Source of the DNA: Lysobacter sp.
Lineage (GTDB): Bacteria; Pseudomonadota; Gammaproteobacteria; Xanthomonadales; Xanthomonadaceae
DNA: 64,000 nucleotides
Assembly (NCBI GenBank): GCA_013141175.1
Contig: JABFRN010000001.1
Span: 3,430,001-3,494,000 of the forward strand
Reading direction: 5' to 3'
Positions 1-64,000 of the stretch are shown one piece after another. The position numbers were made by a program, and so were the translations under genes. The notes under the pieces are model-generated. The model ran no database searches. It saw only the letters and a list, made by a program, of their open reading frames with translations, and was not told where the DNA came from. How positions within the stretch are numbered: the stretch's first letter is position 1; each line of letters begins with the position of its first letter.

Positions 1-1801
1 CGCGCTCGTGCCACGGGTCGCTGCCGGTGGCCTGACGCGCGGCCTTGGCGATGTCCTCCCATTTCCACTGCTCCAGGTGCGTACCGCCGCGCAGCGCATC
101 GGCGTAGGCCGCGACCGCGGAGGCGAAGCGCATCGACGCGCTGGGGGCGTAGCGGCGCGGTTCGTGCACCGGCAGGATCGGCGTTTCGATCAGGCGGCTG
201 TTGTCTTCGCCCGGACGCTTGTAGCGCAGGCGCAGATGCGCGAGTTCGCCTGCGACCGTGCCTTCCGTGGACTGTTTCTTGTCGCCGTAGCGCAGCGCGG
301 ACAGGCGCTCGGCGCCGGAGCCGACGAGGGTCAGTTCGTAGAGTGCGGTGACTTCATGGCCGGCACCGATGTCGCCGGCATCGACCTTGTCGTTGGCGAA
401 GTCCTCATTGCGCAGCGCACGGTTCTCGTAGCCGATCAGGCGGTATTCCGCGACCCGCGCCGGATTGAACTCGATCTGGATCTTCACGTCCTTGGCGATG
501 GTCAACAGCGTCGACTGCATTTCCTGCACCAGCACTTTGCGCGCTTCCTGCAGCGTATCGATGTAAGCGTGGTTGCCGTCGCCGACATCGGCCAGGCGCT
601 CGGCCATCGCGTCGTTGTAGTTGCCGCGACCGAAGCCCAGCGTGGTCAGCGCGATGCCGTGCTTGCGCTGGTCGCCGGCCAGTGTTTCAAGCGCTTTCTG
701 ATCGGTGGTGCCGACGTTGAAATCGCCGTCGGTGGCGAGGATCACCCGATTCACGCCGTGCTTCATGTAGGCCTGCTTCGCCATCGCATACGCCAACTGG
801 ATGCCGGCGCCGCCGTTGGTGCTGCCGCCGGCACCCAGGTTGTCCAGCGCAGCGAGGATTTTTTCTTTCTGATCGCCGGGCGTGGGTTCCAGCACCAGGC
901 CGGCCGAGCCGGCGTAGACCACCATCGACACGCGATCCTGCGGGCGCAGCTGTTCGACCAGTTGGGCGAAGGATTTCTTGAGCAGCGGCAGTTTGTTCTC
1001 GTCGCTCATCGAGCCGGAGGTATCGACCAGGAATACCAGATTCGCAGGCGGCAACTGCGCCTTGGGCACGTCGTAGCCCTTGATGCCGATCATCAGCAAC
1101 TGGCGCTTGCCGTTCCATGGCGCTGCCGCGATTTCGGTGGTGACGCGGAACGGTGTGCCGAGCGCGGTCGGTGCGGGATGGCCGTAGTCGAAGTAGTTGA
1201 TCATCTCTTCCGCGCGCACCGAGTCGGCCGGGGGACGCATGCCCTGGCGCAGCATGCTGCGGACGTTGGCGTAGCTGCCGGTGTCGACATCGATCGAAAA
1301 GGTGGACACCGGCTCATCGCTTGCGCGACGCACCGGGTTGTCGTCGCGATCGTCGTAGTGTTCGGTGTTGGCGAGCTCGGGCATCGGCTCGGCCGGCGCG
1401 ATCATCATCAGGGGTGAAGGCGGAGGCGGCGCGGAGGCGTAACCGTCGGCGACGATGCCGTTGGCGGCTTTGCGCTCCTGCAGGCGCGCTATGCGTGAAC
1501 CGGTGACCGCGATCTTGTCGACTTCCTGAAGGCCGCCAGCGGGTTTAGCGGCAGCATCGGCCCTGGGGCCTGTTTTCGGGGCTTCCTGACGCACTCGGCG
1601 CGCTTCGCTGCCGGTGGTCGCAACGGAATCCAGTGTCTCTTCGTCGGCAGCGGGCGCCGATCGGTCTTGTTGGCTGCCGACCCGGGCATCATCGCGCTTG
1701 TCGGCGAGGGTGGCACTGCGTTGGCAGCCCGCCAGCGCGAGCGCGCAGAGCACGGCGGCGGCGAGGACATGGCGGGGCATCTGGGCGGCGGAACGGTGCA
1801 T
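1..1801 (-). CDS. von Willebrand factor A domain lipoprotein (YfbK-like), C-terminus cut by window edge
   Basis: The frame is open from an ATG at 1801 to the window edge, giving 600 visible residues without the C-terminus. Residues 1-21 form a lipoprotein signal ending in a lipobox (LALAGC), so the protein is probably an anchored lipoprotein. A low-complexity linker carries the motif DKIAVTGSRI, which resembles the start of TonB-dependent receptor plug domains. The segment EPVSTFSIDVDTGSYANVR is the N-terminal domain typical of YfbK-type proteins. The vWA domain follows, with a complete MIDAS motif DTSGS at residues 260-264. A GGAG lies about 8 bases upstream of the start. The family role is unsettled; metal-dependent protein binding at the envelope is the inference. 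Confidence 0.85.
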   Translation of the reverse strand, partial: MHRSAAQMPRHVLAAAVLCALALAGCQRSATLADKRDDARVGSQQDRSAPAADEETLDSVATTGSEARRVRQEAPKTGPRADAAAKPAGGLQEVDKIAVTGSRIARLQERKAANGIVADGYASAPPPPSPLMMIAPAEPMPELANTEHYDDRDDNPVRRASDEPVSTFSIDVDTGSYANVRSMLRQGMRPPADSVRAEEMINYFDYGHPAPTALGTPFRVTTEIAAAPWNGKRQLLMIGIKGYDVPKAQLPPANLVFLVDTSGSMSDENKLPLLKKSFAQLVEQLRPQDRVSMVVYAGSAGLVLEPTPGDQKEKILAALDNLGAGGSTNGGAGIQLAYAMAKQAYMKHGVNRVILATDGDFNVGTTDQKALETLAGDQRKHGIALTTLGFGRGNYNDAMAERLADVGDGNHAYIDTLQEARKVLVQEMQSTLLTIAKDVKIQIEFNPARVAEYRLIGYENRALRNEDFANDKVDAGDIGAGHEVTALYELTLVGSGAERLSALRYGDKKQSTEGTVAGELAHLRLRYKRPGEDNSRLIETPILPVHEPRRYAPSASMRFASAVAAYADALRGGTHLEQWKWEDIAKAARQATGSDPWHER

Positions 1802-1865
1802 GGCGGGTCTCCGTGAGTGGGCAGACCTGCAAACGCCCCATGCCGTCGAATGGGGTTGGCGGAAC

Positions 1866-1902
1866 GCAAAACGGAGCGGACAGCCTTCGCCGACCGCTCC
1901 GT
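1866..1902 (-). terminator. Rho-independent terminator for the TonB receptor gene
   Basis: A perfect 9-bp inverted repeat (ACGGAGCGG at 1871-1879 and CCGCTCCGT at 1894-1902) with a 14-base loop. On the minus strand the stem runs into TTTTGC. It lies about 80 bases past the receptor stop codon and before the vWA gene. Confidence 0.6.
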
Positions 1903-1903
1903 C

Positions 1904-1973
1904 GAGTCATCTCCGATGAATCATCTCCGCCGATTCATCTCCGCCGATTCATCTCTGCCGATTCATCGCGATG
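1904..1973. repeat. 14-bp tandem repeat, about five copies
   Basis: Units close to GATTCATCTCCGCC start at 1904, 1918, 1932, 1946 and 1960. The middle three copies are nearly identical and the two outer ones have diverged. The array sits between the receptor stop codon and its terminator, so it would lie in the 3' untranslated part of that transcript. Confidence 0.7.
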
Positions 1974-1982
1974 GATCCGCGA

Positions 1983-4496
1983 TCAGAACCGGTAATCCAC
2001 CTTGCCGTAGAAATACGTGCCATTGATACCGAAGGGCAGGGTTTCCCAGCCATAAGTGAAGCCGAGCTGCGGGAACGGGAACGCGTTGACCGCATCCCAC
2101 TTGTCGGGATAGGTGTCGAAGATGTTGTTGCCGCCGATGCTGATCCGCAGCTTGTCGCTGACGTTCCAGCCCAGCGCGGCATCGAACAGGGTCGCGCCAT
2201 CCCAGGTCTGCTTGAAGCCGGGCGTGAAGCCTTCGCCCGCGACTGCGCCGTAGTAGTTCGCACGCAGCGTCCAGTCCCAGTCGCCGCGCGTCCACACGCC
2301 CTGCAGGACGTGATGCGCGCCCGGCTGGCCTTCTTCGATCAACGTGACCTGACTGTCGTCGAACAACTGCTGCGGCGAGAGGATCGCCGACTGCGAGCGG
2401 CGCGCGGTGACTTCGGTCTTGTTCCAGTGCAGCAGCGCGGTGAGGTCGAGCGTGCCGCCGGCCGCCTCGGTGCTGAACTCGCCGACGATATCGAGGCCGG
2501 TGGTTTCGGTGTCGATGGCATTGGTGAAGAACTGCGCCTGGGCGACGCCGAACGGCGCCAGGATCGCGCGGATCGGGCAGTTGGTGTTCGTCGGTGTGCA
2601 CGGCAGGCCGTTGGTGCCGACGGTTTCCGGTGCGATGTTGCTGGAGAAGATGATGCGGTCGTCGATGTCGATGCGGAACACATCGGCGGTCAGGCTGAAA
2701 TGTTCGCTGGGACGCCAGGTGAAACCGATGCTGCCGCTCTTCGATTCCTCTTCCTTCAGCGGATCGATGCCGAAGGCGCGGGTGACCGCGCTGTTCTGGC
2801 GGGCGGTGAGCGTGTCGGCGAGCAGGCCGGTCGCAGGGTCGATGTTGGTCGAGCGCTGGCTGTAGAACAACTGCTGCACGCCGGGCGCGCGGAAACCGGT
2901 GGAGACGGTGCCGCGCAGCGCGAAGGTGTCGGTGAAGTCGTAGCGCAGCGACAGCTTGCCGGTGGTGGTGTTGCCGAAGTCGGAGTAGTCCTCGAAACGC
3001 ACCGCGCCGCCGACCAGGAACTTGCCGCCGAAGCGGGTTTCGGCATCGGCGTAGAGCGCGTAGTTGTGGCGGCCGTCATCGACTTCCTCGTTCGGCGAGA
3101 AGCCCGGGAAGCCCTGGATGCCGGGTGCGGCGAACCCACCGTTCTGGTCCAGGATCACGATCGCAGGATTGTTGGTGCGGCCGTAGGTGTAGGACACCGG
3201 GTCGCCGGCTTCGATCGCGTAGTTCTCGCGTCGGTATTCGCCGCCGACCGCGAGGCTCAGAGGTTCGCTGCTGCCGAAATCCAGACTGCCGCGCACGTCG
3301 AGATTGACCGTGGTCTGGTCGAACTTCAGCGTGCCGGTGTCTGCGGACGTGGGCGATGCGCCATGGATGCCGGCGCCGAGCGGTTCGTACCACCAGCTCA
3401 CGTTCACCGAGTTGCGTTCGTGGAAGCCGAACCGGCTGCGGCCATGATTGATGGAGACGTCCCAGTCCCACGTGTCGTTCAGTGGGGCGCGATAGCCGAC
3501 CGCCAGCGAGCCGTCGTCGACGGTGGTGATGATGTTCGGCAGGAAACCGTTCGGGTACAGCGCCGGCACGGTGCGGCCATCGCCTGCGCTGCGGAAGAAA
3601 CCGGAGGAATCGCCTTCGCGCCGCGAGAGTCCACCGAACCAGTACAGCTCGCCGGCGCCGAGGCCGATGCCGATGCCGCCGTTGAGCCACAGATATGCAT
3701 CGGTGGAGTCGGCGTCGCCGATGCGCTGCGTCACGCGCGGCGGGTTGACCCGCAAAGTGTCGGGGCCGGCGCGGTTGGTTTCGCCGCGATCGCGGTATTC
3801 CACGCTGAGATTGATGAAGCCGTTGTCGCCGAGTTCGAACCCGGTGTTCAGGCCGCCGTGCAGCACTTCGCCATCGCCCTCGCGGGTCTGGCCGGCTTCG
3901 AAGAACAGTTGGGTTTCCTTGGTCTGCTTCTTCAGCACGACGTTGATGACACCGGCGATGGCATCGGAGCCGTACTGTGCCGCCGCACCGTCGCGCAGCA
4001 CTTCGACGCGATCGATCGCGGTCACCGGGATGGCGTTGATGTCGGTGCCCGCGGAGCCGCGCGCGATGGTCTGCTGCACGTTGACCAGCGCCTGCTGATG
4101 GCGGCGCTTGCCGTTGACCAGCACCAGCACCTGATCCGGACCCAGCGCGCGCAGCGTGGCCGGGCGGAGGATGTCGGTGCCGTCGGAAATGGTGGTGCGC
4201 GAGAAGTTGAAGCTCGGTTCCAGCATCTGCAGCAGTTGACCGAGTTCGCGTGCGCCGGTCCTCTCCAGTTGCTGGCTGTCGATGATGTCGACCGGCGCGG
4301 CGGTTTCGGCGGCGGTGCGGTTCCTGGCACGGCTGCCGAGCACCTGGATGGTGTCGAGATCGCCGGCCTGTTGTGCGGTCTGTTCCTCGGCCGGCGCGTC
4401 CTGGGCGAGGGCGGGCAAGGCGACGCTCAGGGCCAGCGCGAGTGCGGTGATTGCGGGCGCGATTGGGCGGCGGCGGGTGGACATCGAGTAAGACAT
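1983..4496 (-). CDS. TonB-dependent outer-membrane receptor
   Basis: This 837-residue protein has a signal peptide (about residues 1-31, ending ALPALAQ), a short DTIQVLGSRARNR segment, a plug domain (about 65-190, with VLVLVNGKRR and IDRVEVLRDGAAAQYGSDAIAGVINVV) and a long beta-barrel ending in a terminal aromatic residue (GKVDYRF). The plug and the C-terminal Phe mark it as a complete outer-membrane receptor that takes up a ligand using TonB energy. The substrate cannot be read from the sequence, and no catabolic or siderophore genes adjoin it. The ATG at 4496 is preceded by a strong AGGAGG at 5-base spacing. Confidence 0.93.
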   Translation of the reverse strand: MSYSMSTRRRPIAPAITALALALSVALPALAQDAPAEEQTAQQAGDLDTIQVLGSRARNRTAAETAAPVDIIDSQQLERTGARELGQLLQMLEPSFNFSRTTISDGTDILRPATLRALGPDQVLVLVNGKRRHQQALVNVQQTIARGSAGTDINAIPVTAIDRVEVLRDGAAAQYGSDAIAGVINVVLKKQTKETQLFFEAGQTREGDGEVLHGGLNTGFELGDNGFINLSVEYRDRGETNRAGPDTLRVNPPRVTQRIGDADSTDAYLWLNGGIGIGLGAGELYWFGGLSRREGDSSGFFRSAGDGRTVPALYPNGFLPNIITTVDDGSLAVGYRAPLNDTWDWDVSINHGRSRFGFHERNSVNVSWWYEPLGAGIHGASPTSADTGTLKFDQTTVNLDVRGSLDFGSSEPLSLAVGGEYRRENYAIEAGDPVSYTYGRTNNPAIVILDQNGGFAAPGIQGFPGFSPNEEVDDGRHNYALYADAETRFGGKFLVGGAVRFEDYSDFGNTTTGKLSLRYDFTDTFALRGTVSTGFRAPGVQQLFYSQRSTNIDPATGLLADTLTARQNSAVTRAFGIDPLKEEESKSGSIGFTWRPSEHFSLTADVFRIDIDDRIIFSSNIAPETVGTNGLPCTPTNTNCPIRAILAPFGVAQAQFFTNAIDTETTGLDIVGEFSTEAAGGTLDLTALLHWNKTEVTARRSQSAILSPQQLFDDSQVTLIEEGQPGAHHVLQGVWTRGDWDWTLRANYYGAVAGEGFTPGFKQTWDGATLFDAALGWNVSDKLRISIGGNNIFDTYPDKWDAVNAFPFPQLGFTYGWETLPFGINGTYFYGKVDYRF

Positions 4497-4718
4497 GGGA
4501 CCTCCTGATCCTTCGGGTAGTGGGCGGAACGCCTGTGACGACGCTCCCCTCTAGCGCCGGCCAGGCCGGTGAGGGCGTGGCGATTCGGCGGCATTGATAA
4601 CATTTTTTTAGCGTATGGACCGGTCGAGCCGGCACAGAACGCGAACTTCGTGTCGTCGACGCTTGTGATGCTCGACCGCTAGCGTAGGCTGAACGCTTTC
4701 CGGCAGAAGGGGCTGTCC
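4497..4718. promoter_or_regulatory. Divergent intergenic region with AT-rich core
   Basis: This region separates the receptor gene (minus) from the DUF1579-type gene (plus). Around 4594-4617 it holds an AT-rich core (ATTGATAACATTTTTTTAGC) in otherwise GC-rich DNA, a plausible promoter or operator. No convincing -35/-10 pair can be fixed by eye. Confidence 0.3.
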
Positions 4719-5231
4719 ATGGGAACGACCGAATCCGATCCGTCCTCGGCCCGGGGAAGCCCGCACCAGCGGCTTGCGCGGATGGCCGGGGACTGGGAGG
4801 GTGTCTACCGGCTGTGGTTCGAACGCGACATGCTCGCGGCGGAATCCAGCCAGCGCGGCACCGTGCGGATGGTGCTCGGCGGGCGGTTCCTGTTGCATGA
4901 GTACAGCTGGGAATTCGATGGCCGCAGCTACGCCGGTATCGCGCTGTACGGCTATCACATCGACGAGAAGCGCTGGGAATGCGCCTGGGTCGACAGCTTC
5001 CACAGCGGCAGCTCGATCGTGTTCTCGCACACCTCGGGCGATGCCGACCCCGCGCATTTCGCGGTGCTGGGCAGTTACGGCGACGGCCAGACACCGCCCG
5101 GCCCGCGTTGGCGTTGGCGCACCGAGATCGAACAGAGCGACGACGACGGCCTCCTCATCACCATGACCAACATTTCGCCCGATGGCGAAGAGACCCGGGC
5201 GGTCGAAGTGGAGTACGTGCGCAAACGCTAA
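4719..5231 (+). CDS. DUF1579 family protein
   Basis: A soluble protein of 170 residues with no signal peptide. The pattern [13 protein letters not shown], then [27 protein letters not shown], then a C-terminal [19 protein letters not shown] is typical of the DUF1579 fold, a lipocalin-like beta barrel of unknown function. It converges on xseA: its stop codon overlaps the end of xseA by 4 bases, so no terminator separates them. Its biological role is unknown. Confidence 0.75.
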
Positions 5232-6577
5232 TCGTCTTTTTCGACGCGTAGTCTCAATGGTCCATCGCGCAGCCGTGCGTCGAGTTTTTCGCCGTTCTGC
5301 ACATCATGCACGCTACGAACGATGCGGCCGTCGTTGCGTTGCAATATCGCGTAACCGCGCGCAACCGTCGCCAATGGGCTGACCGTTTCCAGCGAACGCG
5401 CCAACCCGTGCAGATGCAGTGCATGCCTCTGCAGCGCGCGTACGGTCGCGGCCTGGGGGCGTGGCGCCAGCGATTGCAGACGATCGCGCAGCAGCGAGAG
5501 CCGCCGCTGCGGGCGCGATGCGTGCAGCACCGCTGCGGCGTGCCGCAGCTGCGCGCGACGACGCTGATCCACAAGCGTCCAGGATGCGTGCAATCGTCGC
5601 AAGGCATCTTCCTGACGGCGGCGCAACGCATCCAGTCGCGCCTGTGGGCGCAATGCCTGCAGGCGCAGGGCCGCGCGATCGGTGCGCTGTGCGGCACTGC
5701 GCAGCAGGCGTTCGTGGACCGCATGCAGGCGTCGCATCTGCGCGCGCAGATGCGCGGTGAGATCGGCGCGATCGGGCACCAGCAGTTCGGCGGCGACCGA
5801 GGGCGTGGGCGCGCGCAGATCTGCGGCGAAATCGGCGAGGCTGATATCGACTTCATGCCCCACCGCCGACACCACCGGCACCGGCGAAGCGGCGATCGCG
5901 CGGGCCAGCGCTTCATCGTTGAAGGCCCAGAGATCTTCCAGAGAACCACCGCCGCGGGTGATCAGCAATGCGTCGTAGCGACCGCTGCGGCCGGCAGCCT
6001 GCAGCATGCGCACGATCTGCGCGGCTGCGGTGTCGCCCTGCACCGGGACCGGCAGGATCTCGACATCCACCAGCGGGAATCTCCGGCGCAGCACGCTGAG
6101 CACATCGCGCACCGCCGCGCCGCTGGGCGAGGTGAGGATGCCGAGCCGGCGCACATGCGCGGGCAGTTCGCGTTTGCGCGCCTGATCGAACAGGCCTTCC
6201 GCCTGCAGCTTCGCCTTCAACTGTTCATAGGCGCGTCGCAGCGCGCCTTCGCCGGCATCCTCCATCGTGTCGAGGATCAGCTGGTAGTCGCCGCGCGCTT
6301 CGTACAGCGTCAAACGGCCGCGCGCGAGCACGCGCAGACCTTCGCGCGGGGTGAATTTCAGCCACTGGCTTTTCGGCTTGAACAGCGCGCAGCGCACCTG
6401 GGCGCGTTCGTCCTTCAGGGTGAAATACAGATGCCCGGATGACGGGCGCGACAGGTTGCCCAATTCGCCTTCGACCCAGATCAGCGGGAAGGCGTCTTCG
6501 AGCAGATTGCGGGCGAGGGCGTTCAGCTGACTCGGGGTCAGGGCCTTGCGGTCGTCGCTGGGGGGGAAGGCGGGCAT
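5228..6577 (-). CDS. xseA: Exodeoxyribonuclease VII large subunit
   Basis: XseA (449 residues) degrades single-stranded DNA together with the small subunit XseB, which is not in this window. Visible parts are the N-terminal OB-fold ([23 protein letters not shown]), the nuclease core ([61 protein letters not shown]), a long coiled-coil region and the conserved C-terminal RGYAIL segment. Length and domain order are normal. The ATG at 6577 is chosen over an upstream GTG at 6583. Confidence 0.95.
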
Positions 6578-6686
6578 CGGCACAGGATACGGGAGACGGT
6601 CGTTTCCGTAGGCGACCCTGTGGCCCGGGCGAAAGCGCAGCCACTGGTTTTCTCACTCCCTTCGGCCTTCAGACCGAGGGGGGCGG

Positions 6687-6745
6687 AGAGGGGGCTTTGC
6701 TCAACCCCCTCCCAACCTCCCCCTGCGCTGCGCGCAAGGGGAGGA
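6687..6745. repeat. Paired GC-rich hairpins (dispersed intergenic repeat type)
   Basis: Two adjacent stem-loops lie between the divergent xseA and ispG genes. The first is GAGGGGG (6688-6694) with CCCCCTC (6705-6711). The second is CCTCCCC (6716-6722) with GGGGAGG (6738-6744), enclosing TGCGC repeats. Sequences of this style are common intergenic repeats in Xanthomonadaceae; membership of a family is inferred from appearance only. Confidence 0.45.
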
Positions 6746-6782
6746 GCAATAGCGGTCTTCGCTGACCAAGTAGAATGCACCC

Positions 6783-8063
6783 ATGTCCGCACAGCCCTTG
6801 CCCTGCCAATCCGAAGCCGCAGCGCCGATCTTCGGCCCCGCATCGCGTCGCAGCACCCGCCAGGTCCACGTCGGCGGCATCGCCGTCGGCGGGGATGCGC
6901 CGGTGGTGGTGCAGTCGATGACCAATACCGATACCGCCGATATCGCCGGAACGACCAGACAGGTCGCCGAACTGTGGCGTGCGGGCTCGGAACTGGTGCG
7001 GGTCACGGTGAACAATGCCGAATCCGCCGCCGCCGTGCCGCGCATCGTCGAGAAGCTGGCGATGATGGGCATCACGGTGCCGATCATCGGCGACTTCCAC
7101 TACAACGGGCACCAGTTGCTGACCGCCGAGCCGGCCTGCGCCGAGGCGCTGGCGAAATACCGGATCAATCCCGGCAACGTCGGTTTCGGCAAGAAGCGCG
7201 ATACCCAGTTCGCGCAATTGATCGAATTCGCGATCCGCTACGACAAACCGGTGCGGATCGGTGCGAATTGGGGTTCGCTGGATCAATCGCTGGCCACGCG
7301 GTTGATGGACGAGAACGCACAGCGCGCCACGCCGTGGGACGCCGGGCGCGTGCTGCGCGAAGCGCTGATCCGCTCGGCATTGGATTCGGCGGAGCGCGCG
7401 GTGGAGATCGGACTGGCGCGCGAACGCATCATCCTCAGCGCGAAAGTCAGCGGCGTGCAGGAACTGATCGCGGTCTATCGCGATATGGCCGCGCGTTCGG
7501 ATTTCGCATTGCATCTCGGTCTTACCGAAGCCGGCATCGGCAGCAAGGGCATCGTTGCGTCCAGCGCGGCGCTGGCGGTGCTGATGCAGGAAGGCATCGG
7601 CGACACCATCCGCATTTCGCTCACGCCCGATCCCGGCGCGTCGCGCACGCAGGAGGTGATCGTCGCGCAGGAGCTGCTGCAGACCATGGGCCTGCGCGCG
7701 TTCACGCCGATGGTCACCGCCTGTCCGGGCTGCGGTCGCACCACGTCGGAGTTTTTCCAGGAGCTGGCGAAAGTGGTGCAGGAGCATGTGCGCGCGAAGA
7801 TGCCGGAGTGGAAGATCAGCCATCCGGGCGCGGAGAATCTCACCCTTGCGGTGATGGGTTGCGTGGTCAACGGCCCGGGCGAATCGCGTCACGCGAACAT
7901 CGGTATTTCGCTGCCCGGCACCGGCGAGGCGCCGGCGGCGCCGGTGTTCGTCGATGGCGAGAAGAGCGTGACCCTGCGCGGCGACAATATCGCGCAGGAA
8001 TTCCTCGGCCTCATCGACGGCTACGTCGAACGCAAGTTCGGGCGTGACGCGCACGCCGGCTGA
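6783..8063 (+). CDS. ispG: 4-hydroxy-3-methylbut-2-en-1-yl diphosphate synthase (IspG/GcpE)
   Basis: IspG reduces the cyclic diphosphate MEcPP to HMBPP in the MEP isoprenoid pathway, using a 4Fe-4S cluster. The 426-residue protein has the TIM-barrel opening [19 protein letters not shown] and, near the C-terminus, the cluster ligands in [13 protein letters not shown] and [20 protein letters not shown]. Length is normal. The ATG at 6783 fits the usual N-terminus. The following phosphatase gene overlaps or abuts its stop, suggesting co-transcription. Confidence 0.97.
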
Positions 8064-8748
8064 AGTGACCGCGACGCTGCGCGGGCAGCTGCGCTTCGGC
8101 GTGGATTTCCTGCGCCGCCGGATGCTGCGGCTGGCGCTGCTGTTCGTCGGCCTGCTGTTGCCGCTGTGGGGCTTCGCCGAGCTTGCCGACGAAGTCCGCG
8201 AGCGTGAGCCGTTCGTCTTCGACGAACCGATCCTGCGCTTCGCGCATGCGTTGACCGGCGATGGCCTCGACCGCGTGTGCGTATTCTTTTCGGCGGTGGG
8301 CTACCAGTGGGGCGTCGTGCCTTTCGATATCGCACTGCTTGTACTGCTGGCGTGGCGTCGGCGGATGCGCGACGGTCTGTTCGCCGGCATCGCGATCATC
8401 GGTTCGGCGTTGCTGAATCTGTCGACCAAACAGATTTTCGCGCGCGACCGTCCGAGCCTGTGGGAGTCGATCGCGCCGGAAACCACTTTCAGCTTTCCCA
8501 GCGGCCACGCGATGGGCTCCGCCACGATCGCGTGGGTGCTGCTGCTGTTGGCCTGGCACACCTCTTGGCGCTGGCCGGTTGCGGTGATGGTCGCGGGTTT
8601 CGCGGGCATGGTGGCGTTTTCACGGGTGTACCTGGGCGTGCATTACCCGTCCGACATCCTCGCCGGTTGGGCGGCGGCATCGGTCTGGACGGTGTCGGTC
8701 TACGTGCTGGTGTATCGCAATGGCATCCGCCCCTGGCATCCCGCCTGA
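8044..8748 (+). CDS. PAP2-family membrane phosphatase
   Basis: A six-helix membrane phosphatase of up to 234 residues. The three PAP2 signature motifs are present: [17 protein letters not shown] and [12 protein letters not shown], carrying the catalytic His pair and Arg. Likely substrates are lipid phosphates such as undecaprenyl diphosphate or phosphatidic acid; sequence alone does not decide. The start is uncertain: GTG at 8044 overlaps ispG by 20 bases, while GTG at 8065 follows the ispG stop directly and would remove 7 residues. Lying downstream of ispG, it may link to isoprenoid carrier recycling, which is an inference. Confidence 0.85.
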
Positions 8749-9047
8749 GCGCCGGCCCGGGACGCCGAACGGACGCCGAAGGTCGGTGTGATGACGCTTT
8801 CATGACGTCCGGTTATTTGTGCACCGCAAAATCGACGGGAAGAAAGCAGAATTGAGAATGTCTATCACCGGCATGTCGGATCGGTGCTCATGATGCCTAT
8901 ACAATCGGGGCTTCGACCGCCCCAGGGGCGTTTCGAATGGGGCGCCTCTTCTTGCCGAAGACGGCTGCTGTGCCCCACGGGGTACATGGATTGACTCAGG
9001 GGTTTCGAATCCAACCTTCGCTTACCGAATTTGTCCGGGGGACAGTT
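8749..9047 (+). promoter_or_regulatory. Upstream region of the subtilase gene
   Basis: About 300 bases without a gene. TATACAAT at 8898-8905 is the best -10-like element, with no good -35 at the proper distance. It is locally less GC-rich than its neighbours. Another in-frame ATG at 8937 exists, but the ATG at 9048 has the better ribosome site and signal sequence. Confidence 0.3.
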
Positions 9048-12000
9048 ATGTCACGCATCAACAAGTGGGGCGTCGCGGCCGGTGTATCCGTGCTGATCGC
9101 TGCGGCAGCTGCGGCTGCCTATCAATACACAACGAATGGACCGGGCGCTCCGGTCGTCACCGACGACGCGGGTCTCTCCGCGTCCAACGCCACGAGCGTC
9201 CCGGCGGGTCCTGCCGCCGACAGCGTGGGCAGCAGTGGCGTCAACGCCGCGGCAGGCGCCGCCTCCGACGTTCGCCAAGGCCGTGGTACCTACATCGTGG
9301 TCTTCAAGGAAGCCGCGTTGGCCAGCTACAAGGGCACCATTCCCGGCATCGGTGCCCCCGAACGCCGTCGCGACAAGCAGGGTACGCTGCGACTCAATGC
9401 GCAAGGCGACAACGCGCAGGAATACGTCGGTTATCTCGAGGCGCGCCAGCAGCAGATGGAAGCGCGCATGTCGACGATGGCCGGACGCGACGTCACCCCG
9501 CGACTCACGATGCAGCACGCCCTCAACGGCATGATCGTCGATCTCGCCGAAAGCGAAGCCAGCGCCGTCCGTGGCATGCCCGACGTCAGGCTGGTCGAGG
9601 AATATCGCGAAATCCCGCTCAATACCGACCTTGGCCCGCAGTTGATCGGCGCGGGCCCGGTCTGGGCCGGTACCAATCCCGGCGCACCGGGTCCGTTCAA
9701 TGGCGAAAACGTCGTGTTCGGCGTGATCGATTCCGGCATCAACTTCGGCAGCCCCTCGTTCGCGGGCGTCGGCCCGGCCGACGGCTACGTCCACAACAAT
9801 CCGCTCGGCGCCGGCAACTATCTGGGTTCCTGCGATGTCGGTGGCGTGGATGCCGGGCGTTGCAACGACAAGCTGATCGGCGGCTACGATTTCGTCTGCG
9901 GTTTGCCTGCCAATCTTTGCGGCGGTACCAACGTCCGCGAAGAACCGGGTTTCGGAGACACCAATGGCCACGGCAGCCACACCGCGTCGACTGCGGCCGG
10001 CAATACCCGCGACGTGGTCTTCAGCGGCAACAACCTGCGGATTTCCGGCGTTGCGCCTCACGCCAACGTCATCGCCTACGACGTCTGCTACACCAACACC
10101 TCGACCGGCCAGGGACTCTGCCCGAACTCGTCGGCGGTCGCGGCGGTGAACCAGGCGGTCGCCGACGGTATCGTCGACACCCTCAACTACTCCATCAGCG
10201 GCGGTGCCAACCCGTGGAGCGAATCGATTTCGCTGGCGTTCCTGAATGCCACCGACGCCGGTATCTACGTCGCAGCCGCTGCCGGCAACGCCGGTCCCGG
10301 TGCGAATACGCTGGACCACAACGAACCGTGGGTGGGCTCGACCGCTGCGTCGCAGACCGGCCGCAACGGCTTCTCCTATGCGTTGATGGTCACCGGTCCG
10401 GCCCCCGTGCCGGCCAATCTGGCGCCGGTGCTGATCAATGAAGGCAGCGGCGGCGTGCTGCTGTCCGCCACGATCCCCGGCACCACCCCGCTGCGGATCA
10501 GCTCGGGCATCGGCGGCACATCCGACGGCTGCGCCGCATACCCGGCCAACACCTTCGCCGGTGCGCTCGCGGTCATCCGTCGCGGTACCTGCAGCTTCAC
10601 CATCAAGGTCAACAACGCCTCGGCTGCCGGCGCCATCGGCGTGATCATCGCCAACAACGCGGCAGGCGTGATTCTTCCGTCGGTGCCCGGCACGACCATC
10701 CCGGTCTTCAGCGTCACCCAGACGGAAGGCGATGCGCTGGCCACTTTCGGCCAGACCAATCCGGCCACCGCGACCGCGCAGATCACGTTCCCGCCGCTGC
10801 CCGTTCCGAATACGCCGGACGCGCTGGCATCATTCAGTTCGCGGGGTCCGGCCGGCACCTACAACCTGCTGAAGCCCGACATGACCGCGCCGGGCGTGCA
10901 GATCCTGGCCACGACTTCGGGCACCACGGCGGTGACCGGCTTCGAGCAGTCGATCGGTCTGATCAGCGGCACCTCGATGGCATCGCCGCACCATGCCGGC
11001 GCTGCGATGCTGGTTCGTCAGGCGCGGCCGACCTGGACACCGCCGGAGATCAAATCCGCGCTGGCCATGACCGCCGCCCAGACCGTGTTGCTGGAAAACC
11101 AGGTCACCCCCGCCAACCCGTTCGCGCGCGGTAGCGGTCGCATCCAGGTCGACAGGGCGATCAACGCCGGTCTGGTGCTCAATGAAACCACCGCCAATTA
11201 CACCGCGGCCAATCCCGCCATCGGCGGCGACCCGACCACGCTGAACCAGGCGAACCTGTTCAACCGCAGCTGCTATCCGACCTGCGTGTTCAACCGCACC
11301 TTCCGCAATACCGGTGCGACCGCGACCACTTGGCGGGTGCAACTGGTGGGCGTCAGCGGTTCGGTCACGCCGATCATCACCGTGCCCGGCAACGGTTCGC
11401 TGACCGTGAAGTTCACGATCTATGGCTACAGCCTGCCGGCCAACGGTGCCACCAGCTTCGGTACCGTCGTGCTGACTCCGGCGACGGGCACCGCGCCGGT
11501 GCTGCGTTTGCCGGTGGGCCTGTCGGTACAGCCGCCGGTGATCTCGATGCCGGCCAGCCTGTCGTCCTCGCTGTCGACCAATTCCGCAGGGTCGGCGTCC
11601 TTCACGATCGGCAATACCGGTGGTTCGACCCTGAACTACACCTTCATCAACAGCGGTTCGGCTCCGGGGACGCTGGTCAACACGACCGGCACCGTCACCG
11701 GCAGCGGCTTCCGCAGTACCAGCTACACCGATCCCGCGACCGCCGGAAACCAGGCCCAGTTCTCGGCCGACGATTTCGTGCTGACGCAGTCGACGCAGAT
11801 CACGTCGCTGTTCGTGGAAGGCTTCACGCTGGTGGCGCCGCCGCTCTCGACGGTCTCCCCGACGCTGACCTGGAGCCTCTATCCGGATGCCGGCGGTTTG
11901 CCGGCGGGTAATCCGCGTTCGGCGCCGGCTGCGGCCGTGTGGACCTACACCGCAGGCGCGACGTCGGCGGGCGTGACCACCATTTCGGACGCGAACGGCG

Positions 12001-12431
12001 ACAACATCCTGCTCAACCTCACCGCTGCGGGCCAGAACGTGACGCTGCCACCGGGCCGCTATTGGCTGGTGGTGAATGCCAACAGCACCTTCGCCAATCG
12101 CTGGCACTGGTTCATCACGACCCAGGTCAGCGGCACGAGCGGCATCGCGACGATCTCGGTCTCGACCACCGGCACCGGTGCCTGGGCTGCGAACGCCACG
12201 ACCGGCCTGTCGATGCGCGTCAACGCCTTGCTGCCCTGCGGTGCCCCGTGGATCAGCGGCACCTATGCGACGACCGGTACCTTGGCGCGCGGGACCAGCC
12301 GTACGGCGTTGACCGCGATCAACAGCACCGGCTTGGCTGCCGGCGGCTATCTGGGCAATGTCTGTGTGCAGAGCAACGACCCGGCGACCCCGGTGTTGGC
12401 GGTTCCGCTGTCGTTGACCGTGACGCCGTAA
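9048..12431 (+). CDS. Secreted S8 (subtilisin-like) serine peptidase with PA insert
   Basis: A 1127-residue exported protease. An N-terminal hydrophobic segment (WGVAAGVSVLIAAAAAAAY) is followed by an I9-type propeptide (GTYIVVFKEAALASYKG). The catalytic triad is visible: Asp228 (FGVIDSGI), His308 (NGHGSHTAST) and Ser643 (GTSMASPHHAGA). A protease-associated domain is inserted around residues 440-560 (ALAVIRRGTCSFTIK). The C-terminal third is beta-rich, including PPVISMPASLSSSLS and a last module ending in SLTVTP, and is probably adhesive or processed off. The start at 9048 has a GGGGG ribosome site. It probably leaves the cell by Sec and type II secretion (inference). Lysobacter-type bacteria secrete many such proteases. 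Confidence 0.93.
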   Translation: MSRINKWGVAAGVSVLIAAAAAAAYQYTTNGPGAPVVTDDAGLSASNATSVPAGPAADSVGSSGVNAAAGAASDVRQGRGTYIVVFKEAALASYKGTIPGIGAPERRRDKQGTLRLNAQGDNAQEYVGYLEARQQQMEARMSTMAGRDVTPRLTMQHALNGMIVDLAESEASAVRGMPDVRLVEEYREIPLNTDLGPQLIGAGPVWAGTNPGAPGPFNGENVVFGVIDSGINFGSPSFAGVGPADGYVHNNPLGAGNYLGSCDVGGVDAGRCNDKLIGGYDFVCGLPANLCGGTNVREEPGFGDTNGHGSHTASTAAGNTRDVVFSGNNLRISGVAPHANVIAYDVCYTNTSTGQGLCPNSSAVAAVNQAVADGIVDTLNYSISGGANPWSESISLAFLNATDAGIYVAAAAGNAGPGANTLDHNEPWVGSTAASQTGRNGFSYALMVTGPAPVPANLAPVLINEGSGGVLLSATIPGTTPLRISSGIGGTSDGCAAYPANTFAGALAVIRRGTCSFTIKVNNASAAGAIGVIIANNAAGVILPSVPGTTIPVFSVTQTEGDALATFGQTNPATATAQITFPPLPVPNTPDALASFSSRGPAGTYNLLKPDMTAPGVQILATTSGTTAVTGFEQSIGLISGTSMASPHHAGAAMLVRQARPTWTPPEIKSALAMTAAQTVLLENQVTPANPFARGSGRIQVDRAINAGLVLNETTANYTAANPAIGGDPTTLNQANLFNRSCYPTCVFNRTFRNTGATATTWRVQLVGVSGSVTPIITVPGNGSLTVKFTIYGYSLPANGATSFGTVVLTPATGTAPVLRLPVGLSVQPPVISMPASLSSSLSTNSAGSASFTIGNTGGSTLNYTFINSGSAPGTLVNTTGTVTGSGFRSTSYTDPATAGNQAQFSADDFVLTQSTQITSLFVEGFTLVAPPLSTVSPTLTWSLYPDAGGLPAGNPRSAPAAAVWTYTAGATSAGVTTISDANGDNILLNLTAAGQNVTLPPGRYWLVVNANSTFANRWHWFITTQVSGTSGIATISVSTTGTGAWAANATTGLSMRVNALLPCGAPWISGTYATTGTLARGTSRTALTAINSTGLAAGGYLGNVCVQSNDPATPVLAVPLSLTVTP

Positions 12432-12454
12432 GGTCAAGCGTCAGCGTCGATCGA

Positions 12455-12482
12455 GGGCCCGGAGCGATCCGGGCCCTTTTTT
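12455..12482 (+). terminator. Rho-independent terminator of the subtilase gene
   Basis: A perfect stem GGGCCCGGA (12455-12463) and TCCGGGCCC (12468-12476) with a 4-base GCGA loop, followed by TTTTTT. It lies 24 bases after the stop codon. Confidence 0.92.
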
Positions 12483-12553
12483 GTGACCGGTATCACTCTC
12501 TTTCAACGTTCAAGCCGCTGAGCACCCGCTTTGGGCGCACCCGAGACCACCCC

Positions 12554-12838
12554 ATGTGTCCTATCGATCCGGCCGGCGCGCATGCCGATCTCCTCGACTT
12601 CCTGCGCGAACGACTCGAACGCGGCAACGACTGTCTGCTGGCGGGCAACGCGCGTGGCGCCATCGTCTATTACGACAGCGCGCTGGCGTCTTTTCATCCG
12701 AACAGCCAGATCCCGGTGTTGCAGCCGACCTACCGCGCGCTCTGGACGAACAAGGCGTTGGCGCACCAGCAACTGCGTGAAATGGTCAAATCGCAGGAAG
12801 CGACGATGTTCGCGAACAGCCTGCCGCTGTCGGGTTGA
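12554..12838 (+). CDS. Small hypothetical protein, TPR-like helix pair
   Basis: A 94-residue cytoplasmic protein starting at an ATG about 70 bases after the subtilase terminator. It is mostly helical and has one TPR-like stretch (GNDCLLAGNARGAIVYYDSALASF, then TYRALWTNKALAHQQLR). No catalytic motif, signal or membrane segment is seen. I do not recognise the family; binding to another protein is the only reasonable guess. Confidence 0.55.
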   Translation: MCPIDPAGAHADLLDFLRERLERGNDCLLAGNARGAIVYYDSALASFHPNSQIPVLQPTYRALWTNKALAHQQLREMVKSQEATMFANSLPLSG

Positions 12839-12869
12839 TCCGCCGTACCGATCGGGTCGGGTTCAAACA

Positions 12870-12893
12870 AACGGCCGCCTCCCGGCGGCCGTT
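12870..12893 (-). terminator. Terminator of the M13 peptidase gene (possibly bidirectional)
   Basis: A perfect 10-bp stem AACGGCCGCC (12870-12879) and GGCGGCCGTT (12884-12893) with a TCCC loop. On the minus strand it runs into TTTGTTTG, just past the peptidase stop at 12920. Confidence 0.75.
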
Positions 12894-12919
12894 CGCGTCG
12901 TGCGTGCAGATGCGAAATC

Positions 12920-14971
12920 TCACCAGATCCGCACGCGCTGCTCCGGAGGCAGGTAGAGCTTGTCGGCGGGTTTCACGTCGAAGGCGCGATACCACTCGTC
13001 GAGGTTCCGCAACGGACCGTTGATGCGGTACTGCGGCGGAGAATGCGAGTCGGTCTTCAGCCGGTTGAGCGTGGCTTCCTCGCGGGACTTGGATTTCCAG
13101 ACCTGCGCCCAGGCCAGGAAAAAGCGCTGGTCGCCGGTCAGGCCGTCGATCACCGGCGCTGCCTTGCCTTTCAGACTGAGTTTGTAGGCGGTGTAGGCCA
13201 TCGACAGGCCGCCGAGGTCGCCGATGTTCTCGCCCATGGTGAGCTGGCCGTTCACGCACTGGCCTTCGATGGGGCAATAGCCGGCGTACTGCGCGCCGAG
13301 CGCCTTGGTCCGTGCGTCGAAGCGGGTGCGGTCCTCATCGGTCCACCAGTTGCGCTGGATGCCGGCGGAGTCCGACTTCGAGCCCTGATCGTCGAAGCCG
13401 TGGCCCATCTCGTGGCCGATCACGCCGCCGATGGCGCCGTAGTTCACCGCCGGATCGGCATTCACGTCGAAGAACGGCGGCTGCAGGATGCCCGCCGGAA
13501 ACACGATTTCGTTGAACGAGGCGTTGTAGTACGCGTTGACCGTCTGCGGGGTCATGAACCATTCCTCGCGATCGGGTTTTGTACCGAGGCGGCGGTTCTG
13601 GTCGTCGATGGCGTAGCGTCGCACCGAGAGGACGTTCGCGATCAGGTCGCCCGGAACGATCTTCACGGTGGCGTAGTCGCGCCATTTCCGGGTATAGCCG
13701 ATCTTCGGCAGGAACGTGCCGAGTTTCTTGTAGGCCTCCGCCTTGGTCGCCTCGCCCATCCAGTCGAGGTTCTGGATGTTCTGGCGCAGCGCGGTACGCA
13801 GATTCTCGACCAGGTCATCCATCGCCGCCTTGGCTTCGGGTTTGAAGTGGCGGGCCACGTACATCCGGCCGACCGCATCGCCGAGGCCGGCGCTGCCACC
13901 GACGGCGGCGACCGCGCGTTTCCACGACTCTTTCTGCGCCTGCTGGCCCTGCAATACTTTGCCGGTGAACGCGAATGCGGCTTCATCGATCGCGGTGCTC
14001 AGCAACGGCGCGTGGTTTCGCACGGCGTGGTAGGTCAGATAGTCGCGCCAGACCGGCAGCGGCGTCTTCGCGACCACATCGAGCACCGGGCCGACTGCGC
14101 TGGGCGTCGAGATGTTGACCTCGGCCGGCGTCGACAGGCCCTGCGCGGCGAAGTGCGCGGCCCAGTCGTAGCCGGGGAATTCCTCGCGCAGCTGTGTGAA
14201 GCTGCGCAGGTTGTACGTCTTGTCGCGGTCGCGCAGTTGCGCGCGATCCCAGAGCCGTTTCGCCAGCTCGGTTTCCAGCGCGATGATCGCTTCGGCGCGG
14301 GGCCCGGCATCGGCGACACCGGCGAAGCCGAGCATCGTCGTCACGTGTTCCAGATACGCGGCCCGGATCTGGACGAAGCGCGGTTCCGGATTCAGGTAGT
14401 AGTCCTTGTCCGGAAGACCCAGGCCGCCCAGGCCGACTCCGACCAGATAGCGGTCCGGATTCTTGCGGTCGAGGGTCACGTTGGCGCCGACCGGGCTGCT
14501 GGTGCCGTCCATGCCGGAACGGCCGAAGGCGGCGGTCAGCGTCGCGACCGAATCGATGCCGGCGATACGGGCCAGGGTCGGCTTCAGCGGCGTGATGCCA
14601 GCGGCGTCGCGCGCGGCGGTATCCATGTAGCTGGCGTAGAAATCGCGGACTTTCTGCTCGTCGCTGCCCGGCACCAGATCCTTCCGTGCCAGCAATGCCT
14701 CGATGATCGCGCGGGTCTGTTCCTCGGCCAGATCGCTCAGCGCGTTGAACGAACCGTAGCGGGTGTCGTAATCGCGCAGCCGATAATTGTCGAACCATTG
14801 GCCGTTGGCGTAGCGGTCGAAATCGTCGCCGGGCTTCGCCGACAGGTCGCGATTCTCGAGCGCGATCCCGAAGCTGCCGAGCTGCGGCGGGGCGTTGTCG
14901 CTGGCGAATGCGGTGGCGGACGCCAGCGCGAGGCCCAGGGCGACATTCAGGGCGGTGCAGCGGTATCTCAT
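12920..14971 (-). CDS. M13 family zinc metallopeptidase (neprilysin/PepO-like), exported
   Basis: A 683-residue zinc oligopeptidase. A signal peptide (MRYRCTALNVALGLALASATAFA) precedes the M13 N-terminal domain (PGDDFDRYANGQWFDN). The catalytic domain has NAYYNASFNEIVFPAGIL, the zinc site HEMGH (His520, Glu521, His524) and the third ligand in GENIGDLGG (Glu581). It ends in RVRIW, as M13 enzymes typically end in an aromatic residue. It should cleave small peptides in the periplasm or outside the cell. An upstream in-frame start exists at 15016, but the ATG at 14971 begins the signal peptide directly. Confidence 0.94.
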   Translation of the reverse strand: MRYRCTALNVALGLALASATAFASDNAPPQLGSFGIALENRDLSAKPGDDFDRYANGQWFDNYRLRDYDTRYGSFNALSDLAEEQTRAIIEALLARKDLVPGSDEQKVRDFYASYMDTAARDAAGITPLKPTLARIAGIDSVATLTAAFGRSGMDGTSSPVGANVTLDRKNPDRYLVGVGLGGLGLPDKDYYLNPEPRFVQIRAAYLEHVTTMLGFAGVADAGPRAEAIIALETELAKRLWDRAQLRDRDKTYNLRSFTQLREEFPGYDWAAHFAAQGLSTPAEVNISTPSAVGPVLDVVAKTPLPVWRDYLTYHAVRNHAPLLSTAIDEAAFAFTGKVLQGQQAQKESWKRAVAAVGGSAGLGDAVGRMYVARHFKPEAKAAMDDLVENLRTALRQNIQNLDWMGEATKAEAYKKLGTFLPKIGYTRKWRDYATVKIVPGDLIANVLSVRRYAIDDQNRRLGTKPDREEWFMTPQTVNAYYNASFNEIVFPAGILQPPFFDVNADPAVNYGAIGGVIGHEMGHGFDDQGSKSDSAGIQRNWWTDEDRTRFDARTKALGAQYAGYCPIEGQCVNGQLTMGENIGDLGGLSMAYTAYKLSLKGKAAPVIDGLTGDQRFFLAWAQVWKSKSREEATLNRLKTDSHSPPQYRINGPLRNLDEWYRAFDVKPADKLYLPPEQRVRIW

Positions 14972-15055
14972 CTTCGGTTCCGGAAAGAGCGGGCGATCCG
15001 CAAGCCTAGCGCGCATCGCCGCTCCGGCATGTGCCGAAGGTGTTGGGGCGCGATG

Positions 15056-15706
15056 CTAGGGCGTCGGCGGCGGGCTCTGCGTGCCGTAGATCGATTGCCG
15101 CGCTTCCTGCAGGCGGACGCGCAGATAGTCGTCGCGGCTCATGCCGCCGGGATAGCTCGTCATCGCCAGCACTTCGTTGACGATCTGCGCCTCGCGCGCC
15201 TTGTACTTCTGGAACTGGGTGTCCCGGCGTTGCTGTTCCTGGAATGCCGCCTGCCGTTCGGCGGTCTGTTTGCGATAGCGGTCCACGATCGCCTGCGACT
15301 GGCGGACGCGTTCAGAGTCATCCAGGACAGCCGCCTGGATCAGGCCGATGCGCAACACCACGGCGTCGCCTGCGGAGAGTTCCCGCGCCTGTTCGCGCCG
15401 ATCGATCTCGCGACTGATGGCGCGCGCGCGCTCCAGTCTTGCGTTTGCGTCGAGCTTGGGGGCGTCGCGCAGGAACGCACGCGCCTGCTGTTCGAATGCC
15501 AAACGGCTGCGGTACGCCTGGGCTTCCGGCGTCGCTTCCAGCGCCGCCTGCTTGGGGTCGGTGGAGACCGGCGCTGGCGCCGGGGTTTCGGCAGGGATGT
15601 CGAGGCTTTCGACGAATGCATCCTTGCGGTGCCGGGCCGACATCCAGAGCGTGAGCGTCAGTACGGCAGCGATCGCCAGGCCGATGTGAATGGGTTTGAT
15701 CTTCAT
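15056..15706 (-). CDS. Membrane-anchored helical protein, possible secretion foldase of the esterase upstream
   Basis: A protein of 216 residues with an N-terminal membrane anchor (about residues 7-23), a Pro/Ala-rich linker (DIPAETPAPAPV) and a charged, largely helical domain with many Arg, Glu and Gln. The order anchor, Pro/Ala linker, helical domain is that of lipase-specific foldases, and the C-terminal pattern (YKAREAQI, then SRDDYLRVRLQEARQSIYG) loosely recalls their last helices. It lacks the usual foldase length (about 340) and I do not see the RxxFDY-type motif, so this is only a suggestion. It lies 83 bases downstream of the pectinacetylesterase-family gene on the same strand. Confidence 0.6.
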   Translation of the reverse strand: MKIKPIHIGLAIAAVLTLTLWMSARHRKDAFVESLDIPAETPAPAPVSTDPKQAALEATPEAQAYRSRLAFEQQARAFLRDAPKLDANARLERARAISREIDRREQARELSAGDAVVLRIGLIQAAVLDDSERVRQSQAIVDRYRKQTAERQAAFQEQQRRDTQFQKYKAREAQIVNEVLAMTSYPGGMSRDDYLRVRLQEARQSIYGTQSPPPTP

Positions 15707-15789
15707 GATGGGCGGCGCAGGATTCCTGGAATTGAGGGCGTCTCCCGGCGAACCCGCAGGACGGGTCCGCCGGGAGGCCGCTTGGACGA

Positions 15790-17193
15790 TTAGACCAGCT
15801 GGTCGATGGTCCAGTACAGCAGATTGAACGGTTTGCTGCGATCGGCGGCGTCGCTGGCTTCGGTGGCGTCCAGCACGTTGCCCGAACCGACCAGTACGCT
15901 GTCGATGAAGTTCTTCAGCTCGAGGCTCATGGTCTGGACGTCGCCGTTCTTGAAGTCGACGATCGTGGTGCAGTGGCTTTCGTTGAGCGCGCGATATTGC
16001 GGGAAGTAGCCGCCGAAGTTGCCCAGGCCGTTGAGTTTCGCCGACAGCCGCTGGGTGTCGGTGCCCCAGCGGGCATGGATCAACGCTTCCTTGGCGGCCT
16101 GGGTCGGTGCGTTCTGGATATCCGTGAAGAACCGCTCGTACGAATACGAGGAGTAGTTCAGATCCTGCCAGAAGTGGGTTTGGCCGAGGCGGTCGTTCGG
16201 ATACTTCGCGGACAGCGCGTTGTAGAGCGTGCCGAGCTGGTTGAGGTCGAGCTGCGGCATCTGGCTGGCAAGGTAGGGCAGCGGCCCATTCGGCTTGTTC
16301 AGCCCCCACGCCTGGCGCATCAGGCCCTGCAGCGGCGCGGACGGGTAAACACTCGGATTGCCGCCGAGCGGGGCGTCGAAGACCGGACCGGAATCGTCGA
16401 TCAGGAAGCCACGGGTCGGCGCGAGGTCGCGGCGCAGCGGTGCGTAGTTGGTCAGGCTGCCGGCGCCGCCGGCGCTGCAGCCGGTGGACAGCATCTGCGT
16501 CGGACGCTGCACGTTGTCCTTCAGCCAGCTCACCACGGCGCGCACGTTGCGGGTGCCGTTGTGGTGCCAGACCAGCGGCGGCTTCAGGCCGGCCGGATCG
16601 TTGTAGACAGCCACTTTGTCGCCGCTGTAGATATCGCCGGTGCAGTAGGGCACGTAGACGATGTTCCATTGCTGGGTCTTGACCGAATCGAACGGACTGA
16701 TGCGGGTGATGAACGGGCTGACCAGGCTCGCGCCGGGATTGAGCAGGCTCATGTAGTCGTCGGGAATGCCATTGGGATTGCGCGCGCCGCGCACGCCGGT
16801 CTGGCCGGTGCAGCTCGGGTAATCCCAGCAGGCGCCGCCGCCTTCCATGTAGATGATGGTGTTGCGGGTGTTGGGCACGCGATTGAAGAAGAACTTGTAC
16901 TGCGAGCCGTTGCCGCAGACCGCGCCGGTTTCGGGGGCGAGCTTGATGGTCTGCCATTGGCTGTAAGCGCCGGGGCTGAAACCGTCGGCATAGCCGCCCG
17001 GGTTGGACAACAGCGGATAGTCGCCGGTGCGTTGCGCAGCGGTGACCTTGTTGTCGGCTTTTGGCGGTGTCACCAGATTCGCCAGTGTCTGCCAGAACGA
17101 ATAATCGCCTTCCTCGGCACGCAGCGGCGCTGCGACCAGGATGGTGGCGATGGCGGTTGCAAGCACGACAGGCCTGCGGATTGATGCGGTCAT
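15790..17193 (-). CDS. Pectinacetylesterase-family (Notum-like) secreted hydrolase
   Basis: A secreted alpha/beta hydrolase of 467 residues. A signal peptide (ATAIATILVAAPLRA) is followed by IIYMEGGGACWDYPSC, which provides the oxyanion-hole region and cysteines. GCSAGG holds the nucleophile Ser240, and FLIDDSGPVFDAP and LNESHC are candidate positions for the acid and the His. These are the marks of the pectinacetylesterase/Notum family, which removes acyl groups from polysaccharides or lipoproteins. The true substrate is unknown. The ATG at 17193 has AAGAAGG just upstream. It is probably co-transcribed with the following membrane-anchored gene. Confidence 0.87.
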   Translation of the reverse strand: MTASIRRPVVLATAIATILVAAPLRAEEGDYSFWQTLANLVTPPKADNKVTAAQRTGDYPLLSNPGGYADGFSPGAYSQWQTIKLAPETGAVCGNGSQYKFFFNRVPNTRNTIIYMEGGGACWDYPSCTGQTGVRGARNPNGIPDDYMSLLNPGASLVSPFITRISPFDSVKTQQWNIVYVPYCTGDIYSGDKVAVYNDPAGLKPPLVWHHNGTRNVRAVVSWLKDNVQRPTQMLSTGCSAGGAGSLTNYAPLRRDLAPTRGFLIDDSGPVFDAPLGGNPSVYPSAPLQGLMRQAWGLNKPNGPLPYLASQMPQLDLNQLGTLYNALSAKYPNDRLGQTHFWQDLNYSSYSYERFFTDIQNAPTQAAKEALIHARWGTDTQRLSAKLNGLGNFGGYFPQYRALNESHCTTIVDFKNGDVQTMSLELKNFIDSVLVGSGNVLDATEASDAADRSKPFNLLYWTIDQLV

Positions 17194-17408
17194 GACCTTC
17201 TTTCCTTTGGGTGATGGACTGCGTTGAGTAAGACGCCCGTGGATGGGCGCTGTGCGACCGGCGACGCCCCCTGCATCGCGCCGTGCGATCCGGGCGATGC
17301 CGCGGACCGAAGGCGTGATGTACACCGGCGCACTTGAGCGGTCAATCGTGGTTCGATGATTCCATCCATCGCGCTGCGGCGGCGCACCGGGATTATTGCG
17401 TTGCAGCA

Positions 17409-18320
17409 TCATTCGCCGGGCTTCACCGCTTCGATCGGTGCATGGGTGGCATCGCGGCGTACGAGCTGCGATTCGCGGTGTGCGATATAGGCGTTGGCCA
17501 CGAAGATCACGCCCGCGCCGAGTGCGGTCCAGCGGTCGAGCGGTTCCTGGAACAACAGCCAGCCGGCGATCGCGACGATCGGCAACTGCATGAAACTGAT
17601 CGGCGTCAGCGCGGAAACGTCGCCGATCTTCAGCGCCCGCGTCCACAGCATGTGCCCGCCGGTGCCGAGGAAGCCGGCGGCGACCACCCATGCCCACACG
17701 ACCCCCTGCGGCCACTCCCAGACCGTCAGCGCCGGCAGCAGCGACATCGGCACCCACAGCAGCGTGGTGTAGAACACGATGCGATCGGCAGGCTCCACCT
17801 TCGACAACTGTTTGATCTGGATCGCGACGATGCCGCTGAGCACGGCCGCGGTCAGCGCGACCAGGCTGCCGGCGGTGAAGCTGTCGCTGCCGGGACGGAC
17901 GATGATCATCATGCCGACGAACCCCAGCGCGACCGCCGCCCAGCGACGTGCGCGCACCTGTTCGTGCAGGAAGACCACTGCGGCGATGGTGACGAAGATC
18001 GGCGTGGAATACGACAACGCCACCGCCTGCGCCAAAGGCAGATGGCCGATGGCCCAGAAGCCCGCCATCATCGACACCGCACCGATGACGCAACGGAACA
18101 GATAGCGCGGCAGCTGCGTGGTCCGCAGCAGGTCCGGGCCATGGCGCAACAGCAGCGGCAGCGCCGCGATCAGCCCGAAGAAATTCCGGAAGAACGCGAT
18201 CTCGAAGGTGTGCAGCGTCGCGGAGGCCAAGCGGATCGCGACCGCCATCAGCGCGAAGAACACGGTGCTGCCAAGCATCAACAGGGCCGCGCGCAGAGGC
18301 TGCGACCGCGCGGCGTTCAC
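17409..18320 (-). CDS. EamA/DMT family transporter
   Basis: A 303-residue inner-membrane protein with about ten hydrophobic helices arranged as two EamA repeats (first: GSTVFFALMAVAIRLASATLH; second begins near FTAGSLVALTAAVLSGIVA). This is the usual layout and length of drug/metabolite exporters. The substrate cannot be predicted. The GTG start at 18320 overlaps the murB stop by 4 bases (GTGA), so it is translationally coupled to murB and should be part of the pyrD-murB transcript. Confidence 0.9.
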   Translation of the reverse strand: MNAARSQPLRAALLMLGSTVFFALMAVAIRLASATLHTFEIAFFRNFFGLIAALPLLLRHGPDLLRTTQLPRYLFRCVIGAVSMMAGFWAIGHLPLAQAVALSYSTPIFVTIAAVVFLHEQVRARRWAAVALGFVGMMIIVRPGSDSFTAGSLVALTAAVLSGIVAIQIKQLSKVEPADRIVFYTTLLWVPMSLLPALTVWEWPQGVVWAWVVAAGFLGTGGHMLWTRALKIGDVSALTPISFMQLPIVAIAGWLLFQEPLDRWTALGAGVIFVANAYIAHRESQLVRRDATHAPIEAVKPGE

Positions 18321-19366
18321 CAGTGCGCGCCGACGATCCGTGGCTCGGGCTCGATCGCGACGCCGAAACGCGCATGGACGCTGGTGGAGATCCCGCGCGC
18401 CAACGCCAGCAGTTCCGTGCCGGTCGCAAGGCCGTGATTCACCAGTACCAGCGCGTGTTTGTCGGACACGCCGGCATCGCCGCTGGCGCCGCCGCGATGG
18501 CCTTTCCAGCCGCAGGCGTCGATCAGCCACGCCGCCGAAAGTTTGCGCGTCGTGGCGTTGCCGCCGGGAAAGATCGGCAGCGTGGCGTGTTCGGATTTCA
18601 GCGCATCGGCCTGCGCGACCGGCACGATCGGATTCTTGAAGAAGCTGCCGGCATTGCCGATCACGGCGGGGTCGGGCAGCTTGCGGCGACGCAGGCGGAT
18701 CACCGCTTCGGCGACGTCGCGCGCGTCAGGCGCCGCGATGTCCATCGACGCCAGTTCATCGCGGATGCCGGCGTAGTCGAGTTTCAACGCAGTCGTTTCC
18801 CGCGTTGGCGCAAGCTTGAATTCCACCGCGGTCACCAGCCAGCGGTCGGGCTCGTGCTTGAACACGCTGTCGCGGTACGCGAACCCGCACGCCTGCGCAT
18901 CGAGGCGCTGGAATGCGCCGCTGGCGCGCTCGAAGACCTCGACCGCATGGATGCGCTCGCCCACTTCCACGCCATAAGCGCCGATGTTCTGGATCGGCGA
19001 TGCGCCGACACTGCCGGGGATCAACGCAAGGTTTTCCAACCCCGCCAATCCGTGCTCCAGCGTCCACATCACCAACCGGTGCCATTCGACGCCGGCGTCT
19101 GCGCGGACAATGCCGGCCTGCGCATCGAGCGCTTCGATGCGCTGCGAATCCAGATGCAGTGCGGTCGTCGGCGCTTCGACGATCAGCAGGTTGCTGCCGC
19201 CGCCGAGAATCAACAGTTCCGGAGCCTGCGGCGAGTCGGCGGCGAGTTCATGGGCGAACAAGCCCGGCAGATCGTCGGCATGGTCGGTTTCGATCAACAG
19301 ATCGACGCGCGCATCGACGCCGAAGGTGTTGCGCACGGGCGCGCGTTCGATGCGGCGGACGCTCAT
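18317..19366 (-). CDS. murB: UDP-N-acetylenolpyruvoylglucosamine reductase
   Basis: MurB reduces UDP-GlcNAc-enolpyruvate to UDP-MurNAc in peptidoglycan synthesis, using FAD and NADPH. The 349-residue protein has the FAD-binding motifs [11 protein letters not shown] and [18 protein letters not shown], the substrate-binding FAYRDSVFK, the catalytic-Ser region NAGSFFKNP and a C-terminal Glu region ([10 protein letters not shown]). It is the long, type I form as in Escherichia coli. The ATG at 19366 overlaps the pyrD stop (ATGA), so the two genes are coupled. Confidence 0.96.
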
Positions 19367-20424
19367 GCGTTGTTCGACAGGTGCCCGCGGCTGGGCGCTT
19401 CCTTGCGGCGGCGGATCGCGTCCACGCAGTCGTGGATCAGCGTCGGTCCGCGATAGATCAGGCCGGTGTAGCACTGCACGAGGCTCGCGCCGGCCGCCAT
19501 TTTCTTCACCGCATCGGCGCCGGTCAGGATGCCACCGACGCCGATGATCGGAATATGTTCCGGCAATCGCGTGCGCAGCATGCGCAGCACCGCGGTGGAT
19601 TTCGCCATCAGCGGTTCGCCCGACAGGCCGCCGGCTTCCTTCGCCAGCGGATGCTGGTGCACCGCGATCCGGGAGACAGTGGTATTCGTGGCGATCACAC
19701 CGTCGACCTGCAGCTCGCCGAGCACGCGCGCGGTCACCTCGATGTCTTCATCGGCCAGGTCCGGCGCCACCTTCACCAGCATCGGCACGCGTTTGCCGTG
19801 GCGTGTCCACAGGCGTTCCCGGGCTTCCTTCAGCTCGCCGAGCAGACGCCGCAGGGCCTGTTCTTCCTGCAGCTCGCGCAGGCCGGCGGTGTTGGGCGAG
19901 GAGATGTTGATGGTGACGTAATCGGCCAGCGGATAGACCTTTTCCAGGCAGTGGACGTAGTCCAGCGCGGCCGATTCGTTCGGCGTGTCCTTGTTCTTGC
20001 CGATGTTGATGCCGAGGATGCCGTTGCCCTTGCGTCGCGCCTTCTCGACATTGCGCACCAGCGCGTCCACACCGTCGTTGTTGAAGCCGAGGCGGTTGAT
20101 GATCGCGTTGTTTTCCGGCAACCGGAACATCCGCGGCTTCGGATTGCCCGGCTGCGGCTTCGGCGTGACCGTGCCGACTTCGACGAAACCGAAGCCCAGC
20201 GCGAACATCGCGTCGACGTGCGCGCCGTTCTTGTCCAGCCCGGCGGCGAGGCCGACCGGATTGGGGAAGGTCATGCCCAGCACCTTGACCGGAAACGACG
20301 GCATGCGCCTGGTGAGCAGCGGATTCAGCCCGGTGCGATAGGCGACTTCCAGCATCGACAATCCGAGGCCATGGGCGCGTTCGGCGTCGATGCGGAAGAG
20401 GAACGGGCGGGCGAGTCCGTACAT
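19363..20424 (-). CDS. pyrD: Dihydroorotate dehydrogenase (quinone), class 2
   Basis: PyrD oxidises dihydroorotate to orotate in pyrimidine synthesis and passes electrons to membrane quinone. The 353-residue protein has the class 2 N-terminal membrane-association helices ([20 protein letters not shown]), FMN-binding segments ([30 protein letters not shown]), the active-site Ser region [14 protein letters not shown] and the phosphate-binding [23 protein letters not shown]. It is the first gene of the pyrD-murB-EamA overlap chain. Confidence 0.97.
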
Positions 20425-20457
20425 TGAATTACCGGCGCAGGAAGGGGTTGTGTCGCG

Positions 20458-20841
20458 TCATGTCTCGACGCTCCGGGGTTCCACGAAGAGGAACGACAGC
20501 GCCAATACGGTTTCGACCAGGACCGCTGGAAGAATGTATGCATTGGCGTGCCCGGTGACGTACTCGACCAGTCCCAGCACGGCGAGGAGGCAGCAACCGG
20601 CAGCAAGGCCGAGACTCATCGCCTTTCTCGCCGACGATGGCGCCGAATGCCGCGCCAACCACAGCATGACGCCGAGGCCTGCGAAGAGTGCCGCGCACCG
20701 CCGCCCGACGAAACCGCTCTGGTAGGACGTTTCGACATCCCAGATCGACAGCGGCAGATCGGGAGCGCACATCCAGATCAATGCCAGCGCACCACAGGTG
20801 GCGGCTGACACGGTGGCCAGAGTGGCGTACTTCAGGGCCAT
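20458..20841 (-). CDS. Small four-helix membrane protein
   Basis: A 127-residue protein with about four hydrophobic segments (residues about 4-24, 44-62, 72-92 and 100-120). It has no recognisable catalytic motif. The pattern SYQSGFVGRRCAALFAGLGVMLWLAR is reminiscent of DUF4345-like small membrane proteins, but this is weak. It lies between ALDH7 and pyrD on the same strand with short gaps, so it may share their transcript. Function unknown. Confidence 0.6.
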   Translation of the reverse strand: MALKYATLATVSAATCGALALIWMCAPDLPLSIWDVETSYQSGFVGRRCAALFAGLGVMLWLARHSAPSSARKAMSLGLAAGCCLLAVLGLVEYVTGHANAYILPAVLVETVLALSFLFVEPRSVET

Positions 20842-20862
20842 GGCGGTGCGGGGATCCGGTGG

Positions 20863-22395
20863 TTACAGATCGAACTTGATGCCCTGTGCCAGCGGAAGCG
20901 CGTCCGAGTAGTTGATGGTGTTGGTTTGACGACGCATGTAGACCTTCCACGCATCCGAACCCGATTCGCGGCCACCGCCGGTTTCCTTCTCGCCGCCGAA
21001 CGCGCCGCCGATTTCCGCGCCGCTCGTGCCGATATTGACGTTGGCGATGCCGCAGTCGCTGCCCGAAGCCGCGAGGAACGCTTCCGCCGCGCGCAGGTTG
21101 GCGGTGAAGATCGACGACGACAGGCCCTGCGGGACCGCGTTCTGCATGTCGATGGCTTCATCCAGGGTCTTGAACTTCATCACGTACAGGATCGGCGCGA
21201 AGGTCTCGTGCTGCACGATTTCCGCGTCGTTGGTGAGGCCGGTGACGATGGCCGGGAGCACGAAGTTGCCCTTGCCTTCGATCGCCGCGCCGCCGGTTTC
21301 GACCTTGCCGCCGCTGGCCTTGGCCTTGGCGATGGAATCGAGATAACCGTCGACCGCATCGCGGCTGTTGAGCGGACCCATGAGGTTCTTCGGGTCGGTC
21401 GGGTCGCCGATCCTGGTTTCCACCTGTTTGTAGGCGGTGATCAGCTTCGCCAGCACATCGTCGTACACGCTTTCGTGCACGATCAGGCGGCGGGTGGTGG
21501 TGCAGCGCTGGCCGGCGGTGCCGACGGCGCCGAAGACGATCGCCGGAATCGCCAGCTTCAGGTCGGCGCTGGCGTCGACGATGATCGCGTTGTTGCCGCC
21601 CAGTTCCAGCAGCGAACGCGCCATGCGTCGCGCGCAGCGCTCGCCGACGATGCGGCCGACCTTGGTCGAACCGGTGAAGCTGATCAGCGGAATGCGCTTG
21701 TCGTCGACGAAATTCGAGGCCAGTTCGGTGCCGGCGTCGTTGAACAGGAAGAAGATGTCCGGGAAGCCGCCTTTCTTCAGCGCCTCGTTGCAGATCTTCA
21801 TCGAAGCGATCGCCGAGAGCGGGGTCTTCGGCGATGGTTTCCAGATGGTGATGTCGCCGCAGATCGCTGCGACGAACGCATTCCAAGCCCACACCGCGAC
21901 CGGGAAGTTGAACGCCGAGATCACGCCGACGATGCCGATCGGATGCCACTGCTCGTACATCCGGTGACCCGGGCGCTCGCTGTGCATGGTCAGGCCGTAG
22001 AGCTGGCGCGACAGACCGACCGAGAACTCGCCGATATCGATCATCTCCTGCACTTCGCCGTCGCCCTCGGGCTTGGACTTGCCCATCTCCAGCGCGACCA
22101 GCGAGCCCAGTGCGTCCTTGTGGGTGCGCAGCGCGTCCGCGCACAGGCGGATGGCCTCGCCACGGCGCGGCGCCGGGGTGGTGCGCCAGGTCTTGAACGC
22201 CGCCTGGGCGCGCTCGACGATCAGATCGTAATCCGCCTGAGACGATGCCATCACCCGGCCCAGCACCTCGCCCGTGGTCGGATTGATCGGCTCCAGCACC
22301 CCTGCGTCGCTGGTCTTGGACCACTCGCCGTGGCCGAGATAGGTGCCGGATTCGCTGGCGCCAAGGCCGAGGGCGGTGAGGACGTGATGGGTCAT
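20863..22395 (-). CDS. amaB: ALDH7-type aldehyde dehydrogenase (piperideine-6-carboxylate/aminoadipate semialdehyde dehydrogenase)
   Basis: A 510-residue NAD-dependent dehydrogenase. Cofactor-binding motifs are [16 protein letters not shown] and [11 protein letters not shown]; the general base Glu is in LELGGNNAI and the catalytic Cys in [43 protein letters not shown] near the C-terminus, shown here in its key parts, is typical of the ALDH7 (antiquitin) group. These enzymes oxidise aminoadipate semialdehyde in lysine degradation, hence the tentative symbol; no other lysine-catabolic gene adjoins. An AGGAG ribosome site lies 7 bases before the ATG. Confidence 0.9.
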
Positions 22396-22463
22396 CGGGA
22401 ACTCCTGAGTGCGGTGGGGCCGCCCATGCCTGCCGGCATGCGCGCTTGCGAGTTGAATGGTGC

Positions 22464-22540
22464 TGGTGGCCCCGACACGATTCGAACGTGCGACCTGTCC
22501 CTTAGGAGGGGACCGCTCTATCCAGCTGAGCTACGGGGCC
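22464..22540 (-). tRNA. tRNA-Arg (anticodon CCU), CCA encoded
   Basis: Reading the minus strand, an acceptor stem GGCCCCG/CGGGGCC, D-arm GCTC...GAGC, anticodon stem GTCCC/GGGAC with loop CTCCTAA (anticodon CCT), variable AGGTC, T-arm GCACG/CGTGT with TTCGAAT, discriminator A and an encoded CCA. All arms fold, with one G-U-type pair in the T stem. It decodes AGG, a rare codon in such GC-rich genomes. No integrase or att-like direct repeat is seen beside it. Confidence 0.96.
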
Positions 22541-22623
22541 AAGTCCGGGATTATCGCAGGCTTGGTCGGGGGCCGGCACCCCCGGAAGTCGCCCCTAACC
22601 CCGCATGCGTCAGTCCTGCACAT

Positions 22624-22654
22624 CCTTCTCCCCATGCCAAGCATGGGGAGAAGG
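22624..22654. repeat. Perfect 14-bp inverted repeat (dispersed intergenic palindrome type)
   Basis: CCTTCTCCCCATGC (22624-22637), a CAA loop and GCATGGGGAGAAGG (22641-22654). It lies between the tRNA and the sulfatase and is flanked by GC-rich sequence of the same style as that at 6687-6745. No T-run follows on either strand, so I read it as a repeat element, not a terminator. Confidence 0.55.
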
Positions 22655-22826
22655 TGGCCGAAGGCCGGATGAGGGGCCGCTTTGGCTTTGCGTCTCCATG
22701 CGAGGTGTCTCTTGGGGAGTCGCGCGCCGGTGCGGAGACTGGACAAACCGCTCCGGCCTATGGGCATCATTCGGCACGGCCGGCATGGACCGGGAACGGA
22801 TGTTCGACAACGACAGGGAGGCTCGT

Positions 22827-24953
22827 ATGCAGACCGGCAACGGCGGTGGTCCGGGAGGGAGCGTCATCGAGGATGCATCCGATGGCGACAGGCTCGAAGT
22901 GATCCAGGACATCGCAGCGGTCCGCGACGCGCGACCCAACATCCTGCTGATCCTGGTGGACCAGCTGTACTACCCGAATCCCGGCTACGGCGACGCAGGC
23001 TTCGCCAACGATCTCAAGAAAATTCTTTCCTTCGTCGGCAGCCTCGAAGGCAACGCCTACGCCAAGCATTTTCCGGGCTTCTGCAAACTGCGCGAGTACG
23101 CGACGGTATTCACCGACCACACCATCGCCGAATCGGCATGTATCCCCAGCCGCGCTGCGATCATGACCGGGCAATACGGGCCGCGCACCGGCGTGACCCA
23201 GACCGACGGCCTGTTCAAGAGCGGCGATGCGCAGAATTTTCCGTGGCTGCGTCCCGACGGTGCCCCCACGGCGGGCGATTATTTCCGCGAGCTGGGCTAC
23301 AGCACGCACTACTTCGGAAAATGGCATGTCAGCGAGCCGCCGGAGCACACGCTGAAGGGCTACGGCTTCGGCGATTGGGAACTGTCGTGGCCAGAGCCGC
23401 ACGGGTCTTCGATCAACAATCTCGGCACCTTCCGCGATTACCAGTTCGCCGATCTGGCATGCAACTTCCTGCGCAATCGCGGCTTGGGCGTGCCCTACAA
23501 CCGCGCACTGTCACAGCAGGGCATGGATACGCCGCTCGACACGCGCAAGCCGCAGACGCCGCCGTTCTTCGCGGTGTGTTCGTTCACCAATCCGCACGAC
23601 ATCGCGACTTATCCGACGTTGCCGCGCGGGCTGCAGCCGAGCTTCCCGCCGCCCAGCGAGCTGGCGCCGCCGTCGCCGGTGGGGCCGGGCGGTTCGGTGC
23701 CGATTCCGCCGCAGGGCACGGTCAGCGTGACGCCCACCGAGGGCACGTTCCAGGTACCGCTGAATCCGACCGGGCTGCCGCAGGACTGCGCTACGGCATC
23801 TCCGACGCAGAACGAAGACCTGCTGACCAACAACAAGCCGCGCGCGCAGTACGACACCGCGTACAAGGTCGCGCTGGGGCTGGCGTCGAAGACCGGCCTG
23901 AGCATCGGTCAGGCGGCCGGCGGCGATGCGCAGACGGTGCTGCAGAATGCGGTGAAGGCGACGCTGGGCATCGCGATCCCGTTCCAGTTGCAGGACGACC
24001 CCGACGGCGCCGCCACCGGCTTCCTGCAGTACTACGCCTACATGATCTCGATGGTCGATCGCCACATCCTGCGCGTGCTGGAAGCGCTGGAAGCCAGCGG
24101 CCTGCGCGACGACACCATCGTGGTGTTCGCGTCGGATCACGGCGAATTCGGCGCCGCGCACGGCATGCAGATCGAGAAGTGGCACGGCGCGTATCAGGAA
24201 GTGGTGCATGTGCCGTTCCTGATCAGCAGCAGGCGCTTCAACGAAGCGCGCGACACGCCGCGCGCGGTGCTCGCGCAGACCAGTCATATCGATGTCCTGC
24301 CGACGCTGTTGAAGCTCGCACATGCGACCGACGACCACATCGCCCGCGCGCGACGCAATCTGTCGAAAACCCATGCCGCTGCGCCATTGCCCGGCGCGGA
24401 TCTGCTTCCGGTGATCCGCGCCGGTGGCGGCCCGGTGATCGGGCCGGACGGCCATGAGCGCGAGGGCGTGCTGTTCGCCACCGACGACCTGATCACCGAG
24501 CCGCTGCCGCGCGACGACGACCCGCACAACGTGCAGTCCTGGCAGCAGTACGCGGTGTTCAACGCCACCGTCGAACTGCTGCGCACGCCGCCGGTCGCAG
24601 GCGCCGCCACGCATGCGTATCTGCCCGATCTCGCGCCCGGGCCGGTCGTGCAGCCCGCGCACGTACGCGCGCTGCGTTCGCAGCAATGGAAGCTGGTGCG
24701 CTACTGCGACCCGTGGAGCGAACGGCCGGTGCCGGACCAGTGGGAGTTGTACAACCTCGCTGTCGATCCGATCGAAAACATCAACCTGCTGATCTACGAC
24801 GGCGCGTTCCCGACCTTGATCGATACGTTGCCCGACGGCTTGGAAGCCGCAGTGGTGCTTGAAGTTGCCCATCGCCTGCGTGCGGAGCTGGCGCGGCAGG
24901 AACTGGCGCTGCTGTCGCCGTATCCCAGCCGCTATCCCAGCGCGAGCGTGTGA
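22827..24953 (+). CDS. Sulfatase-family hydrolase with formylglycine motif
   Basis: A 708-residue alkaline-phosphatase-fold hydrolase. Metal ligands appear in NILLILVDQ and FASDHGEFGAAHG. The signature CIPSR has Cys105 as the residue converted to formylglycine (SACIPSRAAIMTGQYGPRTG). HYFGKWH and SFTNPHD complete the active site. An unusual Pro-rich insert lies around residues 270-320, which partly explains the extra length. No signal peptide precedes the domain, although many sulfatases are exported. The ATG at 22827 is chosen for its GGGAGG ribosome site; a longer frame upstream runs through the palindromic repeat. No maturase lies nearby. Confidence 0.86.
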   Translation: MQTGNGGGPGGSVIEDASDGDRLEVIQDIAAVRDARPNILLILVDQLYYPNPGYGDAGFANDLKKILSFVGSLEGNAYAKHFPGFCKLREYATVFTDHTIAESACIPSRAAIMTGQYGPRTGVTQTDGLFKSGDAQNFPWLRPDGAPTAGDYFRELGYSTHYFGKWHVSEPPEHTLKGYGFGDWELSWPEPHGSSINNLGTFRDYQFADLACNFLRNRGLGVPYNRALSQQGMDTPLDTRKPQTPPFFAVCSFTNPHDIATYPTLPRGLQPSFPPPSELAPPSPVGPGGSVPIPPQGTVSVTPTEGTFQVPLNPTGLPQDCATASPTQNEDLLTNNKPRAQYDTAYKVALGLASKTGLSIGQAAGGDAQTVLQNAVKATLGIAIPFQLQDDPDGAATGFLQYYAYMISMVDRHILRVLEALEASGLRDDTIVVFASDHGEFGAAHGMQIEKWHGAYQEVVHVPFLISSRRFNEARDTPRAVLAQTSHIDVLPTLLKLAHATDDHIARARRNLSKTHAAAPLPGADLLPVIRAGGGPVIGPDGHEREGVLFATDDLITEPLPRDDDPHNVQSWQQYAVFNATVELLRTPPVAGAATHAYLPDLAPGPVVQPAHVRALRSQQWKLVRYCDPWSERPVPDQWELYNLAVDPIENINLLIYDGAFPTLIDTLPDGLEAAVVLEVAHRLRAELARQELALLSPYPSRYPSASV

Positions 24954-24979
24954 TTTCCGGCGGAAGTGGTCGGCAAAAG

Positions 24980-25003
24980 AAAAGGGACCTTGCGGTCCCT
25001 TTT
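24980..25003. terminator. Bidirectional rho-independent terminator
   Basis: AAAAGGGACC (24980-24989), loop TTGC, GGTCCCTTTT (24994-25003). The A-run and T-run on opposite sides make it suitable for both the sulfatase (plus) and the convergent glycine-zipper gene (minus). Confidence 0.88.
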
Positions 25004-25041
25004 CCGTAAGCGGCTATCGCTTGCGCGCATCGGCGTCGCGA

Positions 25042-25788
25042 TTATTCCGGACGGACATCCACGCGAACGCGGATATGGTCGCCGGGGTGGTAATCGGTGC
25101 GGGTGACGTACTGGCGTCCGGCGTATTCGTAGGTCACGTCGTACGCGGTCACGTTGCTGCCGGTGTTCGAGTAGCTGCCTTCGCGTACCGGGTCGCACAC
25201 CGTGATGCGCGGCTTCGGCTGGCGATTGCGTTGGCTGGTTTCGTAGATGCCGCGTCCCGCCATGCCGCCGACCATCGAACCGACCGCAGCGGTCGCGTAG
25301 CGGGCCGAACCGCCCCCGACCTTGCTGCCGAGCGCGGCACCGACGATACCGCCGATCACGGTCGCGACATTCCGGCCGGTCTCGGTGCCCTGGGTGCTGG
25401 AATAGCGGCCATCGTAGCGGCGGTCATCATCGCCTCGGCTGTCGTAGCCGCGGCTGTCATAGCTGCGGTTGTCATAGCCGCGGTTGTCATAGCGATCGTC
25501 GTAACGACGGTCGCCGTAGCGGTCATCGTACTGATCGCCGCTGCCGGCGTAGACATCATCGCTGTAGCAACGACCCGAAGAAGTCTGGGTATTGCCGTAG
25601 CCGGATTGCAGCACCGGGTCGACGCGGATGACGCGCGCTTCGTCGTAATAGGGGCTTGCCGTCTGCGCGTAGCGATCGTTTGTCGACGCCGGGTATTGCT
25701 GGCCTTGCATGGTGCTGTTCTGTGCAGATGCGGTGCCGGTGGTGGCGACCAGGGCGACGGCGAGGATCGAAACGGCGAGGCGGTTCAT
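25042..25788 (-). CDS. Glycine-zipper 2TM (17-kDa antigen-like) envelope protein with YD-rich repeats
   Basis: A 248-residue exported protein. The signal peptide ends near TGTASA. A repeat-rich stretch follows (about residues 85-130) built from five-residue units such as YDNRG and YDSRG. Then comes a glycine-zipper domain (VATVIGGIVGAALGSKVGGG and AAVGSMVGGMAGRGIYE) and a C-terminal beta-rich domain with YEYAGRQYVTRTDYHPGDHIRVRV. This resembles outer-membrane Rick_17kDa/SlyB-like proteins, except that no lipobox Cys follows the signal. It is probably an envelope structural protein; its exact role is unknown. Confidence 0.82.
   Translation of the reverse strand: MNRLAVSILAVALVATTGTASAQNSTMQGQQYPASTNDRYAQTASPYYDEARVIRVDPVLQSGYGNTQTSSGRCYSDDVYAGSGDQYDDRYGDRRYDDRYDNRGYDNRSYDSRGYDSRGDDDRRYDGRYSSTQGTETGRNVATVIGGIVGAALGSKVGGGSARYATAAVGSMVGGMAGRGIYETSQRNRQPKPRITVCDPVREGSYSNTGSNVTAYDVTYEYAGRQYVTRTDYHPGDHIRVRVDVRPE
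25401..25531. repeat. 15-bp coding minisatellite in the glycine-zipper gene
   Basis: Imperfect tandem units of 15 bases (for example GTCATAGCCGCGGTT on the plus strand) encode the five-residue Tyr-Asp-x-Arg-x repeats of the glycine-zipper protein. Copies near 25441-25500 are closest to each other. Such an array can change copy number in frame. Confidence 0.7.
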
Positions 25789-26057
25789 GAGGGACTCCGG
25801 ACGCCGGGATGGCGCGGTGTGAACGCTAGGGTCGGCCGGCTAACGCTTGGCTGAATATCGCGGTTCCCGCTCCCGGGGTGTCCAAGGGGTTTATCCCGCC
25901 GTCATCCGCACGCCTGGCATGGAAGCGGTTCCAGCGGACGGAAGGGGCGAAGCCGAGTGATCGTATCGGGATCCCGCGAACAACGTCGAACGCAATATCC
26001 GCACGAAGGATTTCCAGAAAATGCCTGCATCAGGATCTGCATCAGGGAATGTCCACA

Positions 26058-26309
26058 TCAGCGCAATCGGTCTTTGCGGCGGGTGCGGGCGCCCAGCACG
26101 AGCAACGAAAGCATCGACGCGAACAACATCGCGAAGATCAAGCCGTAGCACCAATCCGCAGGCCCCGAGTGGCCGACCGACTCGATGCCGAAAGACGATT
26201 CGAGCCGTGACCAGACGGGGAACAACAGTACCGTGATCACCACGCTCAGCGGCACGGCCAGCAAACATCCCGCGGCGAAAACAAGAATGGTGCGCAAGTG
26301 ATGCTTCAT
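26058..26309 (-). CDS. Small two-helix membrane protein
   Basis: An 83-residue protein with two hydrophobic segments (about residues 8-30 and 52-72) and a positively charged tail (RTRRKDRLR). No conserved motif is recognised. It stands alone between the glycine-zipper gene and the amylase gene. The 270 bases downstream, to 25789, hold no other gene that I can support. Function unknown. Confidence 0.5.
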   Translation of the reverse strand: MKHHLRTILVFAAGCLLAVPLSVVITVLLFPVWSRLESSFGIESVGHSGPADWCYGLIFAMLFASMLSLLVLGARTRRKDRLR

Positions 26310-26431
26310 GACGATCCCGCGTCGCAGAAGGATGCCCGGACTGTAACCGATGCATGCAGCAAGGGCATCAAGGGTGATTCCCGCGATTCCCGCCTGTCCG
26401 GCATCGCCACGCTGTCATCCTGCTTGACTCC

Positions 26432-26460
26432 GCGCCGGGCGCGACACCGCCCGGCGCTTT
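26432..26460. terminator. Strong GC hairpin downstream of the amylase gene
   Basis: GCGCCGGGCG (26432-26441), loop CGACAC, CGCCCGGCGC (26448-26457), followed by TTT on the plus strand. It lies 30 bases past the amylase stop (minus strand), where it could end transcription, although the short T-run is on the other side. Confidence 0.5.
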
Positions 26461-26486
26461 CGCTGTCGCTCGCGGCATCTCCCGCA

Positions 26487-29400
26487 TCAGAACTTGAAGT
26501 TGCCGTCGTTGCGCGTCGTCGGCGCGCTGCAGTTGGCGGGCGTGGCGAATTCGCGGTTGCCCGACGTCGTGGCCTGATTGCTCTCCCACGCGGCGGTCGC
26601 TCCGTTCCATTTCACGTACTTGTACTGGATCGCGGTGCCGGGCGGCAGCGTCACCGTGCCCGACCACGGCACATTCGCGCCGCTGCCCTGGATGGTCAGG
26701 GCGAAGCCTGTGCCCGCCGACCAATCGCCGAGCGCGGCGACATTGCCGACCACGTACAGGTTCTGGCCGACGACGGTGCTGGCGTTGGCGATGGTGAAGG
26801 TGACCTGGCAGCTGCTGGGTGCGGTCGTGGTCACGTTGCGGGTGGCGCTGCTCGCCGAGACGTTGCCTGCGGCATCGTAGGCCCGCACCGTATACGCATA
26901 GGCGGTCGCGGCGGACAGTCCGGAATCGGTGTAGCTGGTCCCGGACGTGGTGCCGATCTGGTTGCCGCCACGGAAGATGCGATAACCGGCGACGCCGACA
27001 TTGTCGGTGGACGCAGTCCACGACAGCGTCGCCGAGGTCGCAGTCACGCTGCTCGCGGTCAATCCCGTCGGCGCGCTGGGTGCGGTGCTGTCGTCGCCCA
27101 GGCACGGATCGGTGGTGCTGATCACGTTGTTCGTGATCGATGACACGCCGGTGGCGACCGGATAGTTCGCGCCGTTGCGGCTGTCCCAGACGCCGCTGCC
27201 ATTGTTGAACGTGACCTGCGCGCCGGTCGCGGCGCCGATATTGATGGCCTTCGTGAACCAGCCGCTGCAGGCCGCCGTCATCGCCACGCCGGGAACCGCC
27301 GTCCAGCTGCCGCCGTTCGGTGCGTAGTGGATATTGACCGTGGTCCACACCGTCGTCGGCTTGTAGTAGATCGTGGCCATGTTGTTGACCAGCGGCGGTG
27401 TGGTCACGCTCAAGGCCGCGCTGGCGGCGGACAGATTGCCCACCGCGTCCTGCGCCTTGACCGTGTAGCTGTAGGTCGTGCCGGCGACAAGTCCGCTGTC
27501 GGCATGGCTCGTCGCCGCCGTGGTTCCGATCTGCGTACCGTTGCGATAGACCAGATACGCGGACACGCCGACATTGTCGGTCGATGCCGTCCAGCGCACG
27601 GTGACCGAGGTCGAGGTGAGGTTCTGCGCATTCAAGCCTGCGGGCACGCTCGGCGCCTGCGTGTCGGCGCGCGCCGGCGTGGTGATCGATACGGCCGTGG
27701 GAGCGGTGGAAAGATTCCCCGCAGCGTCGTAGGCGCGCACGGTGTAACTGTAGGTCATCGACGGCTGGACGGTGTTGTCAATGTAGCCGGTGCCGGTGGC
27801 GACGGTGCCGATCTGCAAGGTGTTGCGATACACGCGATAGCCGGCGATGCCGACGTTGTCGGTCGCCGCATTCCACGTCAGGCTCACCGTGTTGGCGTCG
27901 ATCGCCTGGCCGCTCAGGCCGGTGGGCACCGATGGCGCCTGGGTATCGAGCGTGCAGGGGTCGGTTCCGGTGGACACCGCGCCGTTCTCGATCACGGAAA
28001 TGCCGGTGCCCAGCGCGTAATTCTGGCCGCCCTTGTTGTCCCAGATGCCGCTGCCGTTGTTGAACACCGCCGCCAGTCCGGTGGCGCCGCCGAGATTCGC
28101 GGAATAGCGGTGCCAGCCGCTGCAGGCGAGCGTCATCGGCACGCCGGGGACGGTTGTCCAGATGCCGCCGGTCGGCGAGAAATGCAGGTTCACCGTGGTC
28201 CAGCCGGCGGGGGCGCGGTAGTACACGTTGGCGACGTTGCCGGCGAGCGTGGAAGCGTTGAGCGCCGCCGATGCGATCGATTGATTGCCGGCCGCGTCCT
28301 TGGCCTTGATGGTGTAGGTGTAGGCGGTCGACGGTTGCAGATTGTTGTCGATGTAATTGGTCGTGGTGGATGTGCCGGCCAACGAGCCATTGCGATGAAT
28401 CTGATAGTCGGCGACGCCGTAGTTGTCGGTCGCCGCTGTCCAGCTCAATGCGATCGAACTTGCGGTCCTTGTGCCTGCGACCGGCATGCCCGGTGCGCTC
28501 GGAGCGACGGTGTCCGCCGCACGGGTGGTGATCGCCAGCGCCGCGCTGCGCGCGGATTGATTGCCGGCGGCATCGAACGCGAGTACCTGATAGCTGTAGG
28601 CGGTCGACGCCGACAGGCCGCTGTCGTTGAACTGCGTGCCACTGCCGGTCCCCACCAGCACATTGTTGCGGAAGATCTGATAGCCCGCGACGCGGACGTT
28701 GTCGGTGGCCGGCGACCAGGCGATCGTCACCGAGCGATCGGTGAGGTTGCTCGATGCGAGCGCGCCCAGGAACACCGGCGCGGTGGTGTCGACGGTCAGG
28801 AACGGGCGCACGCCCGCGACCGTGCCGTTGGTGTCTTCGACATGGCCCGAGCCGGTGGTGGTCTTGCGATAGGTGCCCGCGCCGACATGGACCTGCTGGA
28901 TTTCGCTGCGGGTGACATTGCCGCGGCTGTCGGTCGCTTCGATGTAATAGTCGAGCAACTGGTTGCGATAGCCGCTGAAATACGCGAAGTAGAGATTGCC
29001 GATTTCCTGCGCGGGCAGCACCTGCATCGTCGCCTGGGTGGTCGGCATCCACGACACGCCGTTCATCACCGGGCGCAGGTCGCGCATCTGCATCGGATAC
29101 GAGGTCCACGCCGAGACGTTGGCCGGCGTGATCGACAGCCCGGGCTTGCCGACGTTCGCGGCCGGGTCGTAGACCTTGTAGGTGTCGTCGCTGGCGGCGA
29201 TGTCGAGGGACGCATGCGTGCGCACCTTCACCCTGATGTCGGCGATGTTCGACAGATCGTAGGCGTAGGTGTAGATCGCGAATTCGTTGTTGTAGTGCTG
29301 GACGGTCCAGCCTTCGGCCTTCGATGCGTTGACCGAACCGGGGTTGTACGGATAGCGCTGCGGCCACCACACCGACGGCCCGGTGCGGTCCTTCACCAGG

Positions 29401-31214
29401 TTCGGCTGCACCAGCAGCTTCGAGAAGTACAGCGAATTGTTGAAGGCGAGGGTGGGTTTGACGTTGTCGTCCTTGTTCTCGTCGTAGTAGCCGAAACCCG
29501 AATCCATCGCCGGCAGCAGGAAATACCACGACAGCTCGGCCGGATTCGCGCCGCCCGCATAGCCATTGGCGGCATTGCCCTTCACCGGGTACGACATCAT
29601 CCACGGATTGAGCTGATTGCCCGGATGGGTGATCTGCTGGTCCAGCGCGGTCGTCGGCGACCAGTGCGCCGGATGATCGTCCAGCCAGATCTGTTCGGCG
29701 GTCTTCGCGTAGTTCAGCGCCGCCTGCAGCAGCGCGAAATTGCGTTCGAGATAGTGCCAGCCGTATTCGAACGACACGGTCGCGCCTTCGGCCACGCCGG
29801 CGAGATTCACCTTCGGCGACAGATTGCTGCCGGTGGCGGCGTTGTAGGCCGGGAACTGGCCTTTCCAGATCAGGAACGGCAGTCGCCAGTGGTACCAGGT
29901 GGGGTCGGAAGACGAGTCGCGGGTGTCGATCCACGAACCGTCCTGCACGTGCTGGACATCGTTCGCCGGGATCGGATTGCGCAGCAGGTATTCGTCGATG
30001 CCCAGACAGCTGCCGCTCCCGGAACAGGTCGTGCCGTAGCCGTTCTGCCACGTCGACAGCGAGCCCGCGCGTCCGCCGGAGTTGTCGCCATCGTGGGCGA
30101 TCACGTAGAACTGGCGCGGTTCCAGGCTCGCGTACGGCACGTATTCGTCGACCGTGACCGCGCCCTCCCAACCTTCCAGCCACGATCCGTTCTGGGAGAC
30201 GGGAATGCCGGCGATCCTGCTGACCGTGCCGGTCGCCGGATCGACATGACGCACCCAGTGCGGCGTGGAGGCGAACGGATATTTGTTCACCACGACCTGT
30301 TGTTCGTGCGCCATCGGATTGGCGACCCAGGCACCGCTGGTCGATGTGTTGCGCAGGTCCGCGCGGTTCGGCGGCGAGGTCAGCGTGTCGCCGTTCGCAT
30401 CGTAGGTCGCGTAGGGGTAGTCCTTGAGCGTGCGCGAAAAATGGTTGTTGCCGATCACCGACCACTGGATGCCGAGTTTCGACAGCACCGGGATCAAGCG
30501 GTCGGAAAAGCCGAGTTCGGTCGGGAAAAAGCCGCGCGACGATTTGAAGTTTCCACCGAGGAAATACGGCTGCGCCAGCGTCGCGCTCTGGTAGATCAGA
30601 TCCTTGAGGAAATAATCGCTGCCCACCAGCGGGCCCATCGAGTGGTGGCCGGTGAAATGGATCAGGTCGAGGGTCTTGAAGTTGTTCTGCGTCGGCAGCC
30701 CGGTGTAGGCGCTGCGCCACGACGCGCCCCAACCGGGATTCGAGTAACCGGCGACATTCTGCGTGCTCTGCAGGTTGTCGACGTTGTTCACCACCGCGCC
30801 GGACATCGTGACGTGGATCTGGCCCTGCGATCCCGAATAATTGCGCAGCTCGTTCGCCACCTGTTGCGGCCAGTACTGGTATGCGCCGGTTTTCGCATCG
30901 TGGCTGTAGTACGTCACCAGATCGTCGTGCGGCATGATCGTGCCGCCGAGCGCTGCGGGCAGGTAGTAGCTGTAGCCTGCCGGCGGATTCTGCTTGAGCT
31001 TGATGACGTCGCCGTCGTAGAGGTAACGGATCGGCGCGCCGACCGCGGTCGCGTTGTATGCGTTGCCGACATCCACCGCGTAGAACGGCCAGAAGTTCGG
31101 CATGTGGTTGTGGTAGACGTGCGCGGATGGAATCGCTGCGGGCGCAGTCGAGCAGACCGATGCCAATACGAAAAGTCCGATCCCGATGGCGAGATGTGTC
31201 TTGCGAGCCTTCAT
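26487..31214 (-). CDS. Secreted GH57/GH119-like alpha-amylase with five FN3, two CBM25-type and one CBM20 module
   Basis: A 1575-residue secreted starch-active enzyme. Signal peptide residues 1-26. The catalytic part (about 30-800) opens with VYHNHMPNFWPF, which matches conserved region 1 of GH57 and GH119. It contains FFPTELGFS with the likely nucleophile Glu233, and VIAHDGDN with the likely acid Asp375. From memory, residues 231 and 373 were proposed as catalytic in the GH119 founder IgtZ, a close match in spacing. Then follow FN3 x2 (about 805-990), a CBM25/26-like module (about 993-1085), FN3 x2, a second such module (about 1278-1368), FN3 and a C-terminal CBM20 (about 1465-1575, VVGNVAALGDWS). 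It binds and cleaves alpha-glucan outside the cell. Confidence 0.88.
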   Translation of the reverse strand: MKARKTHLAIGIGLFVLASVCSTAPAAIPSAHVYHNHMPNFWPFYAVDVGNAYNATAVGAPIRYLYDGDVIKLKQNPPAGYSYYLPAALGGTIMPHDDLVTYYSHDAKTGAYQYWPQQVANELRNYSGSQGQIHVTMSGAVVNNVDNLQSTQNVAGYSNPGWGASWRSAYTGLPTQNNFKTLDLIHFTGHHSMGPLVGSDYFLKDLIYQSATLAQPYFLGGNFKSSRGFFPTELGFSDRLIPVLSKLGIQWSVIGNNHFSRTLKDYPYATYDANGDTLTSPPNRADLRNTSTSGAWVANPMAHEQQVVVNKYPFASTPHWVRHVDPATGTVSRIAGIPVSQNGSWLEGWEGAVTVDEYVPYASLEPRQFYVIAHDGDNSGGRAGSLSTWQNGYGTTCSGSGSCLGIDEYLLRNPIPANDVQHVQDGSWIDTRDSSSDPTWYHWRLPFLIWKGQFPAYNAATGSNLSPKVNLAGVAEGATVSFEYGWHYLERNFALLQAALNYAKTAEQIWLDDHPAHWSPTTALDQQITHPGNQLNPWMMSYPVKGNAANGYAGGANPAELSWYFLLPAMDSGFGYYDENKDDNVKPTLAFNNSLYFSKLLVQPNLVKDRTGPSVWWPQRYPYNPGSVNASKAEGWTVQHYNNEFAIYTYAYDLSNIADIRVKVRTHASLDIAASDDTYKVYDPAANVGKPGLSITPANVSAWTSYPMQMRDLRPVMNGVSWMPTTQATMQVLPAQEIGNLYFAYFSGYRNQLLDYYIEATDSRGNVTRSEIQQVHVGAGTYRKTTTGSGHVEDTNGTVAGVRPFLTVDTTAPVFLGALASSNLTDRSVTIAWSPATDNVRVAGYQIFRNNVLVGTGSGTQFNDSGLSASTAYSYQVLAFDAAGNQSARSAALAITTRAADTVAPSAPGMPVAGTRTASSIALSWTAATDNYGVADYQIHRNGSLAGTSTTTNYIDNNLQPSTAYTYTIKAKDAAGNQSIASAALNASTLAGNVANVYYRAPAGWTTVNLHFSPTGGIWTTVPGVPMTLACSGWHRYSANLGGATGLAAVFNNGSGIWDNKGGQNYALGTGISVIENGAVSTGTDPCTLDTQAPSVPTGLSGQAIDANTVSLTWNAATDNVGIAGYRVYRNTLQIGTVATGTGYIDNTVQPSMTYSYTVRAYDAAGNLSTAPTAVSITTPARADTQAPSVPAGLNAQNLTSTSVTVRWTASTDNVGVSAYLVYRNGTQIGTTAATSHADSGLVAGTTYSYTVKAQDAVGNLSAASAALSVTTPPLVNNMATIYYKPTTVWTTVNIHYAPNGGSWTAVPGVAMTAACSGWFTKAINIGAATGAQVTFNNGSGVWDSRNGANYPVATGVSSITNNVISTTDPCLGDDSTAPSAPTGLTASSVTATSATLSWTASTDNVGVAGYRIFRGGNQIGTTSGTSYTDSGLSAATAYAYTVRAYDAAGNVSASSATRNVTTTAPSSCQVTFTIANASTVVGQNLYVVGNVAALGDWSAGTGFALTIQGSGANVPWSGTVTLPPGTAIQYKYVKWNGATAAWESNQATTSGNREFATPANCSAPTTRNDGNFKF

Positions 31215-31831
31215 CCTTGGTTCTCCCGATGGCGATTCGTGTGCAGCGCATCATCGCCGGACACCGCGTGCCCGTTGTCTGCGCGGCGACGTGCGTTGCG
31301 GATGCGTACTGTTGCGTCTTCCCCTGGCGCCGCGATTATTGGCCCGGCTGCGGGATCAAAGTCATTATTGAAAACGTATACATGCAATTCTTATTTGCTG
31401 CTGTGCAGCAATGCGGCGCCGACGATGCGTGCAAATGTGATGCGTGGCACGACAAGGATTCCGCCGTATCAACGATGCGCGTTCGACGACGCGCACGTGG
31501 TCGCGATCTGCCTCGATGCGCCGTAAACACTGGCGACACACACACGGCGGCGGAATGGTCGACGGCTCGATGCATCGCCTGTCCGGACGTCACGGGAAGC
31601 ATGCCCGCTTGCGGTCCTCGTGCAGCTCCGCGCAGCGGCCATCGGCACCGGGGTGCCGATGCAAGCCTGCATCGCAGGCGCCGTCAGGGTTGTCCCGGAC
31701 GCGTGCGCCCATCTTCCAATTTCCAGCAGCCTGCTAGACTTGGGCCATGGCATCCGCTGTCCGATCCAAGGCGAGTCGGAGCCATCCTGTCAGGGGGGAC
31801 AGGATCATCGATTTCAGAACGGGAGATGGAA
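31215..31831. promoter_or_regulatory. Long divergent intergenic region between amylase and amidohydrolase genes
   Basis: About 617 bases with no supportable gene. The part at 31358-31400 is AT-rich (AATTCTTATTT and nearby) and is the likely amylase promoter area. It adjoins a 17-bp operator-like palindrome, TTGCTGC-TGT-GCAGCAA at 31395-31411. Nearer the amidohydrolase lie two perfect palindromes: CATCGGCACC/GGTGCCGATG (31640-31661) and GCCTGC-ATC-GCAGGC (31665-31679). A weak -10-like TAGACT lies near 31735. Confidence 0.4.
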
Positions 31832-33892
31832 ATGAACCGTAGTGATGTCCTTGGCTTGGTCCTGATGCTGGTCCTGTTGCCCGGTATGGTCGGCGCCGCC
31901 GAGACGATCGAATACGTCGCGCTGGTCGATGGCGGCAAGCAGGCAGGTCATCAGAAGGTCGTCCTCGGCGACGACGGCGTGACCCGGGTCGACTTCCTGT
32001 TCAAGGACAACGGCCGCGGCCCCGAACTGAAAGAAGAATATGTGCTCGCCGCCGATGGCACGTTCGCGACCTATGCGGCAAAGGGCACCTCGACCTTCGG
32101 TGCGCCGGTCGACGAGAGTTTCCGCGTCGAGAACGGCGTCGCCATCTGGAAGTCGACTTCTGACGCCGGTGAGCAGCCGCTGGTTGCCGGCGCCGCCTAT
32201 TCGCCGCTCGGCGGCTCGCCGCAGGGTCTGGCGGTGGCGTTCTCGGCGCTGAGCCGTCGCAGCGACGGCAAGCTGCCGCTGATCCCCAGCGGCACGCTGA
32301 CCATGCGCACGGTCGCCGAAGTGGATGTCTCCAAGGACGCCGAGACCCGCAAGGTGCAACTGGTGATGTTGACCGGCGTCGGCTTCACGCCGACGTTCTT
32401 CTGGGCCACGGTCGGGCCGCAGCCGCGGATGTTCGCTTTCATCTTCCCGGGTTACCTGCAGCTGATCGAAGCCGGATGGCAGGCCAATGCTCCTGCGCTC
32501 GAAGTCCGCCAGGAAGAGGCGGAGGCCGAAGCGTTGTCCGACCTGCAGCGGCGACTGTCGCATCCGCTGCGCGGGACGACCCTGATCCGCAATGCCCGCG
32601 TCTTCGACAGCGAGCACGCGACCCTTGGACCTGCGTCCGACCTGTTGATCGCGAACGGGCGCATCGTCTCGATCTCCGGCGGTGGCGAGGAAACCGCCCG
32701 TGTCGATCGCGTCGTCGATGCCGGTGGCCGCGTGCTGCTGCCCGGGCTGTTCGATATGCACGGTCATATCAATGCCTGGCAGGGCGGCCTGCATCTGGCG
32801 GCAGGCGTGACCACCGTCCGCGACATGGCCAACGACAACAAGACCCTGCAGCAGCTGATGGCCGATGAACGCGACGGGCGCCGCATGTCGCCGAGCATCG
32901 TCGCTGCCGGTTTCATCGAAGGCGAAAGCCCGATGTCCGCGCGCCATGGATTCGTCGTCAGCGATCTCGCGGGCGCGAAGCAGGCGGTGGACTGGTACGC
33001 CAGGCATGGCTACCCGCAGATCAAGATCTACAACTCGTTCCCGAAGGAGATCCTGCGCGAGACCGTGTCCTACGCGCACAGTCGCGACATGCGCGTGAGC
33101 GGGCACATCCCGGTGTTCCTGCGCGCGCAGGATGCGATCGACATGGGCTACGACGAGATCCAGCACATCAACCAGGTGTTGCTGAATTTCCTGGTCGAGG
33201 ACACCACCGACACGCGCACGCTGGAGCGGTTCTACCTGCCGGCCAAGCGCATCGCCGACATGAATTTCGATGCCAAGCCGGTGCAGGACTACATCGCGCT
33301 GCTGGTGAAGAACCAGATCGCGATCGATCCGACGCTCGCCACGTTCGATTTCATCCGCCAGCGTCCCGGCGAGATGTCGCAGGCCTTCGCTGCGGTCGCC
33401 GACCACATGCCGCCGGATGTGCAGCGCGGCTTCAAGGTCGCGGAGTTCGATATCCCGGACGACGCCACCGCCGCGCGTTACAACAAATCCTACGACAAGA
33501 TGGTCGACTTCGTCGGCCGCATGTACCGGGCCGGCGTGCCGATCCTCGCCGGTACCGATGGTCTGCCGGGCTTCACCCTGCAGCGCGAACTCGAACTCTA
33601 CGTGAAGGCCGGGATGACCCCGGCGCAGGCGCTGCAGGTCGCGACCTGGAACGGCGCGAAGTACGCGCGCGTCCTCGATGACCGGGGTTCGATCGCGGTG
33701 GGCAAGCGCGCCGATCTGATTCTGGTCGATGGCGACCCCACCGTCGACATCGCCGCCATCCGCAACGTCGCGCTGGTGATCAAGAACGGCACCGCCTACT
33801 ACCCGGGCGAAGTCTACGAAGCGTTGGGCATCAAGCCGTTCGCTGCGCCGCTGAAGGTAGAGTCCACCGCGCAGCAGGCTTCGCAGCCGTAA
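31832..33892 (+). CDS. Exported amidohydrolase-superfamily enzyme
   Basis: A 686-residue protein with a signal peptide (LGLVLMLVLLPGMVGAAE), an N-terminal domain of about 220 residues that I do not recognise, and an amidohydrolase domain from about residue 245. Metal-binding signs are HGH (His310, His312 in LFDMHGHINAW), SGHIPVF, EIQHINQ and AGTDGLPGF. The end (GSIAVGKRADLILVDGDP) is typical of the family. It resembles imidazolonepropionase- or prolidase-like amidohydrolases and may act on peptides or cyclic amides in the periplasm; the substrate is unknown. GGGAG precedes the ATG; another in-frame ATG lies 6 bases upstream. Confidence 0.85.
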   Translation: MNRSDVLGLVLMLVLLPGMVGAAETIEYVALVDGGKQAGHQKVVLGDDGVTRVDFLFKDNGRGPELKEEYVLAADGTFATYAAKGTSTFGAPVDESFRVENGVAIWKSTSDAGEQPLVAGAAYSPLGGSPQGLAVAFSALSRRSDGKLPLIPSGTLTMRTVAEVDVSKDAETRKVQLVMLTGVGFTPTFFWATVGPQPRMFAFIFPGYLQLIEAGWQANAPALEVRQEEAEAEALSDLQRRLSHPLRGTTLIRNARVFDSEHATLGPASDLLIANGRIVSISGGGEETARVDRVVDAGGRVLLPGLFDMHGHINAWQGGLHLAAGVTTVRDMANDNKTLQQLMADERDGRRMSPSIVAAGFIEGESPMSARHGFVVSDLAGAKQAVDWYARHGYPQIKIYNSFPKEILRETVSYAHSRDMRVSGHIPVFLRAQDAIDMGYDEIQHINQVLLNFLVEDTTDTRTLERFYLPAKRIADMNFDAKPVQDYIALLVKNQIAIDPTLATFDFIRQRPGEMSQAFAAVADHMPPDVQRGFKVAEFDIPDDATAARYNKSYDKMVDFVGRMYRAGVPILAGTDGLPGFTLQRELELYVKAGMTPAQALQVATWNGAKYARVLDDRGSIAVGKRADLILVDGDPTVDIAAIRNVALVIKNGTAYYPGEVYEALGIKPFAAPLKVESTAQQASQP

Positions 33893-33936
33893 CCGCATCA
33901 CACGCCGTACGAACCACACACGCCAGGAGTGCCGGG

Positions 33937-34419
33937 ATGACCACCGCTTATGATTTTTCCGCTGTCGATATCGATGGTCACGATCAAGCGCTTTCCGATT
34001 ACAGCGGAAAAGTGCTGCTGGTGGTCAATGTCGCCTCGAAATGCGGATTCACCCCGCAATACACCGGGCTGCAGTCGCTGTGGGAAACCTATCGCGACCG
34101 CGGCCTGGTGGTGATGGGGTTTCCCTGCGACCAGTTTTCCCACCAGGAGCCGGGCGACGAGGCGGAAATCAAGAATTTCTGCACGCTGACCTACGATGTC
34201 GATTTCCCGATGTTCGCGAAGATCGACGTCAACGGCGCCAAGGCGCACCCGCTGTGGAAGTGGCTGAAGGACGAGAAGGGCGGCCTGCTCGGTATCGGTG
34301 CGATCAAATGGAACTTCAGCAAGTTCCTGGTCGGTCGCGACGGCCGGGTCATCAAGCGCTATGCGCCGACCGATACGCCGCAGTCGATGACGAAGGATAT
34401 CGAAGCCGCGCTGGGCTGA
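33937..34419 (+). CDS. Glutathione peroxidase-family thiol peroxidase
   Basis: A 160-residue cytoplasmic peroxidase of the GPx family (BtuE-like). The peroxidatic Cys36 is in NVASKCGFTPQY, the conserved Gln region is VVMGFPCDQFSHQEPG, and IKWNFSKFLVGRDG holds the active-site Trp and Asn. The catalytic position is Cys, not selenocysteine. It reduces hydrogen or lipid peroxides, probably with thioredoxin or glutathione. AGGAG precedes the ATG. It follows the amidohydrolase by 44 bases and may be co-transcribed. Confidence 0.94.
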   Translation: MTTAYDFSAVDIDGHDQALSDYSGKVLLVVNVASKCGFTPQYTGLQSLWETYRDRGLVVMGFPCDQFSHQEPGDEAEIKNFCTLTYDVDFPMFAKIDVNGAKAHPLWKWLKDEKGGLLGIGAIKWNFSKFLVGRDGRVIKRYAPTDTPQSMTKDIEAALG

Positions 34420-34444
34420 GCATGGCTGACAGGGGCATGCAACC

Positions 34445-34846
34445 GTGACGTCCGGATTCGATCCGCAAAAACCGGGTTTCCAACTGGCGTTGAACACCGA
34501 AAGCAGCGGGCTGGTGGCCAATGTCACCGGCCGTATCGACACCGTCGACGCGCTGATCGCGTTGTTCATGGCGATCGGCGCCGAACTGCAGCGCACCGGC
34601 TTGCGCAATCTGCTGGTGATCGATCACACCTTCGGTGCGGTGCCGCCGGAGAATCAGCTTCGCAGGCTGTTTTCCTCGGTCGAGGGACAGGGTTTCGCCG
34701 AAGTGCGCGTGGCCTATGTCGACGCCCGGGGCACTGCGGTCAGTCGCATGGAAGTAGGCGAGATCATGGGCCGCGAACACGGCTACGAATGCCGTGTCTT
34801 CGACAACGAGGCGCGCGCACGCATCTGGCTGCATTACGGCGAGTAG
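34445..34846 (+). CDS. Hypothetical STAS/SpoIIAA-like protein
   Basis: A soluble protein of 133 residues with a GTG start 25 bases after the peroxidase gene. The alternation of strands and helices (GLVANVTGRID, LIALFMAIGAEL, LRNLLVIDHTFGAVP, FAEVRVAYVD) resembles the SpoIIAA/STAS-like fold seen in several small regulators. No catalytic motif is seen. A role in signalling is possible but unproven. Confidence 0.55.
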   Translation: MTSGFDPQKPGFQLALNTESSGLVANVTGRIDTVDALIALFMAIGAELQRTGLRNLLVIDHTFGAVPPENQLRRLFSSVEGQGFAEVRVAYVDARGTAVSRMEVGEIMGREHGYECRVFDNEARARIWLHYGE

Positions 34847-34871
34847 AACGGGCCTTGGCGCGGGCCGCAGG

Positions 34872-34887
34872 GCGGGCTTCGGCCCGC
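34872..34887. terminator. Convergent-gene terminator hairpin
   Basis: GCGGGC (34872-34877), a stable TTCG tetraloop and GCCCGC (34882-34887), between the convergent genes ending at 34846 and 34896. The T-run is poor, so termination efficiency is uncertain. Confidence 0.5.
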
Positions 34888-34895
34888 TGCCCTGT

Positions 34896-35690
34896 TCATT
34901 TCTCGACGAACGCGCGCTCGAACACGTATTCCCCGGCAGTGCCGATCCGCGGCGAAGCGGTGAAGCCGTGGCTGTCGAGAATCCGGCGGAAGTCGGCCAG
35001 CATCTGCGGACTGCCGCAGATCATCGCGCGGTCGTATTTCGGGTCCAGCGGCTCGATGCCGAGATCGCCGGCGACGCGACCGCTGTCCAGCAGATCGGTG
35101 ATGCGACCGCGCCGATGCTTGCCGTGCCAATAGAAGTCTTCGCGGCTCACCGCCGGGTAATAGAGCAGCTTGGCCCTGATTTCGTCGCCGAGGAATTCAT
35201 GGCGCGGCAGTTCGTTGACGATGTAATCGCGATACGCGAGATCCGGCTCGCCGCGCACGCCGTGGCAGATGATCACGCGCTCGAAGCGTTCGTAGGTGGC
35301 GGGGTCTTTCACCACGGCCATCCACGGCGCCAGGCCGGTGCCGGTGGACAGCAGATACAGATTGCGGCCCGGGTGCACGTCGGAGATCAGCAGCGTGCCG
35401 GTGGGCTTGCGTCCGATCAGGATGGTGTCGCCGGGCGCGATGTGCTGCAGGCGCGAGGTCAATGGCCCGTTCTGCACCTTGATGCTGAAGAATTCGAGCT
35501 GCTCCTCCCAGTTGGCGCTGGCGATGGAATACGCGCGCATCAGCGGTTTTCCCTCCACTTCCAGGCCGATCATCACGAACTGGCCATTGTCGAAACGGAA
35601 ACCGTCGTCGCGGGTGGTGGTGAAGCTGAAGTACGCGTCGGTCCAGTGGCGGACGTCAAGCACGGTTTCGGTACCGTAAGGGGAGGCCAT
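34896..35690 (-). CDS. fpr: Ferredoxin-NADP reductase
   Basis: Fpr (264 residues) moves electrons between NADPH and ferredoxin or flavodoxin. FAD-binding motifs are MRAYSIASANWEE and VQNGPLTSRLQHI; the NADP-binding motifs are LLSTGTGLAPWMAVV, ICHGVRGEPDLAYRD and AMICGSPQML. It ends in VFERAFVEK, as is usual for this bacterial type. The length is typical. It stands alone on its strand with a good -10 element upstream; the family is often induced by oxidative stress, which the sequence here does not prove. Confidence 0.95.
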   Translation of the reverse strand: MASPYGTETVLDVRHWTDAYFSFTTTRDDGFRFDNGQFVMIGLEVEGKPLMRAYSIASANWEEQLEFFSIKVQNGPLTSRLQHIAPGDTILIGRKPTGTLLISDVHPGRNLYLLSTGTGLAPWMAVVKDPATYERFERVIICHGVRGEPDLAYRDYIVNELPRHEFLGDEIRAKLLYYPAVSREDFYWHGKHRRGRITDLLDSGRVAGDLGIEPLDPKYDRAMICGSPQMLADFRRILDSHGFTASPRIGTAGEYVFERAFVEK

Positions 35691-35721
35691 GCGTGGGGTT
35701 CGGAAGTATTAGCAGGATCTA

Positions 35722-35727
35722 ATTATA
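35722..35727 (-). promoter_or_regulatory. Candidate -10 element of fpr
   Basis: On the minus strand a perfect TATAAT lies 32 bases upstream of the fpr start codon. No good -35 is found at 16-18 bases, which may mean activator dependence. Confidence 0.55.
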
Positions 35728-35785
35728 GCGGACCGCGCGCGCAACCGTTTTTGACCCGGCTCAGAATGCCGATCCGGAAACGCAG

Positions 35786-35810
35786 AAGGCCCGGGCAGCA
35801 CCCGGGCCTT
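35786..35810 (-). terminator. Terminator of the GNAT acetyltransferase gene
   Basis: A perfect 10-bp stem AAGGCCCGGG (35786-35795) and CCCGGGCCTT (35801-35810) with a CAGCA loop, about 40 bases past the acetyltransferase stop. The following T-run is short. Confidence 0.6.
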
Positions 35811-35846
35811 CGTGCGCATCGCGCTCGCCGGCATCGTCGCGGATCT

Positions 35847-36410
35847 TCAAAGCATCAGCGTGTGCACGACCTGCGCCCGGTCGTCGGGGTCGCTCTGGGT
35901 CACGAAGCCCAGGTGATGCGCGAGATGCGCCATCTCCCGGTTTTCGGCGAAATCGAGCGACACCATCCGTTTGATCCCACGTTCGCGGGCGGCCGAGATC
36001 AGGCGCTGCATCAGCAGCGTGCCCAGGCCGTGACCCTGCCAATCGTCGAGCACGGTGACCGCGATCTCGCATTGCAGCGGGTCGCTGCACACGGCGTAAC
36101 GGGATACGCCGACGATCCGGGTGTCGGCGCTGTCTTCGGACAGAGCGACGAATGCCTCGTCGTTGATGTGATCCACATCGACCAGTTTCGCGACCATCTC
36201 CTGGCTGGGTTCGCCGATCTGTTCCTGGAAGCGGTAGCGGCGCGACTGCGGCGACAGCGCGGTGATGAATTCGCGCTCGGCGTCGGCGTCGCCGGGATTC
36301 ATCGGGCGGATCAGTACCTGGCGCCCGTGCGCGAGCGTTTCGAGGCTGTAGGGCAGGAAGTGGTCGGCTGGCTCGAGATCGGGACCGGGCACTTGGGAGA
36401 GGGTATTCAT
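35847..36410 (-). CDS. GNAT-family N-acetyltransferase
   Basis: A 187-residue acetyltransferase. The GNAT core runs from VLIRPMNPGDADAEREFITALSP to the C-terminus, and DDWQGHGLGTLLMQRLI is the acetyl-CoA pyrophosphate-binding motif (Q/R-x-x-G-x-G). The spacing with FITALSPQSRRYRF is like that of the GNAT domains attached to acyl-CoA synthetases (Pat-like), but here the domain is free-standing. The substrate is unknown. The ATG at 36410 is chosen because the upstream extension (to 36455) looks non-coding. Confidence 0.85.
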   Translation of the reverse strand: MNTLSQVPGPDLEPADHFLPYSLETLAHGRQVLIRPMNPGDADAEREFITALSPQSRRYRFQEQIGEPSQEMVAKLVDVDHINDEAFVALSEDSADTRIVGVSRYAVCSDPLQCEIAVTVLDDWQGHGLGTLLMQRLISAARERGIKRMVSLDFAENREMAHLAHHLGFVTQSDPDDRAQVVHTLML

Positions 36411-36546
36411 TGCGCGACTCCGGGAGGGGGTATCCGGGATTGTGCGCCGCAACAAACGGCGGTTTTCTGATTCCGATCAGTTTGGGCCCGCGTGCGCCCG
36501 CGGGAAGCGCGGACCGAGAGCCTAGAACCGATGGTCGAACACGCAG

Positions 36547-36566
36547 GACCCCGCTGTCGCGGGGTC
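36547..36566. other. Intergenic hairpin between SRPBCC and GNAT genes
   Basis: GACCCCGC (36547-36554), TGTC, GCGGGGTC (36559-36566). It lies in the gap after the SRPBCC gene and may end its transcript, but no T-run follows on either strand. Confidence 0.35.
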
Positions 36567-36644
36567 TGTTGCGCGTTGTCGGCGGGCCGTTCTTCCTCCG
36601 CCTGCCGATGGTTCCACCGGTATCCGCTGCCGCAGACCGCCGTA

Positions 36645-37175
36645 TCAGCGCTCGGCTGCGGCCTTCATCTTCGCCAGACCGGCCTCGAAATCCTTGCCGA
36701 TCATCTTGTCCATGTTCATCACCGTGTCCATCACCTTCGTGATGTAAGGGCTGGGGCCATCCATGACCCAGACCACCTCGGTGGTCCCATCCGGTTTGGG
36801 CGTGAGGGTGAATTCGGCCGTGTTGTGGGCCTCGAAGGGCGCGATGAAATCGAGTTTGATCATGAGCTTGCCGGGCGCTGCGGATTCGGTGATCTCCATC
36901 CGCCCTTGGCCGACATCGCGATTGCCGCTCCAGGCATAGGTCGCGCCGATGCCCCGGGCGGGGCCGCCGAAGGTGCGGGTCATGCCCGGGTCGAGCTCCT
37001 CCCACGGCGACCAATCGCGCCAGCGGTGGAAGTCGTCGATCATTTCAAAAATCTGCTCCGGCGGCGCGGCGATCGTCGTCCGGCGTTCGACCCGGAACGT
37101 GTCTGGTTTGGTCGCGGCATAGCCCAGCACGCCCGCGATGGCGATCAACAGCACGATCAGGATTTTCTTGAGCAT
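36645..37175 (-). CDS. SRPBCC (START-like) family protein with N-terminal membrane anchor
   Basis: A 176-residue protein. Residues 2-21 (LKKILIVLLIAIAGVLGYAA) form a membrane anchor or uncleaved signal. The rest fits the SRPBCC/polyketide-cyclase fold: RRTTIAAPPEQIFEMIDDFHRWRDWSPWEELDP at the start, a central strand region and a final long helix (DFEAGLAKMKAAAER). Such proteins bind hydrophobic ligands; the ligand here is unknown. The ATG at 37175 marks the anchor directly. It is divergent from the fumarase gene. Confidence 0.78.
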   Translation of the reverse strand: MLKKILIVLLIAIAGVLGYAATKPDTFRVERRTTIAAPPEQIFEMIDDFHRWRDWSPWEELDPGMTRTFGGPARGIGATYAWSGNRDVGQGRMEITESAAPGKLMIKLDFIAPFEAHNTAEFTLTPKPDGTTEVVWVMDGPSPYITKVMDTVMNMDKMIGKDFEAGLAKMKAAAER

Positions 37176-37306
37176 GACGGCTTCCCTCACGGAATGGACG
37201 TAGGACGATTGTCTGCCGATTCCCGCCGCATGCAAGTGTGCGCCCTGCGCGGCGACGCCCGGCGCGCGGTAAAATCCGGATCCCCACACGTCCCGATGGT
37301 CCGCCC

Positions 37307-38863
37307 GTGTCCGCCCACACCACTACGCTGCCCGTCGACCGCCGCCCGGTCTCGATCAGGCAGGAAGACCTGATCCAGTCGATCGCCGATGGCCTGCAGT
37401 ACATCAGCTACTACCATCCGGTCGACTACATCCGGAACCTCGCTGCCGCCTACGAGCGCGAGGCCTCCCCAGCGGCGAAGGACGCCATCGCCCAGATCCT
37501 GATCAACTCGCGGATGTGCGCCGAAGGCCATCGTCCGATCTGCCAGGACACCGGCATCGTCACCGTGTTCCTCGAAGTCGGCATGGACGTGCGTTGGGAC
37601 GACGCGACGATGGGCGTCGAGGACATGGTCCACGAAGGCGTGCGCCGCGCCTACAACCATCCGGACAACAAGCTGCGCGCGTCGGTGCTGGCCGATCCCG
37701 CCGGCAAGCGCACCAACACCAGGGACAACACGCCCGGCGTGGTCAACGTGAAGATCGTGCCCGGCAACACCGTCCATGTGATCGTCGCGGCGAAGGGCGG
37801 CGGTTCCGAGGCCAAGTCGAAGTTCGCGATGCTCAATCCCTCCGATTCCATCGTCGATTGGGTGCTCAGGACCGTGCCGACCATGGGCGCCGGCTGGTGC
37901 CCGCCGGGCATGCTGGGCATCGGCATCGGCGGCACCGCCGAAAAGGCGATGCTGCTGGCGAAGGAAGCCTTGATGGAACCGATCGATATCGTCGATCTGC
38001 AGGCGCGCGGCGCATCCAATCGCGCCGAGGAGCTGCGGCTCGAACTGTACGAGAAGGTCAACGCGCTGGGCATCGGCGCGCAGGGCCTGGGCGGTTTGAC
38101 GACCGTGCTCGACATCAAGGTCAAGGACTACCCGACCCATGCCGCGAACCTGCCGGTGGCGATGATTCCGAACTGCGCCGCCACCCGTCACGCGCATTTC
38201 ACCCTCGACGGCAGCGGCCCGGTGATGCTGGATCCGCCGTCGCTCGCCGATTGGCCTGAGCTCACCTACGACGCCAGCAAGGGGCGCCGGGTGAATCTCG
38301 ACACCGTGACACCCGAAGACGTCGCCGACTGGAAGCCGGGCGAAGTACTGCTGCTCAACGGCAAGCTGCTGACCGGCCGCGACGCCGCGCACAAGCGGAT
38401 GGTCGAGATGCTCGACAAGGGCGAGCCGCTGCCGGTCGATTTCAAGGGCCGCTTCATCTATTACGTCGGCCCGGTCGACCCGGTGCGCGACGAAGTGGTC
38501 GGCCCCGCAGGCCCCACGACGGCAACGCGCATGGACAAGTTCACCGAGCAGGTGCTGGCGCAGACCGGACTGCTGGGGATGGTCGGCAAGGCCGAACGCG
38601 GTCCCGCAGGCATCGACGCGATCAGGAAACACCGGTCGGTCTATCTGATGGCGGTCGGTGGCGCCGCGTATCTGGTGTCGAAGGCGATCAAGGCCTCGAA
38701 AGTCGTCGGTTTCGCCGATCTCGGCATGGAAGCGATCTACGAATTCACGGTCGAAGACATGCCGGTGACGGTGGCCGTCGATTCCACCGGCGAATCCGTG
38801 CACAAGACCGGCCCGCGCGAATGGCAGGCGAAAATCGGCAAGATTCCGGTCGTGGTGGAATAG
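37307..38863 (+). CDS. Fumarate hydratase class I (iron-sulfur)
   Basis: An enzyme of 518 residues that interconverts fumarate and malate in the TCA cycle. It is the oxygen-sensitive 4Fe-4S type with alpha and beta parts in one chain. Likely cluster ligands are Cys79 (HRPICQDTGI), Cys198 (GAGWCPPGM) and Cys290 (IPNCAATRHAHF). The beta part has LLNGKLLTGRDAAHKRM and YYVGPVDPV. The GTG at 37307 is chosen to give the usual N-terminus; an ATG at 37296 is out of frame. TAAAAT at 37270-37275 could be a -10 box. Confidence 0.94.
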   Translation: MSAHTTTLPVDRRPVSIRQEDLIQSIADGLQYISYYHPVDYIRNLAAAYEREASPAAKDAIAQILINSRMCAEGHRPICQDTGIVTVFLEVGMDVRWDDATMGVEDMVHEGVRRAYNHPDNKLRASVLADPAGKRTNTRDNTPGVVNVKIVPGNTVHVIVAAKGGGSEAKSKFAMLNPSDSIVDWVLRTVPTMGAGWCPPGMLGIGIGGTAEKAMLLAKEALMEPIDIVDLQARGASNRAEELRLELYEKVNALGIGAQGLGGLTTVLDIKVKDYPTHAANLPVAMIPNCAATRHAHFTLDGSGPVMLDPPSLADWPELTYDASKGRRVNLDTVTPEDVADWKPGEVLLLNGKLLTGRDAAHKRMVEMLDKGEPLPVDFKGRFIYYVGPVDPVRDEVVGPAGPTTATRMDKFTEQVLAQTGLLGMVGKAERGPAGIDAIRKHRSVYLMAVGGAAYLVSKAIKASKVVGFADLGMEAIYEFTVEDMPVTVAVDSTGESVHKTGPREWQAKIGKIPVVVE

Positions 38864-38999
38864 CCCCGCCAGAACGAAGACTTGCGGTCCGGATCCGGGC
38901 GGATGCGGTTGTGCCGCGGAACGCTGCTTGGAAGCGAAAACCTGCAGGCAGTGCCGGCGAGCGGTCCAGCGCAGCCCCGGCTCCGGCAAGATCGGGATT

Positions 39000-39661
39000 T
39001 CAATGCGTCGCGCCCGCAGCGATGCGCTGGTCTTCGTGCGCGATCAACGCGGTTTCAATCATCAACCTGAGCGCGGCAACGACCGTTTCCAGCGGCAGGT
39101 CGGGTTCGCCGGGCCGGTCCTGCGTTTGTTCGGGCAGATACGGGATGTGGATGAAGCTGCCGCGTGGTCGTGCGCGCGTCGCCGCCAGTGCGCGCATCAG
39201 CGCGTAGAAGACGTGGTTGCACACGAAAGTGCCGGCGGTCTGCGATATCTCGGCCGGAATGTTCGCGGCCAGCAGCGCCGCGCGCATGGATTTGATCGGT
39301 AGAGTCGTGAAATAGGCAGCGGGACCGCTGCCGACGATCCGTGTGTCGATGGGCTGGACGCCGTCGTTGTCGGCGATGCGGGCGTCGTCGATATTGATCG
39401 CGATCCGCTCCAGCGAAATCCACGGCCGGCCTCCCGCCTGGCCGATGCACAGGATCAATGCCGGTGCATGCTCGCGTAGCGCCGCGCGCAGGATGCGCGG
39501 TGCGCGCGCGAACGAAGTCGGCAGTTGCACGCCGACGATACGATGCCCGGCGATGACTTCGCCGTGCAGGCGCTCTGCGGCCAGCCAACTGGGGTTGGGG
39601 CATCACCGCCGAACGGATCGAAGCCGGTCAGCAGCACGGTCGGCGACAACTGTTCGCTCAT
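39000..39661 (-). pseudogene. pcp: Pyrrolidone-carboxylate peptidase, reading frame broken by one missing base
   Basis: The start at 39661 encodes the Pcp N-terminus TVLLTGFDPFGGDAP, then the frame is lost. From about 39597 to 39000 the remaining protein continues in another frame (SWLAAERLHGEVIAGHRIVGVQLPTSF onward, given here in part), with active-site residues in SLERIAIN (Glu), AGTFVCNHVF (Cys) and IHIPYLPEQ (His). Adding one C (minus strand) to the run of four at 39597-39600 restores NPSW and a normal 220-residue protein. It is either a real disruption or a homopolymer sequencing error. Pcp removes N-terminal pyroglutamate, matching the operon. Confidence 0.85.
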
Positions 39662-39703
39662 TGCGGCGCCCTCATCGAAACATGCTCTCGTCGGAGCAGG
39701 CGC

Positions 39704-40660
39704 TCATCGGAACACGACCACGTACATCAGCACGATGTTGCACATCAGCAGCAGCGCGCCGGTACGCCACTGGGCGCGGATCACGCCATGCGGATCCTTC
39801 AGTTCCAGCAATGCGGCCGGCACCAGATTGAAGTTGGCGGCCATCGGCGTCATCAGCGTGCCGCAGTAGCCGGAGAGCATGCCGATCGCGGCCAAGGATG
39901 CCGCATCGGCGCCGTGCAACTTCACGAGCAGGGGCAGGGCGATGCCGGCGGTCATCACCGGAAACGCAGCGAAGGCGTTGCCCATGATGATCGTGAAGGC
40001 GGCCATGCCCAGGGCATAGGCGACGACGACCACGAATGCGTTGTCCACCGGGATCGCTGCGCGCACGAGTCCGGCGACCGCCTGGCCGACGCCGGCGGCA
40101 TCGAACACGCTGCCCAGCGTCGCGAGCAGCAGCGGCAGCAGCGCCGCCCAGCCGATGGCGTCGACGAGTCTTCGCGATTGTTCGATGGCGCTCCACGGCG
40201 ATTGCCGGGTCAGTCTGCACGCGGCGGCGAGCGCGATCAGACAGGCGATGGCGAGCGATGTCAGGGTGACGGTGTTGGCGCTGTCGAACAGCGGTTGGCC
40301 ATGCCATTCGATGCGTTTCAGACCGAGCGTGCCGGACAGGGTGATCGCGGGAATCAGCAGCGCCGGCCAGAACAGGCGGTTGTTGAGGCGTTTCGCCTCG
40401 CCGCGTTTGTCGTCGGCGCTGGTTTCCTGATAGCGCCCCATGCGCAATCCGCCGAAACCGGCGAGCAGGACCAGCGCGATCACGCAGATGCCGACCGCGC
40501 GTACAGGCATGCGGTCCGCCGCGAACAGCAGCAGCGCCAGCAGCGCCCAGAACAGCGCGGTGGTATGACGACGCGGATTGCCGGTATCGCGGAAGCCGCG
40601 CCATGCCAGCGCAGCGAAGTAGGCACCGAGCAGCCAGTAGACGACGGTCATCGAGATCAT
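39704..40660 (-). CDS. DUF979 membrane protein, candidate 5-oxoproline transport subunit
   Basis: A 318-residue inner-membrane protein with about nine hydrophobic segments. Conserved-looking regions are MGNAFAAFPVMTAGIALPLL and MLSGYCGTLMTPMAANFNLVPAALLELKDP, a permease-like re-entrant style sequence seen in DUF979. DUF979 and DUF969 nearly always occur as neighbours and often beside pcp. Here they sit between pxpA and pcp, so transport of 5-oxoproline or small peptides is the likely role (inference). The start at 40660 overlaps the DUF969 stop by 4 bases. Confidence 0.88.
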   Translation of the reverse strand: MISMTVVYWLLGAYFAALAWRGFRDTGNPRRHTTALFWALLALLLFAADRMPVRAVGICVIALVLLAGFGGLRMGRYQETSADDKRGEAKRLNNRLFWPALLIPAITLSGTLGLKRIEWHGQPLFDSANTVTLTSLAIACLIALAAACRLTRQSPWSAIEQSRRLVDAIGWAALLPLLLATLGSVFDAAGVGQAVAGLVRAAIPVDNAFVVVVAYALGMAAFTIIMGNAFAAFPVMTAGIALPLLVKLHGADAASLAAIGMLSGYCGTLMTPMAANFNLVPAALLELKDPHGVIRAQWRTGALLLMCNIVLMYVVVFR

Positions 40661-41385
40661 GCGCCGGTTTCCGGCGCTGCCTGCGCGGCGGTAGCTGCCG
40701 ATGCCTGTCGCGCGGCCAGCGCGCGCTCGAAGCGGCGGATGCGCCAGGCGTGGATGATGAAGGCGCAGATCGCGGTGGGAATGCCCCAGAGCGCGATCTG
40801 CAACGGCGCCAGTTCGATGCCGTTGTCCTTGAAGAACGACTGCATCAGCAGCACCGCGCCGAAGGCGATGAAGATGTCTTCGCCGAAGAACAGGCCGACA
40901 TTGTCGGTCGCTGCGGACATCGCGCGGATGCGTTCGCGCTCCGCCTCGGGCAGCGCGCCGTGCGTGGTTTCGGCGGCACCTTCGGCCATCGGCGCCAGCA
41001 GCGGACGCACCGCCTGCGGATGGCCGCCGAGACTGGTCAGACCGATGGCGGAACTGGCCTGGCGCATCAGCAGATAGGCGATCAGCAATCGCGCCATCGT
41101 CGCGCCGCGCAGACGTGCGATCCACGCCTGCGCATGTTCCTTCAGGCCGTGGCGCTCGAGCAGCCCGATCACCGGCAGTGTGATCAGGAACAGCAGCAGG
41201 AAGCGCTTTTCGGTGAACGCCTTGCCGAGGATATCGATCACGTCCAGCGGCGACAGTTTCGCCGCCAGTCCGGCCACGAAACCGGCGACGACGACCACCA
41301 GCGCGGTGTTGAGTCGCAGCAGGAAGCCGAGCACCACGGCGAGCACGCCGAGCAGGGGCCAGTAGTTGATCGCGGCGTCGGTCAT
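40657..41385 (-). CDS. DUF969 membrane protein, partner of DUF979
   Basis: A 242-residue inner-membrane protein with about six hydrophobic segments. YWPLLGVLAVVLGFLLRLNTALVVVVAGFVAG opens the protein, and LTSLGGHPQAVRPLLAPMAEG and TDNVGLFFGEDIFIAFGAVLLM are recognisable DUF969 regions. It probably forms a two-component permease with DUF979. The start overlaps the pxpA stop (ATGA), so translation is coupled. The tail is Ala-rich and charged and is probably cytoplasmic. Confidence 0.88.
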   Translation of the reverse strand: MTDAAINYWPLLGVLAVVLGFLLRLNTALVVVVAGFVAGLAAKLSPLDVIDILGKAFTEKRFLLLFLITLPVIGLLERHGLKEHAQAWIARLRGATMARLLIAYLLMRQASSAIGLTSLGGHPQAVRPLLAPMAEGAAETTHGALPEAERERIRAMSAATDNVGLFFGEDIFIAFGAVLLMQSFFKDNGIELAPLQIALWGIPTAICAFIIHAWRIRRFERALAARQASAATAAQAAPETGA

Positions 41386-42131
41386 CGCTGAGGCTCGAGG
41401 GAATGGATGCGCACGCCGGCCTCAGTGAGCGCGGTGTGCAGGGCGTGGGCGAAATCGGCGGCATCGGCGCGGTCGCCGTGCAGGCACAGCGTGTCCGCTT
41501 GCAAACGCAGCGTGCGGCCATCGTGCAGTGCGATGGCATTGCGCAGCGCGAAGCCCAGCGCCTGCGCGGTGGCGGCAGCGGATGCCAGCACCGCGCCCGG
41601 CGTGCCGCGCGGCAGCAAGCGTCCGTCGGGGCCATAACCGCGTTCGGCGAAAACTTCATGCGCGGTGCGCAGGCCTGCGGCTTGCGCGGCTTCGATCGAG
41701 ACGGTGCCCGACATCCCGACCAGCAGCAGCGACGGATCGTGGTCGCGCACGGCCTCGGCGATCGCGGCGGCGATGTCGGGTTCGCGCGCGGACTGGTTGT
41801 ACAGCGCGCCGTGCGGTTTGACGTGGCGCAGCGTCAGTCCCTGTTCGCGCGCCAGGCGATCCATCAGCGCGATCTGATCGCGCACCAGCGCGACCAGCTC
41901 GGCATGCGGCAACGCCAGTTCGCGACGACCGAAGTGTTCGCGATCGGCATAGCCGGGGTGGGCGCCCACGACCACGCCATGCACATGGCACAGGCGCAAG
42001 GTTTCGCGGATCGTCGCGTCGTCGCCGGCATGCGCGCCGCAGGCGATGTTGGCCGAACTGATCCACGGCATGATCGCCGCGTCGTCGCCGCAGCCTTCGC
42101 CGAGATCGCAGTTGAAATCGATGCGTGGCAT
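41382..42131 (-). CDS. pxpA: 5-oxoprolinase subunit A (LamB/YcsF family)
   Basis: PxpA (249 residues), with PxpB and PxpC, hydrolyses 5-oxoproline to glutamate using ATP. The N-terminus MPRIDFNCDLGEGCGDD is the family hallmark, followed by ISSANIACGAHAGDDATI, VGAHPGYADREHFGRREL and RHVKPHGALYNQ, all putative active-site regions of this TIM-barrel-like fold. The C-terminal LCLHGDR is also typical. The ATG at 42131 lies 8 bases after the pxpC stop; an earlier ATG at 42158 would lie within pxpC. Confidence 0.95.
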   Translation of the reverse strand: MPRIDFNCDLGEGCGDDAAIMPWISSANIACGAHAGDDATIRETLRLCHVHGVVVGAHPGYADREHFGRRELALPHAELVALVRDQIALMDRLAREQGLTLRHVKPHGALYNQSAREPDIAAAIAEAVRDHDPSLLLVGMSGTVSIEAAQAAGLRTAHEVFAERGYGPDGRLLPRGTPGAVLASAAATAQALGFALRNAIALHDGRTLRLQADTLCLHGDRADAADFAHALHTALTEAGVRIHSLEPQR

Positions 42132-42138
42132 GGCGGTA

Positions 42139-43107
42139 TCAGCGTCCCGATGGGTCATGAAGGGCAAGGTCGATGGCCCAGTGTAGCCGCGCGACATCAC
42201 CCTGTCGGCGCTGCGCCGCAGCGCGTGCGGCGATGGCATCGACCGCGACGAAGCGCAGCGCGTCGCCGGCACGCCACTGCGCGAGACGCGGCAGATCGGC
42301 GGCGATCACATGCCCGAGTCGCGGGTAGCCGCCGACCGTCTGCGCATCGGCGAGCAGCACGATGGGCTGGCCATCGGGCGGCCGTTGGATCGTGCCGGGT
42401 GCGACCGGCGCCGAGATCTGCTCGCCGGTCGTCGCAGCGATGGCATCGCCGACGCAGCGCAGGCCCTGGCGATTGCTGCGCGCATCGACGGTCCAGGCGC
42501 GTTCGGCCAGCATCGGCGCCTCGGGCGATGCGCCGGGCACGTAGCGGATCGCATCCTGCGCGGATGCAGTCGCGTCGAGCGCGATCCACCAGTTCGGCGA
42601 TGTTGGCGCATCCACCTCGATGGCGGGGTGCGCGCCGAGCGGCAGGGCATCGCCAGCACACAAGGCGCGACCGTCGAGACCGCCGAAGCCGCCGCGCAGA
42701 TCGGTGCTGCGGCTGCCGAGCACACGCGGCACATCGATGCCGCCCGCGACCGCAAGCCACGCGCGCAGACCGTTGCGGATCATCCCGAGTCGCAGCGTTC
42801 CCGCAGGCAACGTCACCGGCCGGCCGAGTGGGACGACATGGCGCTGTGCGCGGGCATCCTCGAAATGCGCGTCGATCCGCGCGCCGCAGAGTGCCATGCG
42901 CGTGGGCTGCGCGAATTCGAGCACGGGGCCGCGCAGCGTGAGTTCGAGCACGGCGGCATACGCAGGATTGCCGACCAGACGATTCGCGAGCGACGCCTGC
43001 GCAGGATCCAGCGCACCCGCATGCGCGACACCGAGATGACGCCAACCGCTGCGGCCGGAATCCTGCACGGTGGTCAGCGCACCGCCGTGCCGCACATGCA
43101 GCGTCAT
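42139..43107 (-). CDS. pxpC: 5-oxoprolinase subunit C (KipA / biotin-dependent carboxyltransferase-like)
   Basis: A 322-residue subunit of the ATP-dependent 5-oxoprolinase. Recognisable parts are TTVQDSGRSGWRHLGVAHAGALDP at the start, GNPAYAAVLELTLRGP, AVAGGIDVPRVLGSRSTDLRGGFGG and, at the end, DGQPIVLLADAQTVGGYPRLGHV. These are the KipA/AHS2 motifs. The start codon at 43107 overlaps the pxpB stop (ATGA). The codon use matches its neighbours. Confidence 0.95.
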   Translation of the reverse strand: MTLHVRHGGALTTVQDSGRSGWRHLGVAHAGALDPAQASLANRLVGNPAYAAVLELTLRGPVLEFAQPTRMALCGARIDAHFEDARAQRHVVPLGRPVTLPAGTLRLGMIRNGLRAWLAVAGGIDVPRVLGSRSTDLRGGFGGLDGRALCAGDALPLGAHPAIEVDAPTSPNWWIALDATASAQDAIRYVPGASPEAPMLAERAWTVDARSNRQGLRCVGDAIAATTGEQISAPVAPGTIQRPPDGQPIVLLADAQTVGGYPRLGHVIAADLPRLAQWRAGDALRFVAVDAIAARAAAQRRQGDVARLHWAIDLALHDPSGR

Positions 43108-43787
43108 GCTTCGCGCTCCGATCGCGCGAAGGTGTCGGCATCGATCGCGACGAACCGCACGCGGTCGCCCGGTGCGAGCAGCGACGGCGGGTCGCGCCGC
43201 GCATCGAACAGACGCAGCGGTGTGCGTCCGAGCAATCGCCAGCCGCCGGGGCTTTCGCGCGGATAGATGCCGGTCTGCGCGCCTCCGATCGCGACGCTGC
43301 CCGCAGGCACGTGCGTGCGCGGTGTGGCGAGCCGGGGCAGGGCCAGCGTCGGGTCGAGCCCACCCAGGTACGGGAAGCCGGGTGCGAAACCGATCATCGC
43401 GACCGTATACGTCGCTTCGCCATGGCGTGCGATCAGTTCGGCCGGTGCGATGCCCAGTTCGGTGGCCGCAGCCTCGAGGTCTTCGCCATGGGCACCGCCG
43501 TAACAGACCGGGATTTCGACGGTCCGGGATGGCGGCGCTGTCGTCGTTTCGATATCGGCGAGGCACTGCGCACGCAGCCAATCCCGTGCGCTGTCGGCAT
43601 CGATGCTGCCGTCGAAAAACACGCCGAGGCTGGTGTAGGCGGGGACGAGGTCGCGCAGCCACGATGGTGCCGTGGCACGGATACGCGCAACGATCGCGTG
43701 GACGTGCGCATTGGTGGCGGTGTCCGCTGTCGTGCCGAGATGGATCAGCCAGGCATCGCCGGCGAGCGCTTCGAAACGTGGTGTCAT
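43104..43787 (-). CDS. pxpB: 5-oxoprolinase subunit B (KipI / AHS1 family)
   Basis: A 227-residue subunit and first gene of the oxoproline operon. Motifs are VPAYTSLGVFFDG, VEIPVCYGGAHGEDLEAAATELG, MIGFAPGFPYLGGLDP and GSVAIGGAQTGIYPRESPGGWRLLGRTP, characteristic of KipI-type proteins. The order pxpB, pxpC, pxpA, DUF969, DUF979, pcp with 4-base overlaps shows one transcript. No regulator gene adjoins it, and I could not pick a promoter in the short gap to 43804. Confidence 0.95.
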   Translation of the reverse strand: MTPRFEALAGDAWLIHLGTTADTATNAHVHAIVARIRATAPSWLRDLVPAYTSLGVFFDGSIDADSARDWLRAQCLADIETTTAPPSRTVEIPVCYGGAHGEDLEAAATELGIAPAELIARHGEATYTVAMIGFAPGFPYLGGLDPTLALPRLATPRTHVPAGSVAIGGAQTGIYPRESPGGWRLLGRTPLRLFDARRDPPSLLAPGDRVRFVAIDADTFARSEREA

Positions 43788-43803
43788 CGCATGCGTGCTG
43801 TGT

Positions 43804-44055
43804 TCAATCGAAGCCCGGCCAGCGGCCGTTGTTGCGATCGACCCAACGGATCACCGCCCAATACCACCAGGCGCCGATGAAGTTGAATGTGCCCAGCAAT
43901 GCCCATGGAAATACCACGGCGACCAGCATCGACAGCAAGCCCAAAGCGATGCAGCTCCAGAAAAACGCCAATGCCATGCCGCGCGAACTCAGTCCCCACA
44001 TGCCCAGTTTGATCAGCGGGGGCGGTTGCGGCGGTAGGCGTGGTGGCATGGCCAT
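43804..44055 (-). CDS. Small two-helix membrane protein
   Basis: An 83-residue protein with a Pro-rich N-terminus (PPRLPPQPPPL) and two hydrophobic segments (about 27-47 and 50-68, with FNFIGAWWYWAVIRWVDRNNGRWPGFD at the end, in part). It could also start at 44049. The aromatic C-terminal pattern suggests a membrane-surface protein. It lies 17 bases upstream of pxpB, so it may lead that transcript. Function unknown. Confidence 0.55.
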   Translation of the reverse strand: MAMPPRLPPQPPPLIKLGMWGLSSRGMALAFFWSCIALGLLSMLVAVVFPWALLGTFNFIGAWWYWAVIRWVDRNNGRWPGFD

Positions 44056-44101
44056 GCAGTGTCCTCGATGTGGTTGGTGTCGGGATGGAGTCCGTGCGCG
44101 G

Positions 44102-44539
44102 TCAGTGCGCTTCCAGCGCATCGCGCAGCACTTCGACGCGCGCGATCAGCAGTTCCGGCGAGTACGGTTGGGCGCTGGCGGTACCCCAGACCGGGCGCGG
44201 CCAGGCGATATCGTCCTGGAAGCGCGCGATCACATGCACATGCAGTTGCGGCACCATGTTGCCCAGCGCGGCCACGTTGAGTTTGTGCGGTTTCACAGCA
44301 GCCTGCAGCGCGCGGCTGGCGCGGTCGATTTCCTGCATCAATTGCGTCTGCTGCGTCGTATCCAGATCGACCAGTTCGATCGCATTCTCGATCCTTGGCA
44401 CGAGGATCAGCCACGGATGATTGGCGTCGTCCATCAGCCGCAGTTCGCACAGCGCGAACTGGGCCAGCGGGTGGGTGTCGTCGGCGAGCTGCGGATGCAG
44501 ATGCCAGCCGTGGACTTCATGATGCGAATGGCGGCTCAT
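44102..44539 (-). CDS. HIT-family nucleotide hydrolase
   Basis: A 145-residue histidine-triad protein. The catalytic motif is QLHVHVIARF (H-x-H-x-H in relaxed form). PWLILVPRIENAIELVDLD and LNVAALGNMVPQLH are typical flanking regions. Such proteins hydrolyse nucleotide-phosphate bonds, for example in adenylylated or dinucleotide substrates. Its start overlaps the stop of the dienelactone hydrolase gene (ATGA), so the two form a transcription unit. Confidence 0.9.
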   Translation of the reverse strand: MSRHSHHEVHGWHLHPQLADDTHPLAQFALCELRLMDDANHPWLILVPRIENAIELVDLDTTQQTQLMQEIDRASRALQAAVKPHKLNVAALGNMVPQLHVHVIARFQDDIAWPRPVWGTASAQPYSPELLIARVEVLRDALEAH

Positions 44540-45198
44540 CGCAGGTGCTCCTTCAGGAAAGCGGTGGTGCGTTCCCAGGCCAACGCGGCGGATTCGGGGG
44601 CGTAGTCGTGGCGCTCGTCGCAGTTGAAACCGTGGCCGGCCGGGTAGATGTGAACGGTGGCGTCGGGATGGTGCTCACGGTGCTTCTGCACGTCTTCGGG
44701 CGGAATGAGTGAATCGTTTTCGCCGAAATGGAACAGCATCGGCGCGCGTGCCGGTTCGCCCAGGAACGGCACGCTGCGTCCGCCGTAGTAGGTCACCGAG
44801 GTCAGGCCCTGACGGGTGTTGGCGAGCATCGCCACGGTGCCGCCCCAGCAGAAACCGGCCACGCCGACGCGGTGCCCGGACTCGCGCAGCCAGCGCGCGG
44901 CTGCCGAGACGATCTGCAGCGCGCGCTCGAAACCGAGGCTGGCGGCATGGTCGCGCCCCCGCGAGACGCCGGTGTCGTCGTAGCCAAGCTCGACATCGGG
45001 CTGCACGGGATCGAAAAGCGCGGGCGCCATCGCAGTGAAACCGGCCTTCGCGAACCGGTCGGTGACCCGGCGGATGTGCGGATTCACGCCGAAGATTTCC
45101 TGAACGACCACGACCGCGCCGAGCGGGGGCTGTTCAGGCCGAGCCAACCATCCGCGAACCGGGCCGGCAGGCGTCGTCAATGGAATCCACTCGCCCAT
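44536..45198 (-). CDS. Dienelactone hydrolase family protein
   Basis: A soluble alpha/beta hydrolase of 220 residues. The Cys nucleophile is at 117 in GVAGFCWGG, the Asp lies in FGENDSLIPP and the His in YPAGHGFNCD, which together make the dienelactone-hydrolase triad. Early strands VVVVQEIFGVNPHIRRVTDRFA also fit. It probably hydrolyses small esters or lactones; there is no aromatic-degradation cluster here. The start is uncertain: ATG at 45198 or at 45228. Confidence 0.9.
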   Translation of the reverse strand: MGEWIPLTTPAGPVRGWLARPEQPPLGAVVVVQEIFGVNPHIRRVTDRFAKAGFTAMAPALFDPVQPDVELGYDDTGVSRGRDHAASLGFERALQIVSAAARWLRESGHRVGVAGFCWGGTVAMLANTRQGLTSVTYYGGRSVPFLGEPARAPMLFHFGENDSLIPPEDVQKHREHHPDATVHIYPAGHGFNCDERHDYAPESAALAWERTTAFLKEHLR

Positions 45199-45341
45199 GG
45201 GTCGGTCTCGCGGTCTCGGGGCTTCCATCCTAACGCCGCCATCGCGAGACGTGGGCAACGGGGGCGGCAAGGGGCAGGAGGCTATACTTCGCACCCGTTT
45301 TTCAACTTGCGGAGCCCGTTCGCGGCTCCCGGACCGTGCCC

Positions 45342-46706
45342 ATGTCTCCACCCGAAGTGTCTTCCAGCGGTCGCAAGGTCGGTTTCGTCAGTCTCGGTTG
45401 CCCCAAGGCGCTGGTCGATTCCGAACGCATCCTCACCCAGCTGAAGGTCGAGGGTTACGACATCGTCCAGACCTACGACGATGCCGACGTGGTGGTGGTG
45501 AACACCTGCGGTTTCATCGACTCGGCGGTGACCGAGTCGCTGGACGCCATCGGCGAGGCGATGGCCGAGAACGGCAAGGTCATCGTCACCGGCTGTCTGG
45601 GCAAGCGCCCTGAACAGATCCGTGGAGTGCATCCGGGCGTATTGGCGATCACCGGTCCGCAGGATTACCAGAGCGTGATGGCGGCCGTGTACAAGGCGCT
45701 GCCGCCGCAGCACGACCCGTTCACGGACCTGGTATTGAAGCGTGCGGACGACAATGACATCGGCATCAAACTCACGCCGAAGCATTACGCCTACCTGAAG
45801 ATTTCCGAAGGCTGCAACCATCGCTGCAGTTTCTGCATCATTCCGTCGATGCGCGGCGATCTGGTCTCGCGCCCGGTCGACGATGTGCTGCGCGAAGCCG
45901 AGAAACTGGCGATGGGTGGCGTCAAGGAACTGCTGGTGATTTCGCAGGACACGAGTGCTTATGGCGTGGACGTGAAATACGCCGAGCGCACCTGGCGCGG
46001 CAAGTCGTACCAGACGCGGATGAAGGCGCTGTGCGAAGGTCTGTCCGAACTCGGGCTGTGGACACGCCTGCACTACGTGTATCCGTATCCCCACGTCGAC
46101 GACATCATTCCGCTGATGGCAGACGGGAAATTGCTTCCTTATCTCGACATCCCGTTCCAGCACGCCAGTCCGCGCGTGCTCAAGCTGATGAAGCGTCCGG
46201 GTGCGGTCGACAAGACCCTCGAACGCATCCAGCGCTGGCGCGACATCGCGCCGGACATCACCATCCGCAGCACCTTCATCGTCGGCTTTCCGGGCGAAAC
46301 CGAAGCCGAGTTCGAGGAACTGCTGGATTTCCTCGACGAAGCGCAGCTCGACCGCGTCGGTGCGTTCGCCTACTCGCCGGTGGACGGCGCTGCGGCGAAT
46401 GCGCTCCCCGGTCCGGTGCCCGATGAAGTGAAGCAGGAACGCCTGGCGCGTTTCATGGAACGCCAGGCGGATATCTCCGAAGCCAAGCTCGCCGACAAGA
46501 TCGGCAGCGTGCAGCGCTGTCTGGTCGATGCGGTCGACGGCGATCTCGCCATCGCCCGTTCGATGGCCGATGCGCCGGAGATCGATGGCCTGGTGCAGAT
46601 CCAGAACGGCCTCGAAGCCGGTCTGCGGCCCGGGCAGTTCGTCGATGTGCGGATCATGGGCAACGATGAGCACGATCTGTACGGCGAAGTCCTGATCGAC
46701 GATTGA
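45342..46706 (+). CDS. rimO: Ribosomal protein S12 methylthiotransferase
   Basis: RimO (454 residues) adds a methylthio group to an Asp of ribosomal protein S12 by radical SAM chemistry. The N-terminal cluster ligands are in [21 protein letters not shown] and TGCLGKRPE; the radical SAM motif is [11 protein letters not shown]; the C-terminus has a TRAM domain. [16 protein letters not shown] is a typical RimO region that separates it from MiaB. ATG 45342 is chosen over GTG 45336. Confidence 0.96.
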
Positions 46707-46721
46707 CCGGTTCCGATCGGC

Positions 46722-47525
46722 ATGGCGAAACGCCGGTTCATCGCGCCATCGCGAAGCGGGCTGGATGCCGCGGTCTTCGCGCATCCGGTCTTCGCGGGTC
46801 TCTCGCGCTTCCATGATTGGCTGGCATCGCCGGATTGGCCGATGTTGGCGCGGTTGAACGATGCGATGCCATTCGCACACGAAAGATTCGTACAGCAGGA
46901 CCAAAGCCTGCTCGACGACGGCCTGCACTATGAAGTCCGTATTGCCGAACGCCATGCCATCGCGACCCGCGCGGAGAATTGGCACGACCTGTTCAACGCG
47001 ATGATCTGGTGCCGTTATCCGGCCATCAAACAGGTGCTCAATGCGCGGCAGGTCGCGCATATCGCCACGATGGGCGCCGTACAGCGCAACCGCGCGCAAT
47101 ATGCGCTGACCCAGTTCGACGAAGCCGGCGTCATCGTGCGCGTGCGCGATCCGGCACTGCTCGCGCTGTGGGACCGGCACGATTGGTCAGCGCTGTTCCA
47201 CCGGCATGCATCCGCATGGCGATCGGGCGATCTGCGCATCGCCGCAGTGATCGGCCATGCGCTGCTGGAGCACGCGCTGGTGCCGGAATTGCTGCTCGTC
47301 GGGAAATGCCTGGTGGTGCAGGGCGATGTCGACGACGAAACCTGCATCGCTGCGATTGCGCGCGCGATCGCCGAAGGACGTGTGCTGAACGACCCGCAGG
47401 AACTGCGTCCACTGCCGTTGGCCGGCATTCCCGGCTGGTATCCCGGACAGGATGCCGCGTTCTACGCCGAGGCCGAATGCTTTCAGCCGGCGCGCGCGGG
47501 GCGGGTGTATCCGTCGCCGCTGTGA
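46722..47525 (+). CDS. DUF3025 family protein
   Basis: A soluble protein of 267 residues. The segments ENWHDLFNAMIWCRYPAIKQVLNARQ and RNRAQYALTQFDEAGVIV, followed by GHALLEHALVP, are the hallmarks of DUF3025, found widely in proteobacteria. It lies 15 bases after rimO and is probably co-transcribed. The activity is unknown; no classic catalytic motif stands out beyond conserved His, Asp and Glu residues. Confidence 0.85.
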   Translation: MAKRRFIAPSRSGLDAAVFAHPVFAGLSRFHDWLASPDWPMLARLNDAMPFAHERFVQQDQSLLDDGLHYEVRIAERHAIATRAENWHDLFNAMIWCRYPAIKQVLNARQVAHIATMGAVQRNRAQYALTQFDEAGVIVRVRDPALLALWDRHDWSALFHRHASAWRSGDLRIAAVIGHALLEHALVPELLLVGKCLVVQGDVDDETCIAAIARAIAEGRVLNDPQELRPLPLAGIPGWYPGQDAAFYAEAECFQPARAGRVYPSPL

Positions 47526-47636
47526 TCGCGACCCGCAGATATTCCGCAACGGCCCGACGCTGAGCCCGGAGTGATGCCGGGACCATCGATGCGGTCTGCC
47601 AGAGTGATTCGCACAATCACGACAGGGAGTAGCGAC

Positions 47637-47930
47637 ATGGTGGAATCGACTGTTTCGGAAGAACTGAAGTTCGGCGGCGCGATGTGGATCGTGCTGTTCG
47701 GGCTGGTGGTGATCGGTTGTCTTGCGTTCTTCCTGACCGGCAACGGCGCATGGGAGCCGGCGGACATCACCGCCCTCATCGGTTCGCTGACGACCTTCCT
47801 CGGCACCGTGGTCGGCGCGTTCCTGGGCGTGCAGGTCGGCGCGACCGGAAAGGCGAATGCCGAAAACGTCGCCAGACGCGCGCTCGCCGCGCTGCCGCCG
47901 GAATCGGCGAGGCAGGTGCTGGGGGATTGA
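47637..47930 (+). CDS. Small two-helix membrane protein
   Basis: A 97-residue protein with two hydrophobic helices (about residues 15-35 and 45-68, the second Gly-rich: GSLTTFLGTVVGAFLGVQVGA) and a helical cytoplasmic tail (NAENVARRALAALPPESARQVL). AGGGAG precedes the ATG. No family is recognised. The Gly-rich second helix suggests close packing in an oligomer. The 150 bases after it, to 48080, hold nothing I can support. Confidence 0.6.
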   Translation: MVESTVSEELKFGGAMWIVLFGLVVIGCLAFFLTGNGAWEPADITALIGSLTTFLGTVVGAFLGVQVGATGKANAENVARRALAALPPESARQVLGD

Positions 47931-48080
47931 ACTGACTAGCGCATCGATCACGAAGAGGTTGCCATCGGTCCCGCCGCAAAGCGTGCTGCCTTGGCGGACC
48001 GCTTGATTTCCAGTCTGTGCGGGCCTTGGCTTTACAGGGCTACGACTAAACGCTTCATCAGTGAGCGTACTCGCCCCGCC

Positions 48081-48635
48081 TCAACGCGGCGGATCAACAA
48101 GCTCCATCGGTTCGATCACCACGCGTTTCAGATGCAGGTTCGCGACGTGTTCGGACGGTTTGCCGCCGTCCCAGAACTGCCAGCGTGTGGTCAGTTCGTC
48201 CGGGCCTAGGAAGGTGAAACTGGCGTCGTGCATATGCCCGGCCTTGGCGGGGTCGAAATTGATTGCGCCGTCGTAGTCGAACACCACGCGATCGCCGCCG
48301 GTATCGCGGGCGCGCATTTTCGGGTGATGGCCGCTGGCGCAGAAGTGCACCAGCACCACGTCGTCGCCGTCGCGCACGTACAGCGTGCGCATTTCGTGCG
48401 AGGTGCCGGGAAAGAGCAGTTCTTCCACTGCATTGCCGCCGGCGGTGACGGTGTAGCTGACGTTGGTGTCCGGCATCGAATTGCCGTCGAGACCCGCGCC
48501 GCTCCATTCGCCGGCCAGCGACTTGAAGCGTTCCAGGAGATGCGGTTTTGCGGCAGCTGGAGCAGTGGGCGCATCATGCGCTGACACGGGCAGGGCGAGT
48601 GCTGCGAGCAGGACGGTGGCGATCAGACGGCGCAT
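48081..48635 (-). CDS. Exported DUF1579/lipocalin-like hypothetical protein
   Basis: A protein of 184 residues with a signal peptide (MRRLIATVLLAALALPVSA). The mature part opens with LLERFKSLAGEWSGAGLDG and continues with strands such as NAVEELLFPGTSHEMRTLYVRDGDDVVLVHFC, a lipocalin-like barrel similar in style to the DUF1579 protein at 4719. FCASGHHPKMRARD has a possible metal- or ligand-binding Cys/His group. The longer frame upstream, to 48698, is not used because the signal begins at 48635. Function unknown. Confidence 0.75.
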   Translation of the reverse strand: MRRLIATVLLAALALPVSAHDAPTAPAAAKPHLLERFKSLAGEWSGAGLDGNSMPDTNVSYTVTAGGNAVEELLFPGTSHEMRTLYVRDGDDVVLVHFCASGHHPKMRARDTGGDRVVFDYDGAINFDPAKAGHMHDASFTFLGPDELTTRWQFWDGGKPSEHVANLHLKRVVIEPMELVDPPR

Positions 48636-48716
48636 GGCGGCGACTCCGGCGGTGGTGGCGTCGATCCTACGCCGTGGGCCTGCCTTTGCAACATGCACAA
48701 TCCGGTGTTTGCGTCT

Positions 48717-49220
48717 TCAGGCGAGGTATTCGACTGCGACGATGAAAAATCTTTGCGGCCCATCCGGCAACTGCGCCTCGAAGTCGTCGTCGATGCGCTT
48801 TTTCAACATGGCGCGCGCCAGCGGCGAGTCGATGCTGATCCAGCCGAGTCTGGCGTCGGTTTCGTCGGGGCCGACGATACGGTAGCGGCTGCTCTCGCCG
48901 CTGACCGCGTGCTCCACTTCGACCGTGGCGCCGAAGAACACCGCCTCCGGGTCGCTGGGCGCGGTGTCGACCACGCGCAGCGCTTCGAGGCGTTTGGAGA
49001 GGTAGCGCACCCGGCGGTCGATCTCGCCGAGCTGCTTCTTGCGATAGATGTATTCGGCGTTCTCGGAGCGATCGCCCTCGGCCGCAGCGGCGGCGAGGGC
49101 TTTCACCACATCCCGGCGACGCACGCGCCAGAGATCGTCGAGTTCGGCCTTGAGCCGGGCATGGCCCTCGCGGGTGATGAGGGCCGTGCTTTTTTCGGCC
49201 GGAGGCCGCCAGCGCGACAT
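48717..49220 (-). CDS. greB: Transcription elongation factor GreB
   Basis: GreB (167 residues) rescues backtracked RNA polymerase by stimulating transcript cleavage. The N-terminal coiled coil holds the acidic tip ([30 protein letters not shown]), and the C-terminal FKBP-like domain has [11 protein letters not shown] and a final [19 protein letters not shown]. GreB-specific features are the RKKQL segment and the length. The ATG at 49220 ([11 protein letters not shown]) gives the usual N-terminus. Confidence 0.95.
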
Positions 49221-49243
49221 GCTGGGCGCGTATCGAGGGGCGC

Positions 49244-49759
49244 TTACTTGGCGTCGGCCTGGCGCTTGAGCGTGGCGCCGCCGACGATCTTGACGCTGTC
49301 GTTGGACTCGATATCGAGCTGGCGATCGGTTTCGCCCTTGCTGTTGGGATCGAGCGTGACTTTCTTGCCGCCCTTCTGCAGCGTCCAGGTACCGTCGGTG
49401 GCGTTCCCGTCGATGCTCAGTGCGTAGGTGCCGTCGGCATTGATGTCGAGGGTGGTGTTGTCGGCGACATAGCGGCCGTCGAAGGCTTTTGTATCGAAGG
49501 TGGGCGCGGCGGCGATCGGCGTGGAGTGATCTTCGATGATCGCGGCATCGGTGCCCGGGACCGGCGCCGGCGGCGGAGGCGGCTCGACGGTACGGGCATC
49601 GAGGCCGGGGTCGGCGGCCGGTTCGACCGCGGTTTCCGCGGCGACTTCGGTGGCCGAAGCCGCTTCGGCTTCTTCGGCGGCATCCTTCTGGCAGCCGGCA
49701 GCGAACAGGACGAGGGGCAGGGCGAGCCACAGCAGCGGAGCGGACGTTCTGGAGGTCAT
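49244..49759 (-). CDS. Small lipoprotein with acidic linker and beta-rich C-terminal domain
   Basis: A 171-residue protein with a lipoprotein signal ending LFAAGC, an Ala/Glu-rich linker (residues about 24-48) and a Pro run. The C-terminal domain ([26 protein letters not shown], then [17 protein letters not shown]) looks like a small lipocalin/NlpE-like half barrel. It lies between greB and the HerA-like gene on the same strand. The envelope role is unknown. Confidence 0.75.
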
Positions 49760-49802
49760 CGTTGGGATCTCGATTGGTCGGAGGGTGAATGGATGAATCG
49801 CG

Positions 49803-51314
49803 TCAGCGCTTGCCGCCGAAAATGCCGCCGAGCAGGCCACGCAGGATCTGTTTGCCGAGCTGGTTGCCGACGGTGCGCGCGGTCTGTTTGGCCATGGTTT
49901 CGACCATGCCCTGGCGACGGCTGGTGCCGAACACCGCATCCTTGACCGATTGACCGAAACCACCTCCCTCTGCATCGTCCTGCGCGCGGGTGCGGGCAGG
50001 CGGGGCCTTGGCCTGTTCGGGCGCGGCTTCGATCTTTTTCGCCAGCATTTCGGCGGCGGACTCGCGGTCGATGCGGGTGTCGTAGCGGGTGCCGACCGGG
50101 CTGCCGGCGCGTACCTGGGCGCGTTCGGCTTCGGTGATCGCGCCCATCCGGCAGCGCGGCGGTGCGATCAGCGTGCGTTCGACCGGCATCGGAATGCCCT
50201 TGTCCTGCAGGGTCGATACCAGCGCCTCGCCGGTGCCGAGTTCGCCGATGGCCTTGGCCACGTCCAGCGCCGGATTGGCGACGAAGGTCTGCGCTGCGGT
50301 CTTCACCGCTTTCTGGTCGCGCGGCGTGAACGCGCGCAGCGCGTGCTGGAAGCGATTGCCGAGCTGGCCGAGGATATCGTCCGGCACGTCGTCGGGGAAC
50401 TGCGAACAGAAGTACACGCCGACGCCCTTGGAACGGATGATGCGCACGACCTGCTCGATGCGCTGCCGCAAGGCCGGCGGAGCATCGTCGAACAGCAGAT
50501 GTGCTTCGTCGAACACGAACACGAGCTTGGGTTTTTCCAGATCGCCGACTTCCGGCAGGCTCTCGAACAGCTCCGACAGCAGCCACAGCAGGAAGCTCGA
50601 ATAGAGTTTCGGCTTGAGGATCAGCTGGTCGGCGGAAAGGATGTTGATCACGCCGCGACCATCGGTATTGGTGCGCATCAGGTCGTTGAGTTCGAGCGCC
50701 GGTTCGCCGAAGAACATCTCGGCGCCCTCCTGCTCCAGCCGCAGCAGCGCGCGCTGGATCGCGCCGATCGACTGGGTGCTGACCAGGCCATAGCTGGTCG
50801 AGATGTCCTTGCGCTCCTCGGCGACCAGGCCGAGCAGGGCGCGCAGGTCTTCCAGGTCCAGCAGCAGCAGGCCGCGGTCGTCGGCCAGCTTGAACACGAT
50901 GTCGAGCACGCCGGCCTGGGTGTCGTTGAGTTCGAGGATGCGGCCGAGCAGGGTCGGGCCCATTTCGCTGACCGTGGTCCGCACCGGGTGGCCGAGCTTG
51001 CCGTAGATGTCCCAGAACACCACCGCGTTGGCCTCGTTGCGGTAATCGGGGTTGCCCATCAGCGCGAGGCGCTGCTGGATCTTCTCGTTCATGGCGCCGG
51101 CGGTGGCCAGGCCGGCCACATCGCCCTTCACATCGGCCAGGAACACCGGAACGCCGATCCGCGAGAATCCTTCCGCCAGCGTCATCAGGGTCACGGTCTT
51201 GCCGGTACCGGTGGCCCCGGCGATCAGGCCGTGGCGATTGCCGAACTTCGGCAGCAGATGCACGTTGCCGCTGGTGTCGGTGGTGACGGCTTTGCCGACC
51301 AGGATGGGGTCCAT
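49803..51314 (-). CDS. HerA-like/YjgR ATPase (DUF853)
   Basis: A 503-residue P-loop ATPase of the HerA/FtsK clade. Walker A GATGTGKT is at residues 33-40 and Walker B lies in [55 protein letters not shown] contains the sensor and arginine-finger region. The Ala/Lys-rich linker and the Gly-rich tail ([15 protein letters not shown]) are typical of YjgR/DUF853 proteins. The physiological role is not established; partner nucleases of archaeal HerA are absent here. Confidence 0.9.
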
Positions 51315-51506
51315 GAAGGGTCCTCGGAGTGGATCGTGGAATTCTATTCGGGATCGGGTCGATGCGTGCGTGCGATCGCATCGATGTGGTGCCGGGCAGG
51401 TGCCGGGCTTCGACACTGAACCTCGATGTGGCCCCCGACTTCGGCGGGTTGCCCGCATCGGCCCCGGGGGCTACCCTGCAGCTCCCCGCCGGTGTCGCTG
51501 TTGTTC

Positions 51507-53102
51507 ATGTCCGAATCCGCTGCTGTTTCCGGGCCTTTGGCCCGTCTCTCCCCGTGCCTGCGCTTGGCCTGCCTGTTCGTATTGATGGTGCTGGCGGTGT
51601 TCCCCCATCGCGACGCGCAGGCGCAATCGCGCCGCGAACGCGATCTGGACGCCATGAAGATGAAGATGGCGGCTGCCGAGGGCCGGTATCGCGACGCGCT
51701 GATCAAGATCGACAACAACGACCCCACCGGCCTGCTCGAAAGCAACGCGGCGCTTGAGGATATGGAGGATGTGATCGCCGCCTGCGTCAAGGTCAAGAAC
51801 TGTCCGATGTCGCAGTTGCTGACCAGCTACAAGCGCCTGTTGAAGACCGATGTCGACGCGCGGGTCGCCAGCGAAGGCGGCGACGAAGACGGCCAAGCGC
51901 TCATCGATACCGAGCTCGCCACCGGCAACGTGCCGAGTTCGGCCGAGGCGGCGGCGCTGTTGAGTGCCGATGGCCAGCGCTTCGTGAACATGGTGCAGAT
52001 GAATCCGGCGGTGCAGGCGGGCATCCGCCGCTGGCTCACCGACATGCGCGTGTCGCTGGTGCAGAGCCATGAGAACTACCAGTACCTGCGTCATCTCATG
52101 GCGCCATCGTTCCAGCGCAACGGCCTGCCCGAAGCGCTGCTGTTCGGGATCATGGCGAAGGAATCCACCGGGCGTGTCCACATCGGTTCGCGTGTCGGCG
52201 CGGTCGGCCTGCTGCAGTTCATGCCTGCGACCGGGCGTCGCTTCGGCTTGGGGCCCGATGGCACCGGCTTCGATACCCGTTACGACCCGCGCGCTTCGGC
52301 CGATGCGGCAGCGTCGTATCTCAATGAGCGCTATTCCGAACTGGGCAACAACATCGAACTCTGGCTGGCCGCCTACAACGGCGGCGAGGGCCGTGCGCTG
52401 CGAGTGTTCCGCGCCTATCCGGACCGCAGCTTCTGGGACGAATCGGTCTACAACCAGTTCCCGGCAGAAACCAAGGACTACGTGCCGATGGTGATCGCCG
52501 CGGCCTGGCTGTATCTGCACCCGAAGGAATACGGCCTGAGCTTTCCGAAGATCGACGCCAAACCGGCGACGATCCGCCTCGTCCGCGCCACTTCCATCTA
52601 CGAGCTCACGATCTGCCTGGGCAACGGCGGCACCCGCGACGGTTACATGCGCGCGCTGCGCAACCTCAACCCGCGCTTCGAAGCGGACGGCTGGATCTCC
52701 AGCGGCACCACGCTCAATGCCACGGTGAAGATCGCCGGCCTGTACAACCGCTATTGCGTCCAGGGCGAGCGCGCCGAGCTGGCGAAGCGGCTGGTCGAGA
52801 GCGAAGTGAGCGCGGCCATCGTCAGGGTCGGGCCGCTCGAATCGGTCGTCGCCACCGCCACCGGCGTGGACGGCACCGTGGCCCCTGCCGAAGCGCCGGC
52901 GCAGGGCAAACCCAAGCCGAAAGACACGCCGAAGCCCAAAGCCGCGCGCCAGCACAAGGTCGAACGCGGCGATACGCTGGTGTCGATCGCGCGCAAGTAT
53001 TCATGCGATCTGGGCGATCTGGCCAAGGCCAACAGCATCAAGGGTCCGCGCTATACGGTGCGGCCGGGCCAGCGGTTGAAGTTGCAGGGCTGCGGCGGCT
53101 GA
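51507..53102 (+). CDS. Lytic transglycosylase with C-terminal LysM (MltD-like)
   Basis: A 531-residue periplasmic or outer-membrane enzyme that cleaves peptidoglycan to anhydro-muropeptides. The signal sequence is about residues 15-40 (ACLFVLMVLAVFPHRDAQAQ). The SLT core has the catalytic Glu219 in MAKESTGR and the motifs VGLLQFMPATGRRFGL and WLAAYNGGEGRALR. A Lys/Pro-rich linker leads to one LysM (HKVERGDTLVSIARKYSC, then YTVRPGQRLKL). The layout matches MltD, but with one LysM and no lipobox. The ATG at 51507 precedes the signal directly. Confidence 0.92.
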   Translation: MSESAAVSGPLARLSPCLRLACLFVLMVLAVFPHRDAQAQSRRERDLDAMKMKMAAAEGRYRDALIKIDNNDPTGLLESNAALEDMEDVIAACVKVKNCPMSQLLTSYKRLLKTDVDARVASEGGDEDGQALIDTELATGNVPSSAEAAALLSADGQRFVNMVQMNPAVQAGIRRWLTDMRVSLVQSHENYQYLRHLMAPSFQRNGLPEALLFGIMAKESTGRVHIGSRVGAVGLLQFMPATGRRFGLGPDGTGFDTRYDPRASADAAASYLNERYSELGNNIELWLAAYNGGEGRALRVFRAYPDRSFWDESVYNQFPAETKDYVPMVIAAAWLYLHPKEYGLSFPKIDAKPATIRLVRATSIYELTICLGNGGTRDGYMRALRNLNPRFEADGWISSGTTLNATVKIAGLYNRYCVQGERAELAKRLVESEVSAAIVRVGPLESVVATATGVDGTVAPAEAPAQGKPKPKDTPKPKAARQHKVERGDTLVSIARKYSCDLGDLAKANSIKGPRYTVRPGQRLKLQGCGG

Positions 53103-53477
53103 TCAGGACGCGAACTGGTAGCGCACCAGCGCCATCGCCAGCGCGAACAGATAACCGTAGCCGAAGCGGTCGATGCGCAGACGCGTGTCGCCGCGTCGCG
53201 CACGCCAGCGACCCATGGCCATCATCGCCAACCCCGCCGCCAGCGGAGTCAGGACGATGTTCGCGATCCGCCATGCCTCCGGCACCAGGTTGTGGGGAAG
53301 GACCAGCAGGCTCAGTCCGCCGACGACAGCGCCGAACAGCGCATAGCCGATCGCGGCGATCCAGGGGTTCGGTGGTTTCCTGAGCGGCTCTGCGATCGAA
53401 TGGATGCCCAGTTCGACCAGGAATTCAACGACGATCTGGATCAGCAGTTCGCCGAGCAGTTCCAACAGGAATTCCAT
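53103..53477 (-). CDS. Small membrane protein
   Basis: A 124-residue protein with an N-terminal amphipathic helix (EFLLELLGELLIQIVVEFLVELG), then two or three hydrophobic segments (about 40-62, 70-90 and 104-120). GGAG precedes the ATG. Its stop codon adjoins the convergent transglycosylase stop. No family is recognised. It is close to the ABC transporter gene but ends 63 bases before it in the same direction; a link with the peptide locus is not shown. Confidence 0.6.
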   Translation of the reverse strand: MEFLLELLGELLIQIVVEFLVELGIHSIAEPLRKPPNPWIAAIGYALFGAVVGGLSLLVLPHNLVPEAWRIANIVLTPLAAGLAMMAMGRWRARRGDTRLRIDRFGYGYLFALAMALVRYQFAS

Positions 53478-53540
53478 GCCGCGCTCCAGTGTGGTGTAGA
53501 GGTCTGTTGGGCGTCATCGGTTTGATGCCGCCGCGCACGA

Positions 53541-55388
53541 TCAAGCGGGCGCCACGATCCCGGCATCGGCGACCAGCGTCGATCCATCGCGGTTGCGACG
53601 GCTATCGCTGCCATCGAGGAACTGCAGGCACGCCAGTTCTTCGTACAGCCCGCCCTGCGCCATGAGGCTCTGATGCGTGCCTTCGGCGACGATACGGCCG
53701 CGATCCATCACCACGATGCGATCTGCCTTGAGGACGGTGGCCAGACGATGCGCGATCACCAGCGTCGTGCGTCCGTGCATCAACGATTCCAATGCGCGCT
53801 GCACCGCATGTTCGCTATGGGCATCGAGTGCGCTGGTCGCTTCGTCCAATAAAAGTATCGGTGCGTTCTTGAGCAAGGCGCGCGCGATCGCGATGCGCTG
53901 TTGCTGACCGCCCGATAGCCGCGAGCCGCGCTCACCCAGATCGGTATCCAGGCCTTGCGGCAACGCGGCGAGGAAATCGGCGGCTTGCGCCGCCCGCACC
54001 GCCGCCTCGAACGCAGCCTCATCGGCCGCGAGATTGCCGTAGCGGATGTTGTCGCGCGCCGAAACCGCGAACAGCGTCGGCTGCTGCGGCACAAGCGCCA
54101 CCGCACCGCGCAATTCAGCTGGATCCAAGCGCGTCAACGGCACGCCGTCCACGCGGATGAGGCCTGCGCCGGGATCGTGGAATCGCAGCAACAACGAGAA
54201 CACCGTGCTCTTGCCGGCGCCGGAAGGGCCGACCAACGCCACGGTTTCGCCAGGACGCACTCGTAGACTGAAGCGTTCAAGCGATGGCGTGTCCTGGCGC
54301 TGCGGGTAATGGAAAGTCACATCTTCGAAAACGATGTCGCCGCGAACCGGCTGCGGCAATCGTTCCGGGTTCGTTGGCGCGACGATCGCGGCGCGTTGCG
54401 CCAGCAATTCGGTGATTCGGCTCATGCCGCCGCTGGCCCTCTGAACGTCGTTCCAGACTTCAGCCAAGCCGCTCACCGCATCGCCACCCAGCAACGCGTA
54501 CATCACGAATTGCGTCAACGTCCCCACGCTCATGCGTCCGGCCGCGACATCGTGCGCGCCGAGCCAAAGCACGAACAGAATCGCACCGCTGCCGAGAACG
54601 CCCGCTACCACCGTGAGCGCGGCCTGCGCCTGGATACGACGGCGCGCGGCCGATAGCGCGGCTTCCAACATGGCGGCGAAACGGCCGTGTTCATGATCCT
54701 CGCGCACATGCGCCTGTACCGTGCGTACGGCAGACAGTGTTTCATTGGCGAGCGCGTTGGCATCAGCGATGCGGTCCTGACCTGTGCGCGCAAGACCGCG
54801 CAAGCGACGCCCGCCCAGGATGCTGGGCAATACCGCCAGCGGGATTGCAAGCAACGCATAAAACGCCAATTGCGCGTTGGTCGCGAACAGCATCGCGATC
54901 GCACCGATCGTCATCACGGTACTGCGCAGCAGCCCGGAGATCGCAAAGGTCAACAAGAAACGCAGGAATTCCACATCGGACGTCAGTCGCGACACCAGCT
55001 CGCCGCTGCGGTTGCGGTCGTGGAAAGCGGCATCCAGCGTGAGCAGTCGCACGTAGAGGCGCTCGCGCAAGCTGGCGACCACGCGTTCGCCAAGCAGCGC
55101 CGCGAAGATATAGCGAGCGGTGCCGGCCAACGCCAACACCAGAGTGATGCCCAACAAGGCGAGGAAATCGCGATCGATCCGGGACGGGTCGCCTTGCGCG
55201 AAGCCACCATCGATCAACTGCGCCGAAGCCACCGGCAAGGTCAGCGTCGCGATGGTCGCCACGGCGAGCGAGATCAACCAGATCGCGAACAGCCAAGGAT
55301 GTCGATGGACCAGTGGCCACAGCGCGCGTAGATCGCTTGTGGCGGTGGGCGTCGCCTGCTGCGTCGTGATGGTGTCGTCGTTGGTCAT
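53541..55388 (-). CDS. ABC exporter, fused permease and ATPase (MsbA/LmrA type)
   Basis: A 615-residue half-transporter. The N-terminal domain has about six helices (from LFAIWLISLAVATIATLTLPV); the ATPase has Walker A GPSGAGKST, a Q-loop in VPQQPTLF, the signature LSGGQQQR, Walker B ILLLDEATSAL and an H-loop His (VIAHRLA). It carries no C39 peptidase domain, so it does not cleave a leader itself. It is divergent from the peptide precursors, 407 bases away, and could export the mature product; a general lipid or drug exporter is the alternative. AGGA precedes the ATG at 55388. Confidence 0.9.
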   Translation of the reverse strand: MTNDDTITTQQATPTATSDLRALWPLVHRHPWLFAIWLISLAVATIATLTLPVASAQLIDGGFAQGDPSRIDRDFLALLGITLVLALAGTARYIFAALLGERVVASLRERLYVRLLTLDAAFHDRNRSGELVSRLTSDVEFLRFLLTFAISGLLRSTVMTIGAIAMLFATNAQLAFYALLAIPLAVLPSILGGRRLRGLARTGQDRIADANALANETLSAVRTVQAHVREDHEHGRFAAMLEAALSAARRRIQAQAALTVVAGVLGSGAILFVLWLGAHDVAAGRMSVGTLTQFVMYALLGGDAVSGLAEVWNDVQRASGGMSRITELLAQRAAIVAPTNPERLPQPVRGDIVFEDVTFHYPQRQDTPSLERFSLRVRPGETVALVGPSGAGKSTVFSLLLRFHDPGAGLIRVDGVPLTRLDPAELRGAVALVPQQPTLFAVSARDNIRYGNLAADEAAFEAAVRAAQAADFLAALPQGLDTDLGERGSRLSGGQQQRIAIARALLKNAPILLLDEATSALDAHSEHAVQRALESLMHGRTTLVIAHRLATVLKADRIVVMDRGRIVAEGTHQSLMAQGGLYEELACLQFLDGSDSRRNRDGSTLVADAGIVAPA

Positions 55389-55795
55389 CGCATCCTGTGT
55401 TGCCAAAGGGGAGTACGAAGTGTGGCGCGGTCGCCACGCACACTCAAGCACCACCGTCATGCCCTAGGGCGCACCATGTTGCGTTGCGGCAATGGTGGAC
55501 GTTCGAAGCTGGGCGCGACACCGGCGAACCTTGCACGCTTTGGCGAACGACCGGCTCGACCATAGCGCGCCGATCATCACGTTTCCATCGGCTGCAACGC
55601 CATCAGGACCAGCCTGCACACTGAACGAACGTGCGCGGGTATTGAATCCGCGGATAAGGGAGTTGACCTTATCGGTACAGCATGTTAACAACCAGAATAG
55701 AGTTGTCGGCGGTGGCAACCGGAATGGATAACAGCATCGGGGCAAGGCCCTGCCGCTTACGTCGCAATCTTCAATTTGTCTAAGGAACTGCCGTC
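55389..55795. promoter_or_regulatory. Divergent region between ABC exporter and peptide precursors
   Basis: About 400 bases with no gene I can support. It is less GC-rich from 55660 onward. TTGACC at 55663-55668 with TTAACA at 55685-55690 (16-base spacing) is the best promoter candidate on the plus strand, pointing at the precursors. AAGGA at 55782-55786 is the ribosome site of the first precursor. Confidence 0.4.
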
Positions 55796-55984
55796 ATGCA
55801 GAACAATCAGGACGTTACGCTTTCCCAATTGGCCTCGTTGCAGAAGGTCGACACGAAGGCCGATCACAAGATCTTGCAGGCCCGTGTTGGCGTGGCTGCG
55901 GCAGGCTGCGCCGACCCGACCAACCAGGCCTTGCATCGCGTCCATCGATGCTGGCGCGGTTCCGATAGGAGGTATTGGCGCTGA
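55796..55984 (+). CDS. RiPP precursor peptide 1 (divergent copy)
   Basis: A 62-residue peptide. The leader has SQLASLQK and TKADHK, followed by RVGVAAAGC at the leader/core boundary, then the tail ADPTNQALHRVHRCWRGSD and RRYWR. It is clearly paralogous to the two peptides downstream: the same length, the LA motif, the GC boundary and an aromatic end. Here the final Cys of the others is Arg (CGC in place of TGC) and an internal Cys (HRCW) is present instead. AAGGA lies about 9 bases before the ATG. The boundary and processing are inferred. Confidence 0.8.
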   Translation: MQNNQDVTLSQLASLQKVDTKADHKILQARVGVAAAGCADPTNQALHRVHRCWRGSDRRYWR

Positions 55985-56265
55985 AAACACGCAACGGGCC
56001 CCGACGCGGGCCTATCGCATTCACGTTAACGCTGCGTCGACGCGTGCTATGCGAATGTGAGGTTGCTCCCTTCCCTAGGGAGCCTCAGAACAATTCGGAG
56101 GCTCCGCGCGCCAGGGATGGCGCGCTCGCGGATCGATCGCGCAAGTGATCGATCCGGCGGGAGCAGACTCGGGCTTGGCCTGAGTCTGCGACGTCTGAAT
56201 CACTCCAGGATGAAATATTCAGACCTTGCCTAGCAACACCCAAAAAACCAACAAGGAGTGACTTC
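55985..56265. other. Spacer with three hairpins between precursors 1 and 2
   Basis: No gene is seen. Hairpins: GGCCC/GGGCC (55997-56012), a possible weak terminator; CGGATCGATC/GATCGATCCG (56129-56156), perfect 10-bp arms and 8-base loop; and GCAGACTCGGGC-TTG-GCCTGAGTCTGC (56163-56189), 12-bp arms with one G-U pair. They may stabilise or attenuate the transcript. AAGGAG for precursor 2 lies at 56253-56258. Confidence 0.55.
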
Positions 56266-56463
56266 ATGCAGAACAAGAAGACGTTCGCTTTCCAACTCGC
56301 CTCGACCCAGAAGACCGAGGCGAAGGCCGATCAGAAGCAGTGGCAGGTGCGTGATGGCGTCGCGGTCGCCGGTTGCACAGACCCGACCCGTCAAGGCGAT
56401 TTCCGTGAATCCTACGATATCTGGGGCACCTATCGCGGTCGCGACAAGGGCTACTGGTGCTGA
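56266..56463 (+). CDS. RiPP precursor peptide 2
   Basis: A 65-residue peptide. The leader KKTFAFQLASTQKTEAKADQ is rich in Lys and Gln. RDGVAVAGC is the boundary, followed by a tail TDPTRQGDFRESYDIWG and TYRGRDKGYWC. The tail has four Asp, one Glu, several Thr, a Ser and a Lys, all possible partners for ester or amide bonds made by an ATP-grasp ligase. It has exactly two Cys, one at the boundary and one at the C-terminus. A good AAGGAG ribosome site gives confidence in the start. Confidence 0.88.
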   Translation: MQNKKTFAFQLASTQKTEAKADQKQWQVRDGVAVAGCTDPTRQGDFRESYDIWGTYRGRDKGYWC

Positions 56464-56487
56464 CTCGGCCGGCTTGAAGTTCCGGCG

Positions 56488-56508
56488 CCGCCGTCGCGAA
56501 AACGGCGG
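56488..56508. other. Hairpin between precursors 2 and 3
   Basis: CCGCCGT (56488-56494), loop CGCGAAA, ACGGCGG (56502-56508). There is no T-run, so it is more likely an mRNA-stabilising or processing element than a terminator. Confidence 0.45.
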
Positions 56509-56572
56509 TCTCGAACGAACCATCGTTCACCACATCGATTCGACCCATAACACCATGAACATGGAGAAAGAC

Positions 56573-56755
56573 ATGCAAACGGACAACAAAACCAAGTCGT
56601 TCGCGTTCAAATTGGCTGCGGATACGAAACAGAAGACCGATAAGCAGCAGGCCTGGCAAATGCGCGACGGCGTTGCGGTCGCCGGTTGCAGCGGCCCCGA
56701 CGCGCGCGCCGACAGGGCCTTCCCGTATCGCCGGGATGGCGGCATTTATTGTTGA
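56573..56755 (+). CDS. RiPP precursor peptide 3
   Basis: A 60-residue peptide. The leader has KTKSFAFKLAADTKQKTDKQ; the boundary RDGVAVAGC is identical to precursor 2. The tail SGPDARADRAFPYRRDGGIYC is shorter, with three Asp, one Ser and the final Cys, and no Thr or Lys. GGAG lies 7 bases before the ATG; two earlier in-frame ATGs (56555 and 56561) could add up to six residues. Shared leader and differing tails are the mark of a precursor family processed by common enzymes. Confidence 0.87.
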   Translation: MQTDNKTKSFAFKLAADTKQKTDKQQAWQMRDGVAVAGCSGPDARADRAFPYRRDGGIYC

Positions 56756-56795
56756 GACACCATGTGCGGCCGAGCGATCCCCACACGCCGGCAAC

Positions 56796-56826
56796 CGGGC
56801 CCCGCATCGCGGGGCCCGTGTTTTTT
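56796..56826 (+). terminator. Strong terminator between precursors and processing genes
   Basis: A perfect 10-bp stem CGGGCCCCGC (56796-56805) and GCGGGGCCCG (56809-56818) with an ATC loop, followed by TGTTTTTT. It ends the precursor transcript 40 bases past precursor 3, before the ATP-grasp gene. Partial read-through would give far more precursor than enzyme mRNA. Confidence 0.93.
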
Positions 56827-56882
56827 GCGCGAGATCGCTATCGCGCTTCACGATTCGCGACGACACATCCCCCAGTCCATGC

Positions 56883-57893
56883 ATGAATAAACATATCCTG
56901 GTCATCACCCACAGCGGCGATCTGCATGCCGATCTGGTCGTTGAACGATTGCTCGCGCGCGACGCGGGCGTCTTCCGTCTCAACCTGGACCAGTTTCCAG
57001 CGCATTACCAATTGGATGTCCGCCAGATCGATGGCGTCTCGATCGGTGTCATGCGCCATCTGCCTACGAAAGCCGTGGTATCGATGGCCGACATCGGCAG
57101 TGTATGGACGCGCAAGTCCGGCGATTTCATGTTCTTGAGCGATGGCGAACTCGGCCCGCAAGAGCGCGCTTATGCGATCGAGGAGACCAAGCACATCCTC
57201 ACTAGCCTGTTGCTGACGATCGACGGCTATTGGATGAATCATCCGATGGCGTCGCAGGCCGCGATGTGGAAGGGCGAGCAACTGCGCCGCGCGGCGCGAC
57301 TTGGATTCCGCGTGCCGCTCTCGCTGGTGACCAACGATGGCGACGCCGTGCGCCGCTTCCGCAGCGCGGTCGGCGGTGAGATCATTTTCAAACCGCTGTC
57401 GTCGCCGTCGTTGGGCGCGGACGACGTCGATGTCGCCGATCGCATCGTGCCCAATCTCGCAACGACCATCATCACCGATGAGCACGAGGACATGCTCGAC
57501 GCCCTGCGCGAGCTGCCTGGTTTTTTTCAGCAATATATCCCCAAACAGCACGAGCTTCGGGTGACGGTGATCGACGGCCACGTGTTTGCGGCACGCATCG
57601 ACTCCCAGGGCGACGAACGCACACGCACCGACTATCGCGATTTTTCGGCGGAAATCGATTACAGAGCGGAACGGCTGCCGCCGGAGATCGAACGCCGCTG
57701 TCGCGACTTCATCCACAGCTATGGCTTGAAGTTCGGCGCCATCGACTTGATCTTCACGCCCGGAGGCGAGTATGTGTTCCTCGAGAACAATCCTGCCGGG
57801 CAATTCCTCTTCGTAGAGCAATTGGTGCCCGAGCTGCGCATGCTGGATGCGGTGACCGATTGCCTGGTCGACGGCGCGCAGCGCAAAGGCTGA
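56883..57893 (+). CDS. ATP-grasp RiPP ligase (MvdC/MvdD-like)
   Basis: A 336-residue ATP-grasp enzyme. The start ILVITHSGDLHADLVVERL, the phrase VWTRKSGDF and YWMNHPMASQAAMWKGEQLRRA are like those of the microviridin ligases. Nucleotide- and metal-binding residues include Lys170 (IIFKPLSSP), Asp288 (GAIDLIF), Glu301 and Asn303 (LENNPAGQ). These enzymes phosphorylate Asp or Glu side chains and form esters or amides with Ser, Thr or Lys. Here it should act on the three peptides upstream. The ATG at 56883 has no clear ribosome site, consistent with low expression after the terminator. Confidence 0.9.
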   Translation: MNKHILVITHSGDLHADLVVERLLARDAGVFRLNLDQFPAHYQLDVRQIDGVSIGVMRHLPTKAVVSMADIGSVWTRKSGDFMFLSDGELGPQERAYAIEETKHILTSLLLTIDGYWMNHPMASQAAMWKGEQLRRAARLGFRVPLSLVTNDGDAVRRFRSAVGGEIIFKPLSSPSLGADDVDVADRIVPNLATTIITDEHEDMLDALRELPGFFQQYIPKQHELRVTVIDGHVFAARIDSQGDERTRTDYRDFSAEIDYRAERLPPEIERRCRDFIHSYGLKFGAIDLIFTPGGEYVFLENNPAGQFLFVEQLVPELRMLDAVTDCLVDGAQRKG

Positions 57894-57897
57894 AACC

Positions 57898-58764
57898 ATG
57901 TCGGCATTCCCGCAACTGCAACTGTTCGAGCGCGATGGCCAGAGTCGCGCGCTGATTTTCGGCGCGACCCATTTGGACGCCGAACTCCTCCCCATGCTGT
58001 ACGACACGCTGCGCAACATCGGCCACTCGCCTCGCCTCGATGTGATCGTGTATTGCCGCGGCGGTGAGGTCGCGGTGGCGCGGCGGATCGGCCTCCTGCT
58101 GCACCGGTTCACCGATCGTCTGCGTTTGATCGTGCCGCACCACTGCCAATCGGCGGGCACGGTGATGGCGCTCGCCGCGCATGAGATCGTGACTGGGCCG
58201 ATGGCGATGTTCTCGCCCATCGATCCGCACCTTCACGGTAGCGATGCCCAAGGCGAGGTGACCGCGATGTCGGCGCAGGACATCCGCATGTTTCCGAAAA
58301 TGGCGCAGGATTGGTTCGGTCTGGATGAATCCGAAGCGCGTGAACGTGCTCTGCCCCTGCTCTGCGACAGCATCGCACCGGCAACGCTTGCTGCGTTTTA
58401 TCGCAGCACGCTCGCTGTACGTCAGATCGGCGAGGAGTTGCTTTGTTTGCATATGTCGCAAACGCCTGAAGCGCAACGCACCGCTGTCGTTGAGACATTG
58501 CTGTTCGGTTATCACGCGCACGATCACACTTTGACCGGAGAGGACCTGGCCTCGATCGGGCTGAACGTGCGCAACGATCCAACCCTGACCGATGCGGCGT
58601 GGGAGATCGCGCGCGAATTGCGCACACGCATGGGCCCGGAAACGCGGAAAACGAATGCGCGCGGCTGGTGCGATGCGCTCATCGCCACCCGCAACGGCGG
58701 CTGGGTACGCACGCGTCAACAGGACATGTTGCCCGGCGACTGGGACGTGTTCGAGGTCGCGTGA
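57898..58764 (+). CDS. ClpP-fold serine protease (SDH/SppA-like), candidate leader peptidase
   Basis: A 288-residue protein of the ClpP/crotonase clan, closest in pattern to serine dehydrogenase proteinases (SDH). CRGGEVAVARRIGLLLHRF contains the oxyanion GG pair; HHCQSAGTVMALAAHEIVTG has the nucleophile Ser85; MAMFSPIDPHLHG is the typical GPIDPQ-like region. No signal peptide is seen. It starts 4 bases after the ATP-grasp gene and overlaps the next gene, so it belongs to the locus. Removing the precursor leader is the likely job (inference); the usual RiPP proteases are of other families. Confidence 0.85.
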   Translation: MSAFPQLQLFERDGQSRALIFGATHLDAELLPMLYDTLRNIGHSPRLDVIVYCRGGEVAVARRIGLLLHRFTDRLRLIVPHHCQSAGTVMALAAHEIVTGPMAMFSPIDPHLHGSDAQGEVTAMSAQDIRMFPKMAQDWFGLDESEARERALPLLCDSIAPATLAAFYRSTLAVRQIGEELLCLHMSQTPEAQRTAVVETLLFGYHAHDHTLTGEDLASIGLNVRNDPTLTDAAWEIARELRTRMGPETRKTNARGWCDALIATRNGGWVRTRQQDMLPGDWDVFEVA

Positions 58765-59318
58765 TGAGCGTCGAATCCTATCTTGCGGAATGCTGTCGAT
58801 GGTACGTGGTGATCGCGCTGCTGGCCGCAGCCGTCGGCAAGAGCATGGGCTTCGGGAGTTTCCGCAACAGTCTGGACGAATCGTTCCCGCCCTTGAAGGC
58901 CGGTGGAAGCCTGCTCGCCGCAGCTTCTATCCTGGTCGGCGAGTGGTCGGCGGCGCTGCTGATGCTTGCTGGCGGCGTGTTGTCGCGCGCGGGCTTGATG
59001 CTGGCATTCGGTTTGTTCGTGTTCCTCACCGCGGTCGTCGTGCTGGTGCTGGCGAAAGGCCTGTCAGTGCGCTGCAACTGTTTCGGCGCGTCGCAGCAAC
59101 GCATTTCCGTTGTCGACCTGATACGCAATCTGCTGTTCATCACGGCTGCAGGCTTCGGTTTGTACGGCGCTTCCGCCACCGGTATCGCGAGCGCTTCTGG
59201 CGGTCTCGATGCGCCCGCCTCCGTGGCGATCGTCATGGTGGCCATGATGTTCTTCCTTCTTTCGATTCATCTGCGCGAGATCGCAGGTCTGCTGCGTATC
59301 CGTGGCGAGGATTTGTGA
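58764..59318 (+). CDS. MauE-like (DoxX-related) redox membrane protein
   Basis: A 184-residue inner-membrane protein with about four to five helices. VRCNCFGASQQ has the Cys104-x-Cys106-Phe-Gly signature of MauE-type proteins, which work with MauD-type redoxins in forming disulfides in periplasmic proteins. Its start overlaps the protease stop by one base (TGATG). Next to a CxxC redoxin and two-Cys precursors, it suggests a dedicated thiol-redox step. Confidence 0.85.
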   Translation: MSVESYLAECCRWYVVIALLAAAVGKSMGFGSFRNSLDESFPPLKAGGSLLAAASILVGEWSAALLMLAGGVLSRAGLMLAFGLFVFLTAVVVLVLAKGLSVRCNCFGASQQRISVVDLIRNLLFITAAGFGLYGASATGIASASGGLDAPASVAIVMVAMMFFLLSIHLREIAGLLRIRGEDL

Positions 59319-59320
59319 CG

Positions 59321-59935
59321 ATGTTCGACAGCGTCTTCGTTCCGCTCGATTCCACCTTGCTCAGCTTGCTGGTGGTCGCATTGGCCGTGCTGGTCGCGAT
59401 CAACTTGTTCCTTAGCCTGCGCCTGACTACGCTGGTCGGCGCACTGGCTCATGCGCGATTGCCGGACACCGTGCCGATCGGTGTCGCCTTGCCGGACTTT
59501 CGGGCGCGGATGCTCGATGATGGCCGCCGTGTCGATGCGGATACTTTGCTGGCCGAACAGGCGACGGTACTGGTGTTTCTGAGCCCCGGCTGCAAATCGT
59601 GCCTGGAGCGTTTGCCGGAACTGCGGCGCATGCAGCCGCTGATGGAAGAGACTGGCGTGGCTCTGTGGGTGATCAGTAGTGGCCGCGAGCGACGTCTGCG
59701 CGCTTATTTCGAATCCACCGGCTTGCTATCGCGGGCGCTGCGCGTGAGCGACAGTGACATGCGCATGCTCAACCCGAAATACTCGGCACCGTTCTATATC
59801 TTCGTCGATGCGACGCGGGTCGTGCAGGCCAGCGACCTGATCGGCGATGCGAACTGGTTGAGTTTCCGTGACCAGATCGGCGATGCGGAATCGATTGATG
59901 CGGATGTTACCGGTACGAATTTATCGGCGACTTGA
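59321..59935 (+). CDS. Membrane-anchored thioredoxin-like protein (MauD/TlpA type)
   Basis: A 204-residue protein with an N-terminal membrane helix (about residues 12-32) and a redoxin domain facing the periplasm. The active site is Cys91-Lys-Ser-Cys94 in VLVFLSPGCKSCLERLP; IGVALPDFRA is the usual AhpC/TlpA start, and SAPFYIFVD gives the cis-Pro region. It follows the MauE-like gene by 2 bases and is the last gene of the locus. It could oxidise, reduce or isomerise disulfides in the product. Confidence 0.9.
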   Translation: MFDSVFVPLDSTLLSLLVVALAVLVAINLFLSLRLTTLVGALAHARLPDTVPIGVALPDFRARMLDDGRRVDADTLLAEQATVLVFLSPGCKSCLERLPELRRMQPLMEETGVALWVISSGRERRLRAYFESTGLLSRALRVSDSDMRMLNPKYSAPFYIFVDATRVVQASDLIGDANWLSFRDQIGDAESIDADVTGTNLSAT

Positions 59936-59965
59936 AACCGGCCGCGACGCATGCCTGCGGACGAA

Positions 59966-60151
59966 TCAACCGCTCTTCGATGGCGACGTATCGAACGCGC
60001 CGGTTTCGATCAACTTGTCGATCACTGCGTCCATCGTCTCGGGGCGCGCGGCGCGGCAGACGATGCGACCGCCGGTCATCGCAGGGGTGACGAGAAACGT
60101 GCAGGTTTCGATGCGATCGGCGACGACGTCGTGATGTGCGTCGTGCAGCAA
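59966..60151 (-). pseudogene. Probable gene remnant next to a palindromic repeat
   Basis: A 61-codon frame, readable only from a TTG inside the palindromic repeat. [18 protein letters not shown] and [22 protein letters not shown] look like real protein, with good codon use, but no start with a ribosome site is present and I do not recognise the family. It may be the tail of a gene cut by the repeat, or a small gene starting at the internal ATG (MTGGR). Confidence 0.3.
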
Positions 60152-60193
60152 GCAGGATGGGCATCGCTACGTTCAACCCATCCTGCTTGCTGG
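60145..60193. repeat. REP-like palindromic intergenic element
   Basis: CAGCAAGCAGGATGGG (60146-60161) and CCCATCCTGCTTGCTG (60177-60192) form a perfect 16-bp inverted repeat around CATCGCTACGTTCAA. On the minus strand the centre reads GGGTTGAACGTAGCGATGCCC, the kind of loop seen in widespread bacterial GGATGGG...CCCATCC repeats. The rest of the 59936-60308 gap, apart from the remnant, holds nothing I can support. Confidence 0.75.
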
Positions 60194-60308
60194 GCTGCAA
60201 CCTCGTTGCCGTTGAGTCCGGCCGTGATTCTTGGGAACACTGCCTCCAAGCAAGGCTTGGCGGGGAGACGTTCAACAACCTGTCGGGTCTCGTGCTTCGC
60301 GCCGTGGC

Positions 60309-60866
60309 TCAGAAGGCGGCCATCTCGATGCCCGACAACTTCCACAACAGAAGTTTCTCGCGTTTGAAGATCAAGGTCGAAGGCGGGATGGCATCGTCGT
60401 CGGGATGGAGCCTGACCGCGAACGTATTGAAGTCCTCGTAGCGCATTTCGGCCTGCCATTGCGGTAGATGCCTGCTGCTCTCGCGGTTGCCGTCCGCATT
60501 GCGGATGCCGGCGGTCGCCAATCCGTCGAGGGCGAGCCCGCCTCCCGTGAACATCATCGACAGCGCCTGTGGCGACAACATCGCATCGATCATCGGGTCT
60601 GCGATCGCGGTCGCCAGGCGGGCGCCCAGCTCACCGAATGCGTCGGCGCCATCGCTACCGCCGATGCGTTCGCCCATGGCGTCGGCAAGCTGGCGTTTGA
60701 CGCTTTCGCGCAGTGCCGGGAAATCGATATGAGCGGCCAAGGCTTCAGCGTCGCCGCGCTCTGCAGCCAGACGCATCGAGCGCACGGTGAGATGCGGCGC
60801 GAAATACATCCACACGCAGAACGCGACGCCGAGGGCGACGATGGCGAGTCGGGCGATCCGGTTCAT
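60309..60866 (-). CDS. DUF2939 family protein
   Basis: A 185-residue protein with an N-terminal hydrophobic anchor (LAIVALGVAFCVWMYFA), then PHLTVRSMRLAAERGDAEALAAHIDFPALRESVKRQL, the DUF2939 hallmark of a short helical pair with a conserved D-x-P-x-L-R. The C-terminal strands are RYEDFNTFAVRL and STLIFKREKLLLWKLSGIEMA. A GGAG lies 6 bases before the ATG. Cellular role unknown. Confidence 0.8.
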   Translation of the reverse strand: MNRIARLAIVALGVAFCVWMYFAPHLTVRSMRLAAERGDAEALAAHIDFPALRESVKRQLADAMGERIGGSDGADAFGELGARLATAIADPMIDAMLSPQALSMMFTGGGLALDGLATAGIRNADGNRESSRHLPQWQAEMRYEDFNTFAVRLHPDDDAIPPSTLIFKREKLLLWKLSGIEMAAF

Positions 60867-60932
60867 GCGCGGCTCCGGCGCGACGGGCGCCCACGCAAGT
60901 CTAGCGGCAACGACGGCTCGATGCCCCGACCG

Positions 60933-61187
60933 TTACCCGAACTGCAACCGAAGCGACTGTTCGCTCACCTCGTGATTCTGGACGAAGACATCGCCGCTCG
61001 TTCCCTTGCTCACGTTTTCGTAGGTCTCGAAACCCAGGCCGTCGCCGTTGTCCCACTCGATCTGATCGCCGATCTCGACCGACCAGTCGGGGTCCAGTTC
61101 GATGATGGTGTAACCGGAATCCGCAGTCAGGATCGCGGCGGCGCCCTGGTCGGGATCGATGATGCTGATGGTGCCCTTGCGACGCAT
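60933..61187 (-). CDS. Small acidic hypothetical protein
   Basis: An 84-residue acidic protein with a strong AAGGAG ribosome site. It reads as a small beta-barrel domain (GTISIIDPDQGAAAILTADSGYTIIEL, then VEIGDQIEWDNGDGLGFETYENV), similar in outline to cold-shock or SH3-like folds. No membrane or signal sequence. Function unknown. Confidence 0.65.
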   Translation of the reverse strand: MRRKGTISIIDPDQGAAAILTADSGYTIIELDPDWSVEIGDQIEWDNGDGLGFETYENVSKGTSGDVFVQNHEVSEQSLRLQFG

Positions 61188-61396
61188 GTCGTTCTCCTTG
61201 TCGTGCGACCCTTGCGGATCGCGTCGCCCCTGCGCGACGGGTGTCGCGCTCCCTGGTCAGCCGTCAAACATGTCGGCCGGCTGATTGGAACTTAAGCGCT
61301 ATGGCAGGACAAGATCAATCGGCACAGGCTATAAGAAGTGACAGGTTTTTGGCAGCGACCGCTGCCCGTTCTGGAGCTGCGTGTCCGATGTGCGAC

Positions 61397-62239
61397 TCAG
61401 TTCACGCTCGCCAGCGTTTGCCCGAGTCGCACCGGCGTTTCGGGTTTCAGGATGTCCGGCAGTTTCGCCACGCCCTTGGGCAGCAGCACGATGACGGTAG
61501 AGCCGTAGTTGAAGCGCGCCATCTCGGCGAAGCGGTCCAGCGCGATGTTCTGGCCGCGCCAGTCCTTGCGGGTGATGCGGTCGCCGTAGGCCGGGATCTC
61601 GACGCCGCTCCATACGGTTTCCACGCCCGAGACCAGCAGGGCGCCGACCATCACCTGGCACATCGGGCCGAAGTCGGTATCGAAATGGCAGACGAGGCGT
61701 TCGTTGCGTGCGAACAGTCGCGGCACCGATTTCACCGCATCGGTGCCGACGCTGAACAGCCGGCCCGGGACGTGCACGGTTTCGCGCAGCGTGCCGGCCC
61801 AGGGCATGTGCACGCGGTGGTAGTCGCGCGGCGAGAGATAGACGGTCGCGAAGACGCCGTCGGCGAACGGCGCGGCGGCGGCTTCGTCGCCCAGTAGTTC
61901 GGCGACCGTGAAGGATTGGCCCTTGGCCTGGAAGATCCGGCCTTCGACGATGTCGCCGCACTGGCTGATATGGCCGTCTGCCGGCATCAACAGCGCGCGC
62001 GGATCGGCGTCGGGCGTGCGCGCGTCCGGTTTGAGTGCGCGCGTAAAGAAGGCGTTGAAGGTCGGATAGGCGCGGGGGTCGGGTTCCGCGGCTTCATCCA
62101 GATCGACCTTGAACTTGCGGGTCACGGTATCGATCAGCCACTGCTTGATGGCCGGATTGCGCGAATACGCCAGCCGGCGTGCCGCCGAAGACATCCATCG
62201 ATGCGGGAGGACGTAGGTGAGAGTCGTGATCAGCCCCAC
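61397..62239 (-). CDS. psd: Phosphatidylserine decarboxylase proenzyme
   Basis: Psd (280 residues) makes phosphatidylethanolamine and cleaves itself to form a pyruvoyl cofactor. The cleavage site is at Ser247 in [12 protein letters not shown] (a GST version of LGST). Other family regions are [51 protein letters not shown] and [14 protein letters not shown]. The GTG start at 62239 follows the SCO stop directly (TAAGTG), so the two genes are coupled. Confidence 0.96.
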
Positions 62240-62881
62240 TTATTTGCCTGCCCCGGTGAGCGCGATCAGGTCCTCGGCGATGGCCTTGGGCTTCAGCGGC
62301 GGCTGGATCACACCGGCCATCCGGCCCTGCGGGTCCAGCACCACCACGGCGGCGGAATGGTCGATGGTGTACTGATCGGGCGGGGCATCCTTGCCCAGCG
62401 GTACTTTGGCGAACACCAGCGACAGCGATTTCGCGAATGCCTCCAGCGTCGGCAGGTCGGCGGTGGCGGCGAGGGTGTCCTTGTGGAAGCCATGGGCGTA
62501 TTCGCCGAGCTTCTCGATCGAATCGCGCTCCGGATCCACCGAGACGAACAGGACCCGCGGTCGCGTGGTTTCCGGCAGCGCCGCCCAGCGCGCCTGCGCC
62601 TGCGCCAGTTCGCCGAGCGTCGTCGGGCACACGTCCGGGCAGTAGGTGAAGCCGATGAAGACCAGTGTCCAGTGTCCGTGCAGCTCGCCCGGGACCATTT
62701 GGGTCCGATCCGACTGCCGCAGCGTGAATCCCGGCAGCTCGCGCGGAGTCGTCAGCAGGCGGACGGTCTGCAGCTCGGGGCCTGCGGCGGTACGGCTGCC
62801 GAGAAAGTATTCGGCGGCCCAGAGCCCGGCGCCGGTCGCCAGCGCGACCAGCAGGATCAGGAGAGTGGTGCGGTTGAACAT
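62240..62881 (-). CDS. SCO1/SenC family copper-binding protein
   Basis: A 213-residue membrane-anchored thioredoxin-fold protein. Anchor about residues 6-25 (TLLILLVALATGAGLWAAEY). The copper site is Cys81-x3-Cys85 in GFTYCPDVCPTTLG with the distant His in YTIDHSAAVVVLD. SCO proteins help assemble the CuA centre of cytochrome c oxidase. The start is uncertain between ATG 62881 and an in-frame ATG at 62920; neither has a strong ribosome site. Confidence 0.93.
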   Translation of the reverse strand: MFNRTTLLILLVALATGAGLWAAEYFLGSRTAAGPELQTVRLLTTPRELPGFTLRQSDRTQMVPGELHGHWTLVFIGFTYCPDVCPTTLGELAQAQARWAALPETTRPRVLFVSVDPERDSIEKLGEYAHGFHKDTLAATADLPTLEAFAKSLSLVFAKVPLGKDAPPDQYTIDHSAAVVVLDPQGRMAGVIQPPLKPKAIAEDLIALTGAGK

Positions 62882-62983
62882 CGTGGCGATGTCTCGAGGG
62901 ATGGCGACGGGTACGGCCATGATAACCGCGCGGCCGTTATACTTCGCGGTCACGCCGCGCGACCCCCAAGCCCAGACCCCGCC

Positions 62984-63946
62984 ATGACCGACGAGCTGCA
63001 GACGATCATCGACCTGATCCGGTATGGCGCCAGCCGTTTCAACGCGGCCGGACTGACCTTCGGCCACAGCTACGACAACGCGCTCGACGAGGCCACCCAG
63101 CTCACCCTGCACGCCCTGCACCTGCCGCACGACCTGCCGCCGGTCTACGGCCAGTCGCGGGTCACGCTGGCCGAGAAGGAAGATGTGCTGAAACTGTTCC
63201 TGCGCCGCATCGAGGAACGCATTCCCGCCGCCTATCTCACCGGCGAGGCCTGGTTCGCCAGCCTCAGCTTCAAGACCGACGCCCGTGCGCTGGTGCCGCG
63301 TTCGCCGATCGCCGAACTCATCGAGTCGGGCTTCGAGCCCTGGCTGGGCGGCAGGGAGGTTCGCCGCGCGCTGGATCTGTGCACCGGTTCCGGCTGCATC
63401 GCCATCGCCATGGGCCACCACAATCCGGATTGGCAGGTCGACGGCATCGACATCAGCGACGACGCCCTCGCGCTGGCATCGGAAAACAAGGCGCGCCTGC
63501 ACGCCGAAAACGTCCGTTTCCTGACCTCTGACCTGTTCGCTGGTCTGCAGGGCGAACATTACGATCTGATCGTCACCAATCCGCCCTACGTCACCAACGC
63601 CGAAACCGACGCGCTGCCGAAGGAGTATTCCTTCGAGCCCGAGCTGGGCCTGCGCGCGGGCGACGACGGCCTCGATCTGGCCCTGCGCATCCTCCGCGAT
63701 GCGCCGCTGCATCTCACAGAAGACGGCGTGCTGATCTGCGAAGTCGGCGAGTCCGAGCGCGCACTCGGTCGCCTGCTGCCGGAACTGCCGCTGGCCTGGG
63801 TCGAGTTCAAGGTCGGGCAGATGGGCGTGTTCGTCGCCGAGTGTCGCGATCTGGTCACGTATCACGCGCGCATCCGTCAGCTGGCCGATGCGCGCGATCC
63901 CGCGCTGCGTACGCCTCCGGCACCGGCATCCGCCGGTTTGTTCTGA
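62984..63946 (+). CDS. prmB: Ribosomal protein L3 glutamine methyltransferase
   Basis: PrmB (320 residues) methylates a Gln of ribosomal protein L3. The N-terminal helical domain leads to a Rossmann methyltransferase: RALDLCTGSGCIAIAMG (SAM binding), DGIDISDDALALASEN and the catalytic VTNPPYVTNAE. LPKEYSFEPELGLRAGDDGLD and the ending distinguish PrmB from PrmC. The upstream TTATACTT near 62937 is a plausible -10. It is followed by aroC, the usual neighbour. Confidence 0.95.
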   Translation: MTDELQTIIDLIRYGASRFNAAGLTFGHSYDNALDEATQLTLHALHLPHDLPPVYGQSRVTLAEKEDVLKLFLRRIEERIPAAYLTGEAWFASLSFKTDARALVPRSPIAELIESGFEPWLGGREVRRALDLCTGSGCIAIAMGHHNPDWQVDGIDISDDALALASENKARLHAENVRFLTSDLFAGLQGEHYDLIVTNPPYVTNAETDALPKEYSFEPELGLRAGDDGLDLALRILRDAPLHLTEDGVLICEVGESERALGRLLPELPLAWVEFKVGQMGVFVAECRDLVTYHARIRQLADARDPALRTPPAPASAGLF

Positions 63947-63956
63947 GGCCGGCCGC

Positions 63957-64000
63957 GTGAGCAACAGTTTCGGTCAACTGCTCCGCGTCACCACCTTCGG
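63957..64000 (+). CDS. aroC: Chorismate synthase, first codons only
   Basis: From a GTG at 63957 the frame reads VSNSFGQLLRVTTF, matching the AroC N-terminus (usually followed by GESHG). It is cut by the window end. The position directly after prmB supports this call, as prmB-aroC is a common order. Confidence 0.85.
   Translation, partial: MSNSFGQLLRVTTF

What the first reader, a model, noticed from the sequence alone, without database searches (positions are those of the whole stretch)
55796..56755. Precursor family with fixed boundary Cys and a movable second Cys
Precursors 2 and 3 each have exactly two Cys, one in VAGC and one at the very C-terminus (YWC, IYC). Precursor 1 keeps the boundary Cys (AAGC) but its last residue is Arg (codon CGC, one base from TGC), with the second Cys moved inside as HRCW. 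Each peptide therefore still has two Cys. A selective need for a Cys pair fits a disulfide ring around the tail, next to redox genes. Precursor 3 lacks Thr and Lys in the tail, which limits any ester or amide pattern to a single Ser donor.
Basis: partly seen in the sequence, partly recalled or inferred. Interest (0 to 1): 0.75.

Follow-up and report, generated by a model that had tools for sequence, protein, structure and literature searches.

The report
Graspetide precursors with two fixed cysteines
These are genes for small ring-shaped peptides in which two cysteines, one at each end of the predicted product, are kept without exception across several bacterial phyla and travel with their own disulfide-making genes; the 'moved' cysteine in the first copy is most likely a sign that this copy is decaying.

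Summary
In detail: all three precursors have exactly two Cys, and P1 ends in Arg instead of Cys. Relatives separate two claims. (1) The Cys pair is real and under selection. Every one of 54 leader-bearing precursors near related ATP-grasp ligases (Lysobacteraceae, Oxalobacteraceae, Shewanella, Caulobacteraceae, Myxococcota, Bacteroidota) fits leader-AGC[S/T]...D....C-stop. Cys begins the predicted core, Ser/Thr follows, and Asp is always five residues before a Cys that is always the last residue. (2) The second Cys does not move. P1 is the only exception; it also lost the leader motif, the Ser/Thr and other conserved residues, while its positional orthologues are normal, so P1 looks like a decaying copy. 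The operon continues with a ClpP-like SDH protease, MauE and a TlpA/MauD-like CxxC protein, plus a dedicated second copy of an ABC exporter. These are absent from four congeners that lack the ligase, and MauE-TlpA are fused in two relatives. Best model: one Ser/Thr2-Asp(-5) macrolactone inside a Cys1-Cys(last) disulfide, a doubly stapled hairpin. Neither bond is shown chemically. It is a graspetide-type RiPP variant that I did not find described in the held literature.

The parts
53541..55388 (-). ABC exporter (MsbA-related, no C39 peptidase domain), divergent from the precursor operon; a second, cluster-dedicated copy
   Evidence: PF00664+PF00005, TIGR02204 772 bits; genus members with the cluster have two copies, four without it have one; relatives carry an ABC exporter right after TlpA or divergent
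55796..55984 (+). P1, degenerate precursor (lost leader FAF, Trp, Asp of DG, Ser/Thr2, terminal Cys; internal Cys at HRCW)
56266..56463 (+). P2, intact precursor; predicted core CTDPTRQGDFRESYDIWGTYRGRDKGYWC
56573..56755 (+). P3, intact precursor; predicted core CSGPDARADRAFPYRRDGGIYC (single donor Ser2)
56796..56818 (+). terminator-like hairpin with T run between precursors and ligase (possible attenuator)
   Evidence: consensus scan only; 6 found against 4.0 expected in the region
56883..57893 (+). ATP-grasp peptide ligase (graspetide synthetase)
   Evidence: PF21068 above cutoff, TIGR04187/04184/04185 by E-value but below their cutoffs; nearest solved CdnC 7mgv E 8e-55; clade of 31 ligases, support 100/100
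57898..58764 (+). ClpP-like SDH-type serine protease; predicted leader peptidase
   Evidence: PF01972 above cutoff; S85 33/33, D109 32/33, H208 31/32 conserved; ClpP/SppA fold in PDB search
58764..59318 (+). MauE-family membrane protein, C-x-C-F-G
   Evidence: PF07291 E 3e-19; both Cys 26/26
59321..59935 (+). TlpA/MauD-like thiol oxidoreductase, N-terminal hydrophobic segment, CKSC
   Evidence: PF00578 above cutoff, MauD E 4e-5; CxxC 26/26

Best explanation
The window holds a graspetide-type RiPP operon whose precursors carry two fixed Cys. Proposed path: the ATP-grasp ligase binds the F-A-F-K-L-A leader and joins Ser/Thr at core position 2 to the Asp five residues before the end (one macrolactone). 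The ClpP-like SDH protease cuts the leader, probably after ...AVAG, leaving Cys as the first residue. The C39-less ABC exporter moves the peptide to the periplasm. The membrane pair MauE + TlpA-like protein oxidises Cys1 and the C-terminal Cys to a disulfide (MauE as electron outlet, the CxxC protein as thiol oxidase). Product: a 19-34 residue hairpin stapled at its base by two neighbouring links, ester inside and disulfide outside, with a variable loop. P1 is a decaying paralogue. Shown here: gene content, invariance of the four residues, conservation of catalytic residues, co-occurrence. Inferred: both cross-links, the cleavage site, the order of steps, the roles of protease, exporter, MauE and TlpA, and what the product does.
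For: Precursors: 54/54 in a leader-only scan fit C[ST]...D....C-stop. In 5 of 30 divergent cores Ser/Thr2 is the only Ser/Thr/Lys donor, and in a Shewanella core (CTLAPAGNGHAPRYSDTGMYC) Asp(-5) is the only acidic side chain, so the ester pair follows by elimination if the ligase acts as its relatives do. Redox pair: MauE CxCFG 26/26 and TlpA CxxC 26/26; at the locus in 24 of 31 clade members; two more end at a contig edge; of the other five, four genomes carry the pair elsewhere. Among 11 genomes of the genus, the SDH protease and a second ABC copy are in 7/7 with the ligase and 0/4 without; MauE+TlpA in 6/7 and 0/4, the miss being an 82%-complete genome. MauE and TlpA are one fused protein in Pyxidicoccus and Rugamonas rivuli. 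MauE has been proposed to act in disulfide formation in methylamine dehydrogenase (PMC7794033). The ligase clade is one strongly supported group spread over three phyla. P1 decay: changed at 4 of 13 columns that are at least 90% conserved, plus Ala for Ser/Thr2, where no other sequence departs at more than 2; pN/pS to its orthologues 0.40-0.43 against 0.15-0.31 in P1-P1, P2 and P3 orthologue pairs.
Against: No chemistry: no mass or thiol data. Two invariant Cys would also fit metal binding, an intermolecular disulfide, or another thiol chemistry. MauE/TlpA function is inferred from family. The ABC and protease roles are inferred from position and domain. pN/pS of P1 is below 1, so its decay is recent or partial, and a changed function cannot be excluded. 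AlphaFold gave no usable fold for the precursor (pLDDT 55). Relatives are linked by descent and transfer, so counts are not independent.
Confidence: 0.68

Rival explanations
1. One reading: the Cys pair is conserved but the second Cys may sit anywhere, so P1 is a functional variant with a smaller disulfide ring.
For: P1 has an intact reading frame, a plausible ribosome-binding site and exactly two Cys; pN/pS below 1.
Against: 54/54 other precursors end in Cys; P1 orthologues in two relatives are canonical; P1 also lost the leader motif, Trp, the Asp of DG and Ser/Thr2.
Confidence: 0.1
2. The two Cys bind a metal ion or act as a redox thiol pair in the mature peptide, with MauE/TlpA keeping them in the right state (reducing or oxidising).
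For: Two invariant Cys and a thiol-redox pair fit this as well; TlpA-like proteins can act as reductases (general knowledge).
Against: No other conserved metal ligand such as His in the cores.
Confidence: 0.13
3. The ATP-grasp uses Cys as nucleophile and makes an Asp-Cys thioester; with a freed N-terminal Cys it shifts S-to-N to a macrolactam.
For: Graspetide synthetases accept substituted nucleophiles and form thioesters, and an S-N acyl shift has been shown for a thioester-linked ThfA (PMC12291112); Cys is predicted at position 1.
Against: Ser/Thr2 is invariant too and would have no role; does not explain MauE/TlpA or the C-terminal Cys.
Confidence: 0.06
4. V-A-G-C is a lipobox and the boundary Cys is lipidated.
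For: The four residues match a lipobox by eye.
Against: The leader is hydrophilic and charged with no hydrophobic signal core; it has a conserved FAFKLA motif; an SDH protease and an ABC exporter are present.
Confidence: 0.02

Closest known systems
Graspetides (omega-ester/omega-amide RiPPs; microviridin, plesiocin, fuscimiditide)
   Same: MvdD-like ATP-grasp ligase next to small leader-core precursors with Ser/Thr donors and Asp acceptors; nearest solved ligases are CdnC and other graspetide ATP-grasp enzymes.
   Different: One universal donor/acceptor pair instead of several, flanked by two invariant Cys; SDH protease + MauE + TlpA instead of a C39 peptidase transporter or methyltransferase; leader motif FAFKLA rather than PFFARFL.
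Hairpin-type graspetides (plesiocin topology, ring within ring)
   Same: Donors on the N-terminal side, acceptor on the C-terminal side, nested rings (predicted).
   Different: The outer ring would be a disulfide instead of an ester.
MauE/MauD maturation pair of methylamine dehydrogenase
   Same: MauE-family membrane protein next to a MauD/TlpA-like CxxC protein.
   Different: The substrate would be a small RiPP; no methylamine dehydrogenase genes in the operon.
Stryphnines, sponge knottins with a Ser-Glu ester (PMC13418204)
   Same: Disulfides and a side-chain ester in one peptide.
   Different: Found in a sponge, knottin fold, no ATP-grasp gene known for it; unrelated.

Membership tests
Graspetides | MvdD/MvdC-type ATP-grasp ligase beside precursor genes | tested here: met
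   PF21068 54.5 bits against cutoff 27; TIGR04187 E 2e-68 though below its cutoff; precursors adjacent in all clade loci with upstream sequence
Graspetides | conserved leader motif | tested here: met
   F-x-F of FAFKLA in 52/52 aligned precursors; a motif of its own, not PFFARFL
Graspetides | conserved Ser/Thr/Lys donor and Asp/Glu acceptor in the core | tested here: met
   Ser/Thr2 and Asp(-5) in every intact precursor; P1 lacks Ser/Thr2
Graspetides | side-chain ester or amide in the product | not testable with these tools
   needs mass spectrometry
Graspetides with C39 peptidase-transporter (PCAT) | C39 domain on the ABC transporter | tested here: not met
   only ABC_membrane and ABC_tran domains of note
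SDH-type Clp-fold proteases | Ser-Asp-His catalytic residues in a ClpP fold | tested here: met
   S85 33/33, D109 32/33, H208 31/32; ClpP/SppA hits E about 1e-5 to 1e-4 with model pLDDT 85
MauE/MauD disulfide pair | MauE domain with Cys pair plus CxxC thioredoxin-like partner | tested here: met
   PF07291 69.9 bits; CxCFG and CxxC 26/26
MauE/MauD disulfide pair | forms a disulfide in a partner substrate | not testable with these tools
   inferred only

The most novel reading that the evidence does not exclude
A trans-phylum graspetide subclass in which a dedicated MauE/TlpA membrane pair installs a terminal Cys-Cys disulfide outside a single ester, after leader removal by a ClpP-like SDH protease: a first graspetide with an enzymatic disulfide and a new kind of RiPP leader peptidase.
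Probability: 0.45. Interest if true: 0.75.

Novelty: new variant of a known kind. Interest (0 to 1): 0.58.

Why it matters
If true, it adds a defined disulfide-forming module and a ClpP-like leader protease to graspetide biosynthesis, and gives a simple, strictly invariant core rule (C[ST]...D....C) for a doubly stapled hairpin with a freely varying loop. That rule makes the ring pattern predictable from sequence, which is often not possible for graspetides, and the scaffold would suit loop engineering.

Tried and rejected
Movable Cys as a functional variant: rejected on P1's orthologues and its many other losses. Chance conservation: rejected with a leader-only scan that did not ask for Cys. 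Luteimonas ligase as a pseudogene (one TGA reported): the open frame ends at that TGA and the match runs past it. AlphaFold on the precursor alignment: no usable fold. Prior description: the held literature gave no graspetide with a native disulfide, MauE or SDH protease, but the Ramesh 2021 survey and a graspetide review are not held, and the Lee 2020 survey and the supplements of Makarova 2022 were not read, so the group may already carry a number there. A phylum-wide sample found no further member among 397 other genomes: the system is rare. Lipobox reading rejected for lack of a signal-peptide core.

Full report
Observation. P3's core has a single Ser and no Thr or Lys.

Surroundings. Downstream on the same strand lie an ATP-grasp ligase of the MvdD type (56883-57893), a ClpP-like SDH serine protease (57898-58764), a MauE-family membrane protein (58764-59318) and a TlpA/MauD-like protein with CKSC (59321-59935); an ABC exporter without C39 domain (53541-55388) is divergent. 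A terminator-like hairpin lies between P3 and the ligase, compatible with more precursor than enzyme transcript, though the scan finds nearly as many such sites by chance.

Relatives. Six other genomes of the genus have the ligase at 56-82% identity, and one Luteimonas genome (L043/L062) at 53%. A scan of named genomes found 34 loci, in Lysobacter and other Lysobacteraceae, Luteimonas, Rugamonas, Duganella, Massilia, Undibacterium, Shewanella, Phenylobacterium, Brevundimonas, Pyxidicoccus, Flavobacteriaceae and Cytophagales; three of the 34 (L074, L076, L077) are distant. In a tree, 31 of the ligases form one clade with 100/100 support and a long stem, apart from the other ATP-grasp enzymes of the same genomes.

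The Cys rule. I collected the precursors with leader and boundary motifs and then again with the leader motif alone, so that Cys was not a condition. All 54 sequences of the second scan end in Cys and fit C[ST]...D....C-stop. In the 52 aligned ones, Ala-Gly-Cys at the boundary, Asp(-5) and the terminal Cys are invariant and position 2 is always Ser or Thr. Core length varies from 19 to 34 residues, so the frame is fixed and the loop is not. Some Bacteroidota precursors add a third Cys.

Which link. Known graspetide synthetases join Ser/Thr/Lys to Asp/Glu (PMC13097080). Ser/Thr2 and Asp(-5) are the only such pair present in all. In five of 30 divergent cores Ser/Thr2 is the only donor, and in one Shewanella core Asp(-5) is the only acidic side chain. 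A single Ser/Thr2-Asp(-5) ester follows by elimination, if the ligase acts like its relatives. The Cys pair then flanks the same base: Cys1 beside Ser/Thr2, the terminal Cys five residues after Asp.

Redox and processing genes. SDH residues S85, D109 and H208, MauE CxCFG and TlpA CxxC are conserved. MauE and TlpA accompany the ligase in 24 of 31 clade loci. Two others end at contig edges. Of the remaining five, four belong to genomes with the pair elsewhere: two Oxalobacteraceae strains and Lysobacter Bin_5_1 have a second, complete cluster, and in the SH_71_25 genome (G004) SDH protease, MauE, TlpA and an ABC exporter sit together away from the ligase. The fifth (SJ66, G006) is an 82%-complete assembly. 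In the genus, the SDH protease and a second ABC copy occur in 7/7 genomes with the ligase and 0/4 without, and MauE+TlpA in 6/7 and 0/4. The genomes are few and related, so this is supportive, not a clean test. In Pyxidicoccus and Rugamonas rivuli MauE and TlpA are one protein. Since MauE has been proposed to take part in disulfide formation (PMC7794033), a periplasmic disulfide on the exported peptide is the simplest reading. The protease model has a ClpP/SppA-like fold.

P1. The first gene after the exporter in two relatives is a normal precursor ending in DKGYWC. P1 matches them but has changed at 4 of 13 columns that are at least 90% conserved, has Ala for Ser/Thr2, and has lost residues inside the core; no other sequence departs at more than two such columns. 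pN/pS to its orthologues is 0.40-0.43, against 0.15-0.31 for the other orthologue pairs. The inner TGC aligns with Trp TGG or Arg CGT in the orthologues, so it can arise by one or two changes. P1 is best read as a recently decaying copy. A changed function is possible but has no support.

Standing. It belongs with the graspetides by every defining feature that could be tested, while the ester itself is untested. It departs in the invariant Cys pair, the single donor/acceptor pair, the SDH protease, the MauE/TlpA pair and the C39-less exporter. I found no description in the held literature, but the main group surveys were not readable here, so novelty of the group is provisional. What the peptide does is unknown; the first graspetides to be characterised are protease inhibitors (PMC8939145), and a fixed base with a variable loop would fit such a role, but this is a guess.

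Noticed in passing
L078 (G004:C32) and L079 (G005:C182): SDH protease-MauE-TlpA sets away from the ligase locus, in L078 with an ABC exporter as well: maturation genes apparently supplied in trans.
   Followed up: partly
L051:9817-10869 and L061:9640-10824: MauE and TlpA-like domains fused in one protein, in Pyxidicoccus and Rugamonas rivuli.
   Followed up: yes
window 57898-58764, residue C83: An invariant Cys two residues before the catalytic Ser (C-x-S, 33/33) in the SDH protease family of these clusters; possible redox control of the protease.
   Followed up: no
L053:7761-7937, L054:7758-7934, L072:5456-5632: Bacteroidota precursors with a third Cys inside the core.
   Followed up: no
G000:C1 830544, 665392 and 883402 (L018, L026, L030): Three further, distant peptide-ligase-like ATP-grasp genes in the same genome; MauE and TlpA-like matches in that genome occur only at the window locus.
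   Followed up: partly
window 56796-56818: GC-rich hairpin plus T run between precursors and ligase, possible attenuator.
   Followed up: no
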